Source of the DNA: Methylobacterium sp. Leaf465
GTDB lineage: Bacteria; Pseudomonadota; Alphaproteobacteria; Rhizobiales; Beijerinckiaceae
NCBI RefSeq assembly: GCF_001424705.1
Contig: NZ_LMRA01000007.1
Span: forward strand, 161,033 to 225,032
Length of the DNA: 64,000 nucleotides
Reading direction: 5' to 3'
The notes under the pieces are model-generated. The model had not been told where the DNA came from, made no database searches, and saw nothing but the letters and a program-made list of their open reading frames with translations. Shown piece after piece: positions 1 through 64,000 of the stretch (position 1 is the stretch's first letter; each line of letters opens with the position of its first letter). A program made the translations under genes and the position numbers.

Positions 1-1
1 C

Positions 2-805
2 CTCCTGTTCGTCGGCGTCCTGGCGCTCGCCGCCTTCGGCCTCGGCCCGGCCGGCGCCGTCGAGGGCGGCCGACCGGCGATCTCGGGGATGAACCCGGGC
101 CCGCTCCCGAAGGCCGCGGCGAAGTCGGCCGCGCCCCGCCTCGCCGTCGCGGCCAAGCCCGTGGCAGACAAGCCCGTCGCCGGCGTCATCCCACTGGTCG
201 GCCCGGCCGAGCCCGTCGCGGTGGTGTCCCAGCCGATCGAGACCACGGGGGCGATCGAGGCCAAGGCGTCCGATGCCAAGGGGTCCGATGCCAAGGCGTC
301 CGAGGTGAAGCCCGCCGAACCGGCGCAGGTCGCCGAGGTCCGGGCCCCCGAGCCGGAGCCGGTCAAGCCCGCGCCGAAGCCACCGGCCTATTGCGCCAGC
401 ATCGCGGACGCCGCCGCCGACGCCCGCTTCGCCTGGCAGAAGGAGCAGCTGGCGACCCTGGAGAGGCAGGTCGAGGAGCGGATCGCCGCCCTGGAGGCCA
501 AGCGCGCCGAGTACGAGACCTGGCTCGCCCGCCGCGACGCCTTCCTGGCCAAGGCCGACGAGGGCGTGGTGGCGATCTACACCAAGATGCGGGCGGATGC
601 CGCCGCGCTCCAGCTCGCCAACATGCCCGACGAGGGCGCCGCTGCGATCCTGACCAAGCTCAACGCCCGGAACGCGAGCGCGATCCTGAGCGAGATGGAG
701 GCCGCGCGCGCCGCGCAGCTGGCCCGCATGATGACCGAGATGGGCAAGACCGGCGCGGGTAAGACCGAGCCGGGCAAGAAGCCCCGCACGAGCGAGAAAT
801 CCTGA
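2..805 (+). CDS. motE: MotE-like flagellar motility protein (5' partial)
   Basis: The reading frame is open to the left edge, so the true start lies outside the window. The first visible residues (about 20, rich in L, V, A and G) are a membrane anchor or signal segment. A long Pro/Ala/Lys/Glu-rich linker follows, then a coiled coil, then a C-terminal stretch with the pattern MPDEGAAAILTKL, which resembles the MgtE N-terminal-like fold of MotE proteins. In rhizobia MotE is a periplasmic chaperone that stabilises MotC, and motC lies downstream here. The stop codon overlaps the flgH start (TGATG), so translation is probably coupled. The assignment rests on the C-terminal pattern and on the context. 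Confidence 0.75.
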   Translation, partial: LLFVGVLALAAFGLGPAGAVEGGRPAISGMNPGPLPKAAAKSAAPRLAVAAKPVADKPVAGVIPLVGPAEPVAVVSQPIETTGAIEAKASDAKGSDAKASEVKPAEPAQVAEVRAPEPEPVKPAPKPPAYCASIADAAADARFAWQKEQLATLERQVEERIAALEAKRAEYETWLARRDAFLAKADEGVVAIYTKMRADAAALQLANMPDEGAAAILTKLNARNASAILSEMEAARAAQLARMMTEMGKTGAGKTEPGKKPRTSEKS

Positions 806-1521
806 TGCTTCCCAACACGTTCCGGGCCGGCCTGATCCTGGTGCTGGCGGCGCCCGCCCTCGGCGCCTGCAACACGCCGGTGGACCGGATCGGCCAGGCG
901 CCGCTGCTGACGCCGATCGGCACCGGCCTGCAGCCGCCACGCGAGGCCTTGCCGACCACCTACGGCTCCCTCGGGCGCCGGACCTACCACTCGACCTGGG
1001 CGCCGGGCAGCGCCGAGATGTTCCAGGATCCGCGCGCCCGCAACATCGGCGACGTGATCACGGTCTCGATCCTCATCGACGACAAGGCGCAGTTCGGCAA
1101 TTCGAGCGACCGCTCGCGAAGCCAGAAGTCGGGCCTCGGCTTCGATTTCGGCTACGGCGTCTCGGCCCTGAAGGACACGGCCACCGCGGATGCCGGCATC
1201 CGCTCCTCCACCGAGACCAAGGGCGCCGGCAACATCGACCGCTCGGAGGTGCTGCGCCTCCAGGTCGCCGCCATCGTCACCGAGCAGATGCCCAACGGCA
1301 ACGTCGTCATCAGCGGCTCGCAGGAGGTGCGGGTGAACAACGAGGTCCGCGTGCTGACCGTGGCGGGCATCGTCCGGCCGCGGGACATCTCGCGCAAGAA
1401 CACCATCGACTACGACAAGATCGCCGAGGCGCGCATCTCCTATGGCGGGCGCGGCCGCATCTCGGACGTGCAGGCGCCGACCTTCGGTCAGCAGGTCTTC
1501 GAGACCCTGGCGCCGTTCTGA
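805..1521 (+). CDS. flgH: Flagellar L-ring protein FlgH
   Basis: This is the outer-membrane lipoprotein that forms the L ring, the bushing through which the flagellar rod turns. The 238-residue length is normal for the family. The N-terminus is a lipoprotein signal with lipobox LGAC, and Cys22 is the predicted lipidated residue. The core shows family patterns such as FQDPRARNIGDVITV, the motif QMPNGNVVISG and the ending VQAPTFGQQVFE. The start overlaps the motE stop. fliL begins 23 bases downstream, so the four genes up to fliP look like one operon. Confidence 0.96.
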   Translation: MLPNTFRAGLILVLAAPALGACNTPVDRIGQAPLLTPIGTGLQPPREALPTTYGSLGRRTYHSTWAPGSAEMFQDPRARNIGDVITVSILIDDKAQFGNSSDRSRSQKSGLGFDFGYGVSALKDTATADAGIRSSTETKGAGNIDRSEVLRLQVAAIVTEQMPNGNVVISGSQEVRVNNEVRVLTVAGIVRPRDISRKNTIDYDKIAEARISYGGRGRISDVQAPTFGQQVFETLAPF

Positions 1522-1544
1522 GACCTGGGGGCGGGAGCGGAACC

Positions 1545-2039
1545 ATGGCGGCCAAGGACGACAAGACGGCGGCGAAGAAGGGCGGCGGCAAGGGCTGGAT
1601 CCTGGCCCTCGCCCTGACCAGCCTCGTCGCCATCGGCACGGGCGGCGGTCTCGGCCTCTACCTCCTGTCTACCGTCGAGAAGGCGGTGGACGGCAAGAAG
1701 AAGGACGAGGAGGACAAGGCGGTCAAGGTCCTGAAATACACCGGCGACCTCGCCCTGCGCAGCGTCGGCTCGGTGGTCACCAACCTCGCCGACACCAACG
1801 ACGCCTGGGTCCGCCTCGAATCCTCGGTCGTGTTCAAGACCGGCGCCGTGCCGAACCCGGACGTGGCGCTCGCCGAGATCCGCTCCGACATCGTCGCCTA
1901 CCTGCGCACCGTCTCCCTGAAGCAGATCGAGGGTGCCAGCGGGCTCCTGCACCTGCGCGAGGACCTCAACGAGCGGGTGGCCCTGCGCACGAAGGGGCAG
2001 GTCCGCGAGCTGATCGTCGAGATGCTGGTGGTGCAGTAG
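1545..2039 (+). CDS. fliL: Flagellar basal body-associated protein FliL
   Basis: FliL is a single-pass inner-membrane protein that surrounds and supports the stator units. The 164 residues show a Lys-rich cytoplasmic N-terminus, one membrane helix at about residues 18-41, and a periplasmic domain ending in LIVEMLVVQ, a typical FliL C-terminus. The ATG follows a GGGAGCGG ribosome-binding sequence. It sits between flgH and fliP, a usual alphaproteobacterial position. Confidence 0.93.
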   Translation: MAAKDDKTAAKKGGGKGWILALALTSLVAIGTGGGLGLYLLSTVEKAVDGKKKDEEDKAVKVLKYTGDLALRSVGSVVTNLADTNDAWVRLESSVVFKTGAVPNPDVALAEIRSDIVAYLRTVSLKQIEGASGLLHLREDLNERVALRTKGQVRELIVEMLVVQ

Positions 2040-2045
2040 GGCCCG

Positions 2046-2831
2046 ATGACCGTGCCGACCCTCTCAAGATCCGTCACCGCCGGCCTCGCCCTCGCCGCCG
2101 GACTCGGCGCCGGCCTCGCCCTCGCCGGGCCGGCGCTGGCCCAGTCGGCCACGGGCCTGCCCGCCCTCGATGCGCTGCTGCCGGCCGGGAACGGGGCGGC
2201 GAGCGGGCGCATCCTGCAGCTCGTGGCGCTGCTCACCGTGCTGTCGCTGGCCCCCGGCCTCCTCGTCATGGTGACGAGCTTCACCCGGTTCGCCATCGCG
2301 TTCTCGTTCCTGCGCTCGGGCCTCGGCCTCCAGAGCACGCCGGCCAACATCTTCCTCGTCAGCCTGTCGCTGTTCATGACCTTCTACGTCATGGCGCCGA
2401 CCTTCGACCGGGCCTGGGAGGAGGGCCTGAAGCCGCTCACGGAGAACCGGATCTCCGAGGTGGAGGCGATCCCGAAGCTCGTCGAGCCGTTCCGGGAGTT
2501 CATGACCCAGCATGTCCGCCCGAAGGACCTCCAGACCTTCACGGATCTGGCCAGCCGCAGCATCCCGAAGGCCGAGGGGGGGGAGAAGATCGACCTGCGC
2601 ATCCTGATCCCGGCCTTCATGATCTCGGAGCTGCGCCGCGGCTTCGAGATCGGCTTCCTGATCGCCCTGCCGTTCCTGGTGATCGACATGATCGTCTCCA
2701 CCATCGTCATGTCGATGGGCATGATGATGCTGCCGCCCACGGTGATCTCGCTGCCGTTCAAGGTGCTGTTCTTCATCCTCATCGACGGCTGGAACATGCT
2801 GGTGGGAGGCCTGGTCCGGTCGTTCTTCTAG
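2046..2831 (+). CDS. fliP: Flagellar type III export gate protein FliP
   Basis: FliP is the core of the FliPQR export gate of the flagellar secretion system in the inner membrane. The 261 residues start with a signal-like segment (about residues 8-33). The conserved FliP block follows, including LVMVTSFTRFAIAFSFLRSGLG and, near the C-terminus, LRRGFEIGFLIALPFLVIDM. It begins 6 bases after the fliL stop, so it is the last gene of the motE-flgH-fliL-fliP group. A 109-base gap before fliF leaves room for a separate promoter there. fliQ and fliR are not in the window. Confidence 0.97.
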   Translation: MTVPTLSRSVTAGLALAAGLGAGLALAGPALAQSATGLPALDALLPAGNGAASGRILQLVALLTVLSLAPGLLVMVTSFTRFAIAFSFLRSGLGLQSTPANIFLVSLSLFMTFYVMAPTFDRAWEEGLKPLTENRISEVEAIPKLVEPFREFMTQHVRPKDLQTFTDLASRSIPKAEGGEKIDLRILIPAFMISELRRGFEIGFLIALPFLVIDMIVSTIVMSMGMMMLPPTVISLPFKVLFFILIDGWNMLVGGLVRSFF

Positions 2832-2940
2832 CGCTTCGGCGGCGCGGGCCGCCCGGCGCGTCGCGACGCAATCTCCGCGCAAGGCTGGCGGGCGACAGGA
2901 CGGGATCGGATCGCGGATCCGAAGCGGAGCAGCCCACCGA

Positions 2941-4638
2941 ATGTCCGGTCTTCAGCACGCCGAACGGCTCTGGAACAACATCCTCGCCCTCGGCGGACGG
3001 CGCATCGCCGCCCTGTCGCTCATCGGCGTGGTGGTGTTCCTCGCCGTCGGCCTCGGCGCCTATTACCTGAGCCGCCCGGCCCAGGAGCCGCTCTACACGG
3101 GCCTGAGCCGCGAGGATGTCGGGCGCATCGGCAGCGTCCTGAAGGACGCCAACATCCCCTTCGACGTCAGCGCCGACGGCGCGGCGGTGCTCGTCGCCTA
3201 CGGCCACACCGCCCAGGCCCGGATGCTGCTCGCCGAGAAGGGCCTGCCGCAGAGCGCCAAGTCCGGCTACGAGCTGTTCAACGACCTCGGCTCGCTGGGC
3301 ATGACCTCGTTCATGCAGGAGGTGACCCGCGTGCGCGCCCTGGAGGGCGAGATCGCCCGCACCATCCAGGGCATGAAGGGCGTGAAGGCCGCCCGGGTCC
3401 ACATCGTGCTGCCCGACCGGGGCTCGTTCCGCCGCGACCAGCAGCCCCCCTCCGCCTCCGTGGTGGTGCGGACCGAGCCCGCCGACGACGTCAGCGGCGC
3501 CCAGTCGATCCGCCACCTCGTCGCCTCCGCGGTGCCCGGCATGAAGCCGGACCGCGTCACCGTGATCGGCTCGGACGGTTCGCTCCTGCTCTCCGGGGAC
3601 GATGCCAACGCGGCGCCCACCGGCAAGATGGCGACCCTGGAGAAGACCATCGGCCACGAGGTCCAGGACAACATCCGCCGGACGCTGACCCCCTATCTCG
3701 GCGTCGGCAACTTCGAGGTCAGCGTCGCGGCGCGCCTGAACACCGACAAGACGGTGCAGAACGAGACGATCTTCAATCCCGATCAGCGTGTCGAGCGCTC
3801 GACCCGGGCCGTGCGCGAGACCGAGAACTCGCAGAACCGCAACGCCGGCCAGCGGCCCACCACCGCGCAAGCGAACCTGCCCGACCAGCGCGCCCGCTCG
3901 GATGGCGGCGACACCGCCAGCAACGAGACGCAGAAGCGCGAGGATCTGACGAACTACGAGATCTCCTCGAAGACGATCCAGACGGTGAGCGACGGCTACA
4001 ACATCAAGCACATCTCGGTGGCGGTCCTCGTCAACCGCGCCCGCCTCGCCGCCTTGGCCGGGCCGGATGCCAGCAAGGCCGCCATCGACGCGCAGGTCGC
4101 CGAGATCGAGCAGCTCGTCGGCTCGGCCGCGGGCTTCAACAAGGAGCGCGGCGACAACGTCAAGGTCGCCGCCGTCGGCTTCGTCAATGACGGGCAGCCC
4201 CTGGAGCCGGTGGCCCCCCTCAGCCTCACCGACGTGCTGATGCGCCAGTCGGCGACCCTCATCAACGCCGGCACCATCCTGCTGGTCGCCGGCCTGCTGA
4301 TCTGGTTCGGCCTGCGCCCCGCCATGCGGGCCATCCTGGAGATCCCGGCCGCCCAGCAGGAGGAGGCCCGCGCCCTGGCCGCGGCGGCGGAGGCCCAGGC
4401 CCTCGCGGCGGCCGCGCCGAACGCGGCGCTCGCGGGCCCCAACCCCGCCCTCGGTGCCGATCCGGACGCCGTCCCGAGCCTCGCGGCCCCCGGCCAGAGC
4501 CCGGTCGCCAGCATGATCGAGGACCTCACCGAGAAGCTGAACCGTTCGCCGCAGAAGAGACTTGAGCAGATGATCGAGGCCGACGAGGCGCAGGCCGCCG
4601 AGATCCTGAAGCGCTGGCTGCTGCGTGAGGCCGCGTGA
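2941..4638 (+). CDS. fliF: Flagellar MS-ring protein FliF
   Basis: FliF forms the membrane/supramembrane ring on which the basal body is built. The 565 residues contain a first membrane helix near residues 18-40, the RBM1/RBM2 ring-building regions (for example LYTGLSREDVG and VKAARVHIVLPD), a disordered Asn/Arg-rich loop around residues 285-340, and a second membrane helix near 439-458. The C-terminal tail, which should bind FliG, ends in MIEADEAQAAEILKRWL. The stop overlaps the next start (fliH). Confidence 0.97.
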   Translation: MSGLQHAERLWNNILALGGRRIAALSLIGVVVFLAVGLGAYYLSRPAQEPLYTGLSREDVGRIGSVLKDANIPFDVSADGAAVLVAYGHTAQARMLLAEKGLPQSAKSGYELFNDLGSLGMTSFMQEVTRVRALEGEIARTIQGMKGVKAARVHIVLPDRGSFRRDQQPPSASVVVRTEPADDVSGAQSIRHLVASAVPGMKPDRVTVIGSDGSLLLSGDDANAAPTGKMATLEKTIGHEVQDNIRRTLTPYLGVGNFEVSVAARLNTDKTVQNETIFNPDQRVERSTRAVRETENSQNRNAGQRPTTAQANLPDQRARSDGGDTASNETQKREDLTNYEISSKTIQTVSDGYNIKHISVAVLVNRARLAALAGPDASKAAIDAQVAEIEQLVGSAAGFNKERGDNVKVAAVGFVNDGQPLEPVAPLSLTDVLMRQSATLINAGTILLVAGLLIWFGLRPAMRAILEIPAAQQEEARALAAAAEAQALAAAAPNAALAGPNPALGADPDAVPSLAAPGQSPVASMIEDLTEKLNRSPQKRLEQMIEADEAQAAEILKRWLLREAA

Positions 4639-5303
4639 TGGCCCCCGTGATCGCCCGCCTCCTGCCCGACTTCTCCGACGCCGTGGTGCCGGTGCGCGGC
4701 GCCCCCGCGCCCCACACCGCCGCGCCCCGTCCCTCCGAAGGGCTCGCGGCCCTCCTGCGCAAGCCCGTGGAACCGCCCGAGGACCGCGAGGCCCTGCTCC
4801 GCGCCGCCGAGGCCCGGGGCCTGGAGCGCGGACGCGAACTCGGTCGGGCGGAGGCTGCGGCCGAGTCCGCCTCGGTGATCGCCTGCCTGCAGGCCGATCA
4901 CGCGGCCCGCCTCATCGAAATGCGCCAGGCCTGGTGCGTGGAAGAGGGCGATCGCCTCGCGGCCGGCTTCGCCGACGCGCTCCAGGCCCTCGGCGCCGGA
5001 CTCACCGACCGGGTGGGGCATCTCCTCGTGCCCGTGCTCACCGAGGCCCTGCGCCGCCAGGCCGTCGACGAGTTGGCCCAGAGCCTCGCCCGCATCCTCG
5101 GCGAGGCCCGCGCGCCCGTGCGGGTGAGCGGACCGGCCGACCTCCTCGACGCGGTGGCGGGCAAGCTCGGCCCCTTCGAGGCCACCCTCGCGTTCCAGCC
5201 CTCCGAGGCCGTGGACGTCACGGTGCAGGCCGACCAGACCGTGATCGAGACCCAGCTCGGCGCCTGGGGCCGCCTCATGACCGCCGCGGTCCAGGGAGCC
5301 TGA
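4635..5303 (+). CDS. fliH: FliH-like flagellar assembly protein
   Basis: FliH regulates the export ATPase FliI and links it to the C ring. The 222-residue protein has a Pro/Ala-rich N-terminus, a charged helical middle (ERGRELGRAEAAAE), and a C-terminal domain in which charged and hydrophobic residues alternate. The arrangement fits FliH but diverges from the enteric sequence, so context carries weight. A GTG at 4635 and an ATG at 4638 are both possible starts, and both overlap the fliF stop. motB follows 4 bases after the stop. fliI is not in the window. Confidence 0.72.
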   Translation: MMAPVIARLLPDFSDAVVPVRGAPAPHTAAPRPSEGLAALLRKPVEPPEDREALLRAAEARGLERGRELGRAEAAAESASVIACLQADHAARLIEMRQAWCVEEGDRLAAGFADALQALGAGLTDRVGHLLVPVLTEALRRQAVDELAQSLARILGEARAPVRVSGPADLLDAVAGKLGPFEATLAFQPSEAVDVTVQADQTVIETQLGAWGRLMTAAVQGA

Positions 5304-5307
5304 CCCG

Positions 5308-6783
5308 ATGGCGGACGAGGGCCACCACGAGATCATCATCATCCGGCGCCACGGCGACCACGAGGACGGTCACCACGGCGGTGCCTGGAAGATCGCGCTC
5401 GCCGACTTCATGACCGCCATGATGGCGCTGTTCCTGGTGCTGTGGCTGATCGGCTCCACCACCAAGGAGACGAAGTCGGCCATCGCCGAGTACTTCAACC
5501 CGGTGAAGCTCGCCGACGTGAGCTTCGATCGCAAGGGCCTGCGCGATCCCCAGAACAAGCCCGGCGAGCCCACGCCGGAGGAGGGCAAGCCCGACGGCGG
5601 AACCGGCGACAGCAGCGCCGACGGCAAGGGCGGCCAGTCCGACGCGAAGTCGGATGCCAAGACCGACGGCAAGAGCGCCTCCGGGCCGCCGGGCAGCCGC
5701 GCCCGCGAGGCGGCCCTGTTCCAGGACCCCTACGCGGTCCTGGCCAAGCTCGCCGCCGAGCTCGAGCCCGGCCCGGAGACGGCCTCGGCCGACGCGGTCG
5801 TCACCGAGACCGGCGAGCCCGGCATCAAGGGCGGCGAGGCCGCCCGCGATCCCTTCGATCCGCTCTACTGGCAGGTGGCGCCCCTCGCCAAGACACGCAC
5901 CGAGCAGGCCGGGTCCACCGGGACGGTGACCCCCCTGCCGCAGGAGGCGCGCCCCGACGTGCGCGCGGCCGCCCCCGGGGCGAAGCCGGCCGCGATCAAG
6001 GTCGCCTCGGCCCTGCCGGGCGAGACGGACGCCAGGGTAATGGCGCTCCTGGCCAAGGCCGAGGCGCCCAAGACCGAGGCGTCCAAGACCGAGGTGCCCA
6101 AGACCGAGGCGCCCAAGGACGCGAACAAGGACGCGAAGGCTGCGGCCGAGGCCAAGTCGGCCGCCGAGAAGTCCGCCGCCGAGAAGGCGGCCGCGGAAGC
6201 CAGGTCCGCGGAAGCCAGGTCCGCGGAAGCCAGGTCCGCGGAAGCCAGGTCCGCGGAAGCCAGGTCCGCGGAGGCCCGGGCGGCCGAGGAGGCCCGGCAG
6301 GCGGCCGATGCCGCCGAGACCGCGACGCTGGCCGAGATCAGGGCCGAGATCGCCAAGGTGCTGCCGATGCAGGGCGGCGCGCCGGCGCCCCGCACGGAGG
6401 TCCGCCGCACCGGCGAGGGCATCCTCATCAGCCTCACCGACGAGGTGAACTTCGCGATGTTCAGCGTCGGTTCGGCCGAGCCGCAGGCCAAGGTGGTGCG
6501 GGCCCTGGAGCAGGTCGCCCGCCTCCTCAAGGACCGGCCCGGCCGGATCGTCGTGCGCGGCCACACCGATGCGCGCCCCTTCCGCTCGGAGGTCTACGAC
6601 AACTGGCGGCTGTCCTCGGCCCGGGCACAGATGGCCTCCTACATGCTCGTGCGCGGCGGCGTGCCCGACGCACGCCTGGAACGCATCGAGGGCTATGCCG
6701 ACCGTCAGCCGCGCAACCCCGCCGATCCGAAGGCGGCCGAGAACCGGCGCATCGAGATCCTGCTGCGGGCGCGGCCCGAGTGA
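5308..6783 (+). CDS. motB: Flagellar motor stator protein MotB
   Basis: MotB is the stator subunit that anchors MotA to peptidoglycan and carries the proton-binding Asp. A His-rich N-terminus precedes the single membrane helix containing ALADFMTAMMALFLV, where the Asp is the expected proton site. The C-terminus is an OmpA-like peptidoglycan-binding domain (RGHTDARPF, NWRLSSARA, NRRIEILL). The linker is very long (about 300 residues) and holds Lys/Thr/Glu repeats plus a tandem AEARS repeat, giving 491 residues against about 300 in enterics. The stop overlaps the motC start (TGATG). The partner motA is at the far end of the opposing operon. Confidence 0.95.
   Translation: MADEGHHEIIIIRRHGDHEDGHHGGAWKIALADFMTAMMALFLVLWLIGSTTKETKSAIAEYFNPVKLADVSFDRKGLRDPQNKPGEPTPEEGKPDGGTGDSSADGKGGQSDAKSDAKTDGKSASGPPGSRAREAALFQDPYAVLAKLAAELEPGPETASADAVVTETGEPGIKGGEAARDPFDPLYWQVAPLAKTRTEQAGSTGTVTPLPQEARPDVRAAAPGAKPAAIKVASALPGETDARVMALLAKAEAPKTEASKTEVPKTEAPKDANKDAKAAAEAKSAAEKSAAEKAAAEARSAEARSAEARSAEARSAEARSAEARAAEEARQAADAAETATLAEIRAEIAKVLPMQGGAPAPRTEVRRTGEGILISLTDEVNFAMFSVGSAEPQAKVVRALEQVARLLKDRPGRIVVRGHTDARPFRSEVYDNWRLSSARAQMASYMLVRGGVPDARLERIEGYADRQPRNPADPKAAENRRIEILLRARPE
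6193..6267 (+). repeat. Tandem 15-base repeat inside motB
   Basis: Five perfect copies of GCGGAAGCCAGGTCC lie head to tail and encode AEARS five times in the helical linker of MotB. The unit is a multiple of three, so gain or loss of copies would keep the frame. Confidence 0.93.
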
Positions 6784-8042
6784 TGCGGGTTGCCGGGATG
6801 CGCCGCGCGCGGATCGCCTGCGTCCTGCTCGCCGGCCTGGGCTTCGTCCCGGCCGCCTGGGGAGCGGACTCCCACGGCGCGGGGGATCACGGCGGAAGCG
6901 ATCACGGCGCCGCCCCGGCCGCCCCGATCGAGCCCCTGCCCGTGGCCCCGCGCCCGGTTCCGGTGGAGCTGGTGCGCACGCTGCAGCTGCTCCAGGACCG
7001 GATCGCCCAGGGCTCGGCCCAGGCCCATCAGGGCCAGCGCGCCTTCCTGTCCCTGGCCGAATCGCGCATGCTCGGCCTCGATCCCGAGACCTGGGCCGAC
7101 CCCGTCAGCGTGCACGCGGCGGTGACCTTCGGGCTCGGCGGCGGCGGCCCGGGGCTGCTGCGCCACCTCGTCGCCTCGGGCAAGGTGCCGGAGGCCGAGC
7201 GGCCGGTGGTGTTCGGCGCGCTCGCCTATCTCGAGGGACGCGAGAAGGAGGCCCGCGCCCTCCTGGTGAAGATCGACCCGCTGGTCGTGCCGGTGAGTCT
7301 CGGCGCGCAGCTCGCCCTGGCGCAATCCGCCCTGGTGGTGCGCGACGATCCCACCCAGTCGATCCGCCTCCTCGACCTCGCGCGCCTGCTCGCCCCCGGC
7401 ACCCTGGTGGAGGAGGGGGCGCTGCGCCGCGAGATCTTCGTGCTGGCCCAGGCCAACGACCTGGCGAAATTCGAGACCCTGGCGGTGCAGTACCTGCGGC
7501 GCTTCCGCCACTCGGTCTATGCCGGCAACTTCCGCCAGCGCTTCGCCGCCGCGCTCACCCGACTCGACTTTGCCGGCGACGACGTCCGCTTCGCCCGCCT
7601 CCAGGCCATGCTCGACGAGATCGAGATCGAGGGGCGGCGCGAGCTCTACCTCCTTCTCGCCCGGGCCGCCCTCGATCAGGGCAAGACCACCACGGCGGTG
7701 TTCTCCGCCGAGCGCGGCGTCACCCTGGCGGAGCCCGGCTCGCCGGAGGCGGTGCGCGCGCGCCTCTATCGCGCGGCGGCCCTCCTCGTCGGGGAGGGGC
7801 GCTTCGACGAATCCGTCGAGACCCTGCGCATGACCGACCGCACCGTGCTGGACTCCGCCGACCGCGACCTCCTGGACGCCGCGCTCTCGACCGCCCGGGA
7901 GATCCGGGCCGGGCCGCCCGCCCCGATCCCGGTCCAGGCGGACCCCACGGGTCCCCGCGTCCTGCCGGTCGCGCCATCCATTGCCCGGGCGCAGGACGCC
8001 ATCGGGCGCATCGACGAGATCATGCGCAGGAGCGAGCGTTGA
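6783..8042 (+). CDS. motC: Chemotaxis/motility protein MotC
   Basis: MotC is a periplasmic protein known from rhizobia that binds MotB and adjusts flagellar rotation. The 419 residues start with a cleavable signal peptide (ending near AAWGAD), then a His/Gly-rich stretch, then helical repeat-like segments resembling the MotC family (LQLLQDRIAQGSAQAHQGQR, VFGALAYLEGREKEA). The ATG overlaps the motB stop. The last codons overlap the TTG start of fliK. Position between motB and fliK matches the rhizobial order. Confidence 0.88.
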   Translation: MRVAGMRRARIACVLLAGLGFVPAAWGADSHGAGDHGGSDHGAAPAAPIEPLPVAPRPVPVELVRTLQLLQDRIAQGSAQAHQGQRAFLSLAESRMLGLDPETWADPVSVHAAVTFGLGGGGPGLLRHLVASGKVPEAERPVVFGALAYLEGREKEARALLVKIDPLVVPVSLGAQLALAQSALVVRDDPTQSIRLLDLARLLAPGTLVEEGALRREIFVLAQANDLAKFETLAVQYLRRFRHSVYAGNFRQRFAAALTRLDFAGDDVRFARLQAMLDEIEIEGRRELYLLLARAALDQGKTTTAVFSAERGVTLAEPGSPEAVRARLYRAAALLVGEGRFDESVETLRMTDRTVLDSADRDLLDAALSTAREIRAGPPAPIPVQADPTGPRVLPVAPSIARAQDAIGRIDEIMRRSER

Positions 8043-9748
8043 ACACCCTCGGTGCCACCAGTCCCGGCCCCCGCGCCCTGTCGGACGCGCCCGGCCCCCG
8101 CGGCGCAGGCTCGGAGACGCCGGAGGTGCCCCGCGATGCCTTCGGGGCCGTGCTGGGCGCCCTCGGGGGAGGACGCAACGCGGACGAGACGCCCACGCCG
8201 GAAGCCGACCGGCCGGGCCGCCGCCGCGACGACGAGGCGGCCCCGGCCCCGTCCGGTGAGGAGACCGATCCGCTGGCCCTGCTCGCCCTCGTGGTTCCGA
8301 CGGCCGCCCCCGGCGCCGGCGCCCCGGCGCCGAAGCCGCAGGCGATCACCCTCGAGACCCTGGTGGCCCGCGCCTTGCCGGCCCAGGCCCCGGGGCAGGC
8401 CGTGGCCAGCGGCCCGGCGACCCGGCCCGGCGGATCGGACGGTCCGGCCGGGACGGACCCGCGAGCCGGGGCGGACCTGCTGGCCGGGGCGGACCTGCTG
8501 GCCGGGGCGGACCTGCTGGCCGGGACGGACCCGGTCGCCGCCGGCCGCGTGCCGCAGGCCGCGGGCGCCGAGGCGCGGACCCGCATCGCCGTGCTCCAGC
8601 GCGAGACCCACTTCGCGCCGGTGCTTCCGAGCCTCCTCGGCGGATCGCGGGCGGCCGTCCCGGCGCCGGGCGCGCCCGGCCTGCCCGATGCTGCCGCGCT
8701 CCTGCCCGCCGCCGCTGGGGGGCTGCCCGCCGCCGCGGGGGGCTTGGCCGCCGCCGCGGGGGGCCTGGCCGCCGCCGCGGGGGGCCTGGCTCCCGGCGAA
8801 GCCGCCGCTGCGGTCGGCCCGACCCCGGCCGCGCCGCCCACCGGCCCGGCAAACCTGCCCGCATCGGGCGCCCCCGTCCTTCCGGCGCAGCCCCCGACGC
8901 AGGGCGCCCTCGTCTCCGCGACCGCGGCGGCCGCCCCCGCGCGCGCGCCGGGATCGCTCTCGGGCGACGCCGTCATGCCCGCGCGCGATCCCGTCCGTGG
9001 CGGCGCAGGACCGGGCGCGATCGAGCGGCCCCCCGCGACACCCTCTCCGATCCTGCGCGTCGATCCGGTGGCGGCGTCCGCCGAGACCGGCACCGCGGCC
9101 GCGCGCGCGGCCCGGAGCAGCCTCGCGCCGGCCCTGCCGGGCGTTGCCGACGCGAACCTGTCTACCCCCCTGACCTTGCCGGCCGGGTCCCTGTCCGGCC
9201 CGGCCGCCGCGCCGGCCCAGCAGGTGGCCGCCGCCGTCCTGGCGGAGCTGCCGCGCGGACCGGCCGGGGCCGTCCCCGGCGCGCTGCCCGGGGCTCCGAC
9301 GGGGGAGGGCCCCCTGAAGCTTCTCACGCTGCAGCTTCATCCGGCGGACCTCGGCACCGTTCTGGTGCGGATGCGCCTGCGCGACGGCCAGCTCGAGATG
9401 AGTCTTCAGGCCAGCCGCGAGGACTCGGCGCGCCTGCTCCGCGAGGGCGGCGAGGTCCTCAACGATCTCCTGCGCCAGGGCGGCTACCGGCCCGAGAGCG
9501 TCACCGTCACCGTCGCGTCGCCCCCGGCCGACGGCCGGGGCGCATCGGGGAATCCAGGCTCGCAACAGGGACAGGGCGCACAGGGCTTCCCGGGCCAGGG
9601 CGAGTCCGGTGCGAACCAGGGCCGCCCCACCCCGGACCAGGCCGGGCGCCGGTCCTCCCCGGGCGGCGATCCGGCCGCCTCCGACCTCCACGAGCGGATG
9701 CATGAGAGCGTTTCGAGCAGCCCTGATCGCAGCGGCGTTTACCTCTAG
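8039..9748 (+). CDS. fliK: Flagellar hook-length control protein FliK
   Basis: FliK measures hook length and switches export specificity. The C-terminal domain (about residues 420-510) carries the family pattern TLQLHPADLGTVLVRMRL followed by an Arg-containing helix and a Leu-rich end. The N-terminal two thirds is low-complexity Ala/Pro/Gly with internal repeats, as expected for the ruler region. The TTG at 8039 overlaps the motC stop and is the only sensible start. The 3' end overlaps the first 47 bases of the lytic transglycosylase gene. Confidence 0.88.
   Translation: MNTLGATSPGPRALSDAPGPRGAGSETPEVPRDAFGAVLGALGGGRNADETPTPEADRPGRRRDDEAAPAPSGEETDPLALLALVVPTAAPGAGAPAPKPQAITLETLVARALPAQAPGQAVASGPATRPGGSDGPAGTDPRAGADLLAGADLLAGADLLAGTDPVAAGRVPQAAGAEARTRIAVLQRETHFAPVLPSLLGGSRAAVPAPGAPGLPDAAALLPAAAGGLPAAAGGLAAAAGGLAAAAGGLAPGEAAAAVGPTPAAPPTGPANLPASGAPVLPAQPPTQGALVSATAAAAPARAPGSLSGDAVMPARDPVRGGAGPGAIERPPATPSPILRVDPVAASAETGTAAARAARSSLAPALPGVADANLSTPLTLPAGSLSGPAAAPAQQVAAAVLAELPRGPAGAVPGALPGAPTGEGPLKLLTLQLHPADLGTVLVRMRLRDGQLEMSLQASREDSARLLREGGEVLNDLLRQGGYRPESVTVTVASPPADGRGASGNPGSQQGQGAQGFPGQGESGANQGRPTPDQAGRRSSPGGDPAASDLHERMHESVSSSPDRSGVYL
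8465..8525 (+). repeat. 18-base tandem repeats in the fliK ruler region
   Basis: About three copies of an 18-base unit (core GCGGACCTGCTGGCCGGG) lie in tandem and encode a repeated GADLLA block. A second set of about 21-base GC-rich repeats encoding AAAGGLA lies at roughly 8705-8793. Both keep the reading frame. Confidence 0.85.
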
Positions 9749-10325
9749 CCCCGGCCTGGCCGTCTCCGGTCTGGGCGGGGCGCTGGCCAACAGCGCCCCG
9801 CCGGTGCCGGGAAAGGCCGCGGCGCTGCCGGCCTCGGCCAATATCTGCGAGCGGGAGATGGCGGGGGCCTCGGCCAAGCACGGGGTGCCGCTCGGCGTCC
9901 TCTACGCGGTCGGCTTGACGGAGAGCGGCCGGCGCGGCTCGCTGCAGCCCTATGCCATGAACATCCAGGGCCGGGCCTATTTCGGCACCAGCGCCGCCGA
10001 CGTGATGAGCCAGCTCGCCCAGGCGCGGGCGAGCGGAATCAAGCTCGTCGACCTCGGCTGCATGCAGATCAACCACCACTATCACCGCGAGAAGTTCGCC
10101 AGCCTGGAGGCGATGATCGATCCGCGCCAGAACGTCGAGTACGCGACCCTGTTCCTGAAGCAGCTGAAGGCGCGCGAGGGCAGCTGGACCCTGGCGGTGG
10201 CGCGCTATCATGCGGGTCCGAACAACAATCCGGCCCAGAAGCAGTATGTCTGCCGGGTCATCACCAACATGGTGGCCACGGGCTTCGGCGCCTGGACGCC
10301 GGGGGCGCGCAGCTTCTGCCAGTAA
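9702..10325 (+). CDS. Flagellum-associated lytic transglycosylase (SLT domain)
   Basis: This is a 207-residue secreted protein with a signal peptide (RAFRAALIAAAF) and an SLT-type lytic transglycosylase domain. Visible motifs are GVLYAVGLTESG with the candidate catalytic Glu, then LGCMQINHHYH, and near the end AVARYHAG. It probably opens peptidoglycan locally so that the rod can pass. The ATG at 9702 was chosen because it directly precedes the signal sequence; it overlaps the fliK 3' end out of frame. It is the last gene of the plus-strand flagellar arm. Confidence 0.88.
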   Translation: MRAFRAALIAAAFTSSPGLAVSGLGGALANSAPPVPGKAAALPASANICEREMAGASAKHGVPLGVLYAVGLTESGRRGSLQPYAMNIQGRAYFGTSAADVMSQLAQARASGIKLVDLGCMQINHHYHREKFASLEAMIDPRQNVEYATLFLKQLKAREGSWTLAVARYHAGPNNNPAQKQYVCRVITNMVATGFGAWTPGARSFCQ

Positions 10326-10464
10326 GGCGCGCGCGCATTGGGGACTCCGTCGGAGCCTCCTCTCGCGCCACGCCCCGTCCGAGCCCCCTTGTGGCCTGGA
10401 CGGCCTCCGGGGCCCGCCAGGTGGCGCCGACTTTGCGAGCGTCCCGGCTCAGGAAGGAACGCCC

Positions 10465-10821
10465 ATGGCCTTTGCCTGCACCATCCCCGCGGTCGCCACC
10501 CTCCAGCAGGACGACGCGACCGTGCGCATCACGCGGTGGGATTTCGCGCCCGGCGCGGTCACTGGCTGGCACGAGCACGGATGGCCCTACTTCGTCGTGA
10601 TGCTGGTGGCCGGGACCCTCAGGGTCCACGACGGCGACCGGGTCACCGACAGCATCCTGGAGGCCGGACAGGCCTATGCCCGCCCGGCCGGCATCCGGCA
10701 CGACGTGATGAACGGCTCCGACCACCCGATCGCCTTCGTCGAGATCGAGGTCAAACGCCCGGAGGCCCTGGTCACGACGGCGGAGCCCGGCGACGGGCCG
10801 TCCCCGCCGGCAGGGTCCTGA
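10465..10821 (+). CDS. Small cupin-domain protein
   Basis: A 118-residue single-domain cupin. The first cupin motif is visible as GWHEHGWPYFVVMLVAGTL, with metal-binding His residues. The second is GQAYARPAGIRHDVMNG. A good ribosome-binding sequence (AGGAAGGA) precedes the ATG. The substrate cannot be predicted. It is separated from the flagellar genes by 139 bases and is probably unrelated to motility. Confidence 0.85.
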   Translation: MAFACTIPAVATLQQDDATVRITRWDFAPGAVTGWHEHGWPYFVVMLVAGTLRVHDGDRVTDSILEAGQAYARPAGIRHDVMNGSDHPIAFVEIEVKRPEALVTTAEPGDGPSPPAGS

Positions 10822-10846
10822 GCCGTCCCGGGGCTCGGGCGCGTCC

Positions 10847-11104
10847 TCACGCGGAGGCCGCCCATCGCTCCTGCATCAGCTGCATCGACGGCGGCAGGCC
10901 GAGGACACGGCGATAGACGGCGATGCGCCGCAAGGCCTTCTGCTGTTCCCGACCCGATTGGGCGCGACACATCCGTTCCGCGGACCCCAGCAGCATATCG
11001 GCGTCACGGGCTGGCAGGGCCGCCAGGGTCTGTAGCGCGGGGAGAGCCGACCGGGACATGTGCATGAACACGGAACGTCCGGCGCGCCGGCTTTCGGCCG
11101 TCAC
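10847..11104 (-). CDS. Small hypothetical protein
   Basis: An 85-residue ORF with a GTG start and an alternative ATG 14 codons in. The helical, Arg/Leu/Ala-rich sequence (DADMLLGSAERMCRAQSG) looks protein-like, but no family is recognised. Its GTG overlaps the stop of another small ORF upstream (GTGA), which suggests a two-gene transcript. It converges on the cupin gene. Confidence 0.5.
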   Translation of the reverse strand: MTAESRRAGRSVFMHMSRSALPALQTLAALPARDADMLLGSAERMCRAQSGREQQKALRRIAVYRRVLGLPPSMQLMQERWAASA

Positions 11105-11292
11105 GGCTGCGTGAGCGGGCGAATGTGGTAAATAGATTCCTCCGCCCCTCGGCGTTTGGGGAGGACGATGCGCAAGGAGCGGGCCGCTGAATCACGGCGA
11201 CGGCCGCGCCCGATCAGGGATCGGCCGGCGAGCCGCTCTTGCAAGCACAGGCGCGCGATCGGTGGGGCGGATGCTGATGAACCGCGGCGCAT
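11101..11292 (-). CDS. Possible small Arg-rich protein
   Basis: A 63-codon ORF whose ATG follows GGTGAG at a workable distance and lies just downstream of an AT-rich stretch. The product is basic and resembles no family known to me. The main support is its GTGA coupling to the downstream small ORF. It could be spurious. Confidence 0.28.
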   Translation of the reverse strand: MRRGSSASAPPIARLCLQERLAGRSLIGRGRRRDSAARSLRIVLPKRRGAEESIYHIRPLTQP

Positions 11293-11564
11293 GTGCTGTT
11301 TCTCACCTGAGAACATCAAAATACGATTGAGAGACGCGAAAATTAAATTTGGGCGACCAAATCTTCCATTTCAGGCCTATGCTCTGAAGACATGGCTCTT
11401 GGCGTCAAAGCCTCCGAACCCTCCTCTGGAGCATGCGCTATAGTGGTCGGACGCTGAGGCCTTCGCATTATGGTGCGTTGCAAAATGAGCAAGTCGCAGC
11501 GCACAAAAATGTGGTTTCATCTCCTCAACGGCCGGCACGTCGCCAGCCAAACCGGAGATTTCAG
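11293..11564. other. AT-rich intergenic segment
   Basis: From about 11310 to 11400 the base composition falls well below that of the surroundings, with runs such as AAAATTAAATTTGGG. No convincing gene is seen. The segment may hold promoters for the small ORFs on either side. Confidence 0.5.
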
Positions 11565-11813
11565 ATGCGCGCGACCCGCCTCTTCGCCCTGACCGTCCTC
11601 GCGTCGGCCACCGTCGCCACCGGCGCGGCCCAGGCGGGCGAGGCCCTCTACCTGACGCCCCCGCTGTTCCGTGAGCAGGCGCGCGAGACCCAGCAGGTGC
11701 GGACTCTCAGCGACCTGACCACCACCCCTCAGCCCGTCGCCCCCGCGAAGGCCGCCACCGCCCCGCAGAGCACGCTGGCCGGCAGCGAAGTCGAAACGAC
11801 GGGCTCCTTCTGA
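11565..11813 (+). CDS. Small secreted hypothetical protein
   Basis: An 82-residue protein with a clear signal peptide (ATRLFALTVLASATVATGAA, cleavage probably after AQA) and a Thr/Pro/Gln-rich mature part ending in ETTGSF. The ATG follows a GGAG sequence. No function is recognised; it is presumably periplasmic or exported. Confidence 0.7.
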   Translation: MRATRLFALTVLASATVATGAAQAGEALYLTPPLFREQARETQQVRTLSDLTTTPQPVAPAKAATAPQSTLAGSEVETTGSF

Positions 11814-11946
11814 GGAAGAGACCGACCGCCGCGACCCTGCGGTCCATCCGCCGAGGTCGTCGAACCCGGGCTCATCGGGCGATCCCCTGAAGGATCCGCC
11901 CCGGTGGGCCCGTTTCGTTGTGCATCGGCGTCGCGGCAGGCGGGGC

Positions 11947-12630
11947 TCAGCCGACGAAGGTGTAGCCCATGAAGCGCTTGGCCTCGATCGGGTCGTAGCC
12001 GAGGCGCTGGCTGAGCTTCTTGCGCAGCTTGCTGACGTGGCCCTCGATGACGCTCTCCTCGACGCCGTTGCTGTAGACGCCGTAGACGATGTTGTAGATC
12101 TGCGACTTGGTCATCCGCCGGCCCCGGTTGCGCACCAGGCACTCCAGGATGTGGCGCTCGCGCCGCGGCAGGGGCAGCACCGCGCCGTCCACCTCGGGAT
12201 CGCGGCCATCGAAATGCACCTTCAGGCGCTCGGGCTCGGGCGGCGCCTCGCGGACCGGGCCGGCCTGCGCGTTCACCCGGCGCCAGATCGCCTCGGAGCG
12301 TGCCAGGATCTCCCGGATATGGACGGGCTTGGGCAGTACGTCGTCGATGCCGGCCTCGAAGAGCTGCAGGGTCTGGTCGAGGGAGCGCACGTCGCTCAGG
12401 GCGATGATGGGGGCGCGCGACAGCTTGCGGATCAGCGTGGCGCACTTCGCCCGGCCCTCGAAATCGCCCAGGAGGAAGCCCTGGATCGCCTCGCGGTCGA
12501 CCCGGGAGGAAGACTGGAACCAGTGGGTGAATTCCTGCGGGTCGAGGCCGAGGGAGGAGATGCCCTCGCGGTCGAAGCTCGCCTTGTAGCCGGAATTCAC
12601 CGAAGGCCGCTCGTCGACCAGGACATACAT
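11947..12630 (-). CDS. ftcR: Flagellar transcriptional regulator FtcR
   Basis: FtcR is an OmpR-like response regulator that activates flagellar genes in Brucella and other Hyphomicrobiales. The 227 residues begin MYVLVDERPSVNSGY. The receiver-like domain lacks the usual N-terminal acidic pair, as is typical for FtcR. The C-terminal winged helix shows RRERHILECLVRNRGRRM and EGHVSKLRKKL. The ATG at 12630 precedes the family N-terminus; 22 further upstream codons are open but not family-like. It is read toward the small secreted protein and away from the flhB operon. Confidence 0.9.
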   Translation of the reverse strand: MYVLVDERPSVNSGYKASFDREGISSLGLDPQEFTHWFQSSSRVDREAIQGFLLGDFEGRAKCATLIRKLSRAPIIALSDVRSLDQTLQLFEAGIDDVLPKPVHIREILARSEAIWRRVNAQAGPVREAPPEPERLKVHFDGRDPEVDGAVLPLPRRERHILECLVRNRGRRMTKSQIYNIVYGVYSNGVEESVIEGHVSKLRKKLSQRLGYDPIEAKRFMGYTFVG

Positions 12631-12923
12631 CGGCAATCTCCGGATGATCTTGCGACGGTCGGGGGTATGCTGGGTTACAACTGGACAGCGAAACAATCAG
12701 GGGTCGGTACGGAGCCTTGCACGTCGCTCCTCAAGTCCAGCCTGGCTGAGGGAATCGCCTATCATTTAGCAATGTCGGGCATCGCCGGCGCCGTCAATGA
12801 GGTTCGGGTCACACGCGGATGTGATCGCGCGATCGACGCGTCGACAAACGGTCGCGGTGCGGGCGAGGAGCTGCGAGGACGCGGCCGGGCCGGATGGATC
12901 GGGCCGGTGCGCCCGGCCTCCGC
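12631..12923. other. Intergenic region upstream of ftcR
   Basis: No gene is supported here. The part next to ftcR is locally AT-richer (around 12670-12775) and is the likely place for the ftcR promoter. No clear -35/-10 pair or operator was identified. Confidence 0.4.
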
Positions 12924-13376
12924 TCAGGCGGCGGCGCGGGTCAGGCGGGCCCCGGCGAGGGCCGTCTCGAAGCCGTCGAGGCAGAAGGTCGGGCCCTGGT
13001 CGGCCAGGATCCGCTGGATCGCGACGCCCACGTAGACGCCGTCGAGGATGAGCTTGAAGAACACCGTCACGGGTTCGGTGACGAACTCCATGTCGAGCAC
13101 CACGGTGAGCGAGCGGCCCCAGTCGAACCGGACGTCGGCCCCGTCCGCGTACGCGATGGTCGCTTCCTTGAAGAACGGCTCGGCGGAGGAGGCGACGAGG
13201 TCGGCGATGTTCCCGTGCCGGGCGGCCTGCACCCAGCCGATCAGGATGCCGCCGTCGAGGAGGCAGAGTTCCGCGATGAAGTCCCGGATCGCGTTGGCGA
13301 AGACGCGCTCGGCATCGGCGAGCACGTCCGGGACGTCCACGCACAGGGCTCCGGGGGAGGAAGACGCCTCGGTCAT
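12924..13376 (-). CDS. Conserved-looking hypothetical protein coupled to flhB
   Basis: A 150-residue protein without signal peptide or strong membrane helix. Acidic and aromatic segments alternate (FANAIRDFIAELCLLDGG, WGRSLTVVLDMEFVTEP). The ATG overlaps the flhB stop as ATGA, so it is the last gene of the motA-to-flhB transcript. I do not recognise the family. The location suggests a cytoplasmic flagellar accessory protein, which is inference only. Confidence 0.7.
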   Translation of the reverse strand: MTEASSSPGALCVDVPDVLADAERVFANAIRDFIAELCLLDGGILIGWVQAARHGNIADLVASSAEPFFKEATIAYADGADVRFDWGRSLTVVLDMEFVTEPVTVFFKLILDGVYVGVAIQRILADQGPTFCLDGFETALAGARLTRAAA

Positions 13377-14437
13377 CAGCGAGCCTTCGAGAACAGGAAG
13401 AACAGGATCTGAGCCACTGCGCTGTAGAACTCCGCGGGAATCATCTGGTCCACCTCGACACTGTCGTACAGGGACCTTGCGAGAGGCTTGTCTTCCACGA
13501 CCGCAATGCCGTTCGCCTCGGCGATTTCTCGGATGTGGAGCGCCACGAGGTCCTTTCCCTTGGCGAGAACGAGAGGCGCGGGCTGTTCGTCGCGCGCATA
13601 CCGGAGCGCGATCGCGTAGTGCGTCGGATTGGCGATGACCACGGTGGCCTGCTTCACATTGGCGAGCATGCGCTTGCGGGAGCGGTCCTGGGCCAGGGAG
13701 CGCAGGCGGCTCTTCACCAGGGGATCGCCCTCGGTCTGCTTGTGCTCGTCCTTGAGGTCCTGCTTCGACATCCGCAGGGAGCGCTGCCAGCGCAGGCGCG
13801 ACCAGACCAGGTCGGCGGCCACGATGACGATGGTGGCGATGCAGACGACGGAAACGAGCCGGATCGAGACGGTGAGGATGAGGTCCGGGATCTGGCTCGG
13901 GTCGGTGAACATGGCACTCACGGCTTTGCTGCCCTCCGAGCGCAGGAGCAGCAGGCAGACGAGACTGATGCTTAAAAATTTAAGGACCGATTTCAGGAAC
14001 TCGAGCTGACCCGCTTTTCCGAAGATTCGTCCCCAGCCCGCCGCCGGCGAGATGCGCGACCATTGCGGGCGGATGCGTTCGCCCACGAGGCTCGGCACGT
14101 TCTGGATCAGGGCGGAGACGAGGCCGCAGAGGCCGAGGATCAGCACGACCGGGATCAGGAAGCGTGCGGCCGCCACCGCGGTTCCTTCGAGAATCCGGGC
14201 GACGTCCTGATTGTTCTCCAGGGCGAAATCGCGGGGATGGTCGAAGAAGGGCGCGAGCGCCTGCATCAGGGGCGTGACCGCGTCGCGCACGACGAAGCTG
14301 AGGGCGATGAGCAGGCCAAGGATCGAGGCGAAGATGGGGGCCTCCCGGGAGAACGGGACGTTGCCCTTCTCGACGGCCTCCCGGATCTTCCGCTCGGTGG
14401 CGGCTTCGGTCTTGCTCTCCTGATCCTCGTCGGACAT
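13376..14437 (-). CDS. flhB: Flagellar export switch protein FlhB
   Basis: FlhB is the inner-membrane export component that switches substrate class through autocleavage. The 353 residues include the N-terminal DQESKTEAATERKIREA, four membrane segments between about residues 35 and 212, and the cytoplasmic domain with the autocleavage motif NPTH at residues 270-273 followed by YAIALRY. The stop overlaps the downstream ORF; the start lies 27 bases after fliG. Confidence 0.97.
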   Translation of the reverse strand: MSDEDQESKTEAATERKIREAVEKGNVPFSREAPIFASILGLLIALSFVVRDAVTPLMQALAPFFDHPRDFALENNQDVARILEGTAVAAARFLIPVVLILGLCGLVSALIQNVPSLVGERIRPQWSRISPAAGWGRIFGKAGQLEFLKSVLKFLSISLVCLLLLRSEGSKAVSAMFTDPSQIPDLILTVSIRLVSVVCIATIVIVAADLVWSRLRWQRSLRMSKQDLKDEHKQTEGDPLVKSRLRSLAQDRSRKRMLANVKQATVVIANPTHYAIALRYARDEQPAPLVLAKGKDLVALHIREIAEANGIAVVEDKPLARSLYDSVEVDQMIPAEFYSAVAQILFFLFSKAR

Positions 14438-14464
14438 CGCTCACGCCGGGTCGGGCCACCGTCC

Positions 14465-15532
14465 CTAGCGGACGAGGGCCTCGACCTCGTCCCCGGAATT
14501 GATCTCCAGCTCGCCGCGCCCGGCCATCTCGAGGGCGAGGTCGGTGATGCTGCGGCGGGCCTCGGTCACGTCCTTCTGCGCGGCCGGCTCGCCGCCGTTC
14601 AGCTCGTGCTCGACCATGCGGCGGACGCGGGCGGAGAGGGCGCCGAGGATGACGCCGCGGAACTCCGCGTCGGTGCCCTTGAGCGCCAGGACCAGGCGGT
14701 CGTTGGGCACGGCGTCGAACAGCGTGGTCCGGGCACGGGGCTGGAGCTTCACGATGTCGTCGAAGGTGAAGAGCAGGCCTTTGAGGATCTCCACGGATTT
14801 CGGGCGCGACTCGGACAGGCTGGTGAGCACCTCGTCGATCTGGGTCCGCTCCATCTTGTTGATGATGTCGGCCATCTTCGCGTGGGTGTCGGCCCCGCCG
14901 TTGCGGGCGCCGCTGGCGAGGAGGTCCTCGTGCAGGGCGCGCTCGACGGTGGCGATCACCGCGTCGCAGACCGGCTTGAAGCTCAGCATCCGCCGCATCA
15001 CCGTGTTGCGGGTGGGCTGGGGCAGGTGGGCCATCACCTTGGCGGCCGCCGCGGGCTTCAGGCGGGACAGCACGAGGGCCGCGGTCTGGGGATGCTCCTT
15101 GATCAGGTAGCTCGCGATCACGCCCTCGGAGACCGTGGTCAGGCGCTCCCAGACCGAGCGCGTGGCGTCCCCCCGGACGTCGGCCAGGATCTCGGCCACC
15201 TGGTCGGCGGGGAGCAGGCCGGTGAGGAGCTTCTCCACCTCCGACGCGGTGCCGACGAGGCGCCCGTCGGCGGCGAATTCGTGCGAGAACATCTCCACGA
15301 TGTCGTCGAGCTGATGGGCGCTGACGGTGCCGAGCTGCGTCGCCGAGCGCGTGATGCGCCGGATCTCCTCGGGATCGAAGTACTTCAGCAGGCGACCGGC
15401 CGCCGGCTTGCCCATGGCGAGCAGCAGCGCCGCGACCTCGTCCACGGGGTTGAGGTGCCGGTGGACGCCCTGCGTCCGGTGGGGGATCGGCACGCTCGCC
15501 ACGGGTTCGTCCTCAGCCGTTCTGGCCGGCAT
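14465..15532 (-). CDS. fliG: Flagellar motor switch protein FliG
   Basis: FliG is the C-ring protein that contacts MotA and generates torque. The 355 residues show the N-terminal FliF-binding region, the middle-domain motif EHPQTAALVLSRL, and a C-terminal charged helix region. The N-terminus is extended by roughly 25 residues relative to enteric FliG. The gene start overlaps the 3' end of fliN by 20 bases. Confidence 0.96.
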   Translation of the reverse strand: MPARTAEDEPVASVPIPHRTQGVHRHLNPVDEVAALLLAMGKPAAGRLLKYFDPEEIRRITRSATQLGTVSAHQLDDIVEMFSHEFAADGRLVGTASEVEKLLTGLLPADQVAEILADVRGDATRSVWERLTTVSEGVIASYLIKEHPQTAALVLSRLKPAAAAKVMAHLPQPTRNTVMRRMLSFKPVCDAVIATVERALHEDLLASGARNGGADTHAKMADIINKMERTQIDEVLTSLSESRPKSVEILKGLLFTFDDIVKLQPRARTTLFDAVPNDRLVLALKGTDAEFRGVILGALSARVRRMVEHELNGGEPAAQKDVTEARRSITDLALEMAGRGELEINSGDEVEALVR

Positions 15533-15902
15533 CGGCCGGGCCGACGATCTCGGTGAGGGAGACCCCGAAGCGGGAATTGTCCTCCTCGACCACGACGATC
15601 TCGCCCCGGGCGACGACGCGGCCGTTGACCGTGACGTCCACGGGCTCTCCGACCCGGTGGTCGAGGGGCACGATGGCGCCGCGCCCGAGCTTCATCAGGT
15701 TGGCCACCGGCATCGTCGCCGAGCCGAGGACCACCTGGATCAGCACCGGGATGCGCAGGATCGAATCGAGGTTGCGGCCATCGCCGATCCGCGCGTCGCC
15801 GGTCGCCGACCCCTCGGGCGCGACGCTGGGCGAGACGGTCGGAAAGACCGGGGCGGTGCCGGTGGACGCGAGGTCCGCATCGTCGAAGGGGCTGTTGCTC
15901 AT
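15513..15902 (-). CDS. fliN: Flagellar motor switch protein FliN
   Basis: FliN is the small SpoA-domain subunit at the base of the C ring. The 129 residues have an acidic, disordered N-terminus and a typical SpoA core (ILRIPVLIQVVLGSATMPV, LKLGRGAIVPLDHRVGEPV). It overlaps fliG and follows the 99-residue membrane ORF after 107 bases. Confidence 0.95.
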   Translation of the reverse strand: MSNSPFDDADLASTGTAPVFPTVSPSVAPEGSATGDARIGDGRNLDSILRIPVLIQVVLGSATMPVANLMKLGRGAIVPLDHRVGEPVDVTVNGRVVARGEIVVVEEDNSRFGVSLTEIVGPADAGQNG

Positions 15903-16009
15903 CGTCCGCTCGTCAGGGGCTGCAATCGAACGTCAGGGGAAGAGTCGTCTGGCAGCGGAAGGGAAAGGATCGGGTAAACGCGGCCGGGGCGCAAGCGGAT
16001 CGGCCGGCC

Positions 16010-16309
16010 TCAGCCCAGTTGGGGGGCGCGTGTGGCCGCAAGATCGCGTCGGCTCGCCTCTAATTCGGCGAGGGTCTGGCGCGCCTCGCCGATGCGCTGG
16101 TCGAGGGCCTCCAGGATCTCGCGTCCCTCGGTGCTGAAGTTGCGGACCGCGTCGCCCGCCTGGGCGAGGGCCTGGCCCGACTGCGTCAGGATGCGGCCGT
16201 ACTCGGCCTGGGTCCGGTCGAGGCGCTTCAGCTTGAGGTACATCGGCACCACGCAGGCACTCGTCGCCACGAGGGCCACGAGGAGAATGGTGTCAACCCA
16301 CGGTGTCAT
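16010..16309 (-). CDS. Membrane-anchored coiled-coil protein in the C-ring operon
   Basis: A 99-residue protein with one N-terminal membrane helix (DTILLVALVATSACVVPMYL) followed by a Gln/Glu/Arg-rich amphipathic coiled coil. It overlaps the 3' end of fliM by 17 bases and sits between fliM and fliN, so co-expression with the switch complex is likely. No family is recognised. A structural or stator-linked role is possible but unproven. Confidence 0.72.
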   Translation of the reverse strand: MTPWVDTILLVALVATSACVVPMYLKLKRLDRTQAEYGRILTQSGQALAQAGDAVRNFSTEGREILEALDQRIGEARQTLAELEASRRDLAATRAPQLG

Positions 16310-17225
16310 CGGGTGTGCCTTCCTTGTCCTGTGCGATGGCCTCGTCGACCCGCAGCACGTAGGAGCCCTGCGCCTGGCCCATGTGGCACCAGAACAGCGG
16401 GCGGTCGTTGCCCTCGAGCTTCACCCGGGTCGAGGGCGTGGCGTCGAGGCCGATGATCTGGCCGACCTTGAGGTCGGCGATCTCGCCCAGCGTCAGCAGG
16501 CGCTCCTCGAGCACCGCCCGGAGGGTGACTTCCGCCTTCTGCACCTCGGCGGCGATCTGCTGCGTCCATTTCGGGTCGCGGGCGGCCGTGTCGCCGGTGA
16601 GCACCTTGGACAGGGCGGGCCGCATCGGGTTGATGACCGATTGGGGCAGGATGAGGAACATCTCGCCGCCGCGGTTGAGCGCCTGGATGGTGAACTTGGC
16701 CTCCACCGCCTTGTTGTTGCGCCCCCCGATCACGGCGAACTCCATCCGGGTCTCGGTCCGCTCCAGGCGGAACGGCGTCGCGGAGACCAGGGAGAACGAC
16801 GATTCGAGCGCGCGGCCGACCTGTTCCAGGATGGTCTGGGCGAGCCGGATCTCGAGGCTGGAGAAGGCGCGCTCGTCCTCCACCGGCGGCTCGGCCCCGT
16901 CGCTGCCGAACAGGGCCTCCACCATGGTGAAGAGGAAGTCCCGGTCGAGGCCGATGAGGATGTGGCTGTCCCATTCGGGGGCGTGGAAGATGCCCGCCAC
17001 CGCGTTGTTCTCGTAGGCGTCGAGCATCTCGCCGAAGCGGCCGCTCGCGAAGCCGCTGAAGGCGAAGTAGACCGGCGAGGCGACGAGGGGCTTCAGGTTG
17101 TCCGAGCAGCCCGAGGTGAGCCGGTCGAACACCACGTTCAGCATCGGCATGCGGTCGAGGGACAGGCCCCCGGCCTCGATCAGGCGGGCGCGGATGTCGG
17201 TGGCGTTCCCGGTGGGGCCGTCCAT
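16293..17225 (-). CDS. fliM: Flagellar motor switch protein FliM
   Basis: FliM is the middle C-ring protein, joining FliG to FliN. The 310 residues contain the CheC-like middle domain (FAFSGFASGRFGEMLDAYENN, LFGSDGAEPPVEDERAFSS) and a C-terminal SpoA domain (LEERLLTLGEIADLKVGQII). The ATG at 17225 lies 3 bases after the motA stop. The N-terminus lacks the LSQxEIDxLL CheY-P-binding peptide of enteric FliM, a known type of variation in alphaproteobacteria. Confidence 0.93.
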   Translation of the reverse strand: MDGPTGNATDIRARLIEAGGLSLDRMPMLNVVFDRLTSGCSDNLKPLVASPVYFAFSGFASGRFGEMLDAYENNAVAGIFHAPEWDSHILIGLDRDFLFTMVEALFGSDGAEPPVEDERAFSSLEIRLAQTILEQVGRALESSFSLVSATPFRLERTETRMEFAVIGGRNNKAVEAKFTIQALNRGGEMFLILPQSVINPMRPALSKVLTGDTAARDPKWTQQIAAEVQKAEVTLRAVLEERLLTLGEIADLKVGQIIGLDATPSTRVKLEGNDRPLFWCHMGQAQGSYVLRVDEAIAQDKEGTPDDTVG

Positions 17226-17227
17226 GC

Positions 17228-18100
17228 TCAGGCGGCCTCCCGCTGGGCGCCGCCGGTGACGGTGGCGTTCTCGACCTCGTCGATGGTGGGACGATCGCCG
17301 AGCGAGATGCCCTTGCGCCCGTGCTCGACGGCGATCTGCGGCACCGCTCCGCTCATGTGGGCGATCAGGCTCTGCTTCACGATGATGTAGACGTGGTTCT
17401 GCTTCTCGCGGATGGTCTTGATCTTGATCGCGAAGGGGGCCAGCACGCCGTAGGACATGAACACCCCGAAGAATGTCCCCACGAGTGCGGCGCCGATGAG
17501 GCCGCCGAGGATCTGCGGCGACTGGTCGAGGGCGCCCATCGCCTTGACGATGCCGAGCACCGCCGCCACGATGCCCAGCGCCGGCATCGCCTCGGCCACC
17601 GTGGTCACGGCGCCGTAGGGCTTGAGGCGGTCCTTGCGGTAGCCGCTGATCTCCTCGTCCATCAGCGCCTCGATCTCGTGGGCGCGGGCGTTGCCGATCA
17701 GGATCAGGCGGGCATAGTCGCAGATGAACAGCACGAGGTCGGCGTTCTTGGCCACGTCCGGGTAGGCCTTGAAAATCTCGGAATTGGCCGGGTCGTCGAG
17801 ATGCGGCTCGACCTCGTTGCGGGGCTTGGTCTTCAGCTCGCGGATCAGGGCGTGCATCAGGCCGAGGAGGGCGAGGTAGTCCTTGCGCTTGGGCACCTTG
17901 CCCGTGAGCGCGTCGAGGCTGGCCTTGCCCGTATCGACCACCGTCTTCATCGGGTTGGCCATGACGAAGGTGCCGGCGCCCATGCCGCCGATGATGACGA
18001 ACTCCCAGGGCTGCCAGAGCACGACGAGGTGGCCGCCCATGGCGACGAAGCCGCCGAGCATGCAGCCGATTGCGATGACGAGGCCGATCAGAACGCCCAA
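17228..18100 (-). CDS. motA: Flagellar motor stator protein MotA
   Basis: MotA is the ion-channel stator subunit that pushes on FliG. The 290 residues hold four membrane helices, the cytoplasmic loop with Arg/Glu-rich motifs (LHALIRELKTKPRNEVEPHL), and the ending of helix 3/4 with MPALGIVAAVLGIVKAMG. It is the first gene of the minus-strand operon, so the operon promoter is likely in 18101-18265. Its partner motB is in the opposite arm. Confidence 0.97.
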   Translation of the reverse strand: MGVLIGLVIAIGCMLGGFVAMGGHLVVLWQPWEFVIIGGMGAGTFVMANPMKTVVDTGKASLDALTGKVPKRKDYLALLGLMHALIRELKTKPRNEVEPHLDDPANSEIFKAYPDVAKNADLVLFICDYARLILIGNARAHEIEALMDEEISGYRKDRLKPYGAVTTVAEAMPALGIVAAVLGIVKAMGALDQSPQILGGLIGAALVGTFFGVFMSYGVLAPFAIKIKTIREKQNHVYIIVKQSLIAHMSGAVPQIAVEHGRKGISLGDRPTIDEVENATVTGGAQREAA

Positions 18101-18265
18101 GGCTCAACGCCTCCGATGGGAATGTGGAATCCGATGCAGCGGACCTACGCAGGATGGCTTGCGCGGGGCTGGGTGGGTGGGGCGCGGGGGCGGGTGAGCC
18201 GCGAAAACGCACCGGCGGCCCGGCCGCGCGTTAGGGAGGAACCCGATACAGCAGCGAGACACGCC

Positions 18266-18472
18266 ATGAGCAGCAGCGCGACCCCCGACAACGACCACGA
18301 GCCCGCCACCGTCAACGTCTCGGAGCCCTGGACCCTGGCCTACTGGGCCCGCCGCTTCGAGGTGCCGCGCGAGGACGTCGAGGCCGCCGTCGCCGCGGTC
18401 GGCCACGAGCCCGCGAAGGTCGCCGCTGAGCTCGGCCGGCCCTGGCCCTTCGCGGGCAGCGGCATCGTCTGA
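18266..18472 (+). CDS. DUF3606 domain protein
   Basis: A 68-residue protein in which SEPWTLAYWARRFEVPREDV fits the DUF3606 family of short helical proteins of unknown role. The ATG was chosen just before the conserved region. It is divergent from motA and convergent with dut. Confidence 0.75.
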   Translation: MSSSATPDNDHEPATVNVSEPWTLAYWARRFEVPREDVEAAVAAVGHEPAKVAAELGRPWPFAGSGIV

Positions 18473-18482
18473 GGCGCGCGCC

Positions 18483-18974
18483 CTAGCGCCGCCCGGTCGA
18501 ACCGAACCCGCCGGTGCCCCGCGCACCGGCCTCCCCGGAGGGCGGCACCGCGTCCGAGGCGACGCGGAGCGTGAGCGCCGGCCGGGCCACGCGGGTGAAG
18601 ACGAGCTGGGCGATGCGGTCGCCGGGCTCGATGCGCAGGTCGGTCCCGCCGGGATTGCGGTTCCAGGCCGAGATCATCAGCGGCCCCTCGTAATCGGCGT
18701 CGATCACGCCGGTGCCGTTGCCGAGGACGAGGCCCTCGCGATGGCCGAGGCCGGAGCGCGGAAAGACGAGGCCGCACCAGCCCGGGTCGCCGATGGCCAG
18801 GCTGAAGCCCGCCGGAATCAGGGCCGGCGGCCCCTGGGGCGCCAGCGCCAGCGGCGCGTCGAGGCAGGCATGCAGGTCGAGGCCCGCGGCGGCCGCCGAA
18901 CCCCAGCGCGGAAAGCCCCAGCCGGAGAGGCGGCCGTCCAGGAGGCGGATCTCGACGGCGAGGGCCGCGCTCAC
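18483..18974 (-). CDS. dut: Deoxyuridine 5'-triphosphate nucleotidohydrolase
   Basis: dUTPase hydrolyses dUTP to dUMP, keeping uracil out of DNA. All five trimeric dUTPase motifs are visible: AGLDLHA, FPRSGLG, GTGVIDADYEGPL, PGDRIAQLVF and the C-terminal RGTGGFGSTG. The 163 residues match the family. The GTG start overlaps the stop of the CitE-like gene (GTGA), so translation is coupled. Confidence 0.95.
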   Translation of the reverse strand: MSAALAVEIRLLDGRLSGWGFPRWGSAAAAGLDLHACLDAPLALAPQGPPALIPAGFSLAIGDPGWCGLVFPRSGLGHREGLVLGNGTGVIDADYEGPLMISAWNRNPGGTDLRIEPGDRIAQLVFTRVARPALTLRVASDAVPPSGEAGARGTGGFGSTGRR

Positions 18975-19858
18975 GCCGTCCGGGCCGCGATGGCGTCGGC
19001 CAGGGCCACGGTGCGGGCGGCTTCGGCCGCGTGCAGGCGCTCCACCATCTGGCCGTCGAGGCCGATGACGCCGCGGGTGCGGTTCTCCGGTTCGGCGAAG
19101 GCGGCGAGGATGCGCCGGGCCCAGGCGATCTCGGCCTCGTCGGGGCCGAAGGCGGCGTTGGCCGGGGCGATCTGGTCGGGATGGATCAGCATCTTGCCGT
19201 CGAAGCCGCAATCGCGGCCCTGTGCGCACTCGGCCGCGAAACCGGGCGCATCGCGAAACGCGTTGTAGATGCCGTCGATGACGTCGATCTCGTAGGCGCG
19301 CGCGGCCGCGATCACGCTCATCAGCCAGGGCATCAGGGCGGGGCGGCCCGGCACGCCGAGGCGCAGCCGGCTGGCCTTGGCCAGATCGTTCGGCCCCACC
19401 ATGAGGCAGGCGAGCCGGGTGTCGACGTCCCGAGCCGAGCTGGCGATCTCGGCGAGGTGCAGGATCGCCATCGGGCTCTCGATCATGGCCCAGGTCCGGG
19501 TCCGGTCCGGGGCGCCGAGGCGGCGCAGGCGCGAGCCCACCGCCACCAGGGCGTCGGCCCCCGTCACCTTCGGCACCACGATCGCGTCCGGCCCGGCCGG
19601 CGCGATGGCGGCGAGGTCGTCCGCGCCGTCGGGCGTGTCGAGGGCGTTGATCCGCACCACCACCTCGCGCGGGCCGAAGCCGCCCTCGGCCACGGCGCGG
19701 GCCACGGCCTCGCGCGTCGCGGCGCGGGTCTCGGGGGCCACCCCGTCCTCGAGGTCGATCATCACCACGTCGGTGGGGAGGGTGCGGGCCTTCACGAGCA
19801 GGCGCTGATTCGACCCCGGCATGGCCAGGACGCTGCGGCGCGGGCGGATCTCGGTCAT
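18971..19858 (-). CDS. HpcH/HpaI aldolase/citrate lyase (CitE-like) family protein
   Basis: A 295-residue TIM-barrel enzyme of the CitE/malyl-CoA lyase superfamily. Motifs are RSVLAMPGSNQRLLVKA, VVMIDLEDGV, VRINALDT, AMIESPMAI with a metal-ligand Glu, and DGKMLIHPDQI. Members cleave or hydrolyse malyl- or citryl-CoA type thioesters. In methylotrophs related genes serve malyl-CoA metabolism, but this sequence cannot be assigned to lyase or thioesterase with certainty. It heads a two-gene unit with dut. Confidence 0.85.
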   Translation of the reverse strand: MTEIRPRRSVLAMPGSNQRLLVKARTLPTDVVMIDLEDGVAPETRAATREAVARAVAEGGFGPREVVVRINALDTPDGADDLAAIAPAGPDAIVVPKVTGADALVAVGSRLRRLGAPDRTRTWAMIESPMAILHLAEIASSARDVDTRLACLMVGPNDLAKASRLRLGVPGRPALMPWLMSVIAAARAYEIDVIDGIYNAFRDAPGFAAECAQGRDCGFDGKMLIHPDQIAPANAAFGPDEAEIAWARRILAAFAEPENRTRGVIGLDGQMVERLHAAEAARTVALADAIAARTA

Positions 19859-20197
19859 GGCGCATCCCTCGAGGCACGGTCGGGAATCGGGCGCCGCACG
19901 TCCGCACCCGGCGGCGCGCCGTTCCGGTCGAGGCCTCGACCGGCAGCGACTCGCCCTCGGCCCCGGCGATAGCCTCCCGCGAATCCCGATTCAAGGCGGC
20001 GGCGCGGACCGAGCGCCGGCCCGTCCTCCCCGGAAAAGCGCGTCGGCCGCGGCCGGTCCGCCCCTGTCCGGGGCCCGTGTCATCGAACTGTCGCGCAATC
20101 GTCATACCGCCTTAGCCCAACCGACCGTATGGCGCGGTGCACAACGGCGCACGGGCGCCGCGCCCGGGCCGATGCGCGCTCCTCAAGGAGACCACAG
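19859..20197. other. Intergenic region between the citE-like gene and pstS
   Basis: Divergent promoter region of 339 bases. It contains the Pho box described separately. An AAGGAG ribosome-binding sequence lies near 20185. No gene is seen. Confidence 0.6.
20077..20105 (+). promoter_or_regulatory. Pho box (PhoB-binding direct repeats) upstream of pstS
   Basis: Three 7-base units, GTGTCAT, CTGTCGC and TCGTCAT, are each separated by 4 bases (CGAA, GCAA). This gives the 11-base period of the known PhoB site (CTGTCAT repeats). The site lies about 95 bases before the pstS start, and phoB is the last gene of the same cluster, so feedback control by phosphate is expected. Confidence 0.8.
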
Positions 20198-21235
20198 ATG
20201 AAATTCACGACCCTCGCCGCCCTCGTGGGCCTCGGCCTCGCCACTCTCGCCCCCGCTCAAGCGGCCGAGATCACCGGCGCCGGCGCCACCTTCCCGTTCC
20301 CGGTCTACTCCAAGTGGGCCGAAGCCTATCGCAAGGAGAGCGGCCTCGGACTGAACTACCAGTCCATCGGCTCGGGTGGCGGCATCAAGCAGATCCAGGC
20401 CAAGACCGTCGATTTCGGCGCCACCGACGCGCCGCTGAAGGGCCCCGCCCTGGAGAAGGACGGCCTCGTCCAGTTCCCGACCGTCATGGGCGGCGTGGTC
20501 ACCGTGGTGAATATCCCGGGTGTCGAGCCGGGCAAGCTGAAGCTCACCGGGGAGGTCATCGCCGAGATCTACGCCGGCAAGATCGCCAAGTGGTCGGACG
20601 CCAAGATCGCCAAGCTGAACGAGGGGCTGAAGCTCCCCGACGCCAACATCACCCCGGTCTACCGGTCCGATGCCTCGGGCACGACCAACATCTTCACCAC
20701 CTACCTCTCCCAGGTCTCCGAGCCCTGGAAGAAGGAGTACGGCGCGGCCACCACGATCAGCTGGCCGGTGGGCCAGGGCGGCAAGGGCAACGAGGGCGTC
20801 ACCGCCACCGTCAAGCAGGTCCCGAACGCCATCGGCTACGTCGAGTCGGCCTACGCCAAGCAGAACAAGCTGAGCTACGCCCTGATTCAGAACAAGGCCG
20901 GCAAGTTCCCGCAGCCCGACGACAAGGCCTTCCAGGCCGCCGCTGCCAGCGCCGACTGGAAAGCCGCCCCCGGCTTCGGCATCTCGCTGACCAACGAGGG
21001 CGGCGAGGGCGCCTGGCCGATCACCGCCGCCACCTTCATCCTGGTCCACAAGGACCCGGCCGACGCGGCCCGCACCGCCGAGGTGCTGAAGTTCTTCGAC
21101 TGGGCCTACAAGAACGGTGACAAGCTCGCCGTCGACCTCGACTACGTGCCGCTGCCCGACACCGTGGTCAGCCAGATCCACGACGCGTGGAAGGAGATCA
21201 AGGGCAAGGACGGCAAACCCGTCTTCAACATGTAG
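20198..21235 (+). CDS. pstS: Phosphate ABC transporter substrate-binding protein PstS
   Basis: PstS binds inorganic phosphate in the periplasm and delivers it to PstCA. The 345 residues begin with a signal peptide (TLAALVGLGLATLAPAQA). Phosphate-binding motifs are GAGATFPFPVYSKWAEAY, SIGSGGGIKQI, DFGATDAPL and YRSDASGTTNIF. AAGGAG precedes the ATG. The upstream Pho box marks it as the first gene of the regulon operon. Confidence 0.98.
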   Translation: MKFTTLAALVGLGLATLAPAQAAEITGAGATFPFPVYSKWAEAYRKESGLGLNYQSIGSGGGIKQIQAKTVDFGATDAPLKGPALEKDGLVQFPTVMGGVVTVVNIPGVEPGKLKLTGEVIAEIYAGKIAKWSDAKIAKLNEGLKLPDANITPVYRSDASGTTNIFTTYLSQVSEPWKKEYGAATTISWPVGQGGKGNEGVTATVKQVPNAIGYVESAYAKQNKLSYALIQNKAGKFPQPDDKAFQAAAASADWKAAPGFGISLTNEGGEGAWPITAATFILVHKDPADAARTAEVLKFFDWAYKNGDKLAVDLDYVPLPDTVVSQIHDAWKEIKGKDGKPVFNM

Positions 21236-21260
21236 GCCCGTCCTCACCCGGGAAGCCGAA

Positions 21261-21285
21261 CCTCGCGGGCGCTCCGCCCGCGGGG
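21261..21285 (+). terminator. Hairpin between pstS and pstC
   Basis: CCTCGCGGGC and GCCCGCGGGG form a 10-bp stem (one T-G pair) with a 5-base loop 25 bases after the pstS stop. No T-run follows. It is more likely a partial terminator or mRNA-protecting hairpin that lets pstS be expressed above the permease genes. Confidence 0.6.
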
Positions 21286-21460
21286 CCAGGGGGCGAGCCA
21301 CCGCGCCCCAATGACTGCGACCGACGGGCCCGGCGTCGCGATGCCGGGCTCCCCCTTCGCCACCCCCTATCGCCACCCCTTGGCAACGATCCGGTGATCC
21401 CCCCTCGCGCCGACGACCGGCGCAGGGTAGGACGCCGCCCGGTGAAGAGAAGACATTCGG

Positions 21461-22435
21461 ATGGCCGCCTTGACTGACCAGATCGCCCTGACGCGGGGCC
21501 GCGCCGCGGCCCGCAAGACGCCCGGCGGCCTCGGCGACAGCCTGTTCCGCGCGGCCTCCTACGGCGCGGCGATCCTGGTGCTCCTGTTTCTGGCCGGCAT
21601 CCTGGCCTCCATCGCGTACGGCGCCTGGCCGGCCTTCCAGGAATTCGGCCTCGGCTTCATCACCTCCAGCGTCTGGAACATCGGGCAGGAGCAGTACGGC
21701 GGCCTCGTGGCCATCGTCGGGACCCTGGCCTCGGCCGTCCTCGCCCTGCTGATCGGCGTGCCGCTCTCCCTCGGCATCGCCGTCTACCTGACGCAGCTCT
21801 GCCCCGGCTGGGCCCGCAAGCCCGTCTCGATGACCATCGAGCTCCTCGCCTCGGTGCCGAGCATCATCTACGGCATGTGGGGCCTGTTCGTGTTCGCCCC
21901 GCTCTTCGCCCGCTTCGTGCAGGTGCCGGTGTCGAACCTCGTCGAGGGCATGCCGATCGTCGGCACCCTGTTCTATGCCCGCGTCCCCTCGGGCGTCGGC
22001 ATCCTCACCGCGGGCATCATCCTGGCCATCATGATCGTGCCCTTCGTGGCCTCGATCACCCGCGACATGCTCGACCAGATCCCGACGGTGCTGCGGGAGA
22101 GCGCCTACGGCATCGGCTGCACCACCTGGGAGGTGGTGCGCCACGTGCTGGTGCCCCAGGCCTCGGTCTCCATCATCGGGGCCATCATGCTGGGCCTCGG
22201 CCGGGCGCTCGGCGAGACCATGGCGGTGACCTTCGTCATCGGCAACGCCAACCGGCTCTCGGGCTCGGTCTTCGACCCGGGCTCCACCATCGCCTCGCGC
22301 ATCGCCAACGAGTTCAACGAGGCCGACGGCATGCAGCTGAACGCCCTGATGGCCCTCGGCTGCATCCTCTTCGTCATCACCTTCTTCGTCCTGATCGTCG
22401 CGCGCCTCCTCACCCGCCGCGCGAAGGTCGCCTGA
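21461..22435 (+). CDS. pstC: Phosphate ABC transporter permease PstC
   Basis: PstC is one of the two membrane subunits of the high-affinity phosphate importer. The 324 residues contain six membrane segments and the family patterns SVPSIIYGMWGLFVFAP and the ABC-permease loop LRESAYGIGCTTWEVVRHV, and GRALGETMAVTFVIGN. It follows pstS after 225 bases and precedes pstA by 33 bases. Confidence 0.97.
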   Translation: MAALTDQIALTRGRAAARKTPGGLGDSLFRAASYGAAILVLLFLAGILASIAYGAWPAFQEFGLGFITSSVWNIGQEQYGGLVAIVGTLASAVLALLIGVPLSLGIAVYLTQLCPGWARKPVSMTIELLASVPSIIYGMWGLFVFAPLFARFVQVPVSNLVEGMPIVGTLFYARVPSGVGILTAGIILAIMIVPFVASITRDMLDQIPTVLRESAYGIGCTTWEVVRHVLVPQASVSIIGAIMLGLGRALGETMAVTFVIGNANRLSGSVFDPGSTIASRIANEFNEADGMQLNALMALGCILFVITFFVLIVARLLTRRAKVA

Positions 22436-22468
22436 GGCCAGCCTCACCGAGTCGTCAGGAGCCGCATC

Positions 22469-23359
22469 ATGGACGCCGCGAACCCCCTCACCACCGCCGC
22501 CCCGGCCCGGATCAGCCGGGTCCGGCCCGGCCGCCGGGTCGCCGACCGGATCCTGATCCTGGCGAGCACGATCGCCACGCTGGTGGGCATCGTCGTGCTC
22601 GGCTCGATCCTGTTCATGCTGGTGGTCGAGGGCATCAAGGGCGTCTCGCCGACCCTCTTCACCGCCCCGACGCCGGGGCCCGGTTCCGAGGGCGGCGGCA
22701 TCGCCAACGCGATCCTCGGCAGCCTGGTGATGACCCTCCTGGCCATCCTGGTGGCGACGCCCGTCGGCGTGATGGCGGGGACGTTCCTGGCCGAGTACGG
22801 CCGCAACTCGAAGATCGCCGACGTCATCCGCTTCCTCAACGACATCCTGCTCTCGGCGCCCTCGATCCTCATCGGCCTGTTCGTCTACACGCTGATGGTG
22901 CGCCCCATGGGCTCCTATTCCGGCTGGGCCGGCGCGGTGGCGCTGGCCATCATCGCCACCCCGGTGATCGTGCGCACCACCGAGGACATGCTGCGACTCG
23001 TGCCCTCGACCCTGCGCGAGGCCGGCGCCGCGCTGGGCGCCCCGCCCTCCATCGTCATCCGGAGCATCACCTGGCGCGGCGCCAGCGCCGGCATCGTCAC
23101 CGGCATCATCCTGGCCCTGGCCCGCATCGCCGGCGAGACCGCGCCGCTGCTCTTCACCGCGCTCAACAACAACAGCTGGTTCGCCCCCAATCTGATGGGC
23201 GGCGTGCCGAACCTGCCCGTGATGATTTACCAGTTCGCCCTCTCGCCCTATCCGAACTGGCAGCAGCTCGCCTGGGCCGGCGCCCTCCTCATCACCGTCA
23301 CGATCCTCGCCCTGTCGATCGTGGCCCGCTTCGTCATCAAGACCGAGCGGTCGCGCTGA
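22469..23359 (+). CDS. pstA: Phosphate ABC transporter permease PstA
   Basis: PstA is the second membrane subunit of the phosphate importer. The 296 residues show six membrane segments, [36 protein letters not shown], the EAA-type loop [20 protein letters not shown], and [17 protein letters not shown]. It is co-directional with pstC and pstB and closely spaced. Confidence 0.97.
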
Positions 23360-23411
23360 CCACCCGCGCGCCGCCTGTCCCCGCCGCTTCGCCCGATAGG
23401 ATCTTGAACCG

Positions 23412-24230
23412 ATGAACGCCGCCCCCGGGATCACGTCCGCGCAGCTCACCGGACGCCACAAGGCCGACGAGTCCTCACCGGTCCGCATCGCCGTCAAGGA
23501 CCTGAACTTCTACTACGGCAGCTTCCACGGCCTGAAGTCGGTCAACCTCAACTTCCACGACCGCCAGGTCACGGCGCTGATCGGCCCGTCGGGCTGCGGG
23601 AAGTCCACCCTGTTGCGCACCTTCAACCGGATCTACAGCCTGTATCCGGACCAGCGCGCGGAAGGGGAGATCCTCCTCGACGGCCAGAACGTCCTGGATT
23701 CCGGGGTCGACCTGAACGAGCTGCGCTCGCGCATCGGCATGGTGTTCCAGAAGCCGACCCCGTTCCCGATGTCGATCTACGACAACGTCGCCTTCGGCCT
23801 GCGCCTCTACGAGAAGCTGCCCAAGGCCGACCTCGACATGCGCGTCGAGGAATCCCTGCGCAAGGCCGCCCTCTGGGACGAGGTGAAGGACAAGCTCAAG
23901 CAATCCGGCATGGGCCTCTCGGGCGGCCAGCAGCAGCGCCTCTGCATCGCCCGCACGGTGGCCCAGCGCCCCGAGGTGATCCTGTTCGACGAGCCGACCT
24001 CGGCCCTCGACCCGATCTCGACGGGCCGCATCGAGGAGCTGATCGAGCAGCTGCGTTCGGAATTCACCATCGTCATCGTCACGCACAACATGCAGCAGGC
24101 GGCGCGCATCTCGCAGTTCACCGCCTTCATGTATCTCGGCGAACTGGTGGAGTTCGGGCCCACCACGCGCATCTTCATGAATCCGGAGAAGCGCCAGACG
24201 CAGGACTACATCACCGGCCGCTTCGGCTGA
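23412..24230 (+). CDS. pstB: Phosphate ABC transporter ATP-binding protein PstB
   Basis: PstB hydrolyses ATP to drive phosphate import. The 272 residues carry Walker [10 protein letters not shown] (residues 58-66), the signature LSGGQQQR, Walker [10 protein letters not shown] and the switch His in [10 protein letters not shown]. The sequence [14 protein letters not shown] and the ending [11 protein letters not shown] are typical of PstB. Confidence 0.98.
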
Positions 24231-24316
24231 TCCTCCGCCGGCCGGTCTCGGCCCGCGTCCCCCATCACCGCCAGGGCGGGCCCCGGACAGGCGGGCCCGA
24301 TCGAGGAGCGAACCCC

Positions 24317-25042
24317 ATGCCCGACCACATCGTCAAATCCTACGATACGGACCTCGAGGACCTGCGCCGCTCGATCTCCGAGATGGGCGGCATCGCCGAG
24401 AAGATGATGACCGAGGCCGGCGAGGCCCTGGTGCGCCGGGACGCGCCCCTGGCCCAGGCGGTGATCGCCGCCGACGCCCGCCTCGACACCCTCCAGCGCG
24501 AGATCGAGGAGCGGGCGATCCTGCTCATCGCCCGGCGCCAGCCCCTGGCCATCGACCTGCGCGAGACCGTGACGGCGATCCGCGTGTCGAACGATCTCGA
24601 ACGCATCGGCGACCTCGCCAAGAACGTCGCCAAGCGCGTCGTGGCGATCGCCGACCAGATCCAGCCGCAGAAGATCGTCATCGGCGTCCAGCACATGAGC
24701 GACCTGGTGCAGGAGCAGCTCAAGGACGTCCTCGACGCCTATGCCAGCCGCGACACCAAGGCGGCCCTCGACGTCTGGGAGCGCGACGACGCCATCGACG
24801 CCCTCTACAATTCCCTGTTCCGCGAGCTCCTGACCTACATGATGGAGGACCCGCGCAACATCTCGTTCTGCACGCATCTCCTGTTCGTGGCCAAGAACAT
24901 CGAGCGCATCGGCGACCACACCACCAACATCGCCGAGACGATCCACTACCTCGTCACCGGCGAGAATCTCCTGGCCGAGCGCGAGCGCCCGAAGAACGAC
25001 GCGTCCAACTACGCCACCGTGGACATGCCCGGCGCGGCCTGA
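24317..25042 (+). CDS. phoU: Phosphate signalling regulator PhoU
   Basis: PhoU couples Pst transport to the PhoR/PhoB system and limits phosphate uptake. The 241 residues form two three-helix bundles with repeated patterns (ERIGDLAKNVAKR and ERIGDHTTNIAE) that bind metal. It is between pstB and phoB, the standard order. No phoR is present in the window. Confidence 0.97.
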   Translation: MPDHIVKSYDTDLEDLRRSISEMGGIAEKMMTEAGEALVRRDAPLAQAVIAADARLDTLQREIEERAILLIARRQPLAIDLRETVTAIRVSNDLERIGDLAKNVAKRVVAIADQIQPQKIVIGVQHMSDLVQEQLKDVLDAYASRDTKAALDVWERDDAIDALYNSLFRELLTYMMEDPRNISFCTHLLFVAKNIERIGDHTTNIAETIHYLVTGENLLAERERPKNDASNYATVDMPGAA

Positions 25043-25072
25043 CCCCCGTGCCGCTCTGATCGAAAGCGCACG

Positions 25073-25777
25073 ATGAGTACGCGTATCCTGATCGTCGAGG
25101 ACGAGGAGGCCCTGACCCTCCTCCTCCGCTACAACCTCGAGGCCGAGGGGTTCATCGTCGACTCGGCCGCCCGCGGCGACGAGGCGGACCTGCGCCTGCA
25201 GGAGCAGGTGCCCGACCTCGTCCTGCTCGACTGGATGCTGCCGGCCCTGTCGGGGATCGAGCTCTGCCGCCGCATCCGCGCCCGGCGCGAGACCGAGCGG
25301 CTGCCGGTCATCATGCTCACGGCGCGGGGCGAGGAGGGCGACCGCATCCGGGGCCTCGGAACGGGCGCCGACGACTACATCGTGAAGCCGTTCTCGGTGC
25401 CGGAGCTCCTCGCCCGGGTCCGCGCCCTGCTGCGCCGGGCCAAGCCGGCCCACGTCGCCAACCTGCTGGTGGCCGGCGACATTGAGCTCGACCGGGTCAG
25501 CCACCGCATCCGCCGGGAAGGCCGCGAGATCCATCTCGGGCCGACCGAGTTCAAGCTCCTCGAATTCCTGATGCAGAGCCCCGGCCGGGTGTTCTCGCGC
25601 GAGCAGCTCCTCGACGGCGTCTGGGGCCACGACGTCTACATCGACGAGCGCACGGTCGACGTCCATGTCGGGCGCCTGCGCAAGGCCCTGAACCGCCCGC
25701 GCCAGAGCGACCCGATCCGCACGGTCCGCGGCTCGGGCTACTCCTTCGACGAGATGTTCGAGGCCGAGGCCGAGTAG
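25073..25777 (+). CDS. phoB: Phosphate regulon response regulator PhoB
   Basis: PhoB activates the phosphate-starvation regulon. The 234 residues have a receiver domain (acidic pair VEDEE, phospho-acceptor Asp53 in LVLLDWMLP, Lys in YIVKPFSVPE) and an OmpR-type winged helix (LGPTEFKLLEFLMQSPGRVF, RTVDVHVGRLRKAL). The kinase PhoR is not adjacent on this side. It probably binds the Pho box upstream of pstS. Confidence 0.96.
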   Translation: MSTRILIVEDEEALTLLLRYNLEAEGFIVDSAARGDEADLRLQEQVPDLVLLDWMLPALSGIELCRRIRARRETERLPVIMLTARGEEGDRIRGLGTGADDYIVKPFSVPELLARVRALLRRAKPAHVANLLVAGDIELDRVSHRIRREGREIHLGPTEFKLLEFLMQSPGRVFSREQLLDGVWGHDVYIDERTVDVHVGRLRKALNRPRQSDPIRTVRGSGYSFDEMFEAEAE

Positions 25778-25830
25778 CCGATCCCGAGGCGCGCCGGCCC
25801 AGCCGTCAGGCGGACAGCCGAGCCCGCCGC

Positions 25831-26859
25831 CTAGGCGAAAATCATCGCGTCGGTGGGCAGGTGGACGGTGAAGGCCTTGCCCTCGTCGACCCAGCCCGGA
25901 CCGGCGGCGCCGTGGTTGATGCCGTTGGCTTCCTCGGCACTGCCGGCGAAGTGATGCTGGCCGGTCTGGGTGTTGTAGAAGCGCTCCAGGGTCAGGCCGC
26001 CGGGGGCGCCCGCATCCGCGTAGGCCTCGAAGGCCACGCCCTCGTACGTGTAGGTCGGCGCCGTCTTGAGGACCTGGTCCCGCTCGGCGACGCTCGTCGT
26101 GAAGAAGTGGGCGTTCGAGGCCGTGTCGAAGAACCGGAACACGTCCACCGTGTCGGCGCCCTGGGCCGGGGCCGCCCACGGGGTGCCCTCGTAGGTGAAC
26201 CACGGCAGCGTCTTTTCGATCTGCGCCTTCTCGGCCGTGCTCGTGGTGTAGAAGTGATCCCCCGTATGGGTGTCGTAGAACCGATAGACCGCCGTGACGG
26301 CGGTGCCGGCGACCGGGCTCGTCTGTGCCGCCGCGGCCACCACCGGGGCGGGCGGCGCACCGTACAGGGCCTGGATCCCGGCGATGTCGCCGGCCGCCAG
26401 GGTCGTGATGCCCCTGTCGAGGATGGCGTTCATCACCTCGGGCTTGGCGTCGTAATGGTCGAGGCCGAGCGCGTGGCCGATCTCGTGCAGCGCCACCAGG
26501 GAGAGATCCACGTTCTGGGTGCCGACGATGCGGGCGCCGGAGGCGTGCCAGCCCTCGCCGCTGTCGAAGGTCACCTCCGCGGACTGCATGCGCTGGCCGC
26601 TGTAGGAATAGGTGGCGTAGCCCAGGGTCTTGCCGAGCCCGTCGATCCCCCCGAGGGTGAAGTCGATCTGGGCGTTGGCCGTCGCGGCCACCTGCTGGAA
26701 GGCGATGTCGGCGGCGGCGGCCCAGGTGGCGAAGGCGGCCTGGAGGAGGCTCACGAAGCCGGTGGGGATCGTGCCATCGACGGCCCAGGTGACGGTGCCG
26801 CCGCCCGTGCCTGCCGCGCCCGTCCCCCAGCGCGGACCTTCCAGCGCATAATCCCCCAT
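25831..26859 (-). CDS. Matrixin-like zinc metalloprotease with DUF5648 repeats
   Basis: The first 165 residues form a metzincin-type protease domain with the zinc-binding motif HEIGHALGLDH (His125 first) and a likely Met-turn EVMNAIL. The C-terminal half holds three repeats of about 45 residues resembling DUF5648 (VYRFYDTHTGDHFYTTS and two relatives ending EGTPW or EGVAF). No signal peptide is visible at the ATG, so export may use a type I system, as for serralysins, but no RTX GGxGxD repeats are seen. It converges on phoB. Confidence 0.82.
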   Translation of the reverse strand: MGDYALEGPRWGTGAAGTGGGTVTWAVDGTIPTGFVSLLQAAFATWAAAADIAFQQVAATANAQIDFTLGGIDGLGKTLGYATYSYSGQRMQSAEVTFDSGEGWHASGARIVGTQNVDLSLVALHEIGHALGLDHYDAKPEVMNAILDRGITTLAAGDIAGIQALYGAPPAPVVAAAAQTSPVAGTAVTAVYRFYDTHTGDHFYTTSTAEKAQIEKTLPWFTYEGTPWAAPAQGADTVDVFRFFDTASNAHFFTTSVAERDQVLKTAPTYTYEGVAFEAYADAGAPGGLTLERFYNTQTGQHHFAGSAEEANGINHGAAGPGWVDEGKAFTVHLPTDAMIFA

Positions 26860-26951
26860 CGACCGCCCTCCCGTGCGTTCGGGCCAGGGTCGGCGGCAGA
26901 GGTTGCGAAATCCTTACCGGACCGGCCGCCACGCGTCGGGGCGGCACGTTC

Positions 26952-27764
26952 TCACACGATGCTGCGCACCACGCCGCCATCGACGCGCAGCGCCGCCCCG
27001 CTGGTGGCGCTGGCGGCCGGGCTGCAGATGTAGGCGACCATGCTGGCGACCTCCTCGACGGTGGCGAGGCGGCCGATCAGCGAGGTCGGGCGGTGCTCGG
27101 CCACGAAGGCGCGGCCGGCGGCGTCGAGGTCGACGGCGCCCCCGGTTCCGCCGTCCTGCCCCTGCGCCATGCTCTTCATGAAATCGGCGACCCCCTCGGA
27201 CAGGGTCGGCCCCGGCAGCACGCTGTTCACGGTGACGCCGCTGCCCGACACGGTCTCGGCGAGCCCCCGGGCCACGGCGAGCTGGGCGGTCTTCGTCATC
27301 CCGTAATGGACCATCTCCACCGGGATGTTCACGCCGGATTCGCTGGAGATGAAGACCACCCGGCCCCAGCCGCGCGCGACCATGCCGGGAGTGTAGGCCC
27401 GCGCCAGGCGCACGCCGCTCATCACGTTGGTCTCGAAGAACCGCTGCCAGTCCTCGTCCGGGATCTCGAAGAACGGCTTCGGCTCGAAGATGCCGGTGTT
27501 GTTCACCAGGATGTCGACGTCCGGCAGGCCGGCGACCACGCGGGCCGCCCCGTCCGGACTGGCGACGTCCCCGGGCGCCCCGATGAAGCCGGCACGGCCG
27601 GTCTCGCGCTTCAGGCGGTCGACGGCGTCGCGGACGCGGTCCTGCGTCCGCCCGTTGATCGCCACGTTGGCGCCGAGCTCGCCCAGGGCCTTGGCGATGG
27701 CGTAGCCGATGCCGCTGGTGGAGCCGCTGACGAGGGCGCGCTTGCCGGACAGGTCGAGGTTCAT
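26952..27764 (-). CDS. SDR family oxidoreductase
   Basis: A 270-residue short-chain dehydrogenase. The cofactor motif GSTSGIG, the NNTG variant of the NNAG motif, and the catalytic Ser140/141, Tyr154 and Lys158 (HYGMTK) are visible. It ends with SGAALRVDGGVVRSI. The substrate is unknown. It lies 75 bases downstream of a drug-efflux gene on the same strand and is likely co-transcribed with it. Confidence 0.9.
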   Translation of the reverse strand: MNLDLSGKRALVSGSTSGIGYAIAKALGELGANVAINGRTQDRVRDAVDRLKRETGRAGFIGAPGDVASPDGAARVVAGLPDVDILVNNTGIFEPKPFFEIPDEDWQRFFETNVMSGVRLARAYTPGMVARGWGRVVFISSESGVNIPVEMVHYGMTKTAQLAVARGLAETVSGSGVTVNSVLPGPTLSEGVADFMKSMAQGQDGGTGGAVDLDAAGRAFVAEHRPTSLIGRLATVEEVASMVAYICSPAASATSGAALRVDGGVVRSIV

Positions 27765-27838
27765 GGGATCGTCCTTCGGAGAGGCACTGATCCGGGTCAA
27801 CGCACAGGTCGGGCCCTGGTGCGATCGCGGCGGATGCG

Positions 27839-29335
27839 TCAGGCGCGGGGCTGGCGCCGCAGGACGCTGGTCACCGCCCCGAGGCTCGCCAGCGCGACGG
27901 CGCACCACAGGGTCGCGGTCACCGGCCCGGCCGGCGGGCCGCCCTGGTGCAGGCCGAAGATCACCGCCACCAGGGCCGCGCCGAAGGATTGCCCGGTGAG
28001 GCGGGCGGTGGACTGCATCCCGCTCGCCCCGCCGCTGCGGTCCCGCGGGGCGCTGGTGATGATGACCTTGTTGTTGGGCGACTGGAACAACCCGAAGCCG
28101 AGGCCGCACAGGGTCAGGCGCCAGGCGATGTCGGGATGCGACGCGCCCGCGGGGAGGAGGGCCGTCGCCGTCAGGCCGGTGGCCATCAGGGCGAGGCCGA
28201 GGCCGCCGAGCAGTCCCGGGGCGTAGCGGTCGGCGAGGCGCCCCGAGATCGGGGCCATCAGGGCGATGGCCAGGGGCCACGGCGTCATCAGGAAGCCGGT
28301 CTGGGTCTCGGAGAGGTGCAGGACGTCCTGGAAGTAGAAGGGCAGGGCGACGTAGGCCATCATCTGGGCCGCGAAGGAGGCGACCGAGCTCGCCATCGAC
28401 AGGGCGAAGGCGGGAATCCGCAGGAGGTCGACGGGCAGGAGCGGGCGCGCCAGCCGGGTCTGGGTCCGGACGAACACCGCGCCGATCGCCAGGGCCGCCC
28501 CGATCTCGGCCAGCGCCACGCCGCGGGTCGCCGGGTCGCCGAGGCCGTCGACCCCGATGATGAGGAGCCCGAAGGTCACGGCGTTGAGGAGGGCGCTGCG
28601 GAGGTCGAAGCGCCCGCCGCTCCGGGGCGTCACCGGGAGGGTGCGGGCCCCCACCGTCAGGGCGATCAGCCCCACCGGCAGGTTGACCAGGAACAGCCAG
28701 GGCCAGCTCGCCACCGACAGGATGGCGGCCGCCACCGTCGGACCGGCGGCGGAGGCCATGGCCACCACCAGGGCGATGTTGCCGACGCCGCGCCCGATCA
28801 TCCGCTGCGGGTAGATGAAGCGCACCAGGGCGGTGTTCACGCTCATGATGCCGGCGGCCCCGAGCCCCTGCGCGATCCGCGCGGCCACCAGGGCTTCGAA
28901 GCTGGGGGCGAAGGCGCAGGCGACGGACGCCGCCGTGAACACGGCGAGACCGGCGAGGTAGATCCGGCGATAGCCCAGGATGTCGCCCAGGGCGGCCAGG
29001 GGCAGCAGGGCGGCCGTCACCGCGATCTGGAAGCTGTTGGTCACGAAGATCGCCGCGGAGGGCGCGACCCCGAGGTCCTTGGCCATCACCGGCAGGGCGA
29101 CGTTGACGATGGCGCCGTCGAGGACCGCCATGGTCATGGCGAGGCCGATCGCGAGGAGCGCCAGCATGCGTTCGCGCACCGGAATGCCGTCCAGTCCGGG
29201 CTCGGGCGGTGTCCGGGGCGAGAGATCCTGGTGCGGGAGATCTTGACCCTGGGAGGGATCCTGATCCCGGGACGTCGTCCGGTCCGGGGAGGAAGGTCGG
29301 CCGCGCGGATCCGGGCCGGGAACGTCGGTGGTCAT
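27839..29335 (-). CDS. MFS transporter, DHA2 (14-helix drug efflux) type
   Basis: The 498 residues begin with a 50-residue polar extension, then about 14 membrane segments. The DHA2 motif is visible as LDGAIVNVALPVMAKDLG. Other family patterns are GAAGIMSVNTALVRFIYP and LVNLPVGLIAL. It probably exports a drug or metabolite by proton antiport. A later start at the Met before the first helix is possible. Confidence 0.88.
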   Translation of the reverse strand: MTTDVPGPDPRGRPSSPDRTTSRDQDPSQGQDLPHQDLSPRTPPEPGLDGIPVRERMLALLAIGLAMTMAVLDGAIVNVALPVMAKDLGVAPSAAIFVTNSFQIAVTAALLPLAALGDILGYRRIYLAGLAVFTAASVACAFAPSFEALVAARIAQGLGAAGIMSVNTALVRFIYPQRMIGRGVGNIALVVAMASAAGPTVAAAILSVASWPWLFLVNLPVGLIALTVGARTLPVTPRSGGRFDLRSALLNAVTFGLLIIGVDGLGDPATRGVALAEIGAALAIGAVFVRTQTRLARPLLPVDLLRIPAFALSMASSVASFAAQMMAYVALPFYFQDVLHLSETQTGFLMTPWPLAIALMAPISGRLADRYAPGLLGGLGLALMATGLTATALLPAGASHPDIAWRLTLCGLGFGLFQSPNNKVIITSAPRDRSGGASGMQSTARLTGQSFGAALVAVIFGLHQGGPPAGPVTATLWCAVALASLGAVTSVLRRQPRA

Positions 29336-29482
29336 GGCCGAGCCCTGGGACGCCGGGCCGGAAACCGCAAGGGCCGGGGAAACGCGGCGTGTCGTTTGTC
29401 ACCGGGATCGGGCGACGCTGGTGCGGAACCTGCGCTATGTCAGCCCAGTGCGTAGGATTGCGCGCCGTTGCCGGGACCCCAC

Positions 29483-30502
29483 ATGGACGCGCTCCTCAAA
29501 CTCTCCGCCCTGCTGCTGGCGGCCCTGCTGTCCGTGGCGCCCGCCGCCGCCCAGCCGACCGCCAACGACACGGCGCCCCTCGGCATCGCCCTGGAGGGCT
29601 TCGCCTACCCGTACCCGGTCTTCTATCTCGAGCGGATGCGCGACGGCGAGCGCCAGCGCCTCGCCTACATGGACGTGCCCGCGGAGGGACAGGCCAACGG
29701 CCGGACCGTCCTGCTGCTGCACGGGCGCAACTTCCCGTCGAGCTACTGGCAGCCGGTGATCCAGGCCCTGACCCGCGCGGGCTACCGGGTGCTGGCCCCG
29801 GACCAGCTCGGCTTCGGCAAGTCGGCCAAGCCCGTGGGGCCCTACACCTTCGACGCCATGGCGGCCGACACCGTGGCGCTGCTCGACTCCCTCGGCCTGG
29901 CGCGGGTCGACGTGGTGGCCCATTCCATGGGGGGGATGCTGGCGGTGCGCCTCGCGCGCAATGCCCCGACCCGGGTCAACAGCCTCGTCCTCGAAGCGCC
30001 GATCGGCCTGGAGGATTACCGGTTCACGGTGCCGCCGGTCTCCGACGCCACCCTGCTGCGCCTGGAGGGCGACGCCACGGCGGAGTCCTACCGCCGCCAG
30101 CTGATGACGAACTACGCCCTGTCGCTGCCGGCCTCCGCCATCGAACCCTTCGTGTCGCTGCGCGAGCGGGTGAAGGGCTCGGGCGAGTATCCGCGCTGGC
30201 TGCAGTCCTTCGTCAATGCCTACCAGGCGATCTGGGGGCAGCCGGTGGTGCACGAGATCCCGCTGCTCCCGGTCCCGACCCTCTTCATCATGGGCGAGAA
30301 CGACCACAACGCCCCCGGCAAGCCCTTCGCGCCGGAAGCCCTCCGGGCCGGGATGGGGCGCAATGCCGAGCACGCGCGGACGCTGGCCGGCCGGATGCCG
30401 AACGGCCGCGCCGTGGTGCTGCCCGGCATCGGGCACCTCGTCCACATGGAGGCGACGGACCAGTTCAACAGCCTGACGCTCGAATTCCTCGACGGCCACT
30501 GA
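29483..30502 (+). CDS. Secreted alpha/beta hydrolase
   Basis: A 339-residue hydrolase with a signal peptide (LLKLSALLLAALLSVAPAAA). The oxyanion region LLLHGRNF, the nucleophile elbow AHSMGG (Ser148), the acid in GENDHNAPG and the His in GIGHLVHME complete a catalytic triad. The ATG at 29483 was preferred over a TTG five codons upstream. The substrate is unknown. The dehydrogenase gene follows 30 bases later. Confidence 0.9.
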   Translation: MDALLKLSALLLAALLSVAPAAAQPTANDTAPLGIALEGFAYPYPVFYLERMRDGERQRLAYMDVPAEGQANGRTVLLLHGRNFPSSYWQPVIQALTRAGYRVLAPDQLGFGKSAKPVGPYTFDAMAADTVALLDSLGLARVDVVAHSMGGMLAVRLARNAPTRVNSLVLEAPIGLEDYRFTVPPVSDATLLRLEGDATAESYRRQLMTNYALSLPASAIEPFVSLRERVKGSGEYPRWLQSFVNAYQAIWGQPVVHEIPLLPVPTLFIMGENDHNAPGKPFAPEALRAGMGRNAEHARTLAGRMPNGRAVVLPGIGHLVHMEATDQFNSLTLEFLDGH

Positions 30503-30532
30503 GTGCCGGGCCACCACGACGGGAGAGACGAC

Positions 30533-31414
30533 ATGAGCGTGCGCATGGATGTCGGCGTGATCGGCCTCGGACGGATGGGCCGCGGCATGGCGGCGAGCCT
30601 GGTCCGGGCCGGGCACAGGGTCCGGGTCTGGAACCGCTCAGCCGGCGCGGCCGACGGGCTCGACGGGGTGGTCCCGGTGGCGAGCGCCGCCGAGGCCTTC
30701 GCCGGGGATGCGGCCATCACCATGCTGGCCGACGACGCGGCCCTGCGGGCGGTGATCGTGGAGGGCGGCCTCCTCGACGGCCCCGGGCGCCCGGGCCTGC
30801 ATCTCTCGATGAGCACGATCTCGGTGGTCCTGGCGCAGGAGCTCGCCGCCATCCACGCCCGCGCCGGCGTGCCCTACATCGCCGCTCCGGTCTTCGGACG
30901 TCCGGACGTCGCCGAGGCCGGAGCCCTGAACATCGTGGCGGCCGGAGATCCGGACGCGATTGCGCGGGCCCAGCCGCTCCTCGACGCCCTGGGCGCCCGG
31001 ACCTGGGGCTTCGGGACCGAGCCGCACCGGGCCAACGCGGTGAAGCTTGCGGGCAACTTCATGCTGATCGCGGCGATCGAGGCCATGGGCGAGGCGTCCG
31101 CCCTGGCCGAGGGCCACGGGGTGACGGGGGCCGACCTCCTCGACCTCCTGACGAACACCCTGTTCGCTTCCCCCGTCTACAAGAACTACGGCGCGCTCAT
31201 CGCGGCCCGGCGCTACGAGCCGCCGGGGTTCAACCTCAAGCTCGGCGCCAAGGATGTCGGCCTGGCGCTCTCCGCGGCCGGGGCCGCCGGGGTGCCGATG
31301 CCCTTCGCCAGCGTGCTGCGCGACAACCTCATCGAGGCGATGGGCCACGGCGACGCCGAGAAGGACCTCGCGGCCCTCGCCGAGGTCGCCCGCCGGCGGG
31401 GCCGGACGGCCTGA
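30533..31414 (+). CDS. NAD(P)-dependent beta-hydroxyacid dehydrogenase family protein
   Basis: A 293-residue member of the 3-hydroxyisobutyrate/6-phosphogluconate dehydrogenase superfamily. The N-terminal Rossmann motif GVIGLGRMGRGMA, the substrate loop LSMSTIS, and the catalytic Lys/Asn region AVKLAGNF are visible, followed by an all-helical C-terminal domain. A GGGAGAG site precedes the ATG. It may reduce a semialdehyde or similar compound; no specific substrate is indicated. Confidence 0.88.
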   Translation: MSVRMDVGVIGLGRMGRGMAASLVRAGHRVRVWNRSAGAADGLDGVVPVASAAEAFAGDAAITMLADDAALRAVIVEGGLLDGPGRPGLHLSMSTISVVLAQELAAIHARAGVPYIAAPVFGRPDVAEAGALNIVAAGDPDAIARAQPLLDALGARTWGFGTEPHRANAVKLAGNFMLIAAIEAMGEASALAEGHGVTGADLLDLLTNTLFASPVYKNYGALIAARRYEPPGFNLKLGAKDVGLALSAAGAAGVPMPFASVLRDNLIEAMGHGDAEKDLAALAEVARRRGRTA

Positions 31415-31429
31415 GGGCGGTTTCCGCCT

Positions 31430-31786
31430 TCAGCGGAAGACGAAGAGCGACACGCCGACCACCACCGGCACCAGGGCGGCGAGGCCGATGAACAGCGGCA
31501 TGACCCAGCCGCCGCCGGTCTCCGGCCTCGCGGCCTCCCGCGCCTTCGGCGGCGCGGCCTCGGTCTTCCGGGCGAGCGCCACGCGGGCATGCGAGGGGGC
31601 GTTGCCGGCCGCCTCGTCGTCGGTGCCAAGCTGCGACAGGCCGGGGTCGTACTGGGCGATCTTGTCCCCGGTCCGGCCGCTGTCGATGTCCGCCTTCAGC
31701 ATGGCGGTGGTGGGCCGGTCGGATTCGGGCGGCGTCGCGACCGCGAGGTTGCCCGGGGACGGGGGTGTTTCGGATCGTAAGGTCAT
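31430..31786 (-). CDS. Hypothetical protein with C-terminal membrane helix
   Basis: A 118-residue protein with a polar N-terminus (MLKADIDSGRTGDKIAQYDP) and a single C-terminal membrane helix (VMPLFIGLAALVPVVVGVS). It would be tail-anchored with most of the chain in the cytoplasm. A GGAG site precedes the ATG. No family is recognised. It converges on the dehydrogenase gene. Confidence 0.7.
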   Translation of the reverse strand: MTLRSETPPSPGNLAVATPPESDRPTTAMLKADIDSGRTGDKIAQYDPGLSQLGTDDEAAGNAPSHARVALARKTEAAPPKAREAARPETGGGWVMPLFIGLAALVPVVVGVSLFVFR

Positions 31787-31929
31787 GGGGGGCTCCGTGT
31801 CCGGGGGCGGACCTGTGGGGAGGCAACGCGCCATGGCCTCGCCCGTTCGTCGCCCGCTCTGACGCAGCACCGCGCCACGCCTCGGGGGCCCAAGCCGCGC
31901 CACGGGCGAAAATCGCGTCCCCGTCCGGG

Positions 31930-32333
31930 GTGACCGGGGTCCGGCCCCTGTGCTTTCGGCGGGAGAGCGCGGCATCGGCCCGGGTCACGAGCCTGTCGCC
32001 GGACTCGCCCGCCCGGAGGGCCGCGATCCCGCAGGAACAGGCCCGGGCGCCGACGACGGGCAGGGGCGTCCAGCGCGCCGTCGGGGCGCAACCGGTTGTC
32101 GAGGCCGGTGAGCAGACCGGTGCGGGCCAGGCGCTCGACGGGAAGGACGCACCGGAGACGGCCCGCAGCGTGGCGCGGTCCTCCAGTGCGGACCACGCTT
32201 CGACGATTTCCCGGAACGCCTCCGTCGCGCGGACGTCCGGCAGGATCGCGTCGATCCGGTCGATGACGGCCCGCCCCCAGGGCGTGCGCGCGCCCAACAC
32301 CCGGCTGAAGCGTGGGGCCGGATTCTCTGTCAT
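31930..32333 (-). pseudogene. Decayed GGDEF (diguanylate cyclase) gene
   Basis: Pieces of a GGDEF protein can be read in two frames. The first frame begins MTENPAPRFSRVLGARTPWG. A second frame then gives VERLARTGLLTGLDNRLRPD, matching the LTGLxNR start of the domain. The first frame resumes with RLVTRADAALSRRKHRGR, matching the ADxALYxAKxxGR end. The central part with the GGDEF signature is missing. This points to at least one frameshift plus an internal deletion, so the gene should be inactive. Confidence 0.75.
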
Positions 32334-32345
32334 GGGCCACCCGAT

Positions 32346-32513
32346 CTAGGGCCGGGGCTCGCCCAGCGCCCGGGCGGAGGAGGCCGCGATGTCGGCGTGA
32401 CCGATCACGTCGTCGAGGCGTCCGTTCTGGAACATCCGGAAGGCCTCGTCGAACGCGGAATGCCCCTGCGGCGCGCCCGCGCCCTGCGGGATCGGGGCGA
32501 TGGCGGGCCCCAT
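32346..32513 (-). pseudogene. Short ORF remnant behind the Lrp-type regulator
   Basis: A 55-codon ORF starts MGPAIAPIPQGAG and ends GEPRP. The same frame stays open upstream, back to the stop of the Lrp-type gene. The visible part looks like a C-terminal fragment (FDEAFRMFQNGRLDDVIGH). No family is recognised. It lies between an intact regulator and the GGDEF remnant, so it is probably debris. Confidence 0.35.
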
Positions 32514-32585
32514 GGACCGGTTGCGCAGGACGCTGGTGCGCAGCTCCGGATGCTCCGTGAGCAGGCTTCGCAGCCAGAGGGCCCC

Positions 32586-33074
32586 TCAGCGCCGAAGATG
32601 GCCGAGGGGCAGGGCGGTCGTGTACTTCACCTGTCCCAGGGCGAAGCTGGAGCGGATGCTCGCGACGCCGGGAATTCGGGTGAGGTAATCGAGCACGAGC
32701 TTCTGGAACTGGCCCAGATCCTCCACCACGACGCGCAGCATGTAATCGGCCTCGCCGCTCATCAGGTAGCACTCCATCACCTCGGGACGGTGGCGCACCG
32801 CCTCGTCGAAGGCCGTGAGCGCGGTCTGGGTCTGTTTCTCCAGCGTGACGTGGACGAAGACGTTGACCGGCAGCCCGAGGGCGATCGGATCGGCCACCGC
32901 GACGGAGCGCTGGATGACGCCGCTGGCCTTCAGGTCGTTGACCCGGCGCCAGCACGGCGAGGTCGAGAGCCCGACCTCCTGCGCCAGCTCGGCGACGCTG
33001 ATCTCGCTGTCCCGTTGCAGGCGTTCGAGGATGCGCAGGGAGGCGTCATCCAGCATGATCGACCGCGGCGGCAT
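32586..33074 (-). CDS. Lrp/AsnC family transcriptional regulator
   Basis: A 162-residue regulator with an N-terminal winged helix (DDASLRILERLQRDSEISVA, LSTSPCWRRVNDL) and a C-terminal RAM ligand domain (VMECYLMSGEADYMLRVVV). The ATG at 33074 was chosen because GGGGAC lies about 6 bases upstream; an upstream ATG at 33098 is possible. It is divergent from an EamA-type exporter, a common pairing in which the regulator responds to an amino acid. Confidence 0.93.
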   Translation of the reverse strand: MPPRSIMLDDASLRILERLQRDSEISVAELAQEVGLSTSPCWRRVNDLKASGVIQRSVAVADPIALGLPVNVFVHVTLEKQTQTALTAFDEAVRHRPEVMECYLMSGEADYMLRVVVEDLGQFQKLVLDYLTRIPGVASIRSSFALGQVKYTTALPLGHLRR

Positions 33075-33111
33075 GATCTGTCCCCAAACCGGATGCATGC
33101 GGCATCTTTTG

Positions 33112-33141
33112 CCGATTGTACCGGTCTAACCGGAGAATCGG
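33112..33141. promoter_or_regulatory. Palindrome in the Lrp/EamA divergent promoter
   Basis: Nested inverted repeats CCGATT...AATCGG and CCGGT...ACCGG share one centre in a 30-base site, 38 bases before the Lrp start. A dimeric or octameric Lrp-type protein is the likely ligand. Confidence 0.6.
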
Positions 33142-33216
33142 AACGAACATACCGCCGAGCGGGACATAAACATCCTGGGCCGCGGCCTCGTCCGCGATCT
33201 GTCCGCGGACCCCCTC

Positions 33217-34185
33217 ATGGTCAATTCCTTCTCCCCACCCTTGGCCTCGCCACCCTTGGTCTCGCCACCCTTGGTCTCGCCACCCTTGGCGCCGGCCCAT
33301 CCCCGCATCCGGGTTCCGACGGGGGCCTGGCTCGGCCTGATGGTGCTGCTCTGGGGCCTGAGCTGGCCGGCGATGAAGCTCTGCCTCGACGCCGCGCCGC
33401 CCCTCTGGCTCGCGGCCCTGCGCTTTTCCAGCGCCGGGGCGGTCCTGTTCGGGCTCCTCGGCCTCGCCGGCCGCCTGCGCTGGCCGCCCCGGGCCGACTG
33501 GCCGGTGCTCGCCAGCGTCGGGCTCCTGCAGATGATGGCCTTCACGGCCCTCGGCCTGATCGCGATGCGCCACACCGATGCGGGCCGGGCGGCGCTGCTG
33601 GCCTACACGACGCCGATCTGGGTCCTGCTCGGCGCCGGCTTGGTGCTGCGCGAGCGCCCGTCGCGCCGGCAGGGCGTCGCGATCCTGCTCGGCCTCGTGG
33701 GCGTCGCCGTGGTTTGCTCGCCGATGGGCATGGATTGGACCGATCCCGACGTGCTCCTCGGCAACGGCCTGCTGCTCGTCTGCGCCCTCTGCTGGGCCGG
33801 GGTCATCCTGCATGTCCGCCGCCACCGCTGGCGCGCGCATCCCCTCGACCTCGCGCCCTGGCAGATGCTGCTGGCGGCGGTCCCGCTCGCCGTCGCCGCC
33901 TTCGCGGTGGAGGGGCCGCTCGCCGTCGCGTGGTCGCCACGCCTCGTCGGGCTCCTGGTCTTCATCGGGCCTGTGGCGACGTCGCTCTGCTTCGTGATCT
34001 TCGCGACGATCGGCCGGCGCATCGACAGCTTCACCATGGCGAACGCCACCCTCGGGGTTCCGGCGGTGGGTCTCCTGTCCTCCGCCCTGCTGCTGGGCGA
34101 GCGCCTCGGCCCTGCCCTGCTCGTCGGCCTCGGCTGTCTCGCCGCCGCCCTGGTCACAGCGGCGCAGGATGCGCGCCGCGCCTGA
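33217..34185 (+). CDS. EamA/DMT family transporter
   Basis: A 322-residue integral membrane protein with about ten helices in two EamA repeats (WGLSWPAMKLCLDAAPPLWL and CWAGVILHVRRH in the second). It probably exports amino acids or related metabolites. The N-terminus contains a Ser/Pro repeat from four near-identical 15-base units (CACCCTTGGTCTCGC and variants), so the true start may lie after it. It is divergent from the Lrp-type gene. Confidence 0.88.
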   Translation: MVNSFSPPLASPPLVSPPLVSPPLAPAHPRIRVPTGAWLGLMVLLWGLSWPAMKLCLDAAPPLWLAALRFSSAGAVLFGLLGLAGRLRWPPRADWPVLASVGLLQMMAFTALGLIAMRHTDAGRAALLAYTTPIWVLLGAGLVLRERPSRRQGVAILLGLVGVAVVCSPMGMDWTDPDVLLGNGLLLVCALCWAGVILHVRRHRWRAHPLDLAPWQMLLAAVPLAVAAFAVEGPLAVAWSPRLVGLLVFIGPVATSLCFVIFATIGRRIDSFTMANATLGVPAVGLLSSALLLGERLGPALLVGLGCLAAALVTAAQDARRA

Positions 34186-34293
34186 CCCGGACCGGTCGAG
34201 TCCATCCCGGACCCTCGCCCGCGCGGCCCCTCGGCCGGAGGCAGGGGCCGGATCTGGTCCCACTCGTGCTTCCGGAGCCGCGACGGGCACGGG

Positions 34294-35022
34294 ATGGATC
34301 GACGCGACATGCAGGACGACGAGACGCGGGTGGAGAGCCGAGACCGGGTGGGCTCGATCTGCCGCTCCCTGCGCCGGGCGATCGTCGAGCGGGCGATCAT
34401 GCCCGGCGACCGCCTGCCCGAAGATGCGCTGGGCGAGCGCTTCGGCGTCAGCCGTACCATCGCCCGCCAGGCCCTCGGGCAACTGGCGGGGGAGGGGCTG
34501 GTGGAACTGCGGCGCAACCGCATCGCCGTGGTGGCGACTCCGAGCTGGGCGGAGGCGCGCGACACCTTCGACGTGCGCATCAGCCTGGAGCGCCTCGTGG
34601 TCGCGCGCCTCGCCGGGCAGCTGACGCCCGCGCAGCAGGCGGCGCTCCACGCGCACATCGCCCGGGAGGAGGCGGCGCAGGGCGGGGCCGACGGCGCCTC
34701 GATCCGCCTCGCCACCGAGTTCCACCTGCTGCTCGCCCAGATGACCGGCAGCCCGGTGCTGGAGCGCTACGTGGCCGAGCTCGGCTACCGCTGCGCCCTG
34801 GTGCTCTCGCTCTACAGCCGGCCGCATTCCGCCGAATGCGGGGTCGCTGAGCACCGCGCCCTCGCCGCCGCCCTGATCGCGGGCGACCCCGCGCGGGCCG
34901 TGGCGCTGATGGACCACCACCTCGACGCGGTGGCCGAGCGGGCGCGCATCGTCGCCGCCCCGCCGCGCGAGCGCGACCTCGGCCGCCTGCTCGCCCCCTA
35001 TATCGAGCCCGTGGGCGGCTGA
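34294..35022 (+). CDS. GntR family regulator, FCD domain
   Basis: A 242-residue regulator with a GntR winged helix (SLRRAIVERAIMPGDRLPE, FGVSRTIARQALGQLAGEGL) and a helical FCD effector domain with metal-binding-type His residues (FHLLLAQMTG, EHRALAAALIAGD). Members bind organic acids. The adjacent divergent promoter holds a matching palindrome, so the neighbouring NTF2-like gene and ABC operon are probable targets. Confidence 0.92.
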   Translation: MDRRDMQDDETRVESRDRVGSICRSLRRAIVERAIMPGDRLPEDALGERFGVSRTIARQALGQLAGEGLVELRRNRIAVVATPSWAEARDTFDVRISLERLVVARLAGQLTPAQQAALHAHIAREEAAQGGADGASIRLATEFHLLLAQMTGSPVLERYVAELGYRCALVLSLYSRPHSAECGVAEHRALAAALIAGDPARAVALMDHHLDAVAERARIVAAPPRERDLGRLLAPYIEPVGG

Positions 35023-35135
35023 GCGCCCCTCGCGTCGAATCCGTCTGATCCCTTCGGCCTGGCGGAACGGGGCTTCGCGCGAGCGCCGCGCCGGCTCGGC
35101 GATCCGGGCGCCGCTTCGCTCGCGCGCAGCCTGCT

Positions 35136-35537
35136 TCAGGTGTTCAGGTCGTGCCGGCTGAGGAGGCGCTCGGCGCTGTCGTTCCAGACCTCCATGGTCA
35201 CGATCAGGCCGTCCCGCACCGTGAAGCGGTCGACGTAGCGGTTGCCCTCGAACGGCGTCCCGTCCGGCCATGCGCCGTAGAGGGTCCCGAGGCTGTAGAC
35301 CGTGGTGACGCCGTCCCCCGGCACCACATCGAGGCGCTCCATCCGCTTCTTCACCCAGGCGTAGCGCCCGGCATTGAAGGCCGTGACCTCGCGGGGATGC
35401 CCGAAGGTGCGCCCGCCCGTGAACACGATGGTGATGCCCGGCGCCATGTAGGTCGCCGCCCGCTCGGGGTCGGGCACCATCGAGGCTTCGAGATAGGCGG
35501 TGACGTTGGCCGCGTCGCGGGCGGTGGTGTCGGTCAT
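35136..35537 (-). CDS. SnoaL/NTF2-like family protein
   Basis: A 133-residue alpha-plus-beta barrel protein of the SnoaL/nuclear transport factor 2-like fold (YLEASMVPDPERAATYMAPG, FTVRDGLIVTMEVWND). Such proteins are isomerases, hydrolases or scaffolds. GGAGG precedes the ATG. It reads away from the ABC operon across a shared palindrome, suggesting joint control in catabolism of one compound. Confidence 0.82.
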   Translation of the reverse strand: MTDTTARDAANVTAYLEASMVPDPERAATYMAPGITIVFTGGRTFGHPREVTAFNAGRYAWVKKRMERLDVVPGDGVTTVYSLGTLYGAWPDGTPFEGNRYVDRFTVRDGLIVTMEVWNDSAERLLSRHDLNT

Positions 35538-35578
35538 GGTCGGGCCTCCGGGGACACGCCCCTCCCTGCCGCAAACGC

Positions 35579-35615
35579 CGCCAAAGTGCATGCAACAAGT
35601 GTATGCACTTTGGCG
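35579..35615. promoter_or_regulatory. Operator-like inverted repeat between NTF2-like gene and ABC operon
   Basis: CGCCAAAGTGCATGCA and TGTATGCACTTTGGCG form 16-base arms with one mismatch around ACAAG. The inner TGCATGCA/TGTATGCA blocks resemble sites of FadR-type GntR regulators. Such a regulator is encoded 560 bases away. Confidence 0.7.
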
Positions 35616-35727
35616 CATCCGCAGGCACTGAGCGGGGTCTGGCGAGAATCCCCTTGCAAATTCAAGGCCGAAGCGGCTGGCATGGGGGTTGCGGGGTGGG
35701 GCAAGACGCAGCCGCCGGAGAGACCCC

Positions 35728-36960
35728 ATGCCCCGCCGACCCCTGTCCAGCCGACCCCTGTCCGGCCGATCGACGCCCCTGACCCGCCGCCTCGCCCTGG
35801 GGGCCTGCGGCGCTCTGGGCGCCTGCCTCGTCCTCGGGCTCTCCGCCGCCGGCGCGGCCCGGGCCGCGGAGCCGATCCGGATCGGCCTCGTCACGGCGCT
35901 GAGCGGGCAGTCGGCGAAATCCGGCGAGGCGATCTCCCGCGGCATCGGGCTCGCCATCGACGAGGTCAACGCCCGCGGCGGCGTGCTCGGGCGGCCCCTG
36001 GAGCTGGTGGCGCGGGACGACGAGGCCAACCCGTCGAAGGGCGTGCTCGCCGCCCGCGAGCTGATCCAGCGGGTCGGCGTGGTGGCGCTGGTCGGCGGCC
36101 TCGACACGCCGGTCTCGATGGCGCTGGTGCCCATCGCCAACCAGATGAAGGTGCCCTTCCTCGGGCCCTGGGCCGCCGGCACCGGGATCACCCGCAACGG
36201 GGCGGCCGACAACTACGCCTTCCGGGTCTCGGCCGTGGACGCCCTGGTGGACGAGGCCCTGGTCGCCTACGCGGTGAAGACCCATCGCGCGAAGAAGCCC
36301 GGGATGATCCTGGTCAACAACGCCTGGGGCGAGTCGAACCAGCAGGGCTTGACCGCGGCGCTGAAGGCCGCCGACCTGCCGGCCGCCGGCATCGAGAAGT
36401 ACGAGGCCGCCGACCTCGACATGGTGCCCCAGCTCACCCGCCTGCGGGAGGCCGGCGCCGACACCCTGTTCCTCGTCGGCAATGTCGGGCCCTCGGCCCA
36501 GGTGGTGAAGTCCCTCGACCGGATGGGCTGGAGCGTGCCGGTGGTCTCGCACTGGGGCCCGGCCGGCGGGCGTTTCGACGAGCTCGCCGGGCCGAGCGCG
36601 GCAAGAGTCCACTTCATCCAGACCTTCACCTTCGCGGGCAACACCAGCCCGAAGGCCCTCGCGGTCCTCGACGCCCTCAAGGCGAAGTATCCGGCGATCA
36701 AGACGATGGCCGACGTCACCCCGGCGGTGGGCATCGCCAACGCCTACGACGCCACCCACCTGCTCGCCCTGGCGATCCAGGCCGCCGGCTCGACCAAGGG
36801 ACCGGAGGTGCGGGACGGCTTCTACAAGGTCGCGACCTATCCGGGCCTGATCAAGACCTACGACAAGCCCTTCGCGCCGGGCCAGCACGACGCCCTTGGG
36901 CCGCAGGACTACGTCTTCACCCGCTTCCAGAACGGCGAGATCGTCGCCGTTACCAATTGA
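35728..36960 (+). CDS. ABC transporter substrate-binding protein, branched-chain amino acid type
   Basis: A 410-residue periplasmic-binding protein of the LivJ type (Peripla_BP_6). It has an N-terminal signal region ending near AARAAEP, then RIGLVTALSGQSAKSGEAIS and NARGGVLGRPLELVARDDEA. The real ligand could be an amino acid, an amide or an aromatic acid. The ATG at 35728 follows CGGAGAG. The permease gene begins 13 bases downstream. Confidence 0.92.
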   Translation: MPRRPLSSRPLSGRSTPLTRRLALGACGALGACLVLGLSAAGAARAAEPIRIGLVTALSGQSAKSGEAISRGIGLAIDEVNARGGVLGRPLELVARDDEANPSKGVLAARELIQRVGVVALVGGLDTPVSMALVPIANQMKVPFLGPWAAGTGITRNGAADNYAFRVSAVDALVDEALVAYAVKTHRAKKPGMILVNNAWGESNQQGLTAALKAADLPAAGIEKYEAADLDMVPQLTRLREAGADTLFLVGNVGPSAQVVKSLDRMGWSVPVVSHWGPAGGRFDELAGPSAARVHFIQTFTFAGNTSPKALAVLDALKAKYPAIKTMADVTPAVGIANAYDATHLLALAIQAAGSTKGPEVRDGFYKVATYPGLIKTYDKPFAPGQHDALGPQDYVFTRFQNGEIVAVTN

Positions 36961-36973
36961 AGGGACGGGGCCG

Positions 36974-37843
36974 ATGCTCACGGGAACGCTCATCACCGGC
37001 CTCGGCCTCGGCAGCATGTACGGGCTCGTGGCGCTCGGCTTCCACGTCACCTACGCGGTCTCGGGCACGGTGAACTTCGCGCAGGGCAGCGCCGTCACCC
37101 TCGGGGCGGTGCTGGGCTACACCCTGGCGGTGACGCTGGGCTGGCCGATGCCGGCGGCGATCCTCGGGGCGCTCCTGGGCTGCGCGCTCCTCGGGGTCAC
37201 GGTGGAGCGGCTGCTGGTGCGGCCCTTCGTCGAGAAGGGCTCGGACGCCTGGCTCCTCGCCACGGTCGCGGGCGGCATCGTCCTCGACAACGCGATGCTG
37301 TTCACCTTCGGCAAGGAGCCGCGCAGCCTGCCCTCGTCCCTGGCGGTGACGCCGGTGGAGATCCTCGGCACCGGCCTCTACCCGCTCCAGCTCCTCATCC
37401 CGGTGGTCGGCCTCTCGGTGGCGGTGGCGATCCGGACCCTGTTCCGGCGCACCGACCTCGGCCGGGTGCTCCTGGCGGTGGCGCAGAACGCCGACGCGGC
37501 GCGGCTGATGGGCATCGACGTCCGGCGCACGGTGGCCTGCGCCTTCGCGCTCTCGGCGCTGCTGGCCGGGGCCGCCGGCCTCCTCATCGCGCCGCTGTTC
37601 TCGGTCTCGGCCGAGATGGGGGCGCTGTTCGGGATCAAGGCCTTCGCGGTGGCGATCCTGGGCGGCATCGGCTCGGCCACCGGCGTGGTGCTGGCGGGCC
37701 TGCTCTACGGCCTCGTCGAGGCCGGCGTCACCGCGACCCTCGGCTCCACCTACACCCAGCTCGTGGTCTTCTCGGTGATCATCCTGGCCCTGGCGCTGCG
37801 CCCCGACGGGCTCCTCGGCCGCGCCGCCATCAACAAGGTCTGA
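36974..37843 (+). CDS. Branched-chain-type ABC transporter permease (LivH-like)
   Basis: A 289-residue permease with about eight membrane segments. It starts GLGLGSMYGLVALGFHVTYA, contains VNFAQGSAVTLGAVLGY, and ends in the conserved FAVAILGGIGSATGVVLAG block. It is the LivH-like half of the membrane channel; the LivM-like half is fused to ATPases in the next gene, 4 bases downstream. Confidence 0.94.
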   Translation: MLTGTLITGLGLGSMYGLVALGFHVTYAVSGTVNFAQGSAVTLGAVLGYTLAVTLGWPMPAAILGALLGCALLGVTVERLLVRPFVEKGSDAWLLATVAGGIVLDNAMLFTFGKEPRSLPSSLAVTPVEILGTGLYPLQLLIPVVGLSVAVAIRTLFRRTDLGRVLLAVAQNADAARLMGIDVRRTVACAFALSALLAGAAGLLIAPLFSVSAEMGALFGIKAFAVAILGGIGSATGVVLAGLLYGLVEAGVTATLGSTYTQLVVFSVIILALALRPDGLLGRAAINKV

Positions 37844-37847
37844 GCCG

Positions 37848-40316
<2,469 letters not shown>

Positions 40317-40482
40317 CAGGGCGGCCGGTCCGACCGGTGGCCGCGGCCAGCGCGCCCCGGGGCGGTGGTGACGGGGCCGGCGACGCGCGCCGACGCCGGA
40401 GGCCGCGCCCCGTCGGGCCGGGCTCCATTCCGTTCGAAGAAGCGAGGGCCGGCGTCCGATCCCAAGGGGAAATTCGAAGCTT

Positions 40483-40905
40483 CTAGCGCTTGCGTGCTTT
40501 CAGAGGCTCGGGTTTCTGACCGTCCGGCAGGATCATGTCGAGGTGGTCGTGAACGATCTGAGCGCTGAAGGGCTTGCCCAGGAAGACAGCCCCCTCGGGA
40601 AGATCCCCCACCCCCGGTTTGACGCCGCCGGATGCAACGACGATCGAGATGTCGGGCCAGCGCCTCGCGGTCGTTCGTGCCAACTCGAAGCCATCGGGGC
40701 CGCCCGGCATCTCCACATCGGTGAACAGCAGCACGATCAGGTCTGCGTGGTCCTCAAGCAGCTTGATCGCTTCAACGCCATTTGCTGCCGACAGGGCGTG
40801 GAAGCCGGCATCCTCCAAGATCGTTTCCGCATCCATCCGAACGAGGAAATCGTCGTCCACGACGAGGGCATACGGCGCGTTCGGGGGGTGAGGCATGTCC
40901 ATCAA
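40483..40905 (-). CDS. Single-domain response regulator
   Basis: A 140-residue receiver domain without an output domain. The acidic triad VVDDDF, the phospho-acceptor Asp63 in LLFTDVEMP and the conserved Lys in VFLGKPFS are all present. Such proteins relay phosphate or act by protein contact. No kinase is adjacent. The start could be the second or third Met. Confidence 0.9.
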   Translation of the reverse strand: MMDMPHPPNAPYALVVDDDFLVRMDAETILEDAGFHALSAANGVEAIKLLEDHADLIVLLFTDVEMPGGPDGFELARTTARRWPDISIVVASGGVKPGVGDLPEGAVFLGKPFSAQIVHDHLDMILPDGQKPEPLKARKR

Positions 40906-41072
40906 GCCGAGGGGACGGACAAAAGTTCAGATTGGCGGGAGCATGGGTCTGGATCGCCACGGCTGGCGCGCCTGATGGATCGGGGTTCGGAGGGGGAGCC
41001 AAGAGGGTCGAAGCGTCCGCAAGCCACCTGACGCGGACGTTCGCCAGCTCGTCGCGCGTGATACGATCCGGC

Positions 41073-41738
41073 ATGGATGCTTTCTCAGATCCGCAGGCCG
41101 TTGCCCGCTACGCCGAAAACCCGCCGCGCATGGTGCCCGGCTATGCCGACATGCAACGTATGGCGAGGCTTCTCCTCGCGGAACGCGCCCCGGACAAGGC
41201 ACAGGTGCTCGTTCTCGGCGCGGGCGGCGGCCTCGAACTCAAGGTGTTCGCCGAGGGGCAGCCCGGGTGGACGTTCGTCGGCGTCGATCCGTCTGCCGCA
41301 ATGCTCGACCTTGCCCGGAAAACCCTGGGCCACCTCTCCGACCGTGCGCATCTTCATGAGGGGCTGATCGATGGCGCGCCGGAGGGGCCGTTCGACGCTG
41401 CCGCCTGCATCCTGACCCTGCACTTCATCGAGCGTCAGGAGCGGTCACGCACCCTCCGGGAAATTCGGCGTCGTCTAAAGCCCGGTGCACCCTTCGTCGC
41501 CGCGCACTTCAGCATTCCGCAGGATGAACGCGACCTCTGGCTTTCACGGTATGCCGCTTTCGCGACGGCCTCCGGCATCGAACGCTCATACGCCGAGCGT
41601 GCAAAGACCGGGATCGTAGAACGCTTGCCGATCCTTTCGCCCGAGGAGGACGAGACGCTGTTGCGCGAGGCTGGGTTTCGCGGAGTCCGCCTCTTCTACG
41701 CCGGGTTTGCCTTCCGGGGCTGGGTCGCCTGGGCCTGA
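41073..41738 (+). CDS. Class I SAM-dependent methyltransferase
   Basis: A 221-residue methyltransferase. The SAM-binding loop is VLVLGAGGGLEL with the acidic residue in FVGVDPSAAMLDLARK; AACILTLHFIERQERSRTLRE is the next motif. The substrate is unknown. No clear partner lies next to it. Confidence 0.85.
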   Translation: MDAFSDPQAVARYAENPPRMVPGYADMQRMARLLLAERAPDKAQVLVLGAGGGLELKVFAEGQPGWTFVGVDPSAAMLDLARKTLGHLSDRAHLHEGLIDGAPEGPFDAAACILTLHFIERQERSRTLREIRRRLKPGAPFVAAHFSIPQDERDLWLSRYAAFATASGIERSYAERAKTGIVERLPILSPEEDETLLREAGFRGVRLFYAGFAFRGWVAWA

Positions 41739-41809
41739 CGCCAAAGAGCCGCAAACCACCCCCGGTGGTCGTTCACACGGTCGAACGGATCGGCGCCCGA
41801 TCCTCCGGA

Positions 41810-42181
41810 TCAGGGGCTCGGCGCCGACCGGTTACGGTCGGGAAACGCCGCCCCGAAGCGGCCCGTTTCGCCCTCGGCCTCCGCGATCACCAGCCAGACC
41901 GAGCGGATCCAAGGCCTGCGGCCCGAGGGTGTCCCCAGGGGACCGACGCAGGTCAGCATGTCAGCTCCGTATTCGGAGGGCTGGCGGGCGACGAGGGCAG
42001 CGCCCTGGGCTTCGGCAAAGAGGGCGTCCGCGAACGCCAAGGACTCGGTCGGCGCGAAGCCGAACCCGCGGAAGAAGCGTGCTTTCGGCCCGCCATGCGG
42101 GTGGGTCACGTCCAGCAGATCATTGCAGATCTTGCGGGTATCGATGCCGAGCCGGTGCGGGACGACCGCGTTCCCGCTCAC
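41810..42181 (-). CDS. DUF6883-like protein
   Basis: A 123-residue protein with the pattern KICNDLLDVTHPHGGPKARF followed by FRGFGF, as in DUF6883 proteins, and ending with RSVWLVIAEAEGE and AAFP. The GTG start overlaps the stop of the DUF4926-like gene (GTGA). DUF6883 and DUF4926 proteins often occur as neighbours, and a toxin/antitoxin-like or polymorphic-toxin-immunity role has been suggested for this type of pair. Assignment is from pattern memory. Confidence 0.65.
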   Translation of the reverse strand: MSGNAVVPHRLGIDTRKICNDLLDVTHPHGGPKARFFRGFGFAPTESLAFADALFAEAQGAALVARQPSEYGADMLTCVGPLGTPSGRRPWIRSVWLVIAEAEGETGRFGAAFPDRNRSAPSP

Positions 42182-42465
42182 CGCTCCGCTGGGACGGCGA
42201 GCGTCGGGAGCGCGGCCGGGACCGCCGCAAGGGCCTCGGCGGGCTCGGCGAACGCGACCGGATAGCCGCGGCCTCCCGGCTGGACCGCGACGATCGTCCC
42301 CTCGGTCCCTGCTTCGATCCGCGCGCCCGACTCGGCGTTCACCGCACCGATCAGCACGACGCGGTCCAGGTCTCGCAGGCCTGGCTGGTCGTTCCTCGGC
42401 AGGAACTGCGTTTCGATCGACAGGCAGGAGAGGATACGCTGCCCGCCGAATGGGACACCTGGCAC
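42178..42465 (-). CDS. DUF4926-like small protein
   Basis: The C-terminal 55 residues have the pattern DRVVLIGAVNAESGARIEAG, then TEGTIVAV and YPVAFAEP. This resembles the SH3-like DUF4926 family (a short beta barrel). The start is uncertain: the GTG at 42465 is used, and the frame is open further upstream without a family match. It is translationally coupled to the DUF6883-like gene. Confidence 0.55.
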   Translation of the reverse strand: MPGVPFGGQRILSCLSIETQFLPRNDQPGLRDLDRVVLIGAVNAESGARIEAGTEGTIVAVQPGGRGYPVAFAEPAEALAAVPAALPTLAVPAER

Positions 42466-42568
42466 CGATCCGCGACGGCCGCGGGCGGGTGACGAAACCT
42501 CGCCGGCCTCACCGGACGCAGGGTTCGGGCGCTGGGCAAAGGCTCGCCCCATCTCCACCCGAGACCGC

Positions 42569-43150
42569 TCACTCCACCCCGCCTCCGCCCTCCTCGCGGA
42601 GCAGCGCCGCGGCGCGGCTTCGGGCGCGGGCCCAGCGCCGGCACTCGCGCCGGGCATCCGACAGGGCGCGATGCTCCGCCGCCGGATCGTCGCGCGCCTC
42701 CAGGCGCAGGGTCGCCAGGAGCTTGCCCGCCAGGGCGTCGCGCGCGGTCGGCGCCACGCCGCCCGCCGCGAGCACGTCCAGGACGACGCGGCGCTGCGCC
42801 TCCGCCGTGGCCTTCAGCCGGAGGGCGTGGCGCGGCAGGCCGGCGGCGCGCAGGAGCCGGCTCAGCCAGTGCCCGTCCCAGGAGGGCGCCGAGGCGTAGA
42901 GCGCCACGTCGCGCAGGGCCGTGAGCATGTGCAGCGCCACCCAGTCGTGGGCGACGCCCTCCCGCACCAGGCGTTCCCGGGCGAGCCCGTGCACCGCCTC
43001 GGCCTCGGGCGCCCAGTCGGTCCAGCCCGGGGCCGGGCGGATGAGGAAGCTCTCCGACTTACCGTCGGGAAACACCCACGCGACCTCGATCGGGTAGCTG
43101 GTCTTCGCGAGGGAGGACGCCTCGAAATCCAGGAAGGCGATGCGGCTCAA
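42569..43150 (-). CDS. DEDD-type 3'-5' exonuclease-like protein
   Basis: A 193-residue RNase H-fold protein. The first acidic motif is FLDFEASSL (Asp and Glu ligands), followed by PIEVAWVF. Later HRALSDARRECRRW supplies a His and Asp consistent with a DEDDh active site. The nucleic-acid substrate is unknown. A TTG at 43150 is the only start close to the fold; upstream starts would add unrelated sequence. It is divergent from the PAP2 gene. Confidence 0.75.
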   Translation of the reverse strand: MSRIAFLDFEASSLAKTSYPIEVAWVFPDGKSESFLIRPAPGWTDWAPEAEAVHGLARERLVREGVAHDWVALHMLTALRDVALYASAPSWDGHWLSRLLRAAGLPRHALRLKATAEAQRRVVLDVLAAGGVAPTARDALAGKLLATLRLEARDDPAAEHRALSDARRECRRWARARSRAAALLREEGGGGVE

Positions 43151-43262
43151 CGGGGGACCATCGGGGCTGGGAACCGGAACGGGATGGGGAAAAGGAACGC
43201 CGCCGGGCAACAAACCGGCGCAAAGCCGAGTTCCGGCTGCGACGAACCACGAAGGATGCCGG

Positions 43263-44360
43263 GTGAGCGACGCAACTCCGATTTCGATGCCCGCGCGCGG
43301 GACGCGCCGCGGACTCGCCGAGGCCGCCTCCCTCGCAAGATCCCCCCTTTCAGGATCCCCCCTTTCAGGATCCGCCCTCGCCAAACCCATCGCCCGCATC
43401 GGCCGGGTCTCGGCCGCCCTGGCCGCGCCGCATCCGGCGCTCTGGGGCCTCGCCCTGGCGGTCGCCCTCCTCGATGCGGTGTGGCTGCGCCGGACCGGGG
43501 TCGCCCTGGCGCCGTTCGGCTTCGGCGTGGCGGCGGGCCTCGTGGCGGCGCTCCTCGCCCTCGCGGTCCTGTTCGGCCCGATCCTGTCCGAGCCCAAGCT
43601 GCGGGCGATGGCCCTGGCGAGCGCCGGCCTCATCGCCGTGACCGTGCCGATCGCGGTGCTGCACTACCTCACCGCCACCTGGGCCCTGCCGCTGGCCGAT
43701 GCGCGGCTGGCCCGGGCGGAGGCGGCGCTCGGCCTCGACTGGCCCGCCTACTACGCTGCCCTGCAGGCGCAGCCGCGCCTCGCCTGGTGGCTGGCGCTCG
43801 CCTACCACACCAGCGGGCCGCAGGTCGGGCTCACGGTGATCGCGCTCAGCGCCACCCTCCGGGTCGGCCGGCTCTGGGCCTATGTGCGGATGTTCGCCGT
43901 GCTGCTCCTCACGGTCGTGCTCATCGCCGCCCTGGTGCCGGCGGCCGGCCCCTTTGTGCAGTACGGTCTCGCCACCGTGCCGGACGGCTCCATCGAGACC
44001 CTGGGCGCCCTCTGGCACCTCGACGCCCTGGAGCACCTGCGCGCCGGGACCCTGCGCACCCTGGCCCTGGAGGACATCCGCGGCCTCGTGACCTTTCCGT
44101 CCTTCCACGTCTGCCTTGCGGTGCTGACCGCCTGGGCGCTGGCGCCGATCCCGGTCCTCGGCCCCCTGGCGATCGCCCTCAACGCCGTCATCGTGGTGGC
44201 GACCCTCGGGGCCGGTGGGCACTACCTGCCCGACCTGCTGGCCGGCTTCGTGCTCTCGATCACGGTCATCGGCGGACGCGCGATCCTGCGCGGACGCCGC
44301 ACCCGCGCGCCGGGCCTCCTGTCCGAACCCGCCCCGCACGGGTCGCGTTGTCCGGGGTGA
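43263..44360 (+). CDS. PAP2-family membrane phosphatase/phosphotransferase
   Basis: A 365-residue protein with about six membrane helices and PAP2 active-site motifs TFPSFHV and [11 protein letters not shown], both with catalytic His. The C1 motif is not obvious, so it is closer to the inositolphosphotransferase-like group (PAP2_3). The GTG at 43263 follows AAGGA; an ATG at 43287 is an alternative. The N-terminus includes a short duplicated segment (CCCCTTTCAGGAT twice). Confidence 0.83.
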
Positions 44361-44449
44361 ACGCGCGCGGCCGGCCCCCTCGGCCCCCTCGGCGCCCCCG
44401 CGCCGTCCGCCATTACCCGAGCCGGGGCCAGGGCCGATACGCCCATCGC

Positions 44450-44481
44450 CGGGGCCGTCGCCTCCGGACAGGACGGCCCCG
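44450..44481. repeat. Perfect 10-bp inverted repeat
   Basis: CGGGGCCGTC and GACGGCCCCG flank a 12-base loop in the 238-base gap between the PAP2 gene and selO. No T-run follows. It could be a weak terminator for the PAP2 gene. No gene is seen in the rest of the gap. Confidence 0.5.
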
Positions 44482-44598
44482 CGCGCGACGTTCGGGATCG
44501 CCATGATGTGCCTTGGCCTCTTCCCTTGGGATTTGCCTTGGCGCATGCGGCGCCCCACCTCGTGGGCAGCACCGCGCGCCGCGCCGCACACGGGACCC

Positions 44599-46086
44599 AT
44601 GCCCTCGATGACAGCCGCCATTCCCTTCGCCAACACCTATGCCCGCCTGCCGGAGCACTTCTTCGCTGCGGTGAACCCCACCCCCGTGGCGGCGCCCCGC
44701 CTGATCCGGATCAACCGAGAACTCGCCGCGGACCTCGGGATCGAGGCCGCCTGGCTCGAGAGCCCGGAGGGCGTCGCGGTGCTGGCTGGCAACCGGGTGC
44801 CGGAGGGCGCCGAGCCCCTGGCCATGGCCTATGCCGGCCACCAGTTCGGCAACCGCGTGCCCCAGCTCGGCGACGGCCGGGCGATCCTGCTCGGCGAGGT
44901 CGTCGGGCGCGACGGGGTCCGGCGCGACATTCAGCTCAAGGGCTCGGGCCCGACGCCGTTCTCCCGGCGGGGCGACGGTCGCGCCGCCCTCGGGCCGGTG
45001 CTGCGCGAGTACGTGGTCAGCGAGGCCATGACGGCTCTGGGCATCCCCAGCACCCGCGCCCTGGCGGCGGTGCTCACGGGCGATTCCGTGAGGCGCGAGA
45101 CGGTCCTGCCCGGCGGCGTCCTGACCCGGGTCGCCACCAGCCACATCCGCGTCGGCACCTTCCAGTACTTCGCCATGCGGGGCGACGTCGACGGCGTGCG
45201 GGCGCTGGCCGACCACGTCATCGGCCGGCACTATCCGGAGCTGGCGGAAGACGCCAACCCCTACGGCGCCCTGCTGACCCGGGTGGTGGAGCGCCAGGCC
45301 GACCTCGTCGCGCGCTGGCTCCTCGTCGGCTTCATCCACGGGGTGATGAACACCGACAACTGCGCCGTCTCCGGCGAGACCATCGATTTCGGACCCTGTG
45401 CCTTCCTCGACGCCTACGACCCCTCCGCCGTGTTCAGCGCCATCGACGAGAATGGCCGCTACGCCTACGGCAACCAGCCGGGTATCCTGCACTGGAACCT
45501 GACCCGGTTCGCCGAGGCGCTGCTGCCCCTGCTGGCGCCCGAGACCGAGGACGGCATCGCCGTGGCGCAGGACCGCCTCGCCGCCTTCGGCCCCCGGTTC
45601 GAGGCGGCCTATTACGGCGGCCTGCGGGCCAAGCTCGGCCTCACCACGGACCGGGACGAGGACCGCGAGCTCGGCCGCACCCTGCTGGAGGCGATGCAGG
45701 CCGGGCGCGCCGACTTCACCCTGACCTTCCGGCGCCTCGGCGCGGCGGCCCTCGGCCCCGAGGGCGACGGTCCGGTGCGCGACCTCTTCGACGACTCCAC
45801 CGTATACGAGGCCTGGGCGACCCGCTGGCGCGCGCGTCTCGCCGCCGAGCCGGGGGACCCGGCCGCGCGCCGGGCGGCGATGGACCGGGTCAACCCGGCC
45901 TTCATCCCGCGCAACCATCGGGTCGAGGCGGTGATCGAGGCGGCGGTCGCGCGCGACGACTTCGCGCCGTTCCACGAGCTCGTGGCGGTGCTGGCCCGCC
46001 CCTACGACGACCAGCCCGCCTTCGCGGCCTATGCCGCGCCGCCGCAGCCGCACGAGCGCGTGCTCCAGACCTTCTGCGGCACCTGA
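44599..46086 (+). CDS. selO: Protein adenylyltransferase SelO (YdiU family)
   Basis: SelO is a pseudokinase-fold enzyme that transfers AMP to Ser, Thr and Tyr of proteins and is linked to redox stress. The 495 residues contain [47 protein letters not shown] and [14 protein letters not shown], the family's nucleotide and metal sites. A Cys is third from the end (TFCGT), the place where eukaryotic SelO has selenocysteine. ATG codons at 44599 and 44608 are both possible starts. Confidence 0.95.
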
Positions 46087-46155
46087 ACCGAACCGGCTCC
46101 GCGCGGGCGGTGTTCTCCGACGGAACGAACCCCGCCCACGACGGAGACGCGCCGG

Positions 46156-46338
46156 ATGCCGAAAGACCCCTTCGCCGAAGCCGGCACCGATCCGTCGGGC
46201 GGTCTTGCCACCGGCCCGCGGGACACCGTCACCGGGCAGGTCATGGACGCGCCCGGAGACCCTCTGGATCGGCCCGGCACCGAGGCCGCGGAGGCGGGCG
46301 CCAGCGACACCACGCCACCGCCCCTACGCGCGGTGTAA
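46156..46338 (+). CDS. Small hydrophilic hypothetical protein
   Basis: A 60-residue Pro/Gly/Asp/Thr-rich protein, probably disordered (MPKDPFAEAGTDPSGGLATG). The composition differs from noise ORFs in being acidic with few Arg residues. No function is suggested. It lies 69 bases after selO. Confidence 0.45.
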   Translation: MPKDPFAEAGTDPSGGLATGPRDTVTGQVMDAPGDPLDRPGTEAAEAGASDTTPPPLRAV

Positions 46339-46488
46339 AGACCGACCGGGCGGACAAGGCCGAGGGCTGAGCGGGCTCGGGCGACGCACCGGATCTTCCC
46401 CGGTTCGGAGGGAACACGGATAGCCTTGCGCTATTTCTGGTATATTGTATTTCGTAATCGCTCGTCAGCGCATGCCAGGAGTGTTCCG

Positions 46489-46677
46489 ATGACCCAGACA
46501 GTGAAGCCGGACCGTCCGATCTGGCCCTCCGTCCCGGACGACCGTCCGCCGCCCCGGACCACCCGACCGGAGACCCCGGCCCCCGAGATCGATCCGGCTC
46601 TCCTCGAGCGGCCCAAGGCCGACGAGGCGGCCCGCCAGCGTGTCGGGTTCGAGGGGTTCGGCTCGTTCTCGGGCTGA
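46489..46677 (+). CDS. Small Pro-rich hypothetical protein
   Basis: A 62-residue protein (DRPIWPSVPDDRPPPRTTR) preceded by a good AGGAGTG site. An AT-rich segment about 50 bases upstream (TGGTATATTGTATTTCG) looks like a promoter. It converges on the cyclase gene. No family is recognised. Confidence 0.55.
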   Translation: MTQTVKPDRPIWPSVPDDRPPPRTTRPETPAPEIDPALLERPKADEAARQRVGFEGFGSFSG

Positions 46678-46687
46678 CCGTCTTGGC

Positions 46688-48034
46688 TCACGCGACGGAG
46701 GCGAACGGATGCTCCGGCGCCGCGGCATCCGCCGCGGTGTCCTCGGCCCAGCCCACCGCGAACAGCAGCATGTCGCGGGTGTCTCGGCACTCCGACGGGG
46801 GCATGCCGGAGAGCCGGAGCGATGTCCGGGTAGCCGGCTCGAGGAGGCGGATCACCTCGTCCGAGGCCGCCAGGGTCAGGTCGGCGGCCTTGGCCCGGGC
46901 CTCGATCCTGGCGAGTCGGTTCATCGCCGTGCCCAGCACCGTGAACTCGGCCCGGTGCCCGTCGTCGAAGACCCCCACCAGCACCTCGCCGGCATGCAGC
47001 GCCATGGTGATGCGCAGCTCCGGCCGCTCTTCCCGGCGGCGATCCTCGTTCAGCGCCGCGAGACGCGCGACGATGGTCCGGGCGCATGCCAGCACTGCCT
47101 CGGCCTGGGCCTGCGGACGCCCGACGATGAACTGCGCCAGGACGCCGTCGCCGACATATTTATCGACGATGCCGCCGTGCTCGCTTACCGCCACGTGGGT
47201 CAGGGCGCGGACGTCGAGCAGGGCGCGCACCACCTCCTCCTGGGTCTGGTCGCGCGAGAAGGCCGAGAAGCCGCGCAGGTCGAGGCCGAACAGGCAGGCG
47301 TGACGGGACTGAACCGCACCGACGCCGCCGCCGCTCTGGGCAAGCTCTCCCGCCACCCGGCGCGGCACGAAGCGCGCGAGACTCGTCCGCTCCTGCTCCA
47401 TCCGCAAAGCCGTCGTCACTGCCATCTGCAGGCGGCGCACCCCATCGATCACCACGAGGCTCGCGGCGAGGAAGGTGAGCAGGCCGGGCACCTCCTCTTC
47501 CAGGGTCACGTGCGGACCGAGAAGGGCGCTCTCGGGCGCAAGATAGGCGAGGAGGATGGTGCCGCCCCAGGCGAGACTCACCAGACCCGAGAACACGACG
47601 GTGTGCCAGACCCGCATGCTGAGTCCGGTCTGGAGCAGGAGCAGGAAGGCCGGCAGGCGGCTCACCGCGGTGGCCGTCTCCTCTGTTTCCACCGCACCGA
47701 GCAGGATGTGCTCGACGATGAGGAACAGGGCCACGCCGGCGTTCAGCAGGGTCGCTGTCCAGGCCAGCCACTCCATGCCGGGCTCCGCCCCGCCGTCCCG
47801 CTGCGAGGCGCGCCAATCGGCGATCCCGAGGCCGAGGGAGAAGATCGCGTAGACCCCGAGGCCGATCCAGTGATGGGTGGAATGGGCCGAGCCGTCGTAG
47901 CCCTGGGCGGTGGCCACGAGCACCAGGACGATGACGAGGTAGAGCAGCAGGGACCGACGGCCCGAGGCGGCCTGGAGCCGTCGCAGGATGGCGGGATCGC
48001 CGTCGTGTGGACGGCGACGGGAGGGCAGGCGCAT
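46688..48034 (-). CDS. Membrane-bound class III adenylate/guanylate cyclase
   Basis: A 448-residue protein. About six N-terminal membrane helices (residues about 27-215) lead to a short helical linker and a class III cyclase catalytic domain. Metal-binding Asp residues are in LFGLDLRGFSAFS and YVGDGVLAQF. The later motif VLGTAMNRLARIEARAK supplies the Asn and Arg of the active site. It probably makes cAMP in response to a membrane-sensed signal. Confidence 0.9.
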   Translation of the reverse strand: MRLPSRRRPHDGDPAILRRLQAASGRRSLLLYLVIVLVLVATAQGYDGSAHSTHHWIGLGVYAIFSLGLGIADWRASQRDGGAEPGMEWLAWTATLLNAGVALFLIVEHILLGAVETEETATAVSRLPAFLLLLQTGLSMRVWHTVVFSGLVSLAWGGTILLAYLAPESALLGPHVTLEEEVPGLLTFLAASLVVIDGVRRLQMAVTTALRMEQERTSLARFVPRRVAGELAQSGGGVGAVQSRHACLFGLDLRGFSAFSRDQTQEEVVRALLDVRALTHVAVSEHGGIVDKYVGDGVLAQFIVGRPQAQAEAVLACARTIVARLAALNEDRRREERPELRITMALHAGEVLVGVFDDGHRAEFTVLGTAMNRLARIEARAKAADLTLAASDEVIRLLEPATRTSLRLSGMPPSECRDTRDMLLFAVGWAEDTAADAAAPEHPFASVA

Positions 48035-48112
48035 GCAGTTGGCAATCGATGAGTGGCGCGTGGTTCCTTACCACGTCGGGCCGCCCGTGCATCGGCGGCG
48101 ATTCGCCGTGCC

Positions 48113-48598
48113 TCAGAGGGCGCCTTCGCGGATGGCGCCGGGATCGGCCAGAGCGTGCAGCAGGCGCGCGGCGCTATGGGCGAAGCGCAGGGTCACGGCC
48201 TTGCGCCGGGGACCGCTGAGGGAATGGTCCGCCGGGTCGCGCAGGATCGCGGCGCCGAAGGCATCGGCGACGATGAGGCCGGCGTCCTCCGGGGTCAGGG
48301 TGGTGGAGAGCGTCTCGGGGATCGCGAAATAGAAGCGGTCGCAGTAGTCCCGATAATCCGGCCATTTCCGGTCGGCCCGGAAGTCGGCGACGCTGGACTT
48401 GATCTCCACGATCGTCAGGCGCCCGGCCGGGCAGAGGGCGATGACGTCGGCGCGGCGGCCGTTCGCCAGGGAGAATTCCGGAATGGTGACGTGACCGAGC
48501 TCGGCGAACAGACGCCGGACGCCGCGCTGGACCTGGAGCGCGGTGGCCGACTGACGCCGGTCGGGCGGAAGGATCACGGACGCGAGGGCTGCTGACAT
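48113..48598 (-). CDS. MmcB-like DNA repair-associated nuclease-fold protein
   Basis: A 161-residue PDDEXK-like protein of the MmcB family (Caulobacter mitomycin C resistance gene). The nuclease core is RRADVIALCPAGRLTIVEIK with the DxxxEIK arrangement, followed by WPDYRDYCDRFYFAIPE. The ATG at 48598 was preferred over an upstream start. It is downstream of no clear operon partner. Confidence 0.85.
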   Translation of the reverse strand: MSAALASVILPPDRRQSATALQVQRGVRRLFAELGHVTIPEFSLANGRRADVIALCPAGRLTIVEIKSSVADFRADRKWPDYRDYCDRFYFAIPETLSTTLTPEDAGLIVADAFGAAILRDPADHSLSGPRRKAVTLRFAHSAARLLHALADPGAIREGAL

Positions 48599-48666
48599 AC
48601 GGCTCTGATGCTTCGGAACGACGTCCCGAATCGGGACTGGTCCCAGGAAATCAGCCGCCGCGCGGC

Positions 48667-49227
48667 TTGTCACCTGCGACCCCGTTGCGCCGGTCGGGCT
48701 GGAGCACGGGCCCGGACCATGGCACCCCTCGCGGTGGATCGGGTGCGGAGGAGGCAGGTCTGCCGAAGAACGAAGACCGGGACGCCGAGACGGCGCGGGT
48801 GGCGCGCGAACTCGATCGCCTCGAGGCGCTGGCCGCCCGGCGACGCCTGCGGGTGGGCTTGCTGAGAGCGGCGCGCGGTACCCTGGGCGCCGGCGCGACC
48901 CTGGCGACGCTCATCAAGCTGAAGCTGGCGGGCTCCCTGGCGCTCAAGCTCGGCATCGCCGTGCTGGTCGGGCTGGGGCTGGCCTGGCCCGTCGTCGTCC
49001 TGGCGGTGGTGGTGCTGATCGGCTTCGTGCTCGCCCTGGTGAGCCTGTTCGACGGAGGGGCCGCCGATTGTCCCGACACCGCCTGCGGCGACGGCTGCGA
49101 GCGCCGGGAGAAGCGGGCGGCCCGTCTGCGCCACCTCATCGCCCGGCGCCAAGCCTGGCTCGCAGCCCCGTCGGGACCGGCTCCCAGCGCGCGCCGGCGC
49201 GAGGCCGATCCGCTGTCGGCCGCGTGA
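48667..49227 (+). CDS. Hypothetical protein with two membrane helices
   Basis: The product has a charged coiled N-terminus (EDRDAETARVARELDRLEAL), a hydrophobic pair (residues about 70-130 of the longest form, GIAVLVGLGLAWPVVVLAVV), and a Cys-containing tail (DCPDTACGDGCERRE). The start is unclear. TTG codons at 48667 and 48685 are in frame. The only strong ribosome-binding sequence (GGAGGAGG) stands before an in-frame CTG at 48760. The protein family is not recognised. Confidence 0.65.
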   Translation: MSPATPLRRSGWSTGPDHGTPRGGSGAEEAGLPKNEDRDAETARVARELDRLEALAARRRLRVGLLRAARGTLGAGATLATLIKLKLAGSLALKLGIAVLVGLGLAWPVVVLAVVVLIGFVLALVSLFDGGAADCPDTACGDGCERREKRAARLRHLIARRQAWLAAPSGPAPSARRREADPLSAA

Positions 49228-49233
49228 AACCGC

Positions 49234-50019
49234 TCAGCCTACGTCCCGGAGGGCGGCGCGGATCGCGTCGAAACCGTCCGTGAGGGCGGCAGGGCCCGGC
49301 TGGAGGATCAGCGGCGACTTGATCTCGTGGATGCGCCCGGCGGCCACCGCCGGAATCGCGTCCCATCCCGGGCGGGCGCGGATGTGCGCGCGGTTCACAC
49401 GCTTGCCGCACCATGAGGCGAGGATCACGTCGGGCCGGGCCGCGATCACCGCCTCCGGGCTCACGATTCGGTCCCGGGCCGCAGCCTGCCGGCTGAGTTC
49501 GGGGAAGACGTCGTCGCCGCCCGCCGCCGCGATGAGGTCCGAGACCCATCCGATGCCGGAGATCATCGGGGCATCCCATTCTTCGAAATAGACGCGCGGA
49601 CGCCGCCGGCCGACGCTTCCCGCGGCGGCGGCGGCGATGCGGTCTGCCAACCGCGCCGCAAGGGTCTCGGCCTCTGCCGACACGCCGGTCAGGGCGCCCA
49701 CGGTGCGGATCATCGCCAGGCAGCCGGCCAGGTCGCGCTGGTTGAAGAGGTGCACGGCGATGCCGGCCCGGGCAAGGTCGGCGACGATCTCGGCCTGCAG
49801 ATCGGAGAAGGCCAGGACGAGATCGGGAGCGAGGGCCAGGATCTTGGGCAGGTCGGCGCTGGTGAAGGCCGAGACCCGAGGCTTCTCCCGCCGGACCCGG
49901 GCCGGCCGGACCGCGTAGCCCGAGACCCCGACGATGCGGTCTTCCTGGCCGAGGAGGTAGAGCGTCTCGACGGTCTCCTCCGTCAGACAGACGATGCGCT
50001 CGGGCGGGAACCGGCGCAC
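49234..50019 (-). CDS. BtuF/HemT-like metal-chelate binding protein
   Basis: A 261-residue protein of the cobalamin/siderophore periplasmic-binding fold. It begins RIVCLTEETVETLYLLGQED and contains VSAFTSADLPKILALAPDLV, GWVSDLIAAAGGDDVF and RPDVILASWCGK. No signal peptide is visible at the ATG, so it may be cytoplasmic or have a misplaced start. No permease or ATPase partner lies next to it. It is followed upstream by dedA on the same strand, 6 bases apart. Confidence 0.83.
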   Translation of the reverse strand: MRRFPPERIVCLTEETVETLYLLGQEDRIVGVSGYAVRPARVRREKPRVSAFTSADLPKILALAPDLVLAFSDLQAEIVADLARAGIAVHLFNQRDLAGCLAMIRTVGALTGVSAEAETLAARLADRIAAAAAGSVGRRRPRVYFEEWDAPMISGIGWVSDLIAAAGGDDVFPELSRQAAARDRIVSPEAVIAARPDVILASWCGKRVNRAHIRARPGWDAIPAVAAGRIHEIKSPLILQPGPAALTDGFDAIRAALRDVG

Positions 50020-50025
50020 GGCGCC

Positions 50026-50547
50026 TCAGCCCTTCAGGTAGCCGAGGAGGCCGGCCCCCGGCGCCAGCATGAGGAAGGCCCAGGCCAGGGCCGAGGTGAC
50101 GTTGGCGATCTGGAACGGCAGGCGCTTCACACCGAATACCCCTGCGACCAGGGGCACCACGGCCCGCGCCGGCCCAATGAACCGCCCGATCAGAATGCCG
50201 CCGGCTCCCCATTTGCGGCAGAACTCCTCGCCGCGGGCGACGATGGCGGGATAGCGCCGCATCGGCCACATCTGCTTGGCGCCGTCCTTGTAATAGTGCC
50301 CGAACTCGTAGGAGACCCAGTCGCCGAGAGCGGCCCCGAGCGCACCGGCGAGCATCACCGGCCAGAACGGGATACCGACCGAGCCCATCAGCGCTCCGAT
50401 GCCGAGGAGCAGGAAGGTGGCGGGCACCAGCAGCGAGAGAAAGGCCAGGGACTCGCAGAACGCGAGCACGCCGACGATCAGCGGCGTCCAGCCCTGGTTC
50501 GCCTCCACGAAGGCGAGGGTGCTGGTGCGGATTGAATCGAAGTCCAT
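50026..50547 (-). CDS. DedA family membrane protein
   Basis: A 173-residue SNARE-associated (VTT) domain protein with about four membrane segments. Family motifs are ESLAFLSLLVPATFLLL, ALGAALGDWVSYEFGHYY and GRFIGPARAVVPLVAGV. DedA proteins are thought to flip lipid carriers in the inner membrane. The next gene (BtuF-like) starts 6 bases after its stop. Confidence 0.92.
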   Translation of the reverse strand: MDFDSIRTSTLAFVEANQGWTPLIVGVLAFCESLAFLSLLVPATFLLLGIGALMGSVGIPFWPVMLAGALGAALGDWVSYEFGHYYKDGAKQMWPMRRYPAIVARGEEFCRKWGAGGILIGRFIGPARAVVPLVAGVFGVKRLPFQIANVTSALAWAFLMLAPGAGLLGYLKG

Positions 50548-50698
50548 GGGGCTCGCTTGAGGTTCGGCGCCTTCCTGTGACCGAGGGCGCGGATCGGGGC
50601 AAGCGCGTGGGGCGCCGGCAGGGGTGCGTTGGGAAGGAAAACCGGGTTAAGGGCTGGCGCCACAACTCCTCGGCCGCGGGATTTCGGGAGATTCCGGC

Positions 50699-51547
50699 AT
50701 GAACATCCTCTCGATCCAGTCCCACGTTGCCTTCGGCCACGTGGGCAACGCCTCGGCGGTGTTTCCGATGCAACGCCTCGGCGTCGAGGTTTGGCCGATC
50801 CATACGGTGCAGTTCTCCAACCACACCGGCTACGGCGCCTGGCGCGGCCGGGTGTTCGATGGCCCGGCGATCGAGGACCTCGTCGCCGGCATTGCCGAGC
50901 GGGGCGTGCTCGGGACCTGCGACGGAGTCCTCTCGGGCTACATGGGTTCGGCCGATATCGGGACCGCCATCGTGCGGGCCGTGGCCTCGGTGCGGGCGCT
51001 GAACCCGCAGGCCCTCTACGCCTGCGACCCCGTGATGGGCGACACCGACCGCGGCATCTACGTACGGCCCGGCATCCCCGAATTCATGCGCGAGCAGGCG
51101 GTGCCCGCGGCCGACATCGTCACCCCGAACCAGTTCGAGCTGAACCACCTCTCGGGCCTGCTGACCGGCACCCTCGCGGAGGCCAAGCGCGCGGTGGCCT
51201 CGGTTCAGGCGCTGGGACCCCGCGTTGTCCTCGTCACCTCGCTGGTCACCGACGATACGCCGGACGACGCCATCGACCTTCTGGCGGGGGAGGGCGGCCA
51301 TTTCTGGCGCCTGCGCACGCCGCGCCTTCACCTCGACGTGAATGGCGCGGGCGACGCCATCGCGGCTCTGTTCCTAGTGCACTACGCCCGGACGTGCTCG
51401 GCCGCGCTGGCCCTGGGTATGGCCGGCGGCTCGGTCTACGGTCTCCTGCGCCGCACGGCCGAGGCGGGCTCACGCGAGATCCTCACGGTGGCGGCGCAGG
51501 ACGAGTTCGTCACGCCGAGCGAGACGTTTCCGGTGCACACCGTCTAA
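50699..51547 (+). CDS. pdxY: Pyridoxal kinase PdxY
   Basis: PdxY phosphorylates pyridoxal in the vitamin B6 salvage pathway. The 282 residues show the ribokinase-fold features SIQSHVAFGHVGNASAVFPM, LSGYMGSADIG, VCDP-like YACDPVMGD, and the catalytic loop LDVNGAGDAIAALF. A CGGGAGAT-like site lies before the ATG. phzF-like follows 32 bases later on the same strand. Confidence 0.95.
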   Translation: MNILSIQSHVAFGHVGNASAVFPMQRLGVEVWPIHTVQFSNHTGYGAWRGRVFDGPAIEDLVAGIAERGVLGTCDGVLSGYMGSADIGTAIVRAVASVRALNPQALYACDPVMGDTDRGIYVRPGIPEFMREQAVPAADIVTPNQFELNHLSGLLTGTLAEAKRAVASVQALGPRVVLVTSLVTDDTPDDAIDLLAGEGGHFWRLRTPRLHLDVNGAGDAIAALFLVHYARTCSAALALGMAGGSVYGLLRRTAEAGSREILTVAAQDEFVTPSETFPVHTV

Positions 51548-51579
51548 GGTTGATTCTCAGAGAGCCTGGAGACCCCGCC

Positions 51580-52476
51580 ATGCCCCGCCGCTTCGTGACC
51601 CTCGACGTGTTCACCGACACGGCGCTGACCGGCAATCCCCTGGCCGTCGTGCTCGATGCCGAGGACCTCGACACCGCCGCGATGCAGGCCCTGGCCGCCG
51701 AGTTCAATCTGTCCGAGACGGTGTTCGTTCTCCCGCCCGAGACACCCCGGCACCGCGCCCGGATGCGCATCTTCACGCCCACGTCGGAACTGCCCTTCGC
51801 CGGGCACCCCACCCTCGGCACCGCCATCCTCCTTGCCCTGCGCGACCAGCGGGCGGGGCTCACCGACGCGATGGCCTTCGGGCTCGAGGCCCCCCTCGGA
51901 ACCCTGGCCTGCGTGGTCGAGCCCGGGGAGGGGCGCGGTACCGGGCGCTTCAAGATGCCGGGGCTCCCGGAATATCTGGGGGAGGGGCCCGAGACGAACC
52001 TGGTCGCGGCCGCCCTGGGCCTGGAGCCGGGTGAGATCGGCTTCGCCCGCCACGTCCCGAGCCGGCACCGGACCGGCCCTTCCTTCCTGTTCGTGCCCCT
52101 CGCCAGCCGAGCGGCCCTCGACCGGGCTCGCGTCGTGCCGGCAGCCCTCGATGATCTCGGCACTCCGGCCGCGCTCTACTGCTACACCCTCAACCCCGAA
52201 CAGGTCGGCCACCGCTATCAGGCCCGGATGTTCGCGCCCCATCTCGGCGTGCCGGAAGACCCGGCCACCGGCTCGGCCGCAGCGGCCTTCGCCGGAGTGA
52301 TGATGCAGTTCGAGCCCCTGGGCGACGGGGAGCACGACATCGTCCTACGCCAAGGCGTCGCCATGGGCCGACCGAGTACGATCGGGGTCCAGCTCGTCAT
52401 CGAGGCCGGTGCCCTGCGCTCCGTGGAGATCAGCGGGGCGGCGGTGCTGGTGAGTGAGGGCACCCTGCTTGTCTGA
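51580..52476 (+). CDS. PhzF family isomerase/epimerase-like protein
   Basis: A 298-residue diaminopimelate epimerase-fold protein. The PhzF hallmarks are DVFTDTALTGNPLAVVLDA, EFNLSETVFVLPP with the catalytic Glu, TPTSELPFAGHPTLGTA and, near the end, VPEDPATGSAAAAF. The substrate is unknown. The 3' end overlaps the start of the Nudix-like gene. Confidence 0.93.
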   Translation: MPRRFVTLDVFTDTALTGNPLAVVLDAEDLDTAAMQALAAEFNLSETVFVLPPETPRHRARMRIFTPTSELPFAGHPTLGTAILLALRDQRAGLTDAMAFGLEAPLGTLACVVEPGEGRGTGRFKMPGLPEYLGEGPETNLVAAALGLEPGEIGFARHVPSRHRTGPSFLFVPLASRAALDRARVVPAALDDLGTPAALYCYTLNPEQVGHRYQARMFAPHLGVPEDPATGSAAAAFAGVMMQFEPLGDGEHDIVLRQGVAMGRPSTIGVQLVIEAGALRSVEISGAAVLVSEGTLLV

Positions 52477-53185
52477 CGGTTTCACGCTGACGCCGCTCCG
52501 GCACATCGAGGCCCGGCTGGTCCCCTCCGACTGGTCCTGGGCCCGCGACCATGCCGGGGCGATCGCCGAGACCTGGGCGCGGCGACGCGCCGAGCGGCCG
52601 GACCTGTTCGACGGACGGGTGCTCCTTGCCCGCGATTGCCGCATCGACGGATCGACCTGCGTGATCGACCTGTTCGAGGTCGCGTATTCTCAGTTCCTCG
52701 CCTTCCGCCTGGCCGGCTCCCCGGATCCGGCGGTGACCAACGCCTTCGCGGCGGTGGTGCCGTGGAGCGCCGACGGCGCGGCCCTCTTGGGCATCATGGG
52801 CGGACACACAGCCAATGCCGGGCAGATTTACTTCGCCTGCGGAACCCCGGATCGAACCGACACCCGCGAGGGCGGTCGCGTCGATCTCGCCGGCAGCGCC
52901 GGGCGGGAGTTCCTGGAGGAAACGGGTCTTGCCCTTCCGGCCGATGCGCCGGAAGCGTGGGTTTTGGTCTCGGGCCAGAGCCAGCACGCCTTCCTGCTCC
53001 CGGTCCGCTTTGCGGAAACGGCCGAGGTGCTGCATGGCCGGATGGAGGCACACCGCCAAAGCGAGGCCGCGCCAGAACTCGCCGGCTTCGCCATCGCGCG
53101 CGGGTTGGACGACCTCGACGCCGCTCGGATGCCCGGCTTCGTGCGCGCCTATCTCACCGACGCCTTCGCGGGCGCTCAGCGGTAG
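52469..53185 (+). CDS. Nudix hydrolase-like protein
   Basis: A 238-residue protein. The central part has a Nudix-box-like motif GREFLEETGLAL preceded by an unusually short lead-in (REGGRVDLAGSA). The N-terminal 95 residues (PSDWSWARDHAGAIAETWAR) are not typical Nudix sequence. The TTG at 52469 overlaps the phzF-like stop and follows GAGGG; a GTG at 52454 is also possible. It converges on the lipoprotein gene with a 10-base stop overlap. Confidence 0.75.
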   Translation: MSDGFTLTPLRHIEARLVPSDWSWARDHAGAIAETWARRRAERPDLFDGRVLLARDCRIDGSTCVIDLFEVAYSQFLAFRLAGSPDPAVTNAFAAVVPWSADGAALLGIMGGHTANAGQIYFACGTPDRTDTREGGRVDLAGSAGREFLEETGLALPADAPEAWVLVSGQSQHAFLLPVRFAETAEVLHGRMEAHRQSEAAPELAGFAIARGLDDLDAARMPGFVRAYLTDAFAGAQR

Positions 53186-53505
53186 CCGTAGCGTGCCTTG
53201 GCGGCGCCGAGCAGACTCAGGGCCTCACGCTCGCGGCCGCCCGCGCAGGCATCGGCGGCGTGGCGCAGGTCGGCCCCGAAGCGCTCGCCGACGGGCGGGT
53301 TGAGGTTGCCGGTAGCGACATCGCTCTCGACCACCGCCTGGGTGCGGGCGATGGACGGGCCGCAGCCGGTGCCCTGTGGCAGGGGCGCGGCGACCACGGG
53401 GGCTGCGGCGACGGCGACCGCGGGGGGCGCCGAGGCGGTCGGCTTGCAGGCGCCGAGTAGGGCGGCGGAGAGAAGGACGGCGACGGCGAGGCTGACCCGG
53501 GACAC
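53176..53505 (-). CDS. Small putative lipoprotein
   Basis: A 109-residue protein with a lipoprotein signal (VSLAVAVLLSAALLGAC) and Cys20 as likely lipidated residue. The mature part has Ala/Pro-rich linker and a C-terminal domain with two Cys residues (TGCGPSIART, AADACAGGRERE). No function is recognised. Confidence 0.72.
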   Translation of the reverse strand: MSRVSLAVAVLLSAALLGACKPTASAPPAVAVAAAPVVAAPLPQGTGCGPSIARTQAVVESDVATGNLNPPVGERFGADLRHAADACAGGREREALSLLGAAKARYGYR

Positions 53506-53671
53506 GGCGGCTCCTGACGGTACCCGTGCCGGGACACGGCACAGCTTGATCCGGGCCGGTTTTGCGCCGAGTGCTCTGGCTGGTCAATCGGGCGCGGGTC
53601 CGAATGAACCTGCAGGCGAGGGCGGCCTCGGGTGAGCCGCCCTCGATCTTGGTCCGCTTACTCCGATCCGC

Positions 53672-54157
53672 TTACTTGGACTTGTCGGCGATAGCCTTCA
53701 GGCCGGAATCGTAGATGCCGGAGATCGCATCGATTGCCACCGCATCCGGCGCGCCCTTCGCCTTGAAGCTGCCGGTCCAGTTCACGGTCGAGCCCGAGCC
53801 CTTGGGCATCACCGAGAGGGTCGAGGAATAGTCGCTCACCGGCAACGGACCGGAAACGATGGCATAGGTGTAGCTCATGGCCTTGTCGTCGCGCTTGGTC
53901 TGCGACTCGACGATGGTGCCGCCACCCTTCAGGCTCAGGGTTCGCAAAGCCTTGCCGCCGTCCTGCGACAGCACGCATTTCTCGATGGCCGGATGCCACT
54001 GACCGATGCCGCAGAAATCGCCGATGGTCGCCCAGACCTTGGCGGGAGGGGCGGCGACATCGATGGTCTTGGCAGCATCCAGCGCCAGCGCCGGCGCCGC
54101 TCCGGCGATCAGGGCGAGGGCAGGCAGGGCCAGGGTGCGCGACAGCATCCGCGACAT
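53672..54157 (-). CDS. Secreted SRPBCC (START-like) protein
   Basis: A 161-residue protein with a signal peptide (LALPALALIAGAAPALA) and an SRPBCC lipid-binding fold (VAAPPAKVWATIGDFCGIGQ, TYAIVSGPLPVSDYSSTL). It presumably binds a hydrophobic ligand in the periplasm. The ATG at 54157 follows GGAATCCCC. It is divergent from leuA. Confidence 0.85.
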   Translation of the reverse strand: MSRMLSRTLALPALALIAGAAPALALDAAKTIDVAAPPAKVWATIGDFCGIGQWHPAIEKCVLSQDGGKALRTLSLKGGGTIVESQTKRDDKAMSYTYAIVSGPLPVSDYSSTLSVMPKGSGSTVNWTGSFKAKGAPDAVAIDAISGIYDSGLKAIADKSK

Positions 54158-54379
54158 AATGGGGATTCCTTCCAGATTTTTTCTTGCGTGGACGGACTGA
54201 TTTCGCCGCCGAATCGTATTCGATCCACCAGCGAAGCTAGGCGGAGCAGACCGCACGGCAATGCATCCGGCCGAAACGATTGCGAATTCCATCGAGACCT
54301 TGTGGGGAACTGGGCTCTGAGACCGAATTCCTCCCTGTCCGGCGGTCGCGCGCATCGCTGGCGGGCGCGGCGCTGAAAC

Positions 54380-54408
54380 TTGTCAAGCGGGCCCTCAGCG
54401 GCTAGGTA
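54380..54408 (+). promoter_or_regulatory. Likely sigma-70 promoter of the leuA transcript
   Basis: TTGTCA at 54380-54385 and TAGGTA at 54403-54408 are spaced exactly 17 bases apart. The pair lies about 65 bases upstream of the leader peptide. Match to consensus is partial. Confidence 0.5.
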
Positions 54409-54472
54409 AACCGCCTTCGCAAGCGTTCGCGCGCCGCCGCGGTGCGCCCTTGCCTCTCGGGAGAGACGAGCC

Positions 54473-54574
54473 TTGGCCAGCGCCGGCTCCACGCGCAGCA
54501 CGACCGACGCCGCCTTCGCGGCCGTCCGGTCGCGCGCGTCTCTCGCCGCCCTGCTTCTCCTTATCCGCCCCTGA
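54473..54574 (+). CDS. leuL: leuA leader peptide (33 residues, Leu-rich end)
   Basis: A short ORF starts at TTG after GGGAGAG with 7 bases spacing. Its end reads SLAALLLLIRP, with four consecutive Leu codons (CTG CTT CTC CTT) followed by Ile, just before the TGA. The stop codon lies within a strong hairpin. Leader peptides of this sort sense leucyl-tRNA in other proteobacteria. There is no protein-level conservation to check here. Confidence 0.65.
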   Translation: MASAGSTRSTTDAAFAAVRSRASLAALLLLIRP

Positions 54575-54610
54575 GGGCCGTCCGGGCGCGTGCGCCTGGG
54601 CTCTCAGGGG
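54568..54610 (+). promoter_or_regulatory. Attenuator-type hairpin overlapping the leader stop
   Basis: CCCCTGAGGGCC pairs with GGCTCTCAGGGG (12 bp, one G-T pair), and the stem continues inward with CGGGCGC/GCGCCTG after a 3-base bulge. The leader TGA is inside the 5' arm. No T-run follows, so it may act as a pause or antiterminator hairpin. A weaker stem lies at 54626-54659. Confidence 0.6.
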
Positions 54611-54718
54611 AGTGCAGTTTGCGAAGGTCGGCGCCCGTCCACCGGCGCTTGCCCGGACCCCTCGATTTCCCGATGCCGCGTCCCCGGTTCTGGACCGCGT
54701 TCCGACAGGATACCCAGC

Positions 54719-56296
54719 ATGACGACCTCCCCGACTCCGGCGCCCGAAGCCCGCGCGAAGGACCGCGTTCTCATCTTCGACACCACCCTGCGCGACGGCG
54801 AGCAGTGCCCCGGTGCCACCATGACCCTCGACGAGAAGCTCGCGGTCGCCGAACTCCTCGATACCATGGGCGTCGACATCATTGAGGCGGGTTTCCCCAT
54901 CGCGTCGAACGGCGATTTCGCGGCGGTCTCCGAGATTGCCCGGCGCGTCAAGCGCGCCACCGTCGCGGGTCTCGCCCGCGCGATTCCCGCCGACATCGCC
55001 CGGGCCGGCGAGGCGGTGCGCCAGGCCAGGCGCGGCCGTATCCACACCTTCGTGTCGACCTCGCCGATCCACCTCGCGCACCAGATGCGCAAGTCCGAGG
55101 ATGAGGTGGTGGAGATCATCCTGAAGACGGTGTCCCAGGCCCGCGACCTCGTCGAGGACGTGGAATGGTCGGCCATGGACGCCACCCGCACGCCGATCGA
55201 CTATCTCTGCCGCTGCGTCGAGGCGGCGATCCGTTCGGGCGCCACCACCATCAACCTGCCCGACACCGTGGGCTACGCCACACCGGACGAGTACCGCCGG
55301 ATGTTCCAGGACGTCCGGAACCGGGTGCCGAACGCCGACAAAGCGATCTTCTCGGTGCATTGCCACGACGATCTGGGTCTCGCCATCGCCAATTCCCTGG
55401 CCGGCATCGAGGGCGGCGCGCGGCAGGTGGAGTGCACCATCAACGGCATCGGCGAGCGGGCCGGCAACGCTGCTTTGGAGGAGATCGTCATGGCGATCCG
55501 TACCCGCGGCGACGTCATGCCCTTTGAGACCGGCATCGAGACCACGATGCTCACCCGCGCCTCGAAGCTCGTTAGCCATGCGACGAACTTTCCCGTGCAG
55601 TACAACAAGGCGATTGTCGGTCGGAACGCCTTCGCGCACGAGAGTGGCATCCACCAGGACGGCATGCTCAAGCACACGGAGACCTACGAGATCATGACTC
55701 CGGCTTCGGTCGGCGTTGCCAAGACCTCGCTCGTCATGGGCAAGCATTCGGGCCGGGCCGCCTTCCGCGCGAAGCTGGACGAACTCGGCCTCGTGCTGAG
55801 CGATAACCAGATGCAGGACGTATTCGAGCGCTTCAAGGCGTTGGCCGACCGCAAGAAGCACGTCTACGACGAGGACATCGAGGCCCTGGTCGACGAGAAC
55901 CTCGCCACGGCGCATGACCGGATCCGCCTCGTCTCCCTGTCGGTGATCGCGGGCACCCGCGGCCCGCAGCGGGCGACCCTGAAGCTCGATATCGCAGGCC
56001 GGATGGTCACCGAGGAGGCCGTCGGAAACGGCCCGGTCGACGCCGTATTCAACGCGATTCAGGCTCTCGTGCCGCATCAGGCCGACCTCGAACTCTATCA
56101 GGTCCACGCGGTCACCGAGGGCACGGATGCCCAGGCCGAGGTCTCGGTGCGCCTCAAGAGCGGCGAGCGCAGTGTGACCGCTCGCGGCGCCGACCCCGAC
56201 ACCCTCGTCGCTTCGGCTCGTGCTTACCTCTCGGCCCTCAATAAGCTCGAAGCCTGGGCGGAGCGCCTGCATGCCCAGAGCCCGGCCGCGGTTTAG
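54719..56296 (+). CDS. leuA: 2-isopropylmalate synthase
   Basis: LeuA condenses acetyl-CoA with 2-oxoisovalerate, the first step of leucine synthesis. The 525 residues contain the catalytic TIM barrel (IFDTTLRDGEQCPGATMT, HCHDDLGLAIANSLAG with the metal-binding HxH, NGIGERAGNAALEEIVM) and a C-terminal regulatory domain (AHDRIRLVSLSVIAGTRGPQ) that binds leucine. The ATG lies 109 bases after the leader hairpin. A strong terminator follows. Confidence 0.97.
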   Translation: MTTSPTPAPEARAKDRVLIFDTTLRDGEQCPGATMTLDEKLAVAELLDTMGVDIIEAGFPIASNGDFAAVSEIARRVKRATVAGLARAIPADIARAGEAVRQARRGRIHTFVSTSPIHLAHQMRKSEDEVVEIILKTVSQARDLVEDVEWSAMDATRTPIDYLCRCVEAAIRSGATTINLPDTVGYATPDEYRRMFQDVRNRVPNADKAIFSVHCHDDLGLAIANSLAGIEGGARQVECTINGIGERAGNAALEEIVMAIRTRGDVMPFETGIETTMLTRASKLVSHATNFPVQYNKAIVGRNAFAHESGIHQDGMLKHTETYEIMTPASVGVAKTSLVMGKHSGRAAFRAKLDELGLVLSDNQMQDVFERFKALADRKKHVYDEDIEALVDENLATAHDRIRLVSLSVIAGTRGPQRATLKLDIAGRMVTEEAVGNGPVDAVFNAIQALVPHQADLELYQVHAVTEGTDAQAEVSVRLKSGERSVTARGADPDTLVASARAYLSALNKLEAWAERLHAQSPAAV

Positions 56297-56306
56297 CCGA
56301 GAAAAT

Positions 56307-56340
56307 AACGCCCCGGGGGTGGACACCCCCCGGGGCGTTT
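56307..56340 (+). terminator. Rho-independent terminator of leuA
   Basis: AACGCCCCGGGGGTG and the complementary CCCCCCGGGGCGTT form a long GC stem with a short loop, ending in TTT, 10 bases after the leuA stop. Confidence 0.9.
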
Positions 56341-56399
56341 GCTATCAGCCCCCTCGTCGCAGCGGACTTGGTGGGCCGCAGCGATCGCCGCAAGGCGTT

Positions 56400-56475
<76 letters not shown>

Positions 56476-56512
56476 ATCATCTCAGGCACTTAGCAGCAGA
56501 TCTCAGATAAGA

Positions 56513-56553
56513 CGCTTCCCGGCAAACAGCATTGGGAAGCGCATGGGAAGCGC
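56513..56553. repeat. Repeats next to the tRNA gene
   Basis: TGGGAAGCGC occurs twice (56533 and 56544, 11-base period). An inverted copy CGCTTCCC is at 56513-56520. Placement just outside the tRNA suggests arm-type sites for a recombinase or an attachment-site remnant. Confidence 0.5.
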
Positions 56554-56580
56554 GAGTGTACCTGCCACTCGATCTCCGTT

Positions 56581-56790
56581 CTAGACGCGGTCGCGATCCT
56601 GGTCGTTTCGGTTAAGCCGGACGACACAGCCAACGTCCTCTGCGCGGGCGCTGCGGTCGGGCTCATCAAGCATCGCCACGATCCGGTCGACTACATCGAG
56701 AGCGAGCTCGGCCAAGCGCTCGAACTCCTCACGGGGGATCTGCCGAGCGGGCGCCTGACGGCTGGGAGGGAATTGAAAGACGTTGCTCAT
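56581..56790 (-). CDS. Small island protein
   Basis: A 69-residue protein starting MSNVFQFPPSRQAPARQ, with a helical Leu/Glu/Asp-rich centre (EFERLAELALDVVDRIVAML). Its ATG overlaps the stop of the 186-residue gene (ATGA). No function is recognised; it belongs to the leftward island operon. Confidence 0.65.
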   Translation of the reverse strand: MSNVFQFPPSRQAPARQIPREEFERLAELALDVVDRIVAMLDEPDRSARAEDVGCVVRLNRNDQDRDRV

Positions 56791-57347
56791 GCTGAAGCCG
56801 GTTCCTTGACGTCAATGCGCCCTCGAACAAGATCAACGCCGTAAAAAAGCACTGCGATCTCATGCACTAATTCGTCGGGATCGATCAGTTCCAGATCGAA
56901 GAGTATTGTCTTAGCTGCCGCGCCTTCCAGTGTTCTAGCTGGCCTTTTCCTAAGTGGGCCAAGGATGCGCCAAATCTCTTTGTGGTTACGATCTAGCTTT
57001 TGGCTTGCTGCGTGGAAGCCTGTCTCAATAACAATCTTCCTCCGCTTTTTATCGTATGCTTTCGCCATGCTCATATCGATCGTCCAATCAGGACGATCTC
57101 CTATTTGCCGTTCAATGATGGAGGTACTTAGTTTCCGCAGCCTGTGAAACTCTGATTCAAGCTTCACGGTTTCCGCTAACATTGGACGAACTTGATCAGC
57201 GGCAGCAATCAACACAGCGTCGGGATGATGCTTTGCGATCTTGGAACGGATCACGCGAGATGCCGAGGCTTTCGTGGCTGCGGTACGCTCGGCCAACGAA
57301 AGGCTAGCTTCCGATCCCCGCGGGGGAGGACGGCGAACTGCGTTCAT
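56787..57347 (-). CDS. Hypothetical island protein
   Basis: A 186-residue, basic, largely helical protein (RTAATKASASRVIRSKIAKH, AYDKKRRKIVIETGFHAAS). Base composition is more AT-rich than in the chromosomal genes, consistent with transfer. No family is recognised. It is coupled to the 69-residue gene downstream and follows a small membrane ORF. Confidence 0.7.
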   Translation of the reverse strand: MNAVRRPPPRGSEASLSLAERTAATKASASRVIRSKIAKHHPDAVLIAAADQVRPMLAETVKLESEFHRLRKLSTSIIERQIGDRPDWTIDMSMAKAYDKKRRKIVIETGFHAASQKLDRNHKEIWRILGPLRKRPARTLEGAAAKTILFDLELIDPDELVHEIAVLFYGVDLVRGRIDVKEPASA

Positions 57348-57371
57348 AGCAATGCTCCTGACGGTTGAGGC

Positions 57372-57473
57372 TCAAAGGGGGAGGATGCCGTAGGCAGCGA
57401 CGCCGCCGACGATCAGGATGAAGGCCGCCAGCAACTCGCCGGCTGAGTTCAAGACGTGAAGGGTGGTAGGCAT
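57372..57473 (-). CDS. Very small membrane protein
   Basis: A 33-residue ORF (MPTTLHVLNSAGELLAAFIL) that is one predicted membrane helix. It is the first ORF leftward of the divergent operators and 24 bases before the 186-residue gene. The size makes it uncertain, but the sequence is a clean single helix. Confidence 0.5.
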   Translation of the reverse strand: MPTTLHVLNSAGELLAAFILIVGGVAAYGILPL

Positions 57474-57487
57474 ACTGCGCGTTCCAC

Positions 57488-57514
57488 GTTTTTCGTTGAT
57501 GCATAACGATATCC
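57488..57514. promoter_or_regulatory. Operator O1 of the XRE regulator
   Basis: GTTTTTCGT and ACGATATCC flank a 9-base spacer. It lies just upstream of the leftward small membrane ORF. Outside this, TTCCACG and CGTGGAA extend the symmetry. The right arm is identical to that of O2. Confidence 0.65.
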
Positions 57515-57536
57515 GTGGAAACCAAGGCTTGTCAAC

Positions 57537-57563
57537 GGTTATCGTGGATGCGAAACGATATCC
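57537..57563. promoter_or_regulatory. Operator O2 of the XRE regulator
   Basis: GGTTATCGT and ACGATATCC are near-perfect inverted arms (8 of 9 positions) around a 9-base spacer. It ends 15 bases before the regulator start, next to its ribosome-binding site, so binding would repress the regulator's own gene. O1 and O2 share 20 of 22 bases in GATGC..AACGATATCCGTGGA. Confidence 0.7.
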
Positions 57564-57578
57564 GTGGAGAACTGGCCG

Positions 57579-57818
57579 ATGGCACTTACACCTGAGCAGT
57601 CGCGCGCGGCGCGGGGTCTCTTGGACTGGCCGCAAACTGAACTCGCGAAGGCAGCAGACCTGAGCGAGAGCACCGTGCGCGATTTTGAGAAGGGCCGGCG
57701 TGTGCCCAGCGTGAACAACCTCAAGGCGCTGAGAGCCGCGCTTGAGGAGGCCGGGATCATCTTCATCCCATCCAATGGCGAAGGCGCAGGCGTGCGCCTC
57801 CGGAAGCAGCCGGTATGA
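57579..57818 (+). CDS. XRE-type helix-turn-helix regulator
   Basis: A 79-residue single-domain regulator (SRAARGLLDWPQTELAKAAD, LSESTVRDFEKGRRVPSVNN). The HTH fills most of the chain, as in small phage and plasmid repressors. GGAG lies 9 bases before the ATG. It is divergent from the leftward island operon. Confidence 0.88.
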   Translation: MALTPEQSRAARGLLDWPQTELAKAADLSESTVRDFEKGRRVPSVNNLKALRAALEEAGIIFIPSNGEGAGVRLRKQPV

Positions 57819-57849
57819 TCGTCAGCGCGACTCGCTGAAAGGATCTCGA

Positions 57850-58167
57850 ATGCCCGCCAAGGCCGTCATTTCGTTTGATAAGCTGCCGCTGTTCGTCCGG
57901 AACGATAATCACCTGGCCGAGGCCATCGTCGGGCCCGACGCGGAGCTCAAGCAGACCTGGCTCGCCAGCCTGCCGACCCTGGAAGCCCACGGCTTCCCGA
58001 AGAAGGTAGGCTATGGGCGATACCGCCCAGCTGTGAAAGAGTTCTACGATCGGTTCTGCTTGTTCGGCACTCCACCGCTGCCTGGAACTGGGGCGAAGTT
58101 CGAGGATTCTGAATCCTGGACCCGTCCTAAGCGCAGAGGGTTCAAGCGGCCGACCGACAAGCGGTAG
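57850..58167 (+). CDS. Hypothetical island protein
   Basis: A 105-residue basic protein (PAKAVISFDKLPLFVRNDNH, GFPKKVGYGRYRPAVKEFYD), with a basic tail (RPKRRGFKRPTDKR). The ATG follows AAAGGATC. It lies 31 bases after the XRE gene, probably in the same transcript. Family is not recognised. Confidence 0.65.
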   Translation: MPAKAVISFDKLPLFVRNDNHLAEAIVGPDAELKQTWLASLPTLEAHGFPKKVGYGRYRPAVKEFYDRFCLFGTPPLPGTGAKFEDSESWTRPKRRGFKRPTDKR

Positions 58168-58233
58168 GCTTTAGGCTGCAGCCAGGATATTTGGCGCGCC
58201 TGCCACTGAATTCGACGCTGAGGAATCCGAGCT

Positions 58234-58470
58234 GTGCCATATTATTCAGTGCGAATTACCGGTGACGATTGTGAAGCTCAGGCCATGGAGGCCAGTCAAA
58301 TATTCAATGGACGAGCTGCTGATTATACGGGAAGCGTACATTTCTTCTATGTTCAAAGAGGTCACAGTCTCGAAATGCTCAAGATGAATGTTGAGAGTGT
58401 TGTTGGCGATGAATGCGAAGTAGAAGTAAAGAAAATTACTAAGAGCGAGTACAACTGGAAAAGTCGGTAG
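58234..58470 (+). CDS. AT-rich orphan gene product
   Basis: A 78-residue protein (PYYSVRITGDDCEAQAMEAS, YTGSVHFFYVQRGHSLEML) with a GTG start. Codon use is clearly more AT-rich than in the rest of the window, a strong sign of recent transfer. No family is recognised. Confidence 0.6.
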   Translation: MPYYSVRITGDDCEAQAMEASQIFNGRAADYTGSVHFFYVQRGHSLEMLKMNVESVVGDECEVEVKKITKSEYNWKSR

Positions 58471-58506
58471 GTATTCGATCGTTGTGCGTATGGTGCGCCG
58501 TTCAGG

Positions 58507-59133
58507 CTAACGCATCGCTTCGGTTATGGCTTCCTGCAAGCGTCGTAGTCCTAGCTCAGCATGCGCGGCGCGCTCCTCTGCGCGCTTCGCCCGGTCCTCC
58601 GCGGCACGGACGCGGGCCTCACTGTCCTGCTCGCGGGCTGACAAGCGGCGGATCCCGTCGAGGGTCGCTTTCCAATCAAGGTGCCCCGCGTCCTCCTCCT
58701 GTGCGTCGGCTTCCTCGTCGAGCATGTCGGCAAGGGTGCGGCGCTCGTCGCCATCGTGCTCGATGATCTGGTCTTCGTGAACGTGCAGAGTCATTGCAGT
58801 CTCCGGGGACGGAATTCGGGACAGGAGCAGGGCGGTCTCGGCGTGGGTCGGGATTCCGAGGCGTCCGTCGTCGACGAGCACAAGGCGGGCGTGCAGGGTG
58901 CCGGCGATCAAGGGCAGGCTCTCCCAGCCGATGCGCCGGGCGTTTTTGGCGTTGGGGCTGGTCAGGGAGGCTTCGAGTTTTCCTTGATAACCTTCGGCCC
59001 ATCCTGCCTTGAGATCGACGGCGAGCTGCGAGAGCCCGAGCTGCTGGCGCCGAGCGACGAAGTTCGCCATCAAATCCGGGAAGGTCTCGATTAGGGCTGG
59101 GGCCGGAGCCGGGAGGCGCGGGTTTCCCGTCAC
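58507..59133 (-). CDS. Island protein with HTH-like N-terminus and coiled-coil C-terminus
   Basis: A 208-residue protein. Residues about 22-60 (MANFVARRQQLGLSQLAVDL) resemble an HTH. The C-terminal 60 residues are a Glu/Arg/Ala coiled coil (ARVRAAEDRAKRAEERAAHA). Its GTG start overlaps the stop of the giant protein gene (GTGA), so it is co-translated with a virion-type gene. Function is unknown. Confidence 0.65.
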   Translation of the reverse strand: MTGNPRLPAPAPALIETFPDLMANFVARRQQLGLSQLAVDLKAGWAEGYQGKLEASLTSPNAKNARRIGWESLPLIAGTLHARLVLVDDGRLGIPTHAETALLLSRIPSPETAMTLHVHEDQIIEHDGDERRTLADMLDEEADAQEEDAGHLDWKATLDGIRRLSAREQDSEARVRAAEDRAKRAEERAAHAELGLRRLQEAITEAMR

Positions 59134-62100
59134 GGGCGGGGCTCCATGCCCCGTTCCATCGGCTCGACGCCAATTGAGCGGTTCAGGCCGTCCTCCACCT
59201 CGTTGAACAGCCGGCGGATGTAGACGAGGTTCTGGGCCGGGATCAGCCTGCGAGCCGACTGCGTGTCGCGTGCGCTCCAGCCTTCCTCCGACATCGGCGC
59301 CCCGAGGATGCCCTGTAGGGACTGGATTTTGCCGGCGGTCGGGCCTGCCAGCATGTCGGTGATCGAATTGGCCGAGAACTTCGACAGCGGCTTGTCCGCG
59401 CCGATCAGCCGGTACATATCGGCCTGCCCGCGTGTCGCCTTCGCCGCCATGGTGTTCGCCTCATCCAGCCATCCGAGGATGCCAGACCTGGCGATGCTCT
59501 CCTTCATCCATTCGGAAGGCGTGCCAGGAAGCGGTCGATCGGCTGCAAGAGCGTAGGCCGCGGCCGAGATGCTGCCGGCGGAGATGGCGGTGACCAGGCC
59601 CGCGAGGGTGTTGGCATCACGCCGCTGCAGGTTCGCCCGCATGATCCGCTGCGTCGAGGCGAAGACGAAGCTCTTGTGCTGGCCGAACAGCCCGAGGAGA
59701 GGGCGGGAGAGCCATAGGGGCTTTTCCTGGCCCGGGGTCACAACGGCGATGTTCACCTCCCGGCGCACGGCCTGTTCGAAGGCAAGGCGGGCGTCTCGGT
59801 CGATCCAATCGGCCGTGTTCGGCAGGTGCACCTCGTCGATGATCCGGCCGCCCCGATCGAACTGGTCTCGGATGCGGACAGCCATGCTCGCTTCGATGTT
59901 TGAGGCGGCCAGATCCGACAGATCCTTGGCCGTAGCCCTGCCCAGCCGCACTCGCTCCGCCGCCTGCAGGATGGCGTTCATCGAGGAGATGCCGGCGACC
60001 GTCTTCGTGAAGTCGGTCCACGGCGCCTGCAGGTTCAACACCTGGAATTTCTCGGCGAACATGTGCACGCCACGCTCGAGGCGGGACGTCGGCTGCCACC
60101 CCGCGGAAAGCTCGTCGAGCGCAACGGATCGTGTCGCCAGCGCCATCTCGGACGCGAGGCCGAGTGCCTTCAACTCAGCCTTGGCTCCCGCCCAGGCTTT
60201 GCTCTGCCCAGCCAGCCCCTTCAGCCACGGCGCATAGGCTCCTCCCAGCACGTTGCCGAAGCCCCACCGGAAGACGGCGCCGGCCACGTCGGGAATGCTG
60301 CTCAGCACGGACCCGCCGAGGTCGAGGATGGAGTTCGCATCCCGAACCATGGCGCCGACCCGCGCGGCGTTGCGTGAACCGGTGTCCCCCTGCAGCGCGA
60401 AGGTGCCTTTGATCCGGTCACGGATGCCGCCCACGTCCCGGATATCGTCCCGGCTCTGGTTGATGACGCGGGCCTGCTCCTCGGGTGTGAGAACCGGCGA
60501 GCCGTCCGGCCGGCGTTGCGCCACCGCGGCCTGCGCTTCGTCCTGGATCGCCCGAACCCGCTCCGTCAGCATGGGATCGCCGAAGCGCTCGGCGAGCACA
60601 ACATCGGGCACCGTCTGGCGCAGGTACTTGCGGACAACGCGCTCAGAGGATCGCTCCAAATAGGGGGCGATGATGTCGTTCGGGATATTGAAGTTCCGGG
60701 AATGCAGCGCGCCGCGCGCAGTGTTGCCGCCCCCCGGGCCCGCCGCGGGCGAGGCATCGGCGTAGGGCAGGCGGCCGTCCGGCGAGGAGATGATCCGATC
60801 CGCGATCTCGCGCGCTCGGTCTGCCAACTCTTCGCGGGTGAACTGCTTGTCCGCCCCCAAAATACGGCGGACGGCGGTCTGCACGGCATCGTCGGCGGAC
60901 GCGAGGCGCGCGGTCGGGTGAGGCTTGCCGGCAGCCTCCGCGGCAGCTGCACGCCGGGCCTCCAGTCTCTCGCGAGATTTTAGGGCGGACACCGCCTCGG
61001 CGGCGCTGTTGCCGCCCCAGGCTCGCACTTGGTCCTCGATGTCGGTGAGGACGCGGGCGTGCATCTGCTCGTTGATATCTTTCGCCTGCCGAAGCAGGTC
61101 GCGCTCCCATTCCGCGAGGCTCTGGCGCCCTTCGAGTGTTCCGAAGCGCCGAGCGTTGGCGTCGGCGGCGCTGCCGGCCTCTACTGCCCGGATACGGTTG
61201 CGTCCCGTTGCGCGGTCCACCTGGGCCTTGCGTGCCCGTGCCGATGCGACCACGTCGCGATAGCCGTGGACCACGTCGCGGGCCGCCTGCAGCTGGTTCT
61301 CGGCGTCCTCCAGGCCGATCGACGGCGCGCCGCCGCCATCGTCAGCGAAGCGCTCCGGCCCGGCGGCCTCGGGTCCGGCCATGTCCCGCTGAAACCGGGC
61401 GACGTCGACCCGCTTGTTCGCGTCGTACCCCAGTCGCGCCATCTCCGCGCGCAGGTCCGCCGCGACCTTGCCCATCTCCCAGGTCTTGAACTCGGCGTCC
61501 GGCAGGTGCTCGCGTGCGTACCAGGCCGGCGAGCGCCCGCGCACCGCCTCGTCCAGGATCCTCTCGACATCGACGGCGCTCGGCCGCTCCGGGAAGATGC
61601 CCGGGAAATCCTGCGTGAAGCGCTCGCCCCATTCGTCGAGGGAGCGGCCCTGCGGGTTGATCAGCCCGGGCCGGCCCTTGCCGCCCGTCATCGTGCGGAC
61701 CTCGCCGCCCGTGTCGTTCACGCCGCCGTTCTCGACGATGTACGAGACGAAGTTCGGATCCTTCGGCGCCTTCCGCCGGCCTATGACCAGATCGGCCATC
61801 ATCTCGTCGTCGGGCGTCGCCAGGAAGCGGCCGCGCAGCTCGGCCTCCTCCGCCCGGTCGAGCGCCGGCGGCGTCATGCGGGACTGACGCTCGGCGCGCC
61901 GGGCGTCCTGGATCTGGGCCGCGAGCTGCTGAAGTTGCTCCCGGGTCGCGGGGTTCGTGGCCTGGGCCTGCATTGAGGCCGTAAACTCGGACAGCTCCGA
62001 CAGCTCACCCGCCTGGTCCCCGATCCGCTCCTCGATCTCGGCGGCCCGAGCGCCGGTCCGGTTGGCCTCCATGCCGCGTTCTGCCTGGCGAGAGGCAAGG

Positions 62101-63869
62101 TCTCGCAGGCGGGCCTCGCGTCGTTCCAGCTTCGCGGCGATCTTGGCACCGTCGGCGACAATCGAACGGCGTGTAGCATCGAGGTAGTCGACGCTCTGCT
62201 GCACGGCGACCTGGCGCGTCTGCTCGGCCTCCAGCCAGCCCGTGGTGTCGTCGACAAACTGCGGGAGGTGCGCCTTCAGGTACTCGGTGTTGAAGACACG
62301 ATGGAAGTAGTCGGACGCGCTGTCGACGTCCTTGAGGGCGGCGAAGTACTCCGTTTTCTGAGCCCGCACGAACCAGGGCAGGAACACGTTCTGCCTGATC
62401 CAGGTGGCAACCTCCGCCACCTCGGGGATCTCGTGCTGATCGCCCCGCATCATGGCGTTGCTGACCGCCTCATCGAACTCGGTCGTCGTCAGCTTGCGCT
62501 CGGTCCCGGCCGGCGTGCGTCGGATGTCGATCGCAGCTCGGGTCTTGGCGAACGAGGGCACCGCCTCGCGGGAGCCGAAGAAGTAGCGGGTATAGGCATC
62601 ATCCACGACGGCAGCGTGGGCCACGTTGAGGGTGTCGCGCGCGTGGGTGATCTCGCTCTCCGCCGGGCCGACACCGCCGCGCGCCGTCGCCCGGAACCCG
62701 CCCGCCACCGTGTTATCGACGGTCTGCAGCGCGACCTCCGCCAAGTCTGCGAGGGTTCGACGGGCTGAAGTGATTGGCGAGGCGAACAGGCGGGACACGG
62801 GATCGGCTCGGGAAAGCGCGTACCCAACGCCGGGAATGCGGTCGAGGAGGTCGCTTGCCGGCTTCGATGTGCGAGCGTCGGCCACGTCTGCGCCGGCCGC
62901 CTGCGCCATGCCGGGGCCGTTCGAGTTGGCGGCGGGCAGGGTCTTCGCTCGCGGCTCTACGTGCTCCATCGCCGCCAGCGCGTCGTCGAGTGTCCGGACC
63001 TCGAACGGAACGCGCGTGTCCAGGTCGTGCACCCGGGCGCCGGCTTCGATCTCCGCGGCTGCATCGTTCGCCAGAACCAACGGCGTGCGGGCGCCGGTCT
63101 CCGCATCCACCTGCACGAGGCGCCCGGTCGTCGGCGCGACCTGCACATCGCCCTCCGGCAGCACGGCGCGGATCTCCGCCGGCGCCGGCTGCAGGGGCTC
63201 GGTCTGCCAGGAGACGTCCTGCCGCCACTCCGGCGCGCGCTCGGCCGACGGCGCGGTCATGCGCAGGTCGCGCGCGGCGGCCGGCGGCGCCTGTCCGGAC
63301 AGGAATTCCCGGTCCGCGTGGAGCTGCCGCGCTAGGATCCGCGACTCGGCGCCGGTCAGCAGCGCCGCCGCACCACCACCGATCAGGCCCGACAGGATGG
63401 TCGACGAAGCGATGGTATGTAGGGCGTCCTCGCCCGTGTAGGTCAGCTGCCCGGCACTCATCATGGCCGCGCTCGCCGCGCCCTGCGCCGCGCCGCTCGC
63501 CGCGCCGAGGGCGATGGACCGACCAACCGCAACGCCGCCGCGGACGTTGCGCGCGATCACCCCAAACGGCAGGAAGATGGTCGGGTCGATCAGCCCAGCA
63601 CCGAGCGATGCCACCGTGCCGCCAATCCCGGCTTGCTCCAGCATGCGCTTGTCGCCGAGCTCCTTGTCGATCCGGCCCTTCAGCTCCACCGTCTCCTCCG
63701 GCGAGCGCGAGCCGACGAACCGCTCGCCCCAGTCCCGGGCGTAGGACGTGCCCTTGATGTCCTCATACGGATTGTAGTCGGGCCCGGCCGGCGGATAGAC
63801 GCCCGTCGGCAGCGTTGTGAGCCCCCCGATGGGAGAGCCCGTACGGAAGGCCGCGCCCAGGACATCCAC
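59130..63869 (-). CDS. Giant phage-type virion/ejection protein (probably 5' truncated)
   Basis: A 1579-residue chain. Gly/Ala-rich membrane-prone helices occupy about residues 85-175 (VGRSIALGAASGAAQGAASA). Long charged coiled coils cover about 580-700 and 900-1030. The C-terminus has LFGQHKSFVFASTQRIMR and AGPTAGKIQSLQGILG then RRLIPAQNLVYIRRLFNEV, which are typical of internal core/ejection proteins of podophages. No catalytic domain was identified. The first codon is a GTG just 15 codons after an in-frame stop. No better start exists, and an insertion-sequence end lies 40 bases away, so the original N-terminus is probably lost. Confidence 0.72.
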   Translation of the reverse strand: MDVLGAAFRTGSPIGGLTTLPTGVYPPAGPDYNPYEDIKGTSYARDWGERFVGSRSPEETVELKGRIDKELGDKRMLEQAGIGGTVASLGAGLIDPTIFLPFGVIARNVRGGVAVGRSIALGAASGAAQGAASAAMMSAGQLTYTGEDALHTIASSTILSGLIGGGAAALLTGAESRILARQLHADREFLSGQAPPAAARDLRMTAPSAERAPEWRQDVSWQTEPLQPAPAEIRAVLPEGDVQVAPTTGRLVQVDAETGARTPLVLANDAAAEIEAGARVHDLDTRVPFEVRTLDDALAAMEHVEPRAKTLPAANSNGPGMAQAAGADVADARTSKPASDLLDRIPGVGYALSRADPVSRLFASPITSARRTLADLAEVALQTVDNTVAGGFRATARGGVGPAESEITHARDTLNVAHAAVVDDAYTRYFFGSREAVPSFAKTRAAIDIRRTPAGTERKLTTTEFDEAVSNAMMRGDQHEIPEVAEVATWIRQNVFLPWFVRAQKTEYFAALKDVDSASDYFHRVFNTEYLKAHLPQFVDDTTGWLEAEQTRQVAVQQSVDYLDATRRSIVADGAKIAAKLERREARLRDLASRQAERGMEANRTGARAAEIEERIGDQAGELSELSEFTASMQAQATNPATREQLQQLAAQIQDARRAERQSRMTPPALDRAEEAELRGRFLATPDDEMMADLVIGRRKAPKDPNFVSYIVENGGVNDTGGEVRTMTGGKGRPGLINPQGRSLDEWGERFTQDFPGIFPERPSAVDVERILDEAVRGRSPAWYAREHLPDAEFKTWEMGKVAADLRAEMARLGYDANKRVDVARFQRDMAGPEAAGPERFADDGGGAPSIGLEDAENQLQAARDVVHGYRDVVASARARKAQVDRATGRNRIRAVEAGSAADANARRFGTLEGRQSLAEWERDLLRQAKDINEQMHARVLTDIEDQVRAWGGNSAAEAVSALKSRERLEARRAAAAEAAGKPHPTARLASADDAVQTAVRRILGADKQFTREELADRAREIADRIISSPDGRLPYADASPAAGPGGGNTARGALHSRNFNIPNDIIAPYLERSSERVVRKYLRQTVPDVVLAERFGDPMLTERVRAIQDEAQAAVAQRRPDGSPVLTPEEQARVINQSRDDIRDVGGIRDRIKGTFALQGDTGSRNAARVGAMVRDANSILDLGGSVLSSIPDVAGAVFRWGFGNVLGGAYAPWLKGLAGQSKAWAGAKAELKALGLASEMALATRSVALDELSAGWQPTSRLERGVHMFAEKFQVLNLQAPWTDFTKTVAGISSMNAILQAAERVRLGRATAKDLSDLAASNIEASMAVRIRDQFDRGGRIIDEVHLPNTADWIDRDARLAFEQAVRREVNIAVVTPGQEKPLWLSRPLLGLFGQHKSFVFASTQRIMRANLQRRDANTLAGLVTAISAGSISAAAYALAADRPLPGTPSEWMKESIARSGILGWLDEANTMAAKATRGQADMYRLIGADKPLSKFSANSITDMLAGPTAGKIQSLQGILGAPMSEEGWSARDTQSARRLIPAQNLVYIRRLFNEVEDGLNRSIGVEPMERGMEPRP

Positions 63870-63904
63870 TGGCGGGACCGGCGCCCGCGGTGGTGCTGGA
63901 TCTG

Positions 63905-64000
63905 TCTGTCGTCAGATGATTTGGGACATTCAGCGGTGTTCAGGAGCGGAGGCTCTGGTCCATCTGGGGTAAGAGGTTAGGCAGCCTGCGCGTGATGGCG
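63905..64000. mobile_element. End of an insertion sequence
   Basis: The segment starting TGTCGTCAGATGATTTGGGA looks like a terminal inverted repeat (begins TGT). The C-terminus of a protein reading into the window lies beyond it. This fits one end of an IS with its transposase; the other end is outside the window. The family is not certain (IS481-type possible). Confidence 0.5.
63977..64000 (-). CDS. Possible transposase C-terminus (partial)
   Basis: Only seven codons and a TAA are visible, reading RHHAQAA. The place, next to an IS-like terminus and in the orientation expected, is the main support. Confidence 0.4.
   Translation of the reverse strand, partial: RHHAQAA

Follow-up and report, generated by a model that had tools for sequence, protein, structure and literature searches.

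Upstream of leuA in Methylobacterium sp. Leaf465 lies a short leader open reading frame (ORF) that ends in a run of leucine codons and overlaps a conserved hairpin, and outside the genus the Leu run is complementary to the Shine-Dalgarno region of the leuA gene of its own genome. This complementarity is specific, not universal, and its genome-specific character is what is new here. We conclude that the element is a very widespread variant of a known, poorly understood kind of leucine control. On balance, and with some reserve, we favor a model in which the leader controls leuA translation through pairing between the Leu run and the Shine-Dalgarno region, which a stalled ribosome would open. 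The element, which would control a core biosynthetic gene, is present in the majority of the order's sampled genomes and in a fair share of the class; it is noteworthy because it is widespread in a well-studied order and yet matches no Rfam family.

The sequence analyzed (the window) is the whole stretch of 64,000 nucleotides in which this leuA lies; the features discussed are collected in Table 1.

Table 1. Features of the leuA leader region, in window coordinates
Feature	Coordinates	Strand	Basis
Promoter-like TTGTCA-N17-TAGGTA	54380..54408	+	Sequence
GGGAGAG, Shine-Dalgarno-like, for leader ORF	54459..54465	+	Sequence; retained in closely related loci
Small hairpin GAGCC/GGCTC around leader start codon, genus only	54468..54489	+	GAGCC/GGCTC in 90/109, GAGC/GCTC in 11/109 genus loci
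Leader ORF, 33 codons, TTG start, TGA stop	54473..54574	+	Sequence; in-frame counterpart in 109/109 genus loci
Leu-codon run CTG CTT CTC CTT	54551..54562	+	Final codon CTT kept across loci
UAUCC, proposed 5' strand of 5-bp lock stem	54562..54566	+	Longest perfect complement to bases just 5' of leuA; weak alone
Stop-codon hairpin CCCCUGAGGGCC...CUCAGGGG	54568..54610	+	Genus conservation, fold, covariation
leuA Shine-Dalgarno ACAGGA	54705..54710	+	Sequence
GGAUA, proposed 3' strand of lock stem	54708..54712	+	Complementary to UAUCC
leuA, 2-isopropylmalate synthase	54719..56296	+	NCBIfam match, 863.5 bits (cut-off 729)

A preliminary description of this DNA had claimed a 33-codon ORF with a ribosome-binding site and a Leu-rich end, and we found both its coordinates and its sequence as claimed. 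The ORF closes with CTG CTT CTC CTT ATC CGC CCC TGA, and its stop codon (54572 to 54574), placed inside the stem by the same description, does fall in the left arm of the hairpin. Two further claims held in part: leuA follows, its ATG lying 108 nt 3' of the hairpin by our count instead of the 109 bases given, and the promoter-like pair with 17-base spacing is present in the sequence, but a sigma-70 scan of the leader locus returned 0 promoters and did not report this pair. A looser motif, TTGnCn-N16..18-TAnnnW, was present 5' of the leader at 58 of the 108 genus loci, a count made without a chance control. The leader start codon sits within the bulge of the small GAGCC/GGCTC hairpin, which, with its shorter form included, is found in 101 of the 109 genus loci and may set the frequency of leader translation.

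Searching 111 genus genomes at the DNA level gave matches in 109, and all of these retain the ORF, the Leu codons, and the hairpin. Distant genus genomes aligned in two blocks, one containing the leader and hairpin and the other the start of leuA, with the intervening stretch unaligned. The in-frame leaders range from 21 to 46 codons, start with TTG or GTG, and end CTT-ANN-NGC-CCC-TGA in every case. The left arm of the hairpin, CCCCTGAGGGCC, is identical at all 109 loci; substitutions in the right arm almost always keep the pairing.

Folded alone, the 43 nt of the hairpin form 18 pairs at −33.8 kcal/mol. This energy does not stand out from that of shuffled sequence (z = −1.49; 15 of 200 shuffles were as good) and is unremarkable for such GC-rich DNA, so the case for the hairpin rests on comparison. 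We used an alignment of 97 order- and class-level sequences, four of them from the genus, which had been fitted to our first model of the structure and hence favors that structure; in it, both partners have changed at 14 of the 17 pairs, and 94.3% of cells are paired. Offsetting the partner by 1 to 3 columns lowered pairing to between 27.5% and 54.7%, and none of 500 shuffles matched the observed pairing and two-sided changes. Outside the genus even the stop codon varies (TGA in 94, TAG in 6, and TAA in 5 of 105 loci), with matching letters in the opposite arm, and the sequence of the upper hairpin is not conserved. Judged by sequence comparison, the hairpin is a real RNA structure.

We followed the element beyond the genus with two covariance models. 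The first, built from 94 distinct genus sequences, matched 215 of 248 genomes and 38 of 43 genera in a family sample (E ≤ 0.1), 193 of 249 genomes and 93 of 111 genera in an order sample (E ≤ 0.01), and 37 of 240 genomes in a class sample, each sample including some genus genomes. The second, built from the 97 sequences, matched 76 of 289 genomes in a class sample and 45 of 299 in a phylum sample whose class make-up is not given; all 45 belong to Alphaproteobacteria. The source genome holds one strong match and two weak ones (E = 0.8 and 1.2), which are the element's own reverse strand and one other place, and in a record of Methylobacterium bullatum the element reaches a model score equal to that of the window (73.6 bits). 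A pattern scan of one genome per species (84,980 species) found at least 119 stretches. We take the 80 of 119 listed with titles to be alphaproteobacterial from their names, one of them being labeled only Proteobacteria. Among 15 genomes without a model match that we reexamined, 4 have an orthologous leuA (63 to 76% identity), and the element is present in two of these (L395 and L396) and absent from two (L393 and L394); 9 others have only distant leuA relatives (29 to 34% identity at best), and 2 have none.

Of 143 loci collected (L110 to L252), 111 outside the genus were tested, the rest being genus members or repeats of represented genera, and a leuA-type gene lies downstream of the element in all 111, as leuA does in 117 of the 119 listed pattern matches. 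At four loci (L148, L158, L159, and L197), the element precedes a paralogue only 24 to 27% identical to the leuA of the window.

Searching the whole window against Rfam 15 at the gathering score returned a tRNA only, and at E values up to 10 the region from 54400 to 54730 gave only two unrelated weak matches. Nor did the part of the literature that we searched yield a report of the element in Alphaproteobacteria. The 2004 survey of proteobacterial attenuators by Vitreschak et al. reportedly names alphaproteobacterial ilvIH, not leuA, in its abstract. The portions consulted of four other papers (PMC10117765, PMC4117421, PMC4833913, and PMC3766115) contained no alphaproteobacterial leuA leader; that of PMC4117421 mentions an ilv leader in Caulobacter, and leuA leaders in Corynebacterium and Mycobacterium are reported in the parts seen of PMC4046766 and PMC3526491.

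The last Leu codon of the leader lies at a fixed spacing from the hairpin. The final Leu codon is CTT at all 108 genus loci with a usable leuA start, while CTT is absent from the leuA Leu codons of the same 108 loci, many of which hold only the first part of the gene. Outside the genus the final codon is CTT at 101 of 105 loci and CTA at the other 4, and CTT makes up 5.1% of leuA Leu codons. The near-invariant CUUA also suggested a programmed frameshift at CTT-A; we rejected this idea because, at the 111 loci compared, the +1 and −1 frames first close at widely varying positions with respect to leuA.

We tested the Leu run for complementarity to the leuA Shine-Dalgarno region. One genus locus of 109 (L075) and 6 of the 111 others lacked a usable leuA start and were omitted, leaving 108 and 105. 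In the 105 genomes outside the genus, the duplex with the genome's own partner came to −10.92 kcal/mol, compared to −9.03 kcal/mol with permuted partners (z = −8.5; 0 of 1,000 permutations as good). Control leader windows ending at least 30 bases before the hairpin gave z scores of −0.9 to 0.5, three windows with ends at −24, −18, and −12, which stop short of the run or reach its upstream edge, gave −1.4, −3.4, and −3.8, and two windows after the hairpin gave +3.1 and +0.9. When the third bases of the CTN codons were redrawn from the same codon slot, none of 300 draws was as good; the third codon bases of the Leu run covary with the leuA Shine-Dalgarno region outside the genus. Perfect runs of at least 8 occur in 21 of 105 own-genome pairs and in 4.5% of crossed pairs. 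Among the leaders with a strongly complementary run are those of L219 and L169.

The signal recurred in 101 further genomes (z = −5.7, 0 of 1,000; −30 window, −2.7; farther windows, −1.0 to 0.5), which are the 119 listed pattern loci minus 2 without leuA, 2 without a start, 13 identical to earlier windows, and 1 outside the distance limit. It also recurred in 85 genomes with leuA identity below 80% (z = −6.4, 0 of 2,000; −30 window, −2.0; others, −0.4 to −0.5). On a per-genome basis, 57 of 85 nonredundant genomes outside the genus fall on the expected side of the test. A scan of 15 by 11 windows (165 pairs) in 99 genomes contained a single spot beyond −3, formed by two neighboring Leu-run windows against bases −21 to −9 before leuA (−3.3 and −3.5), and showed no pairing signal between the hairpin and either the Shine-Dalgarno region or the stretch after it.

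Within the genus the pairing test was not clean. Of six genus clusters folded with RNAalifold, four showed a predicted pairing between the Leu run and the Shine-Dalgarno region; the largest cluster pairs UUACCC with GGGUAA. The Leu window gave a z of −4.5, which is not separable from the controls (−60 window, −4.4; −30 window, +3.5), and the pairing was weaker than for shuffled runs (−9.66 versus −10.31). Folding with a ribosome masking either the stop or the Leu codons gave no uniform change in Shine-Dalgarno accessibility: with the stop masked, the site was less open than with the Leu codons masked at 39 of 108 genus loci and more open at 23, and outside the genus the counts were 42 and 23 of 105.

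The comparison supports translational attenuation because the leader is conserved, the spacing fixed, the hairpin covarying, and the complementarity genome specific, and this is the simplest reading of the Leu codons, the fixed hairpin distance, and the specific complementarity taken together. According to this model, the leader would be translated, and an unoccupied Leu run would close leuA by pairing, over the stop-codon hairpin, with the Shine-Dalgarno region of that gene; the hairpin would bring the two strands together. Leucine shortage would leave too little charged tRNA-Leu, so that the ribosome would slow on the Leu codons, with CTT, rare in leuA, probably acting as a sensitive codon. 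A ribosome held on the run would then break the pairing and free the leuA ribosome-binding site, and translation would respond. Against the model stand the 5-bp stem of the window, the failed control within the genus, the count of only 57 in 85 genomes on the expected side, the deviating windows just before the run and at −30, and the lack of a uniform accessibility change under a masked ribosome. The preliminary description had remarked that the element may act on translation, a suggestion that the pairing in other Alphaproteobacteria supports, and it had staked its reading beforehand in part on conservation of the Leu run and stem in relatives; both are kept, and the stem covaries.

The principal alternative, which we consider unlikely, is a transcription attenuator that lacks an antiterminator: the hairpin would terminate transcription weakly unless a ribosome stalled on the Leu codons covered the CCCC at the hairpin base, or else termination by Rho would follow farther downstream. 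A scan for T-run terminators at the leader locus gave 0, in line with the earlier observation that the hairpin has no T-run, and no T-run was found in hairpin tails outside the genus; the element is therefore not a standard terminator. Positions +2 to +8 after the hairpin are nonetheless enriched in T within the genus (277 of 756, versus 14.2% in the interval), with 175 of 735, versus 15.2%, outside it, and this enrichment, like the fixed spacing between Leu run and hairpin, speaks for the alternative, which leaves the complementarity between the Leu run and the Shine-Dalgarno region unexplained. The ribosome-mediated control first proposed is thus partly supported: deep conservation and a covarying hairpin favor a Leu-codon leader of this kind, but a transcription attenuator is unsupported outside the genus; within the genus the T-enriched tail would be compatible with one.

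A comparable arrangement has been described in Actinobacteria. In the LEU element, a leader run of Leu codons pairs with the leuA Shine-Dalgarno region, and a pseudoknot or alternative hairpin lies between the paired strands (Seliverstov et al. 2005, PMC1262725). Our element shares the position upstream of leuA (111/111 loci outside the genus and 117 of the 119 pattern loci listed), the leader ORF with a Leu-codon run, and the plan of a structured stretch between the run and the Shine-Dalgarno region. It differs in that its stop codon lies in the outer hairpin arm and its outer stem, CCCC/GGGG, is nearly invariant. The counterpart of the LEU base stem is seen as a class-wide statistical signal; the stem is only 5 bp in the window, and the signal is not separable from controls in the genus. 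We found no own-genome signal between the hairpin and downstream windows that would correspond to the pseudoknot. The leuA types are also distant, that of the window being 27% identical to the type nearest the actinobacterial one.

In five actinobacterial records, we found a Leu run and a hairpin at the same spacing upstream of leuA in four: Nonomuraea (CTCCTTCTTAGCTG; second model, 25.5 bits, E = 4.6e-5), Microbacterium (CTTCTTCTTAGCTG; 18.8 bits, E = 0.0014), Nocardia (CTTCTTCTCGGCCG; 11.9 bits, E = 0.047), and, with the hairpin read by eye, Tsukamurella (CTTCTCCTCGGTTG; 9.9 bits, E = 0.13). The fifth, a plasmid-borne Streptomyces leuA, showed no run and hairpin in the stretch read. The Microbacterium run pairs with bases before leuA at −15.3 kcal/mol. 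Common descent with the LEU element is plausible; given that the plan is the same, descent is unproven, and the pseudoknot was not recovered, we describe our element as a variant that works in the same way as the LEU element and stop short of counting it as a member.

The 2005 authors proposed a regulatory protein for the LEU element, and the Streptomyces data that they cite, in which changes to leucine codons contradict the prediction of classical attenuation (PMC1262725), count against the translational-attenuation model. That our element is likewise a protein-binding site, with the leader peptide secondary, seems to us quite improbable: the left arm of the hairpin is invariant in the genus beyond what pairing alone needs, and the 2005 paper argues for a protein, but outside the genus it is the Leu run and CTT that are conserved and not the sequence of the upper hairpin.

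More tentatively, and with somewhat less than even confidence, we suggest that Alphaproteobacteria and Actinobacteria share one ancient leucine switch in which the sensing Leu codons are themselves the locking RNA strand. If so, sensor and lock would be the same nucleotides, which would also explain the paradoxical Streptomyces results. The idea that the Leu codons are the lock offers a simple, testable answer to how the actinobacterial element works, since the two roles of these codons can be told apart by synonymous substitutions.

TnaC is the model for an arrest peptide that stalls at a Pro-stop end. A similar peptide sensing free leucine is highly improbable here. In its favor, the last leader residue is Pro at all 108 genus loci and at 103 of the 105 others; against it, the residue before Pro varies (R, C, S, G, N, or H), the Pro codon also belongs to the hairpin base, and stalling in response to high leucine would come when the need for leuA is lowest.

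With the enteric leu attenuator, which we take to be Rfam family RF00512, the element shares a leader with Leu codons preceding a leu gene and the ribosome as sensor; unlike it, the element has no T-run terminator and no alternative antiterminator that we found, and the Rfam search gave no RF00512 match at the leader locus. In attenuators of the ermC type, which control the translation of resistance genes, a stalled leader ribosome frees a sequestered ribosome-binding site. The same release is predicted here, but the stall would come from missing charged tRNA-Leu, and the sensing codons would themselves be the sequestering strand.

Several minor observations are worth recording. Three loci (L301, titled Caulobacteraceae, L361, and L363) keep the end from CTT to the hairpin, with CAG CGG GGG replacing the Leu run and CCCCCGC before leuA; pairing may persist there where the Leu codons have been lost. 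A Sinorhizobium sp. K101 record (Rhizobiaceae; L422, 12-120) has a leuA of another type and an upstream ORF with CTT CTT CTT CTC GGC CTT, whose CUUCUC might base-pair with a GAGAAG immediately 5' of leuA (one record, read by eye); the order-level model scores it at only 9.9 bits. Finally, the window stretch from 56400 to 57818, 3' of leuA, holds a tRNA gene (Rfam match; anticodon CTT by eye) followed by small ORFs, of which that at 57564 to 57818 looks helix-turn-helix-like by eye, and is possibly an island adjoining the tRNA.
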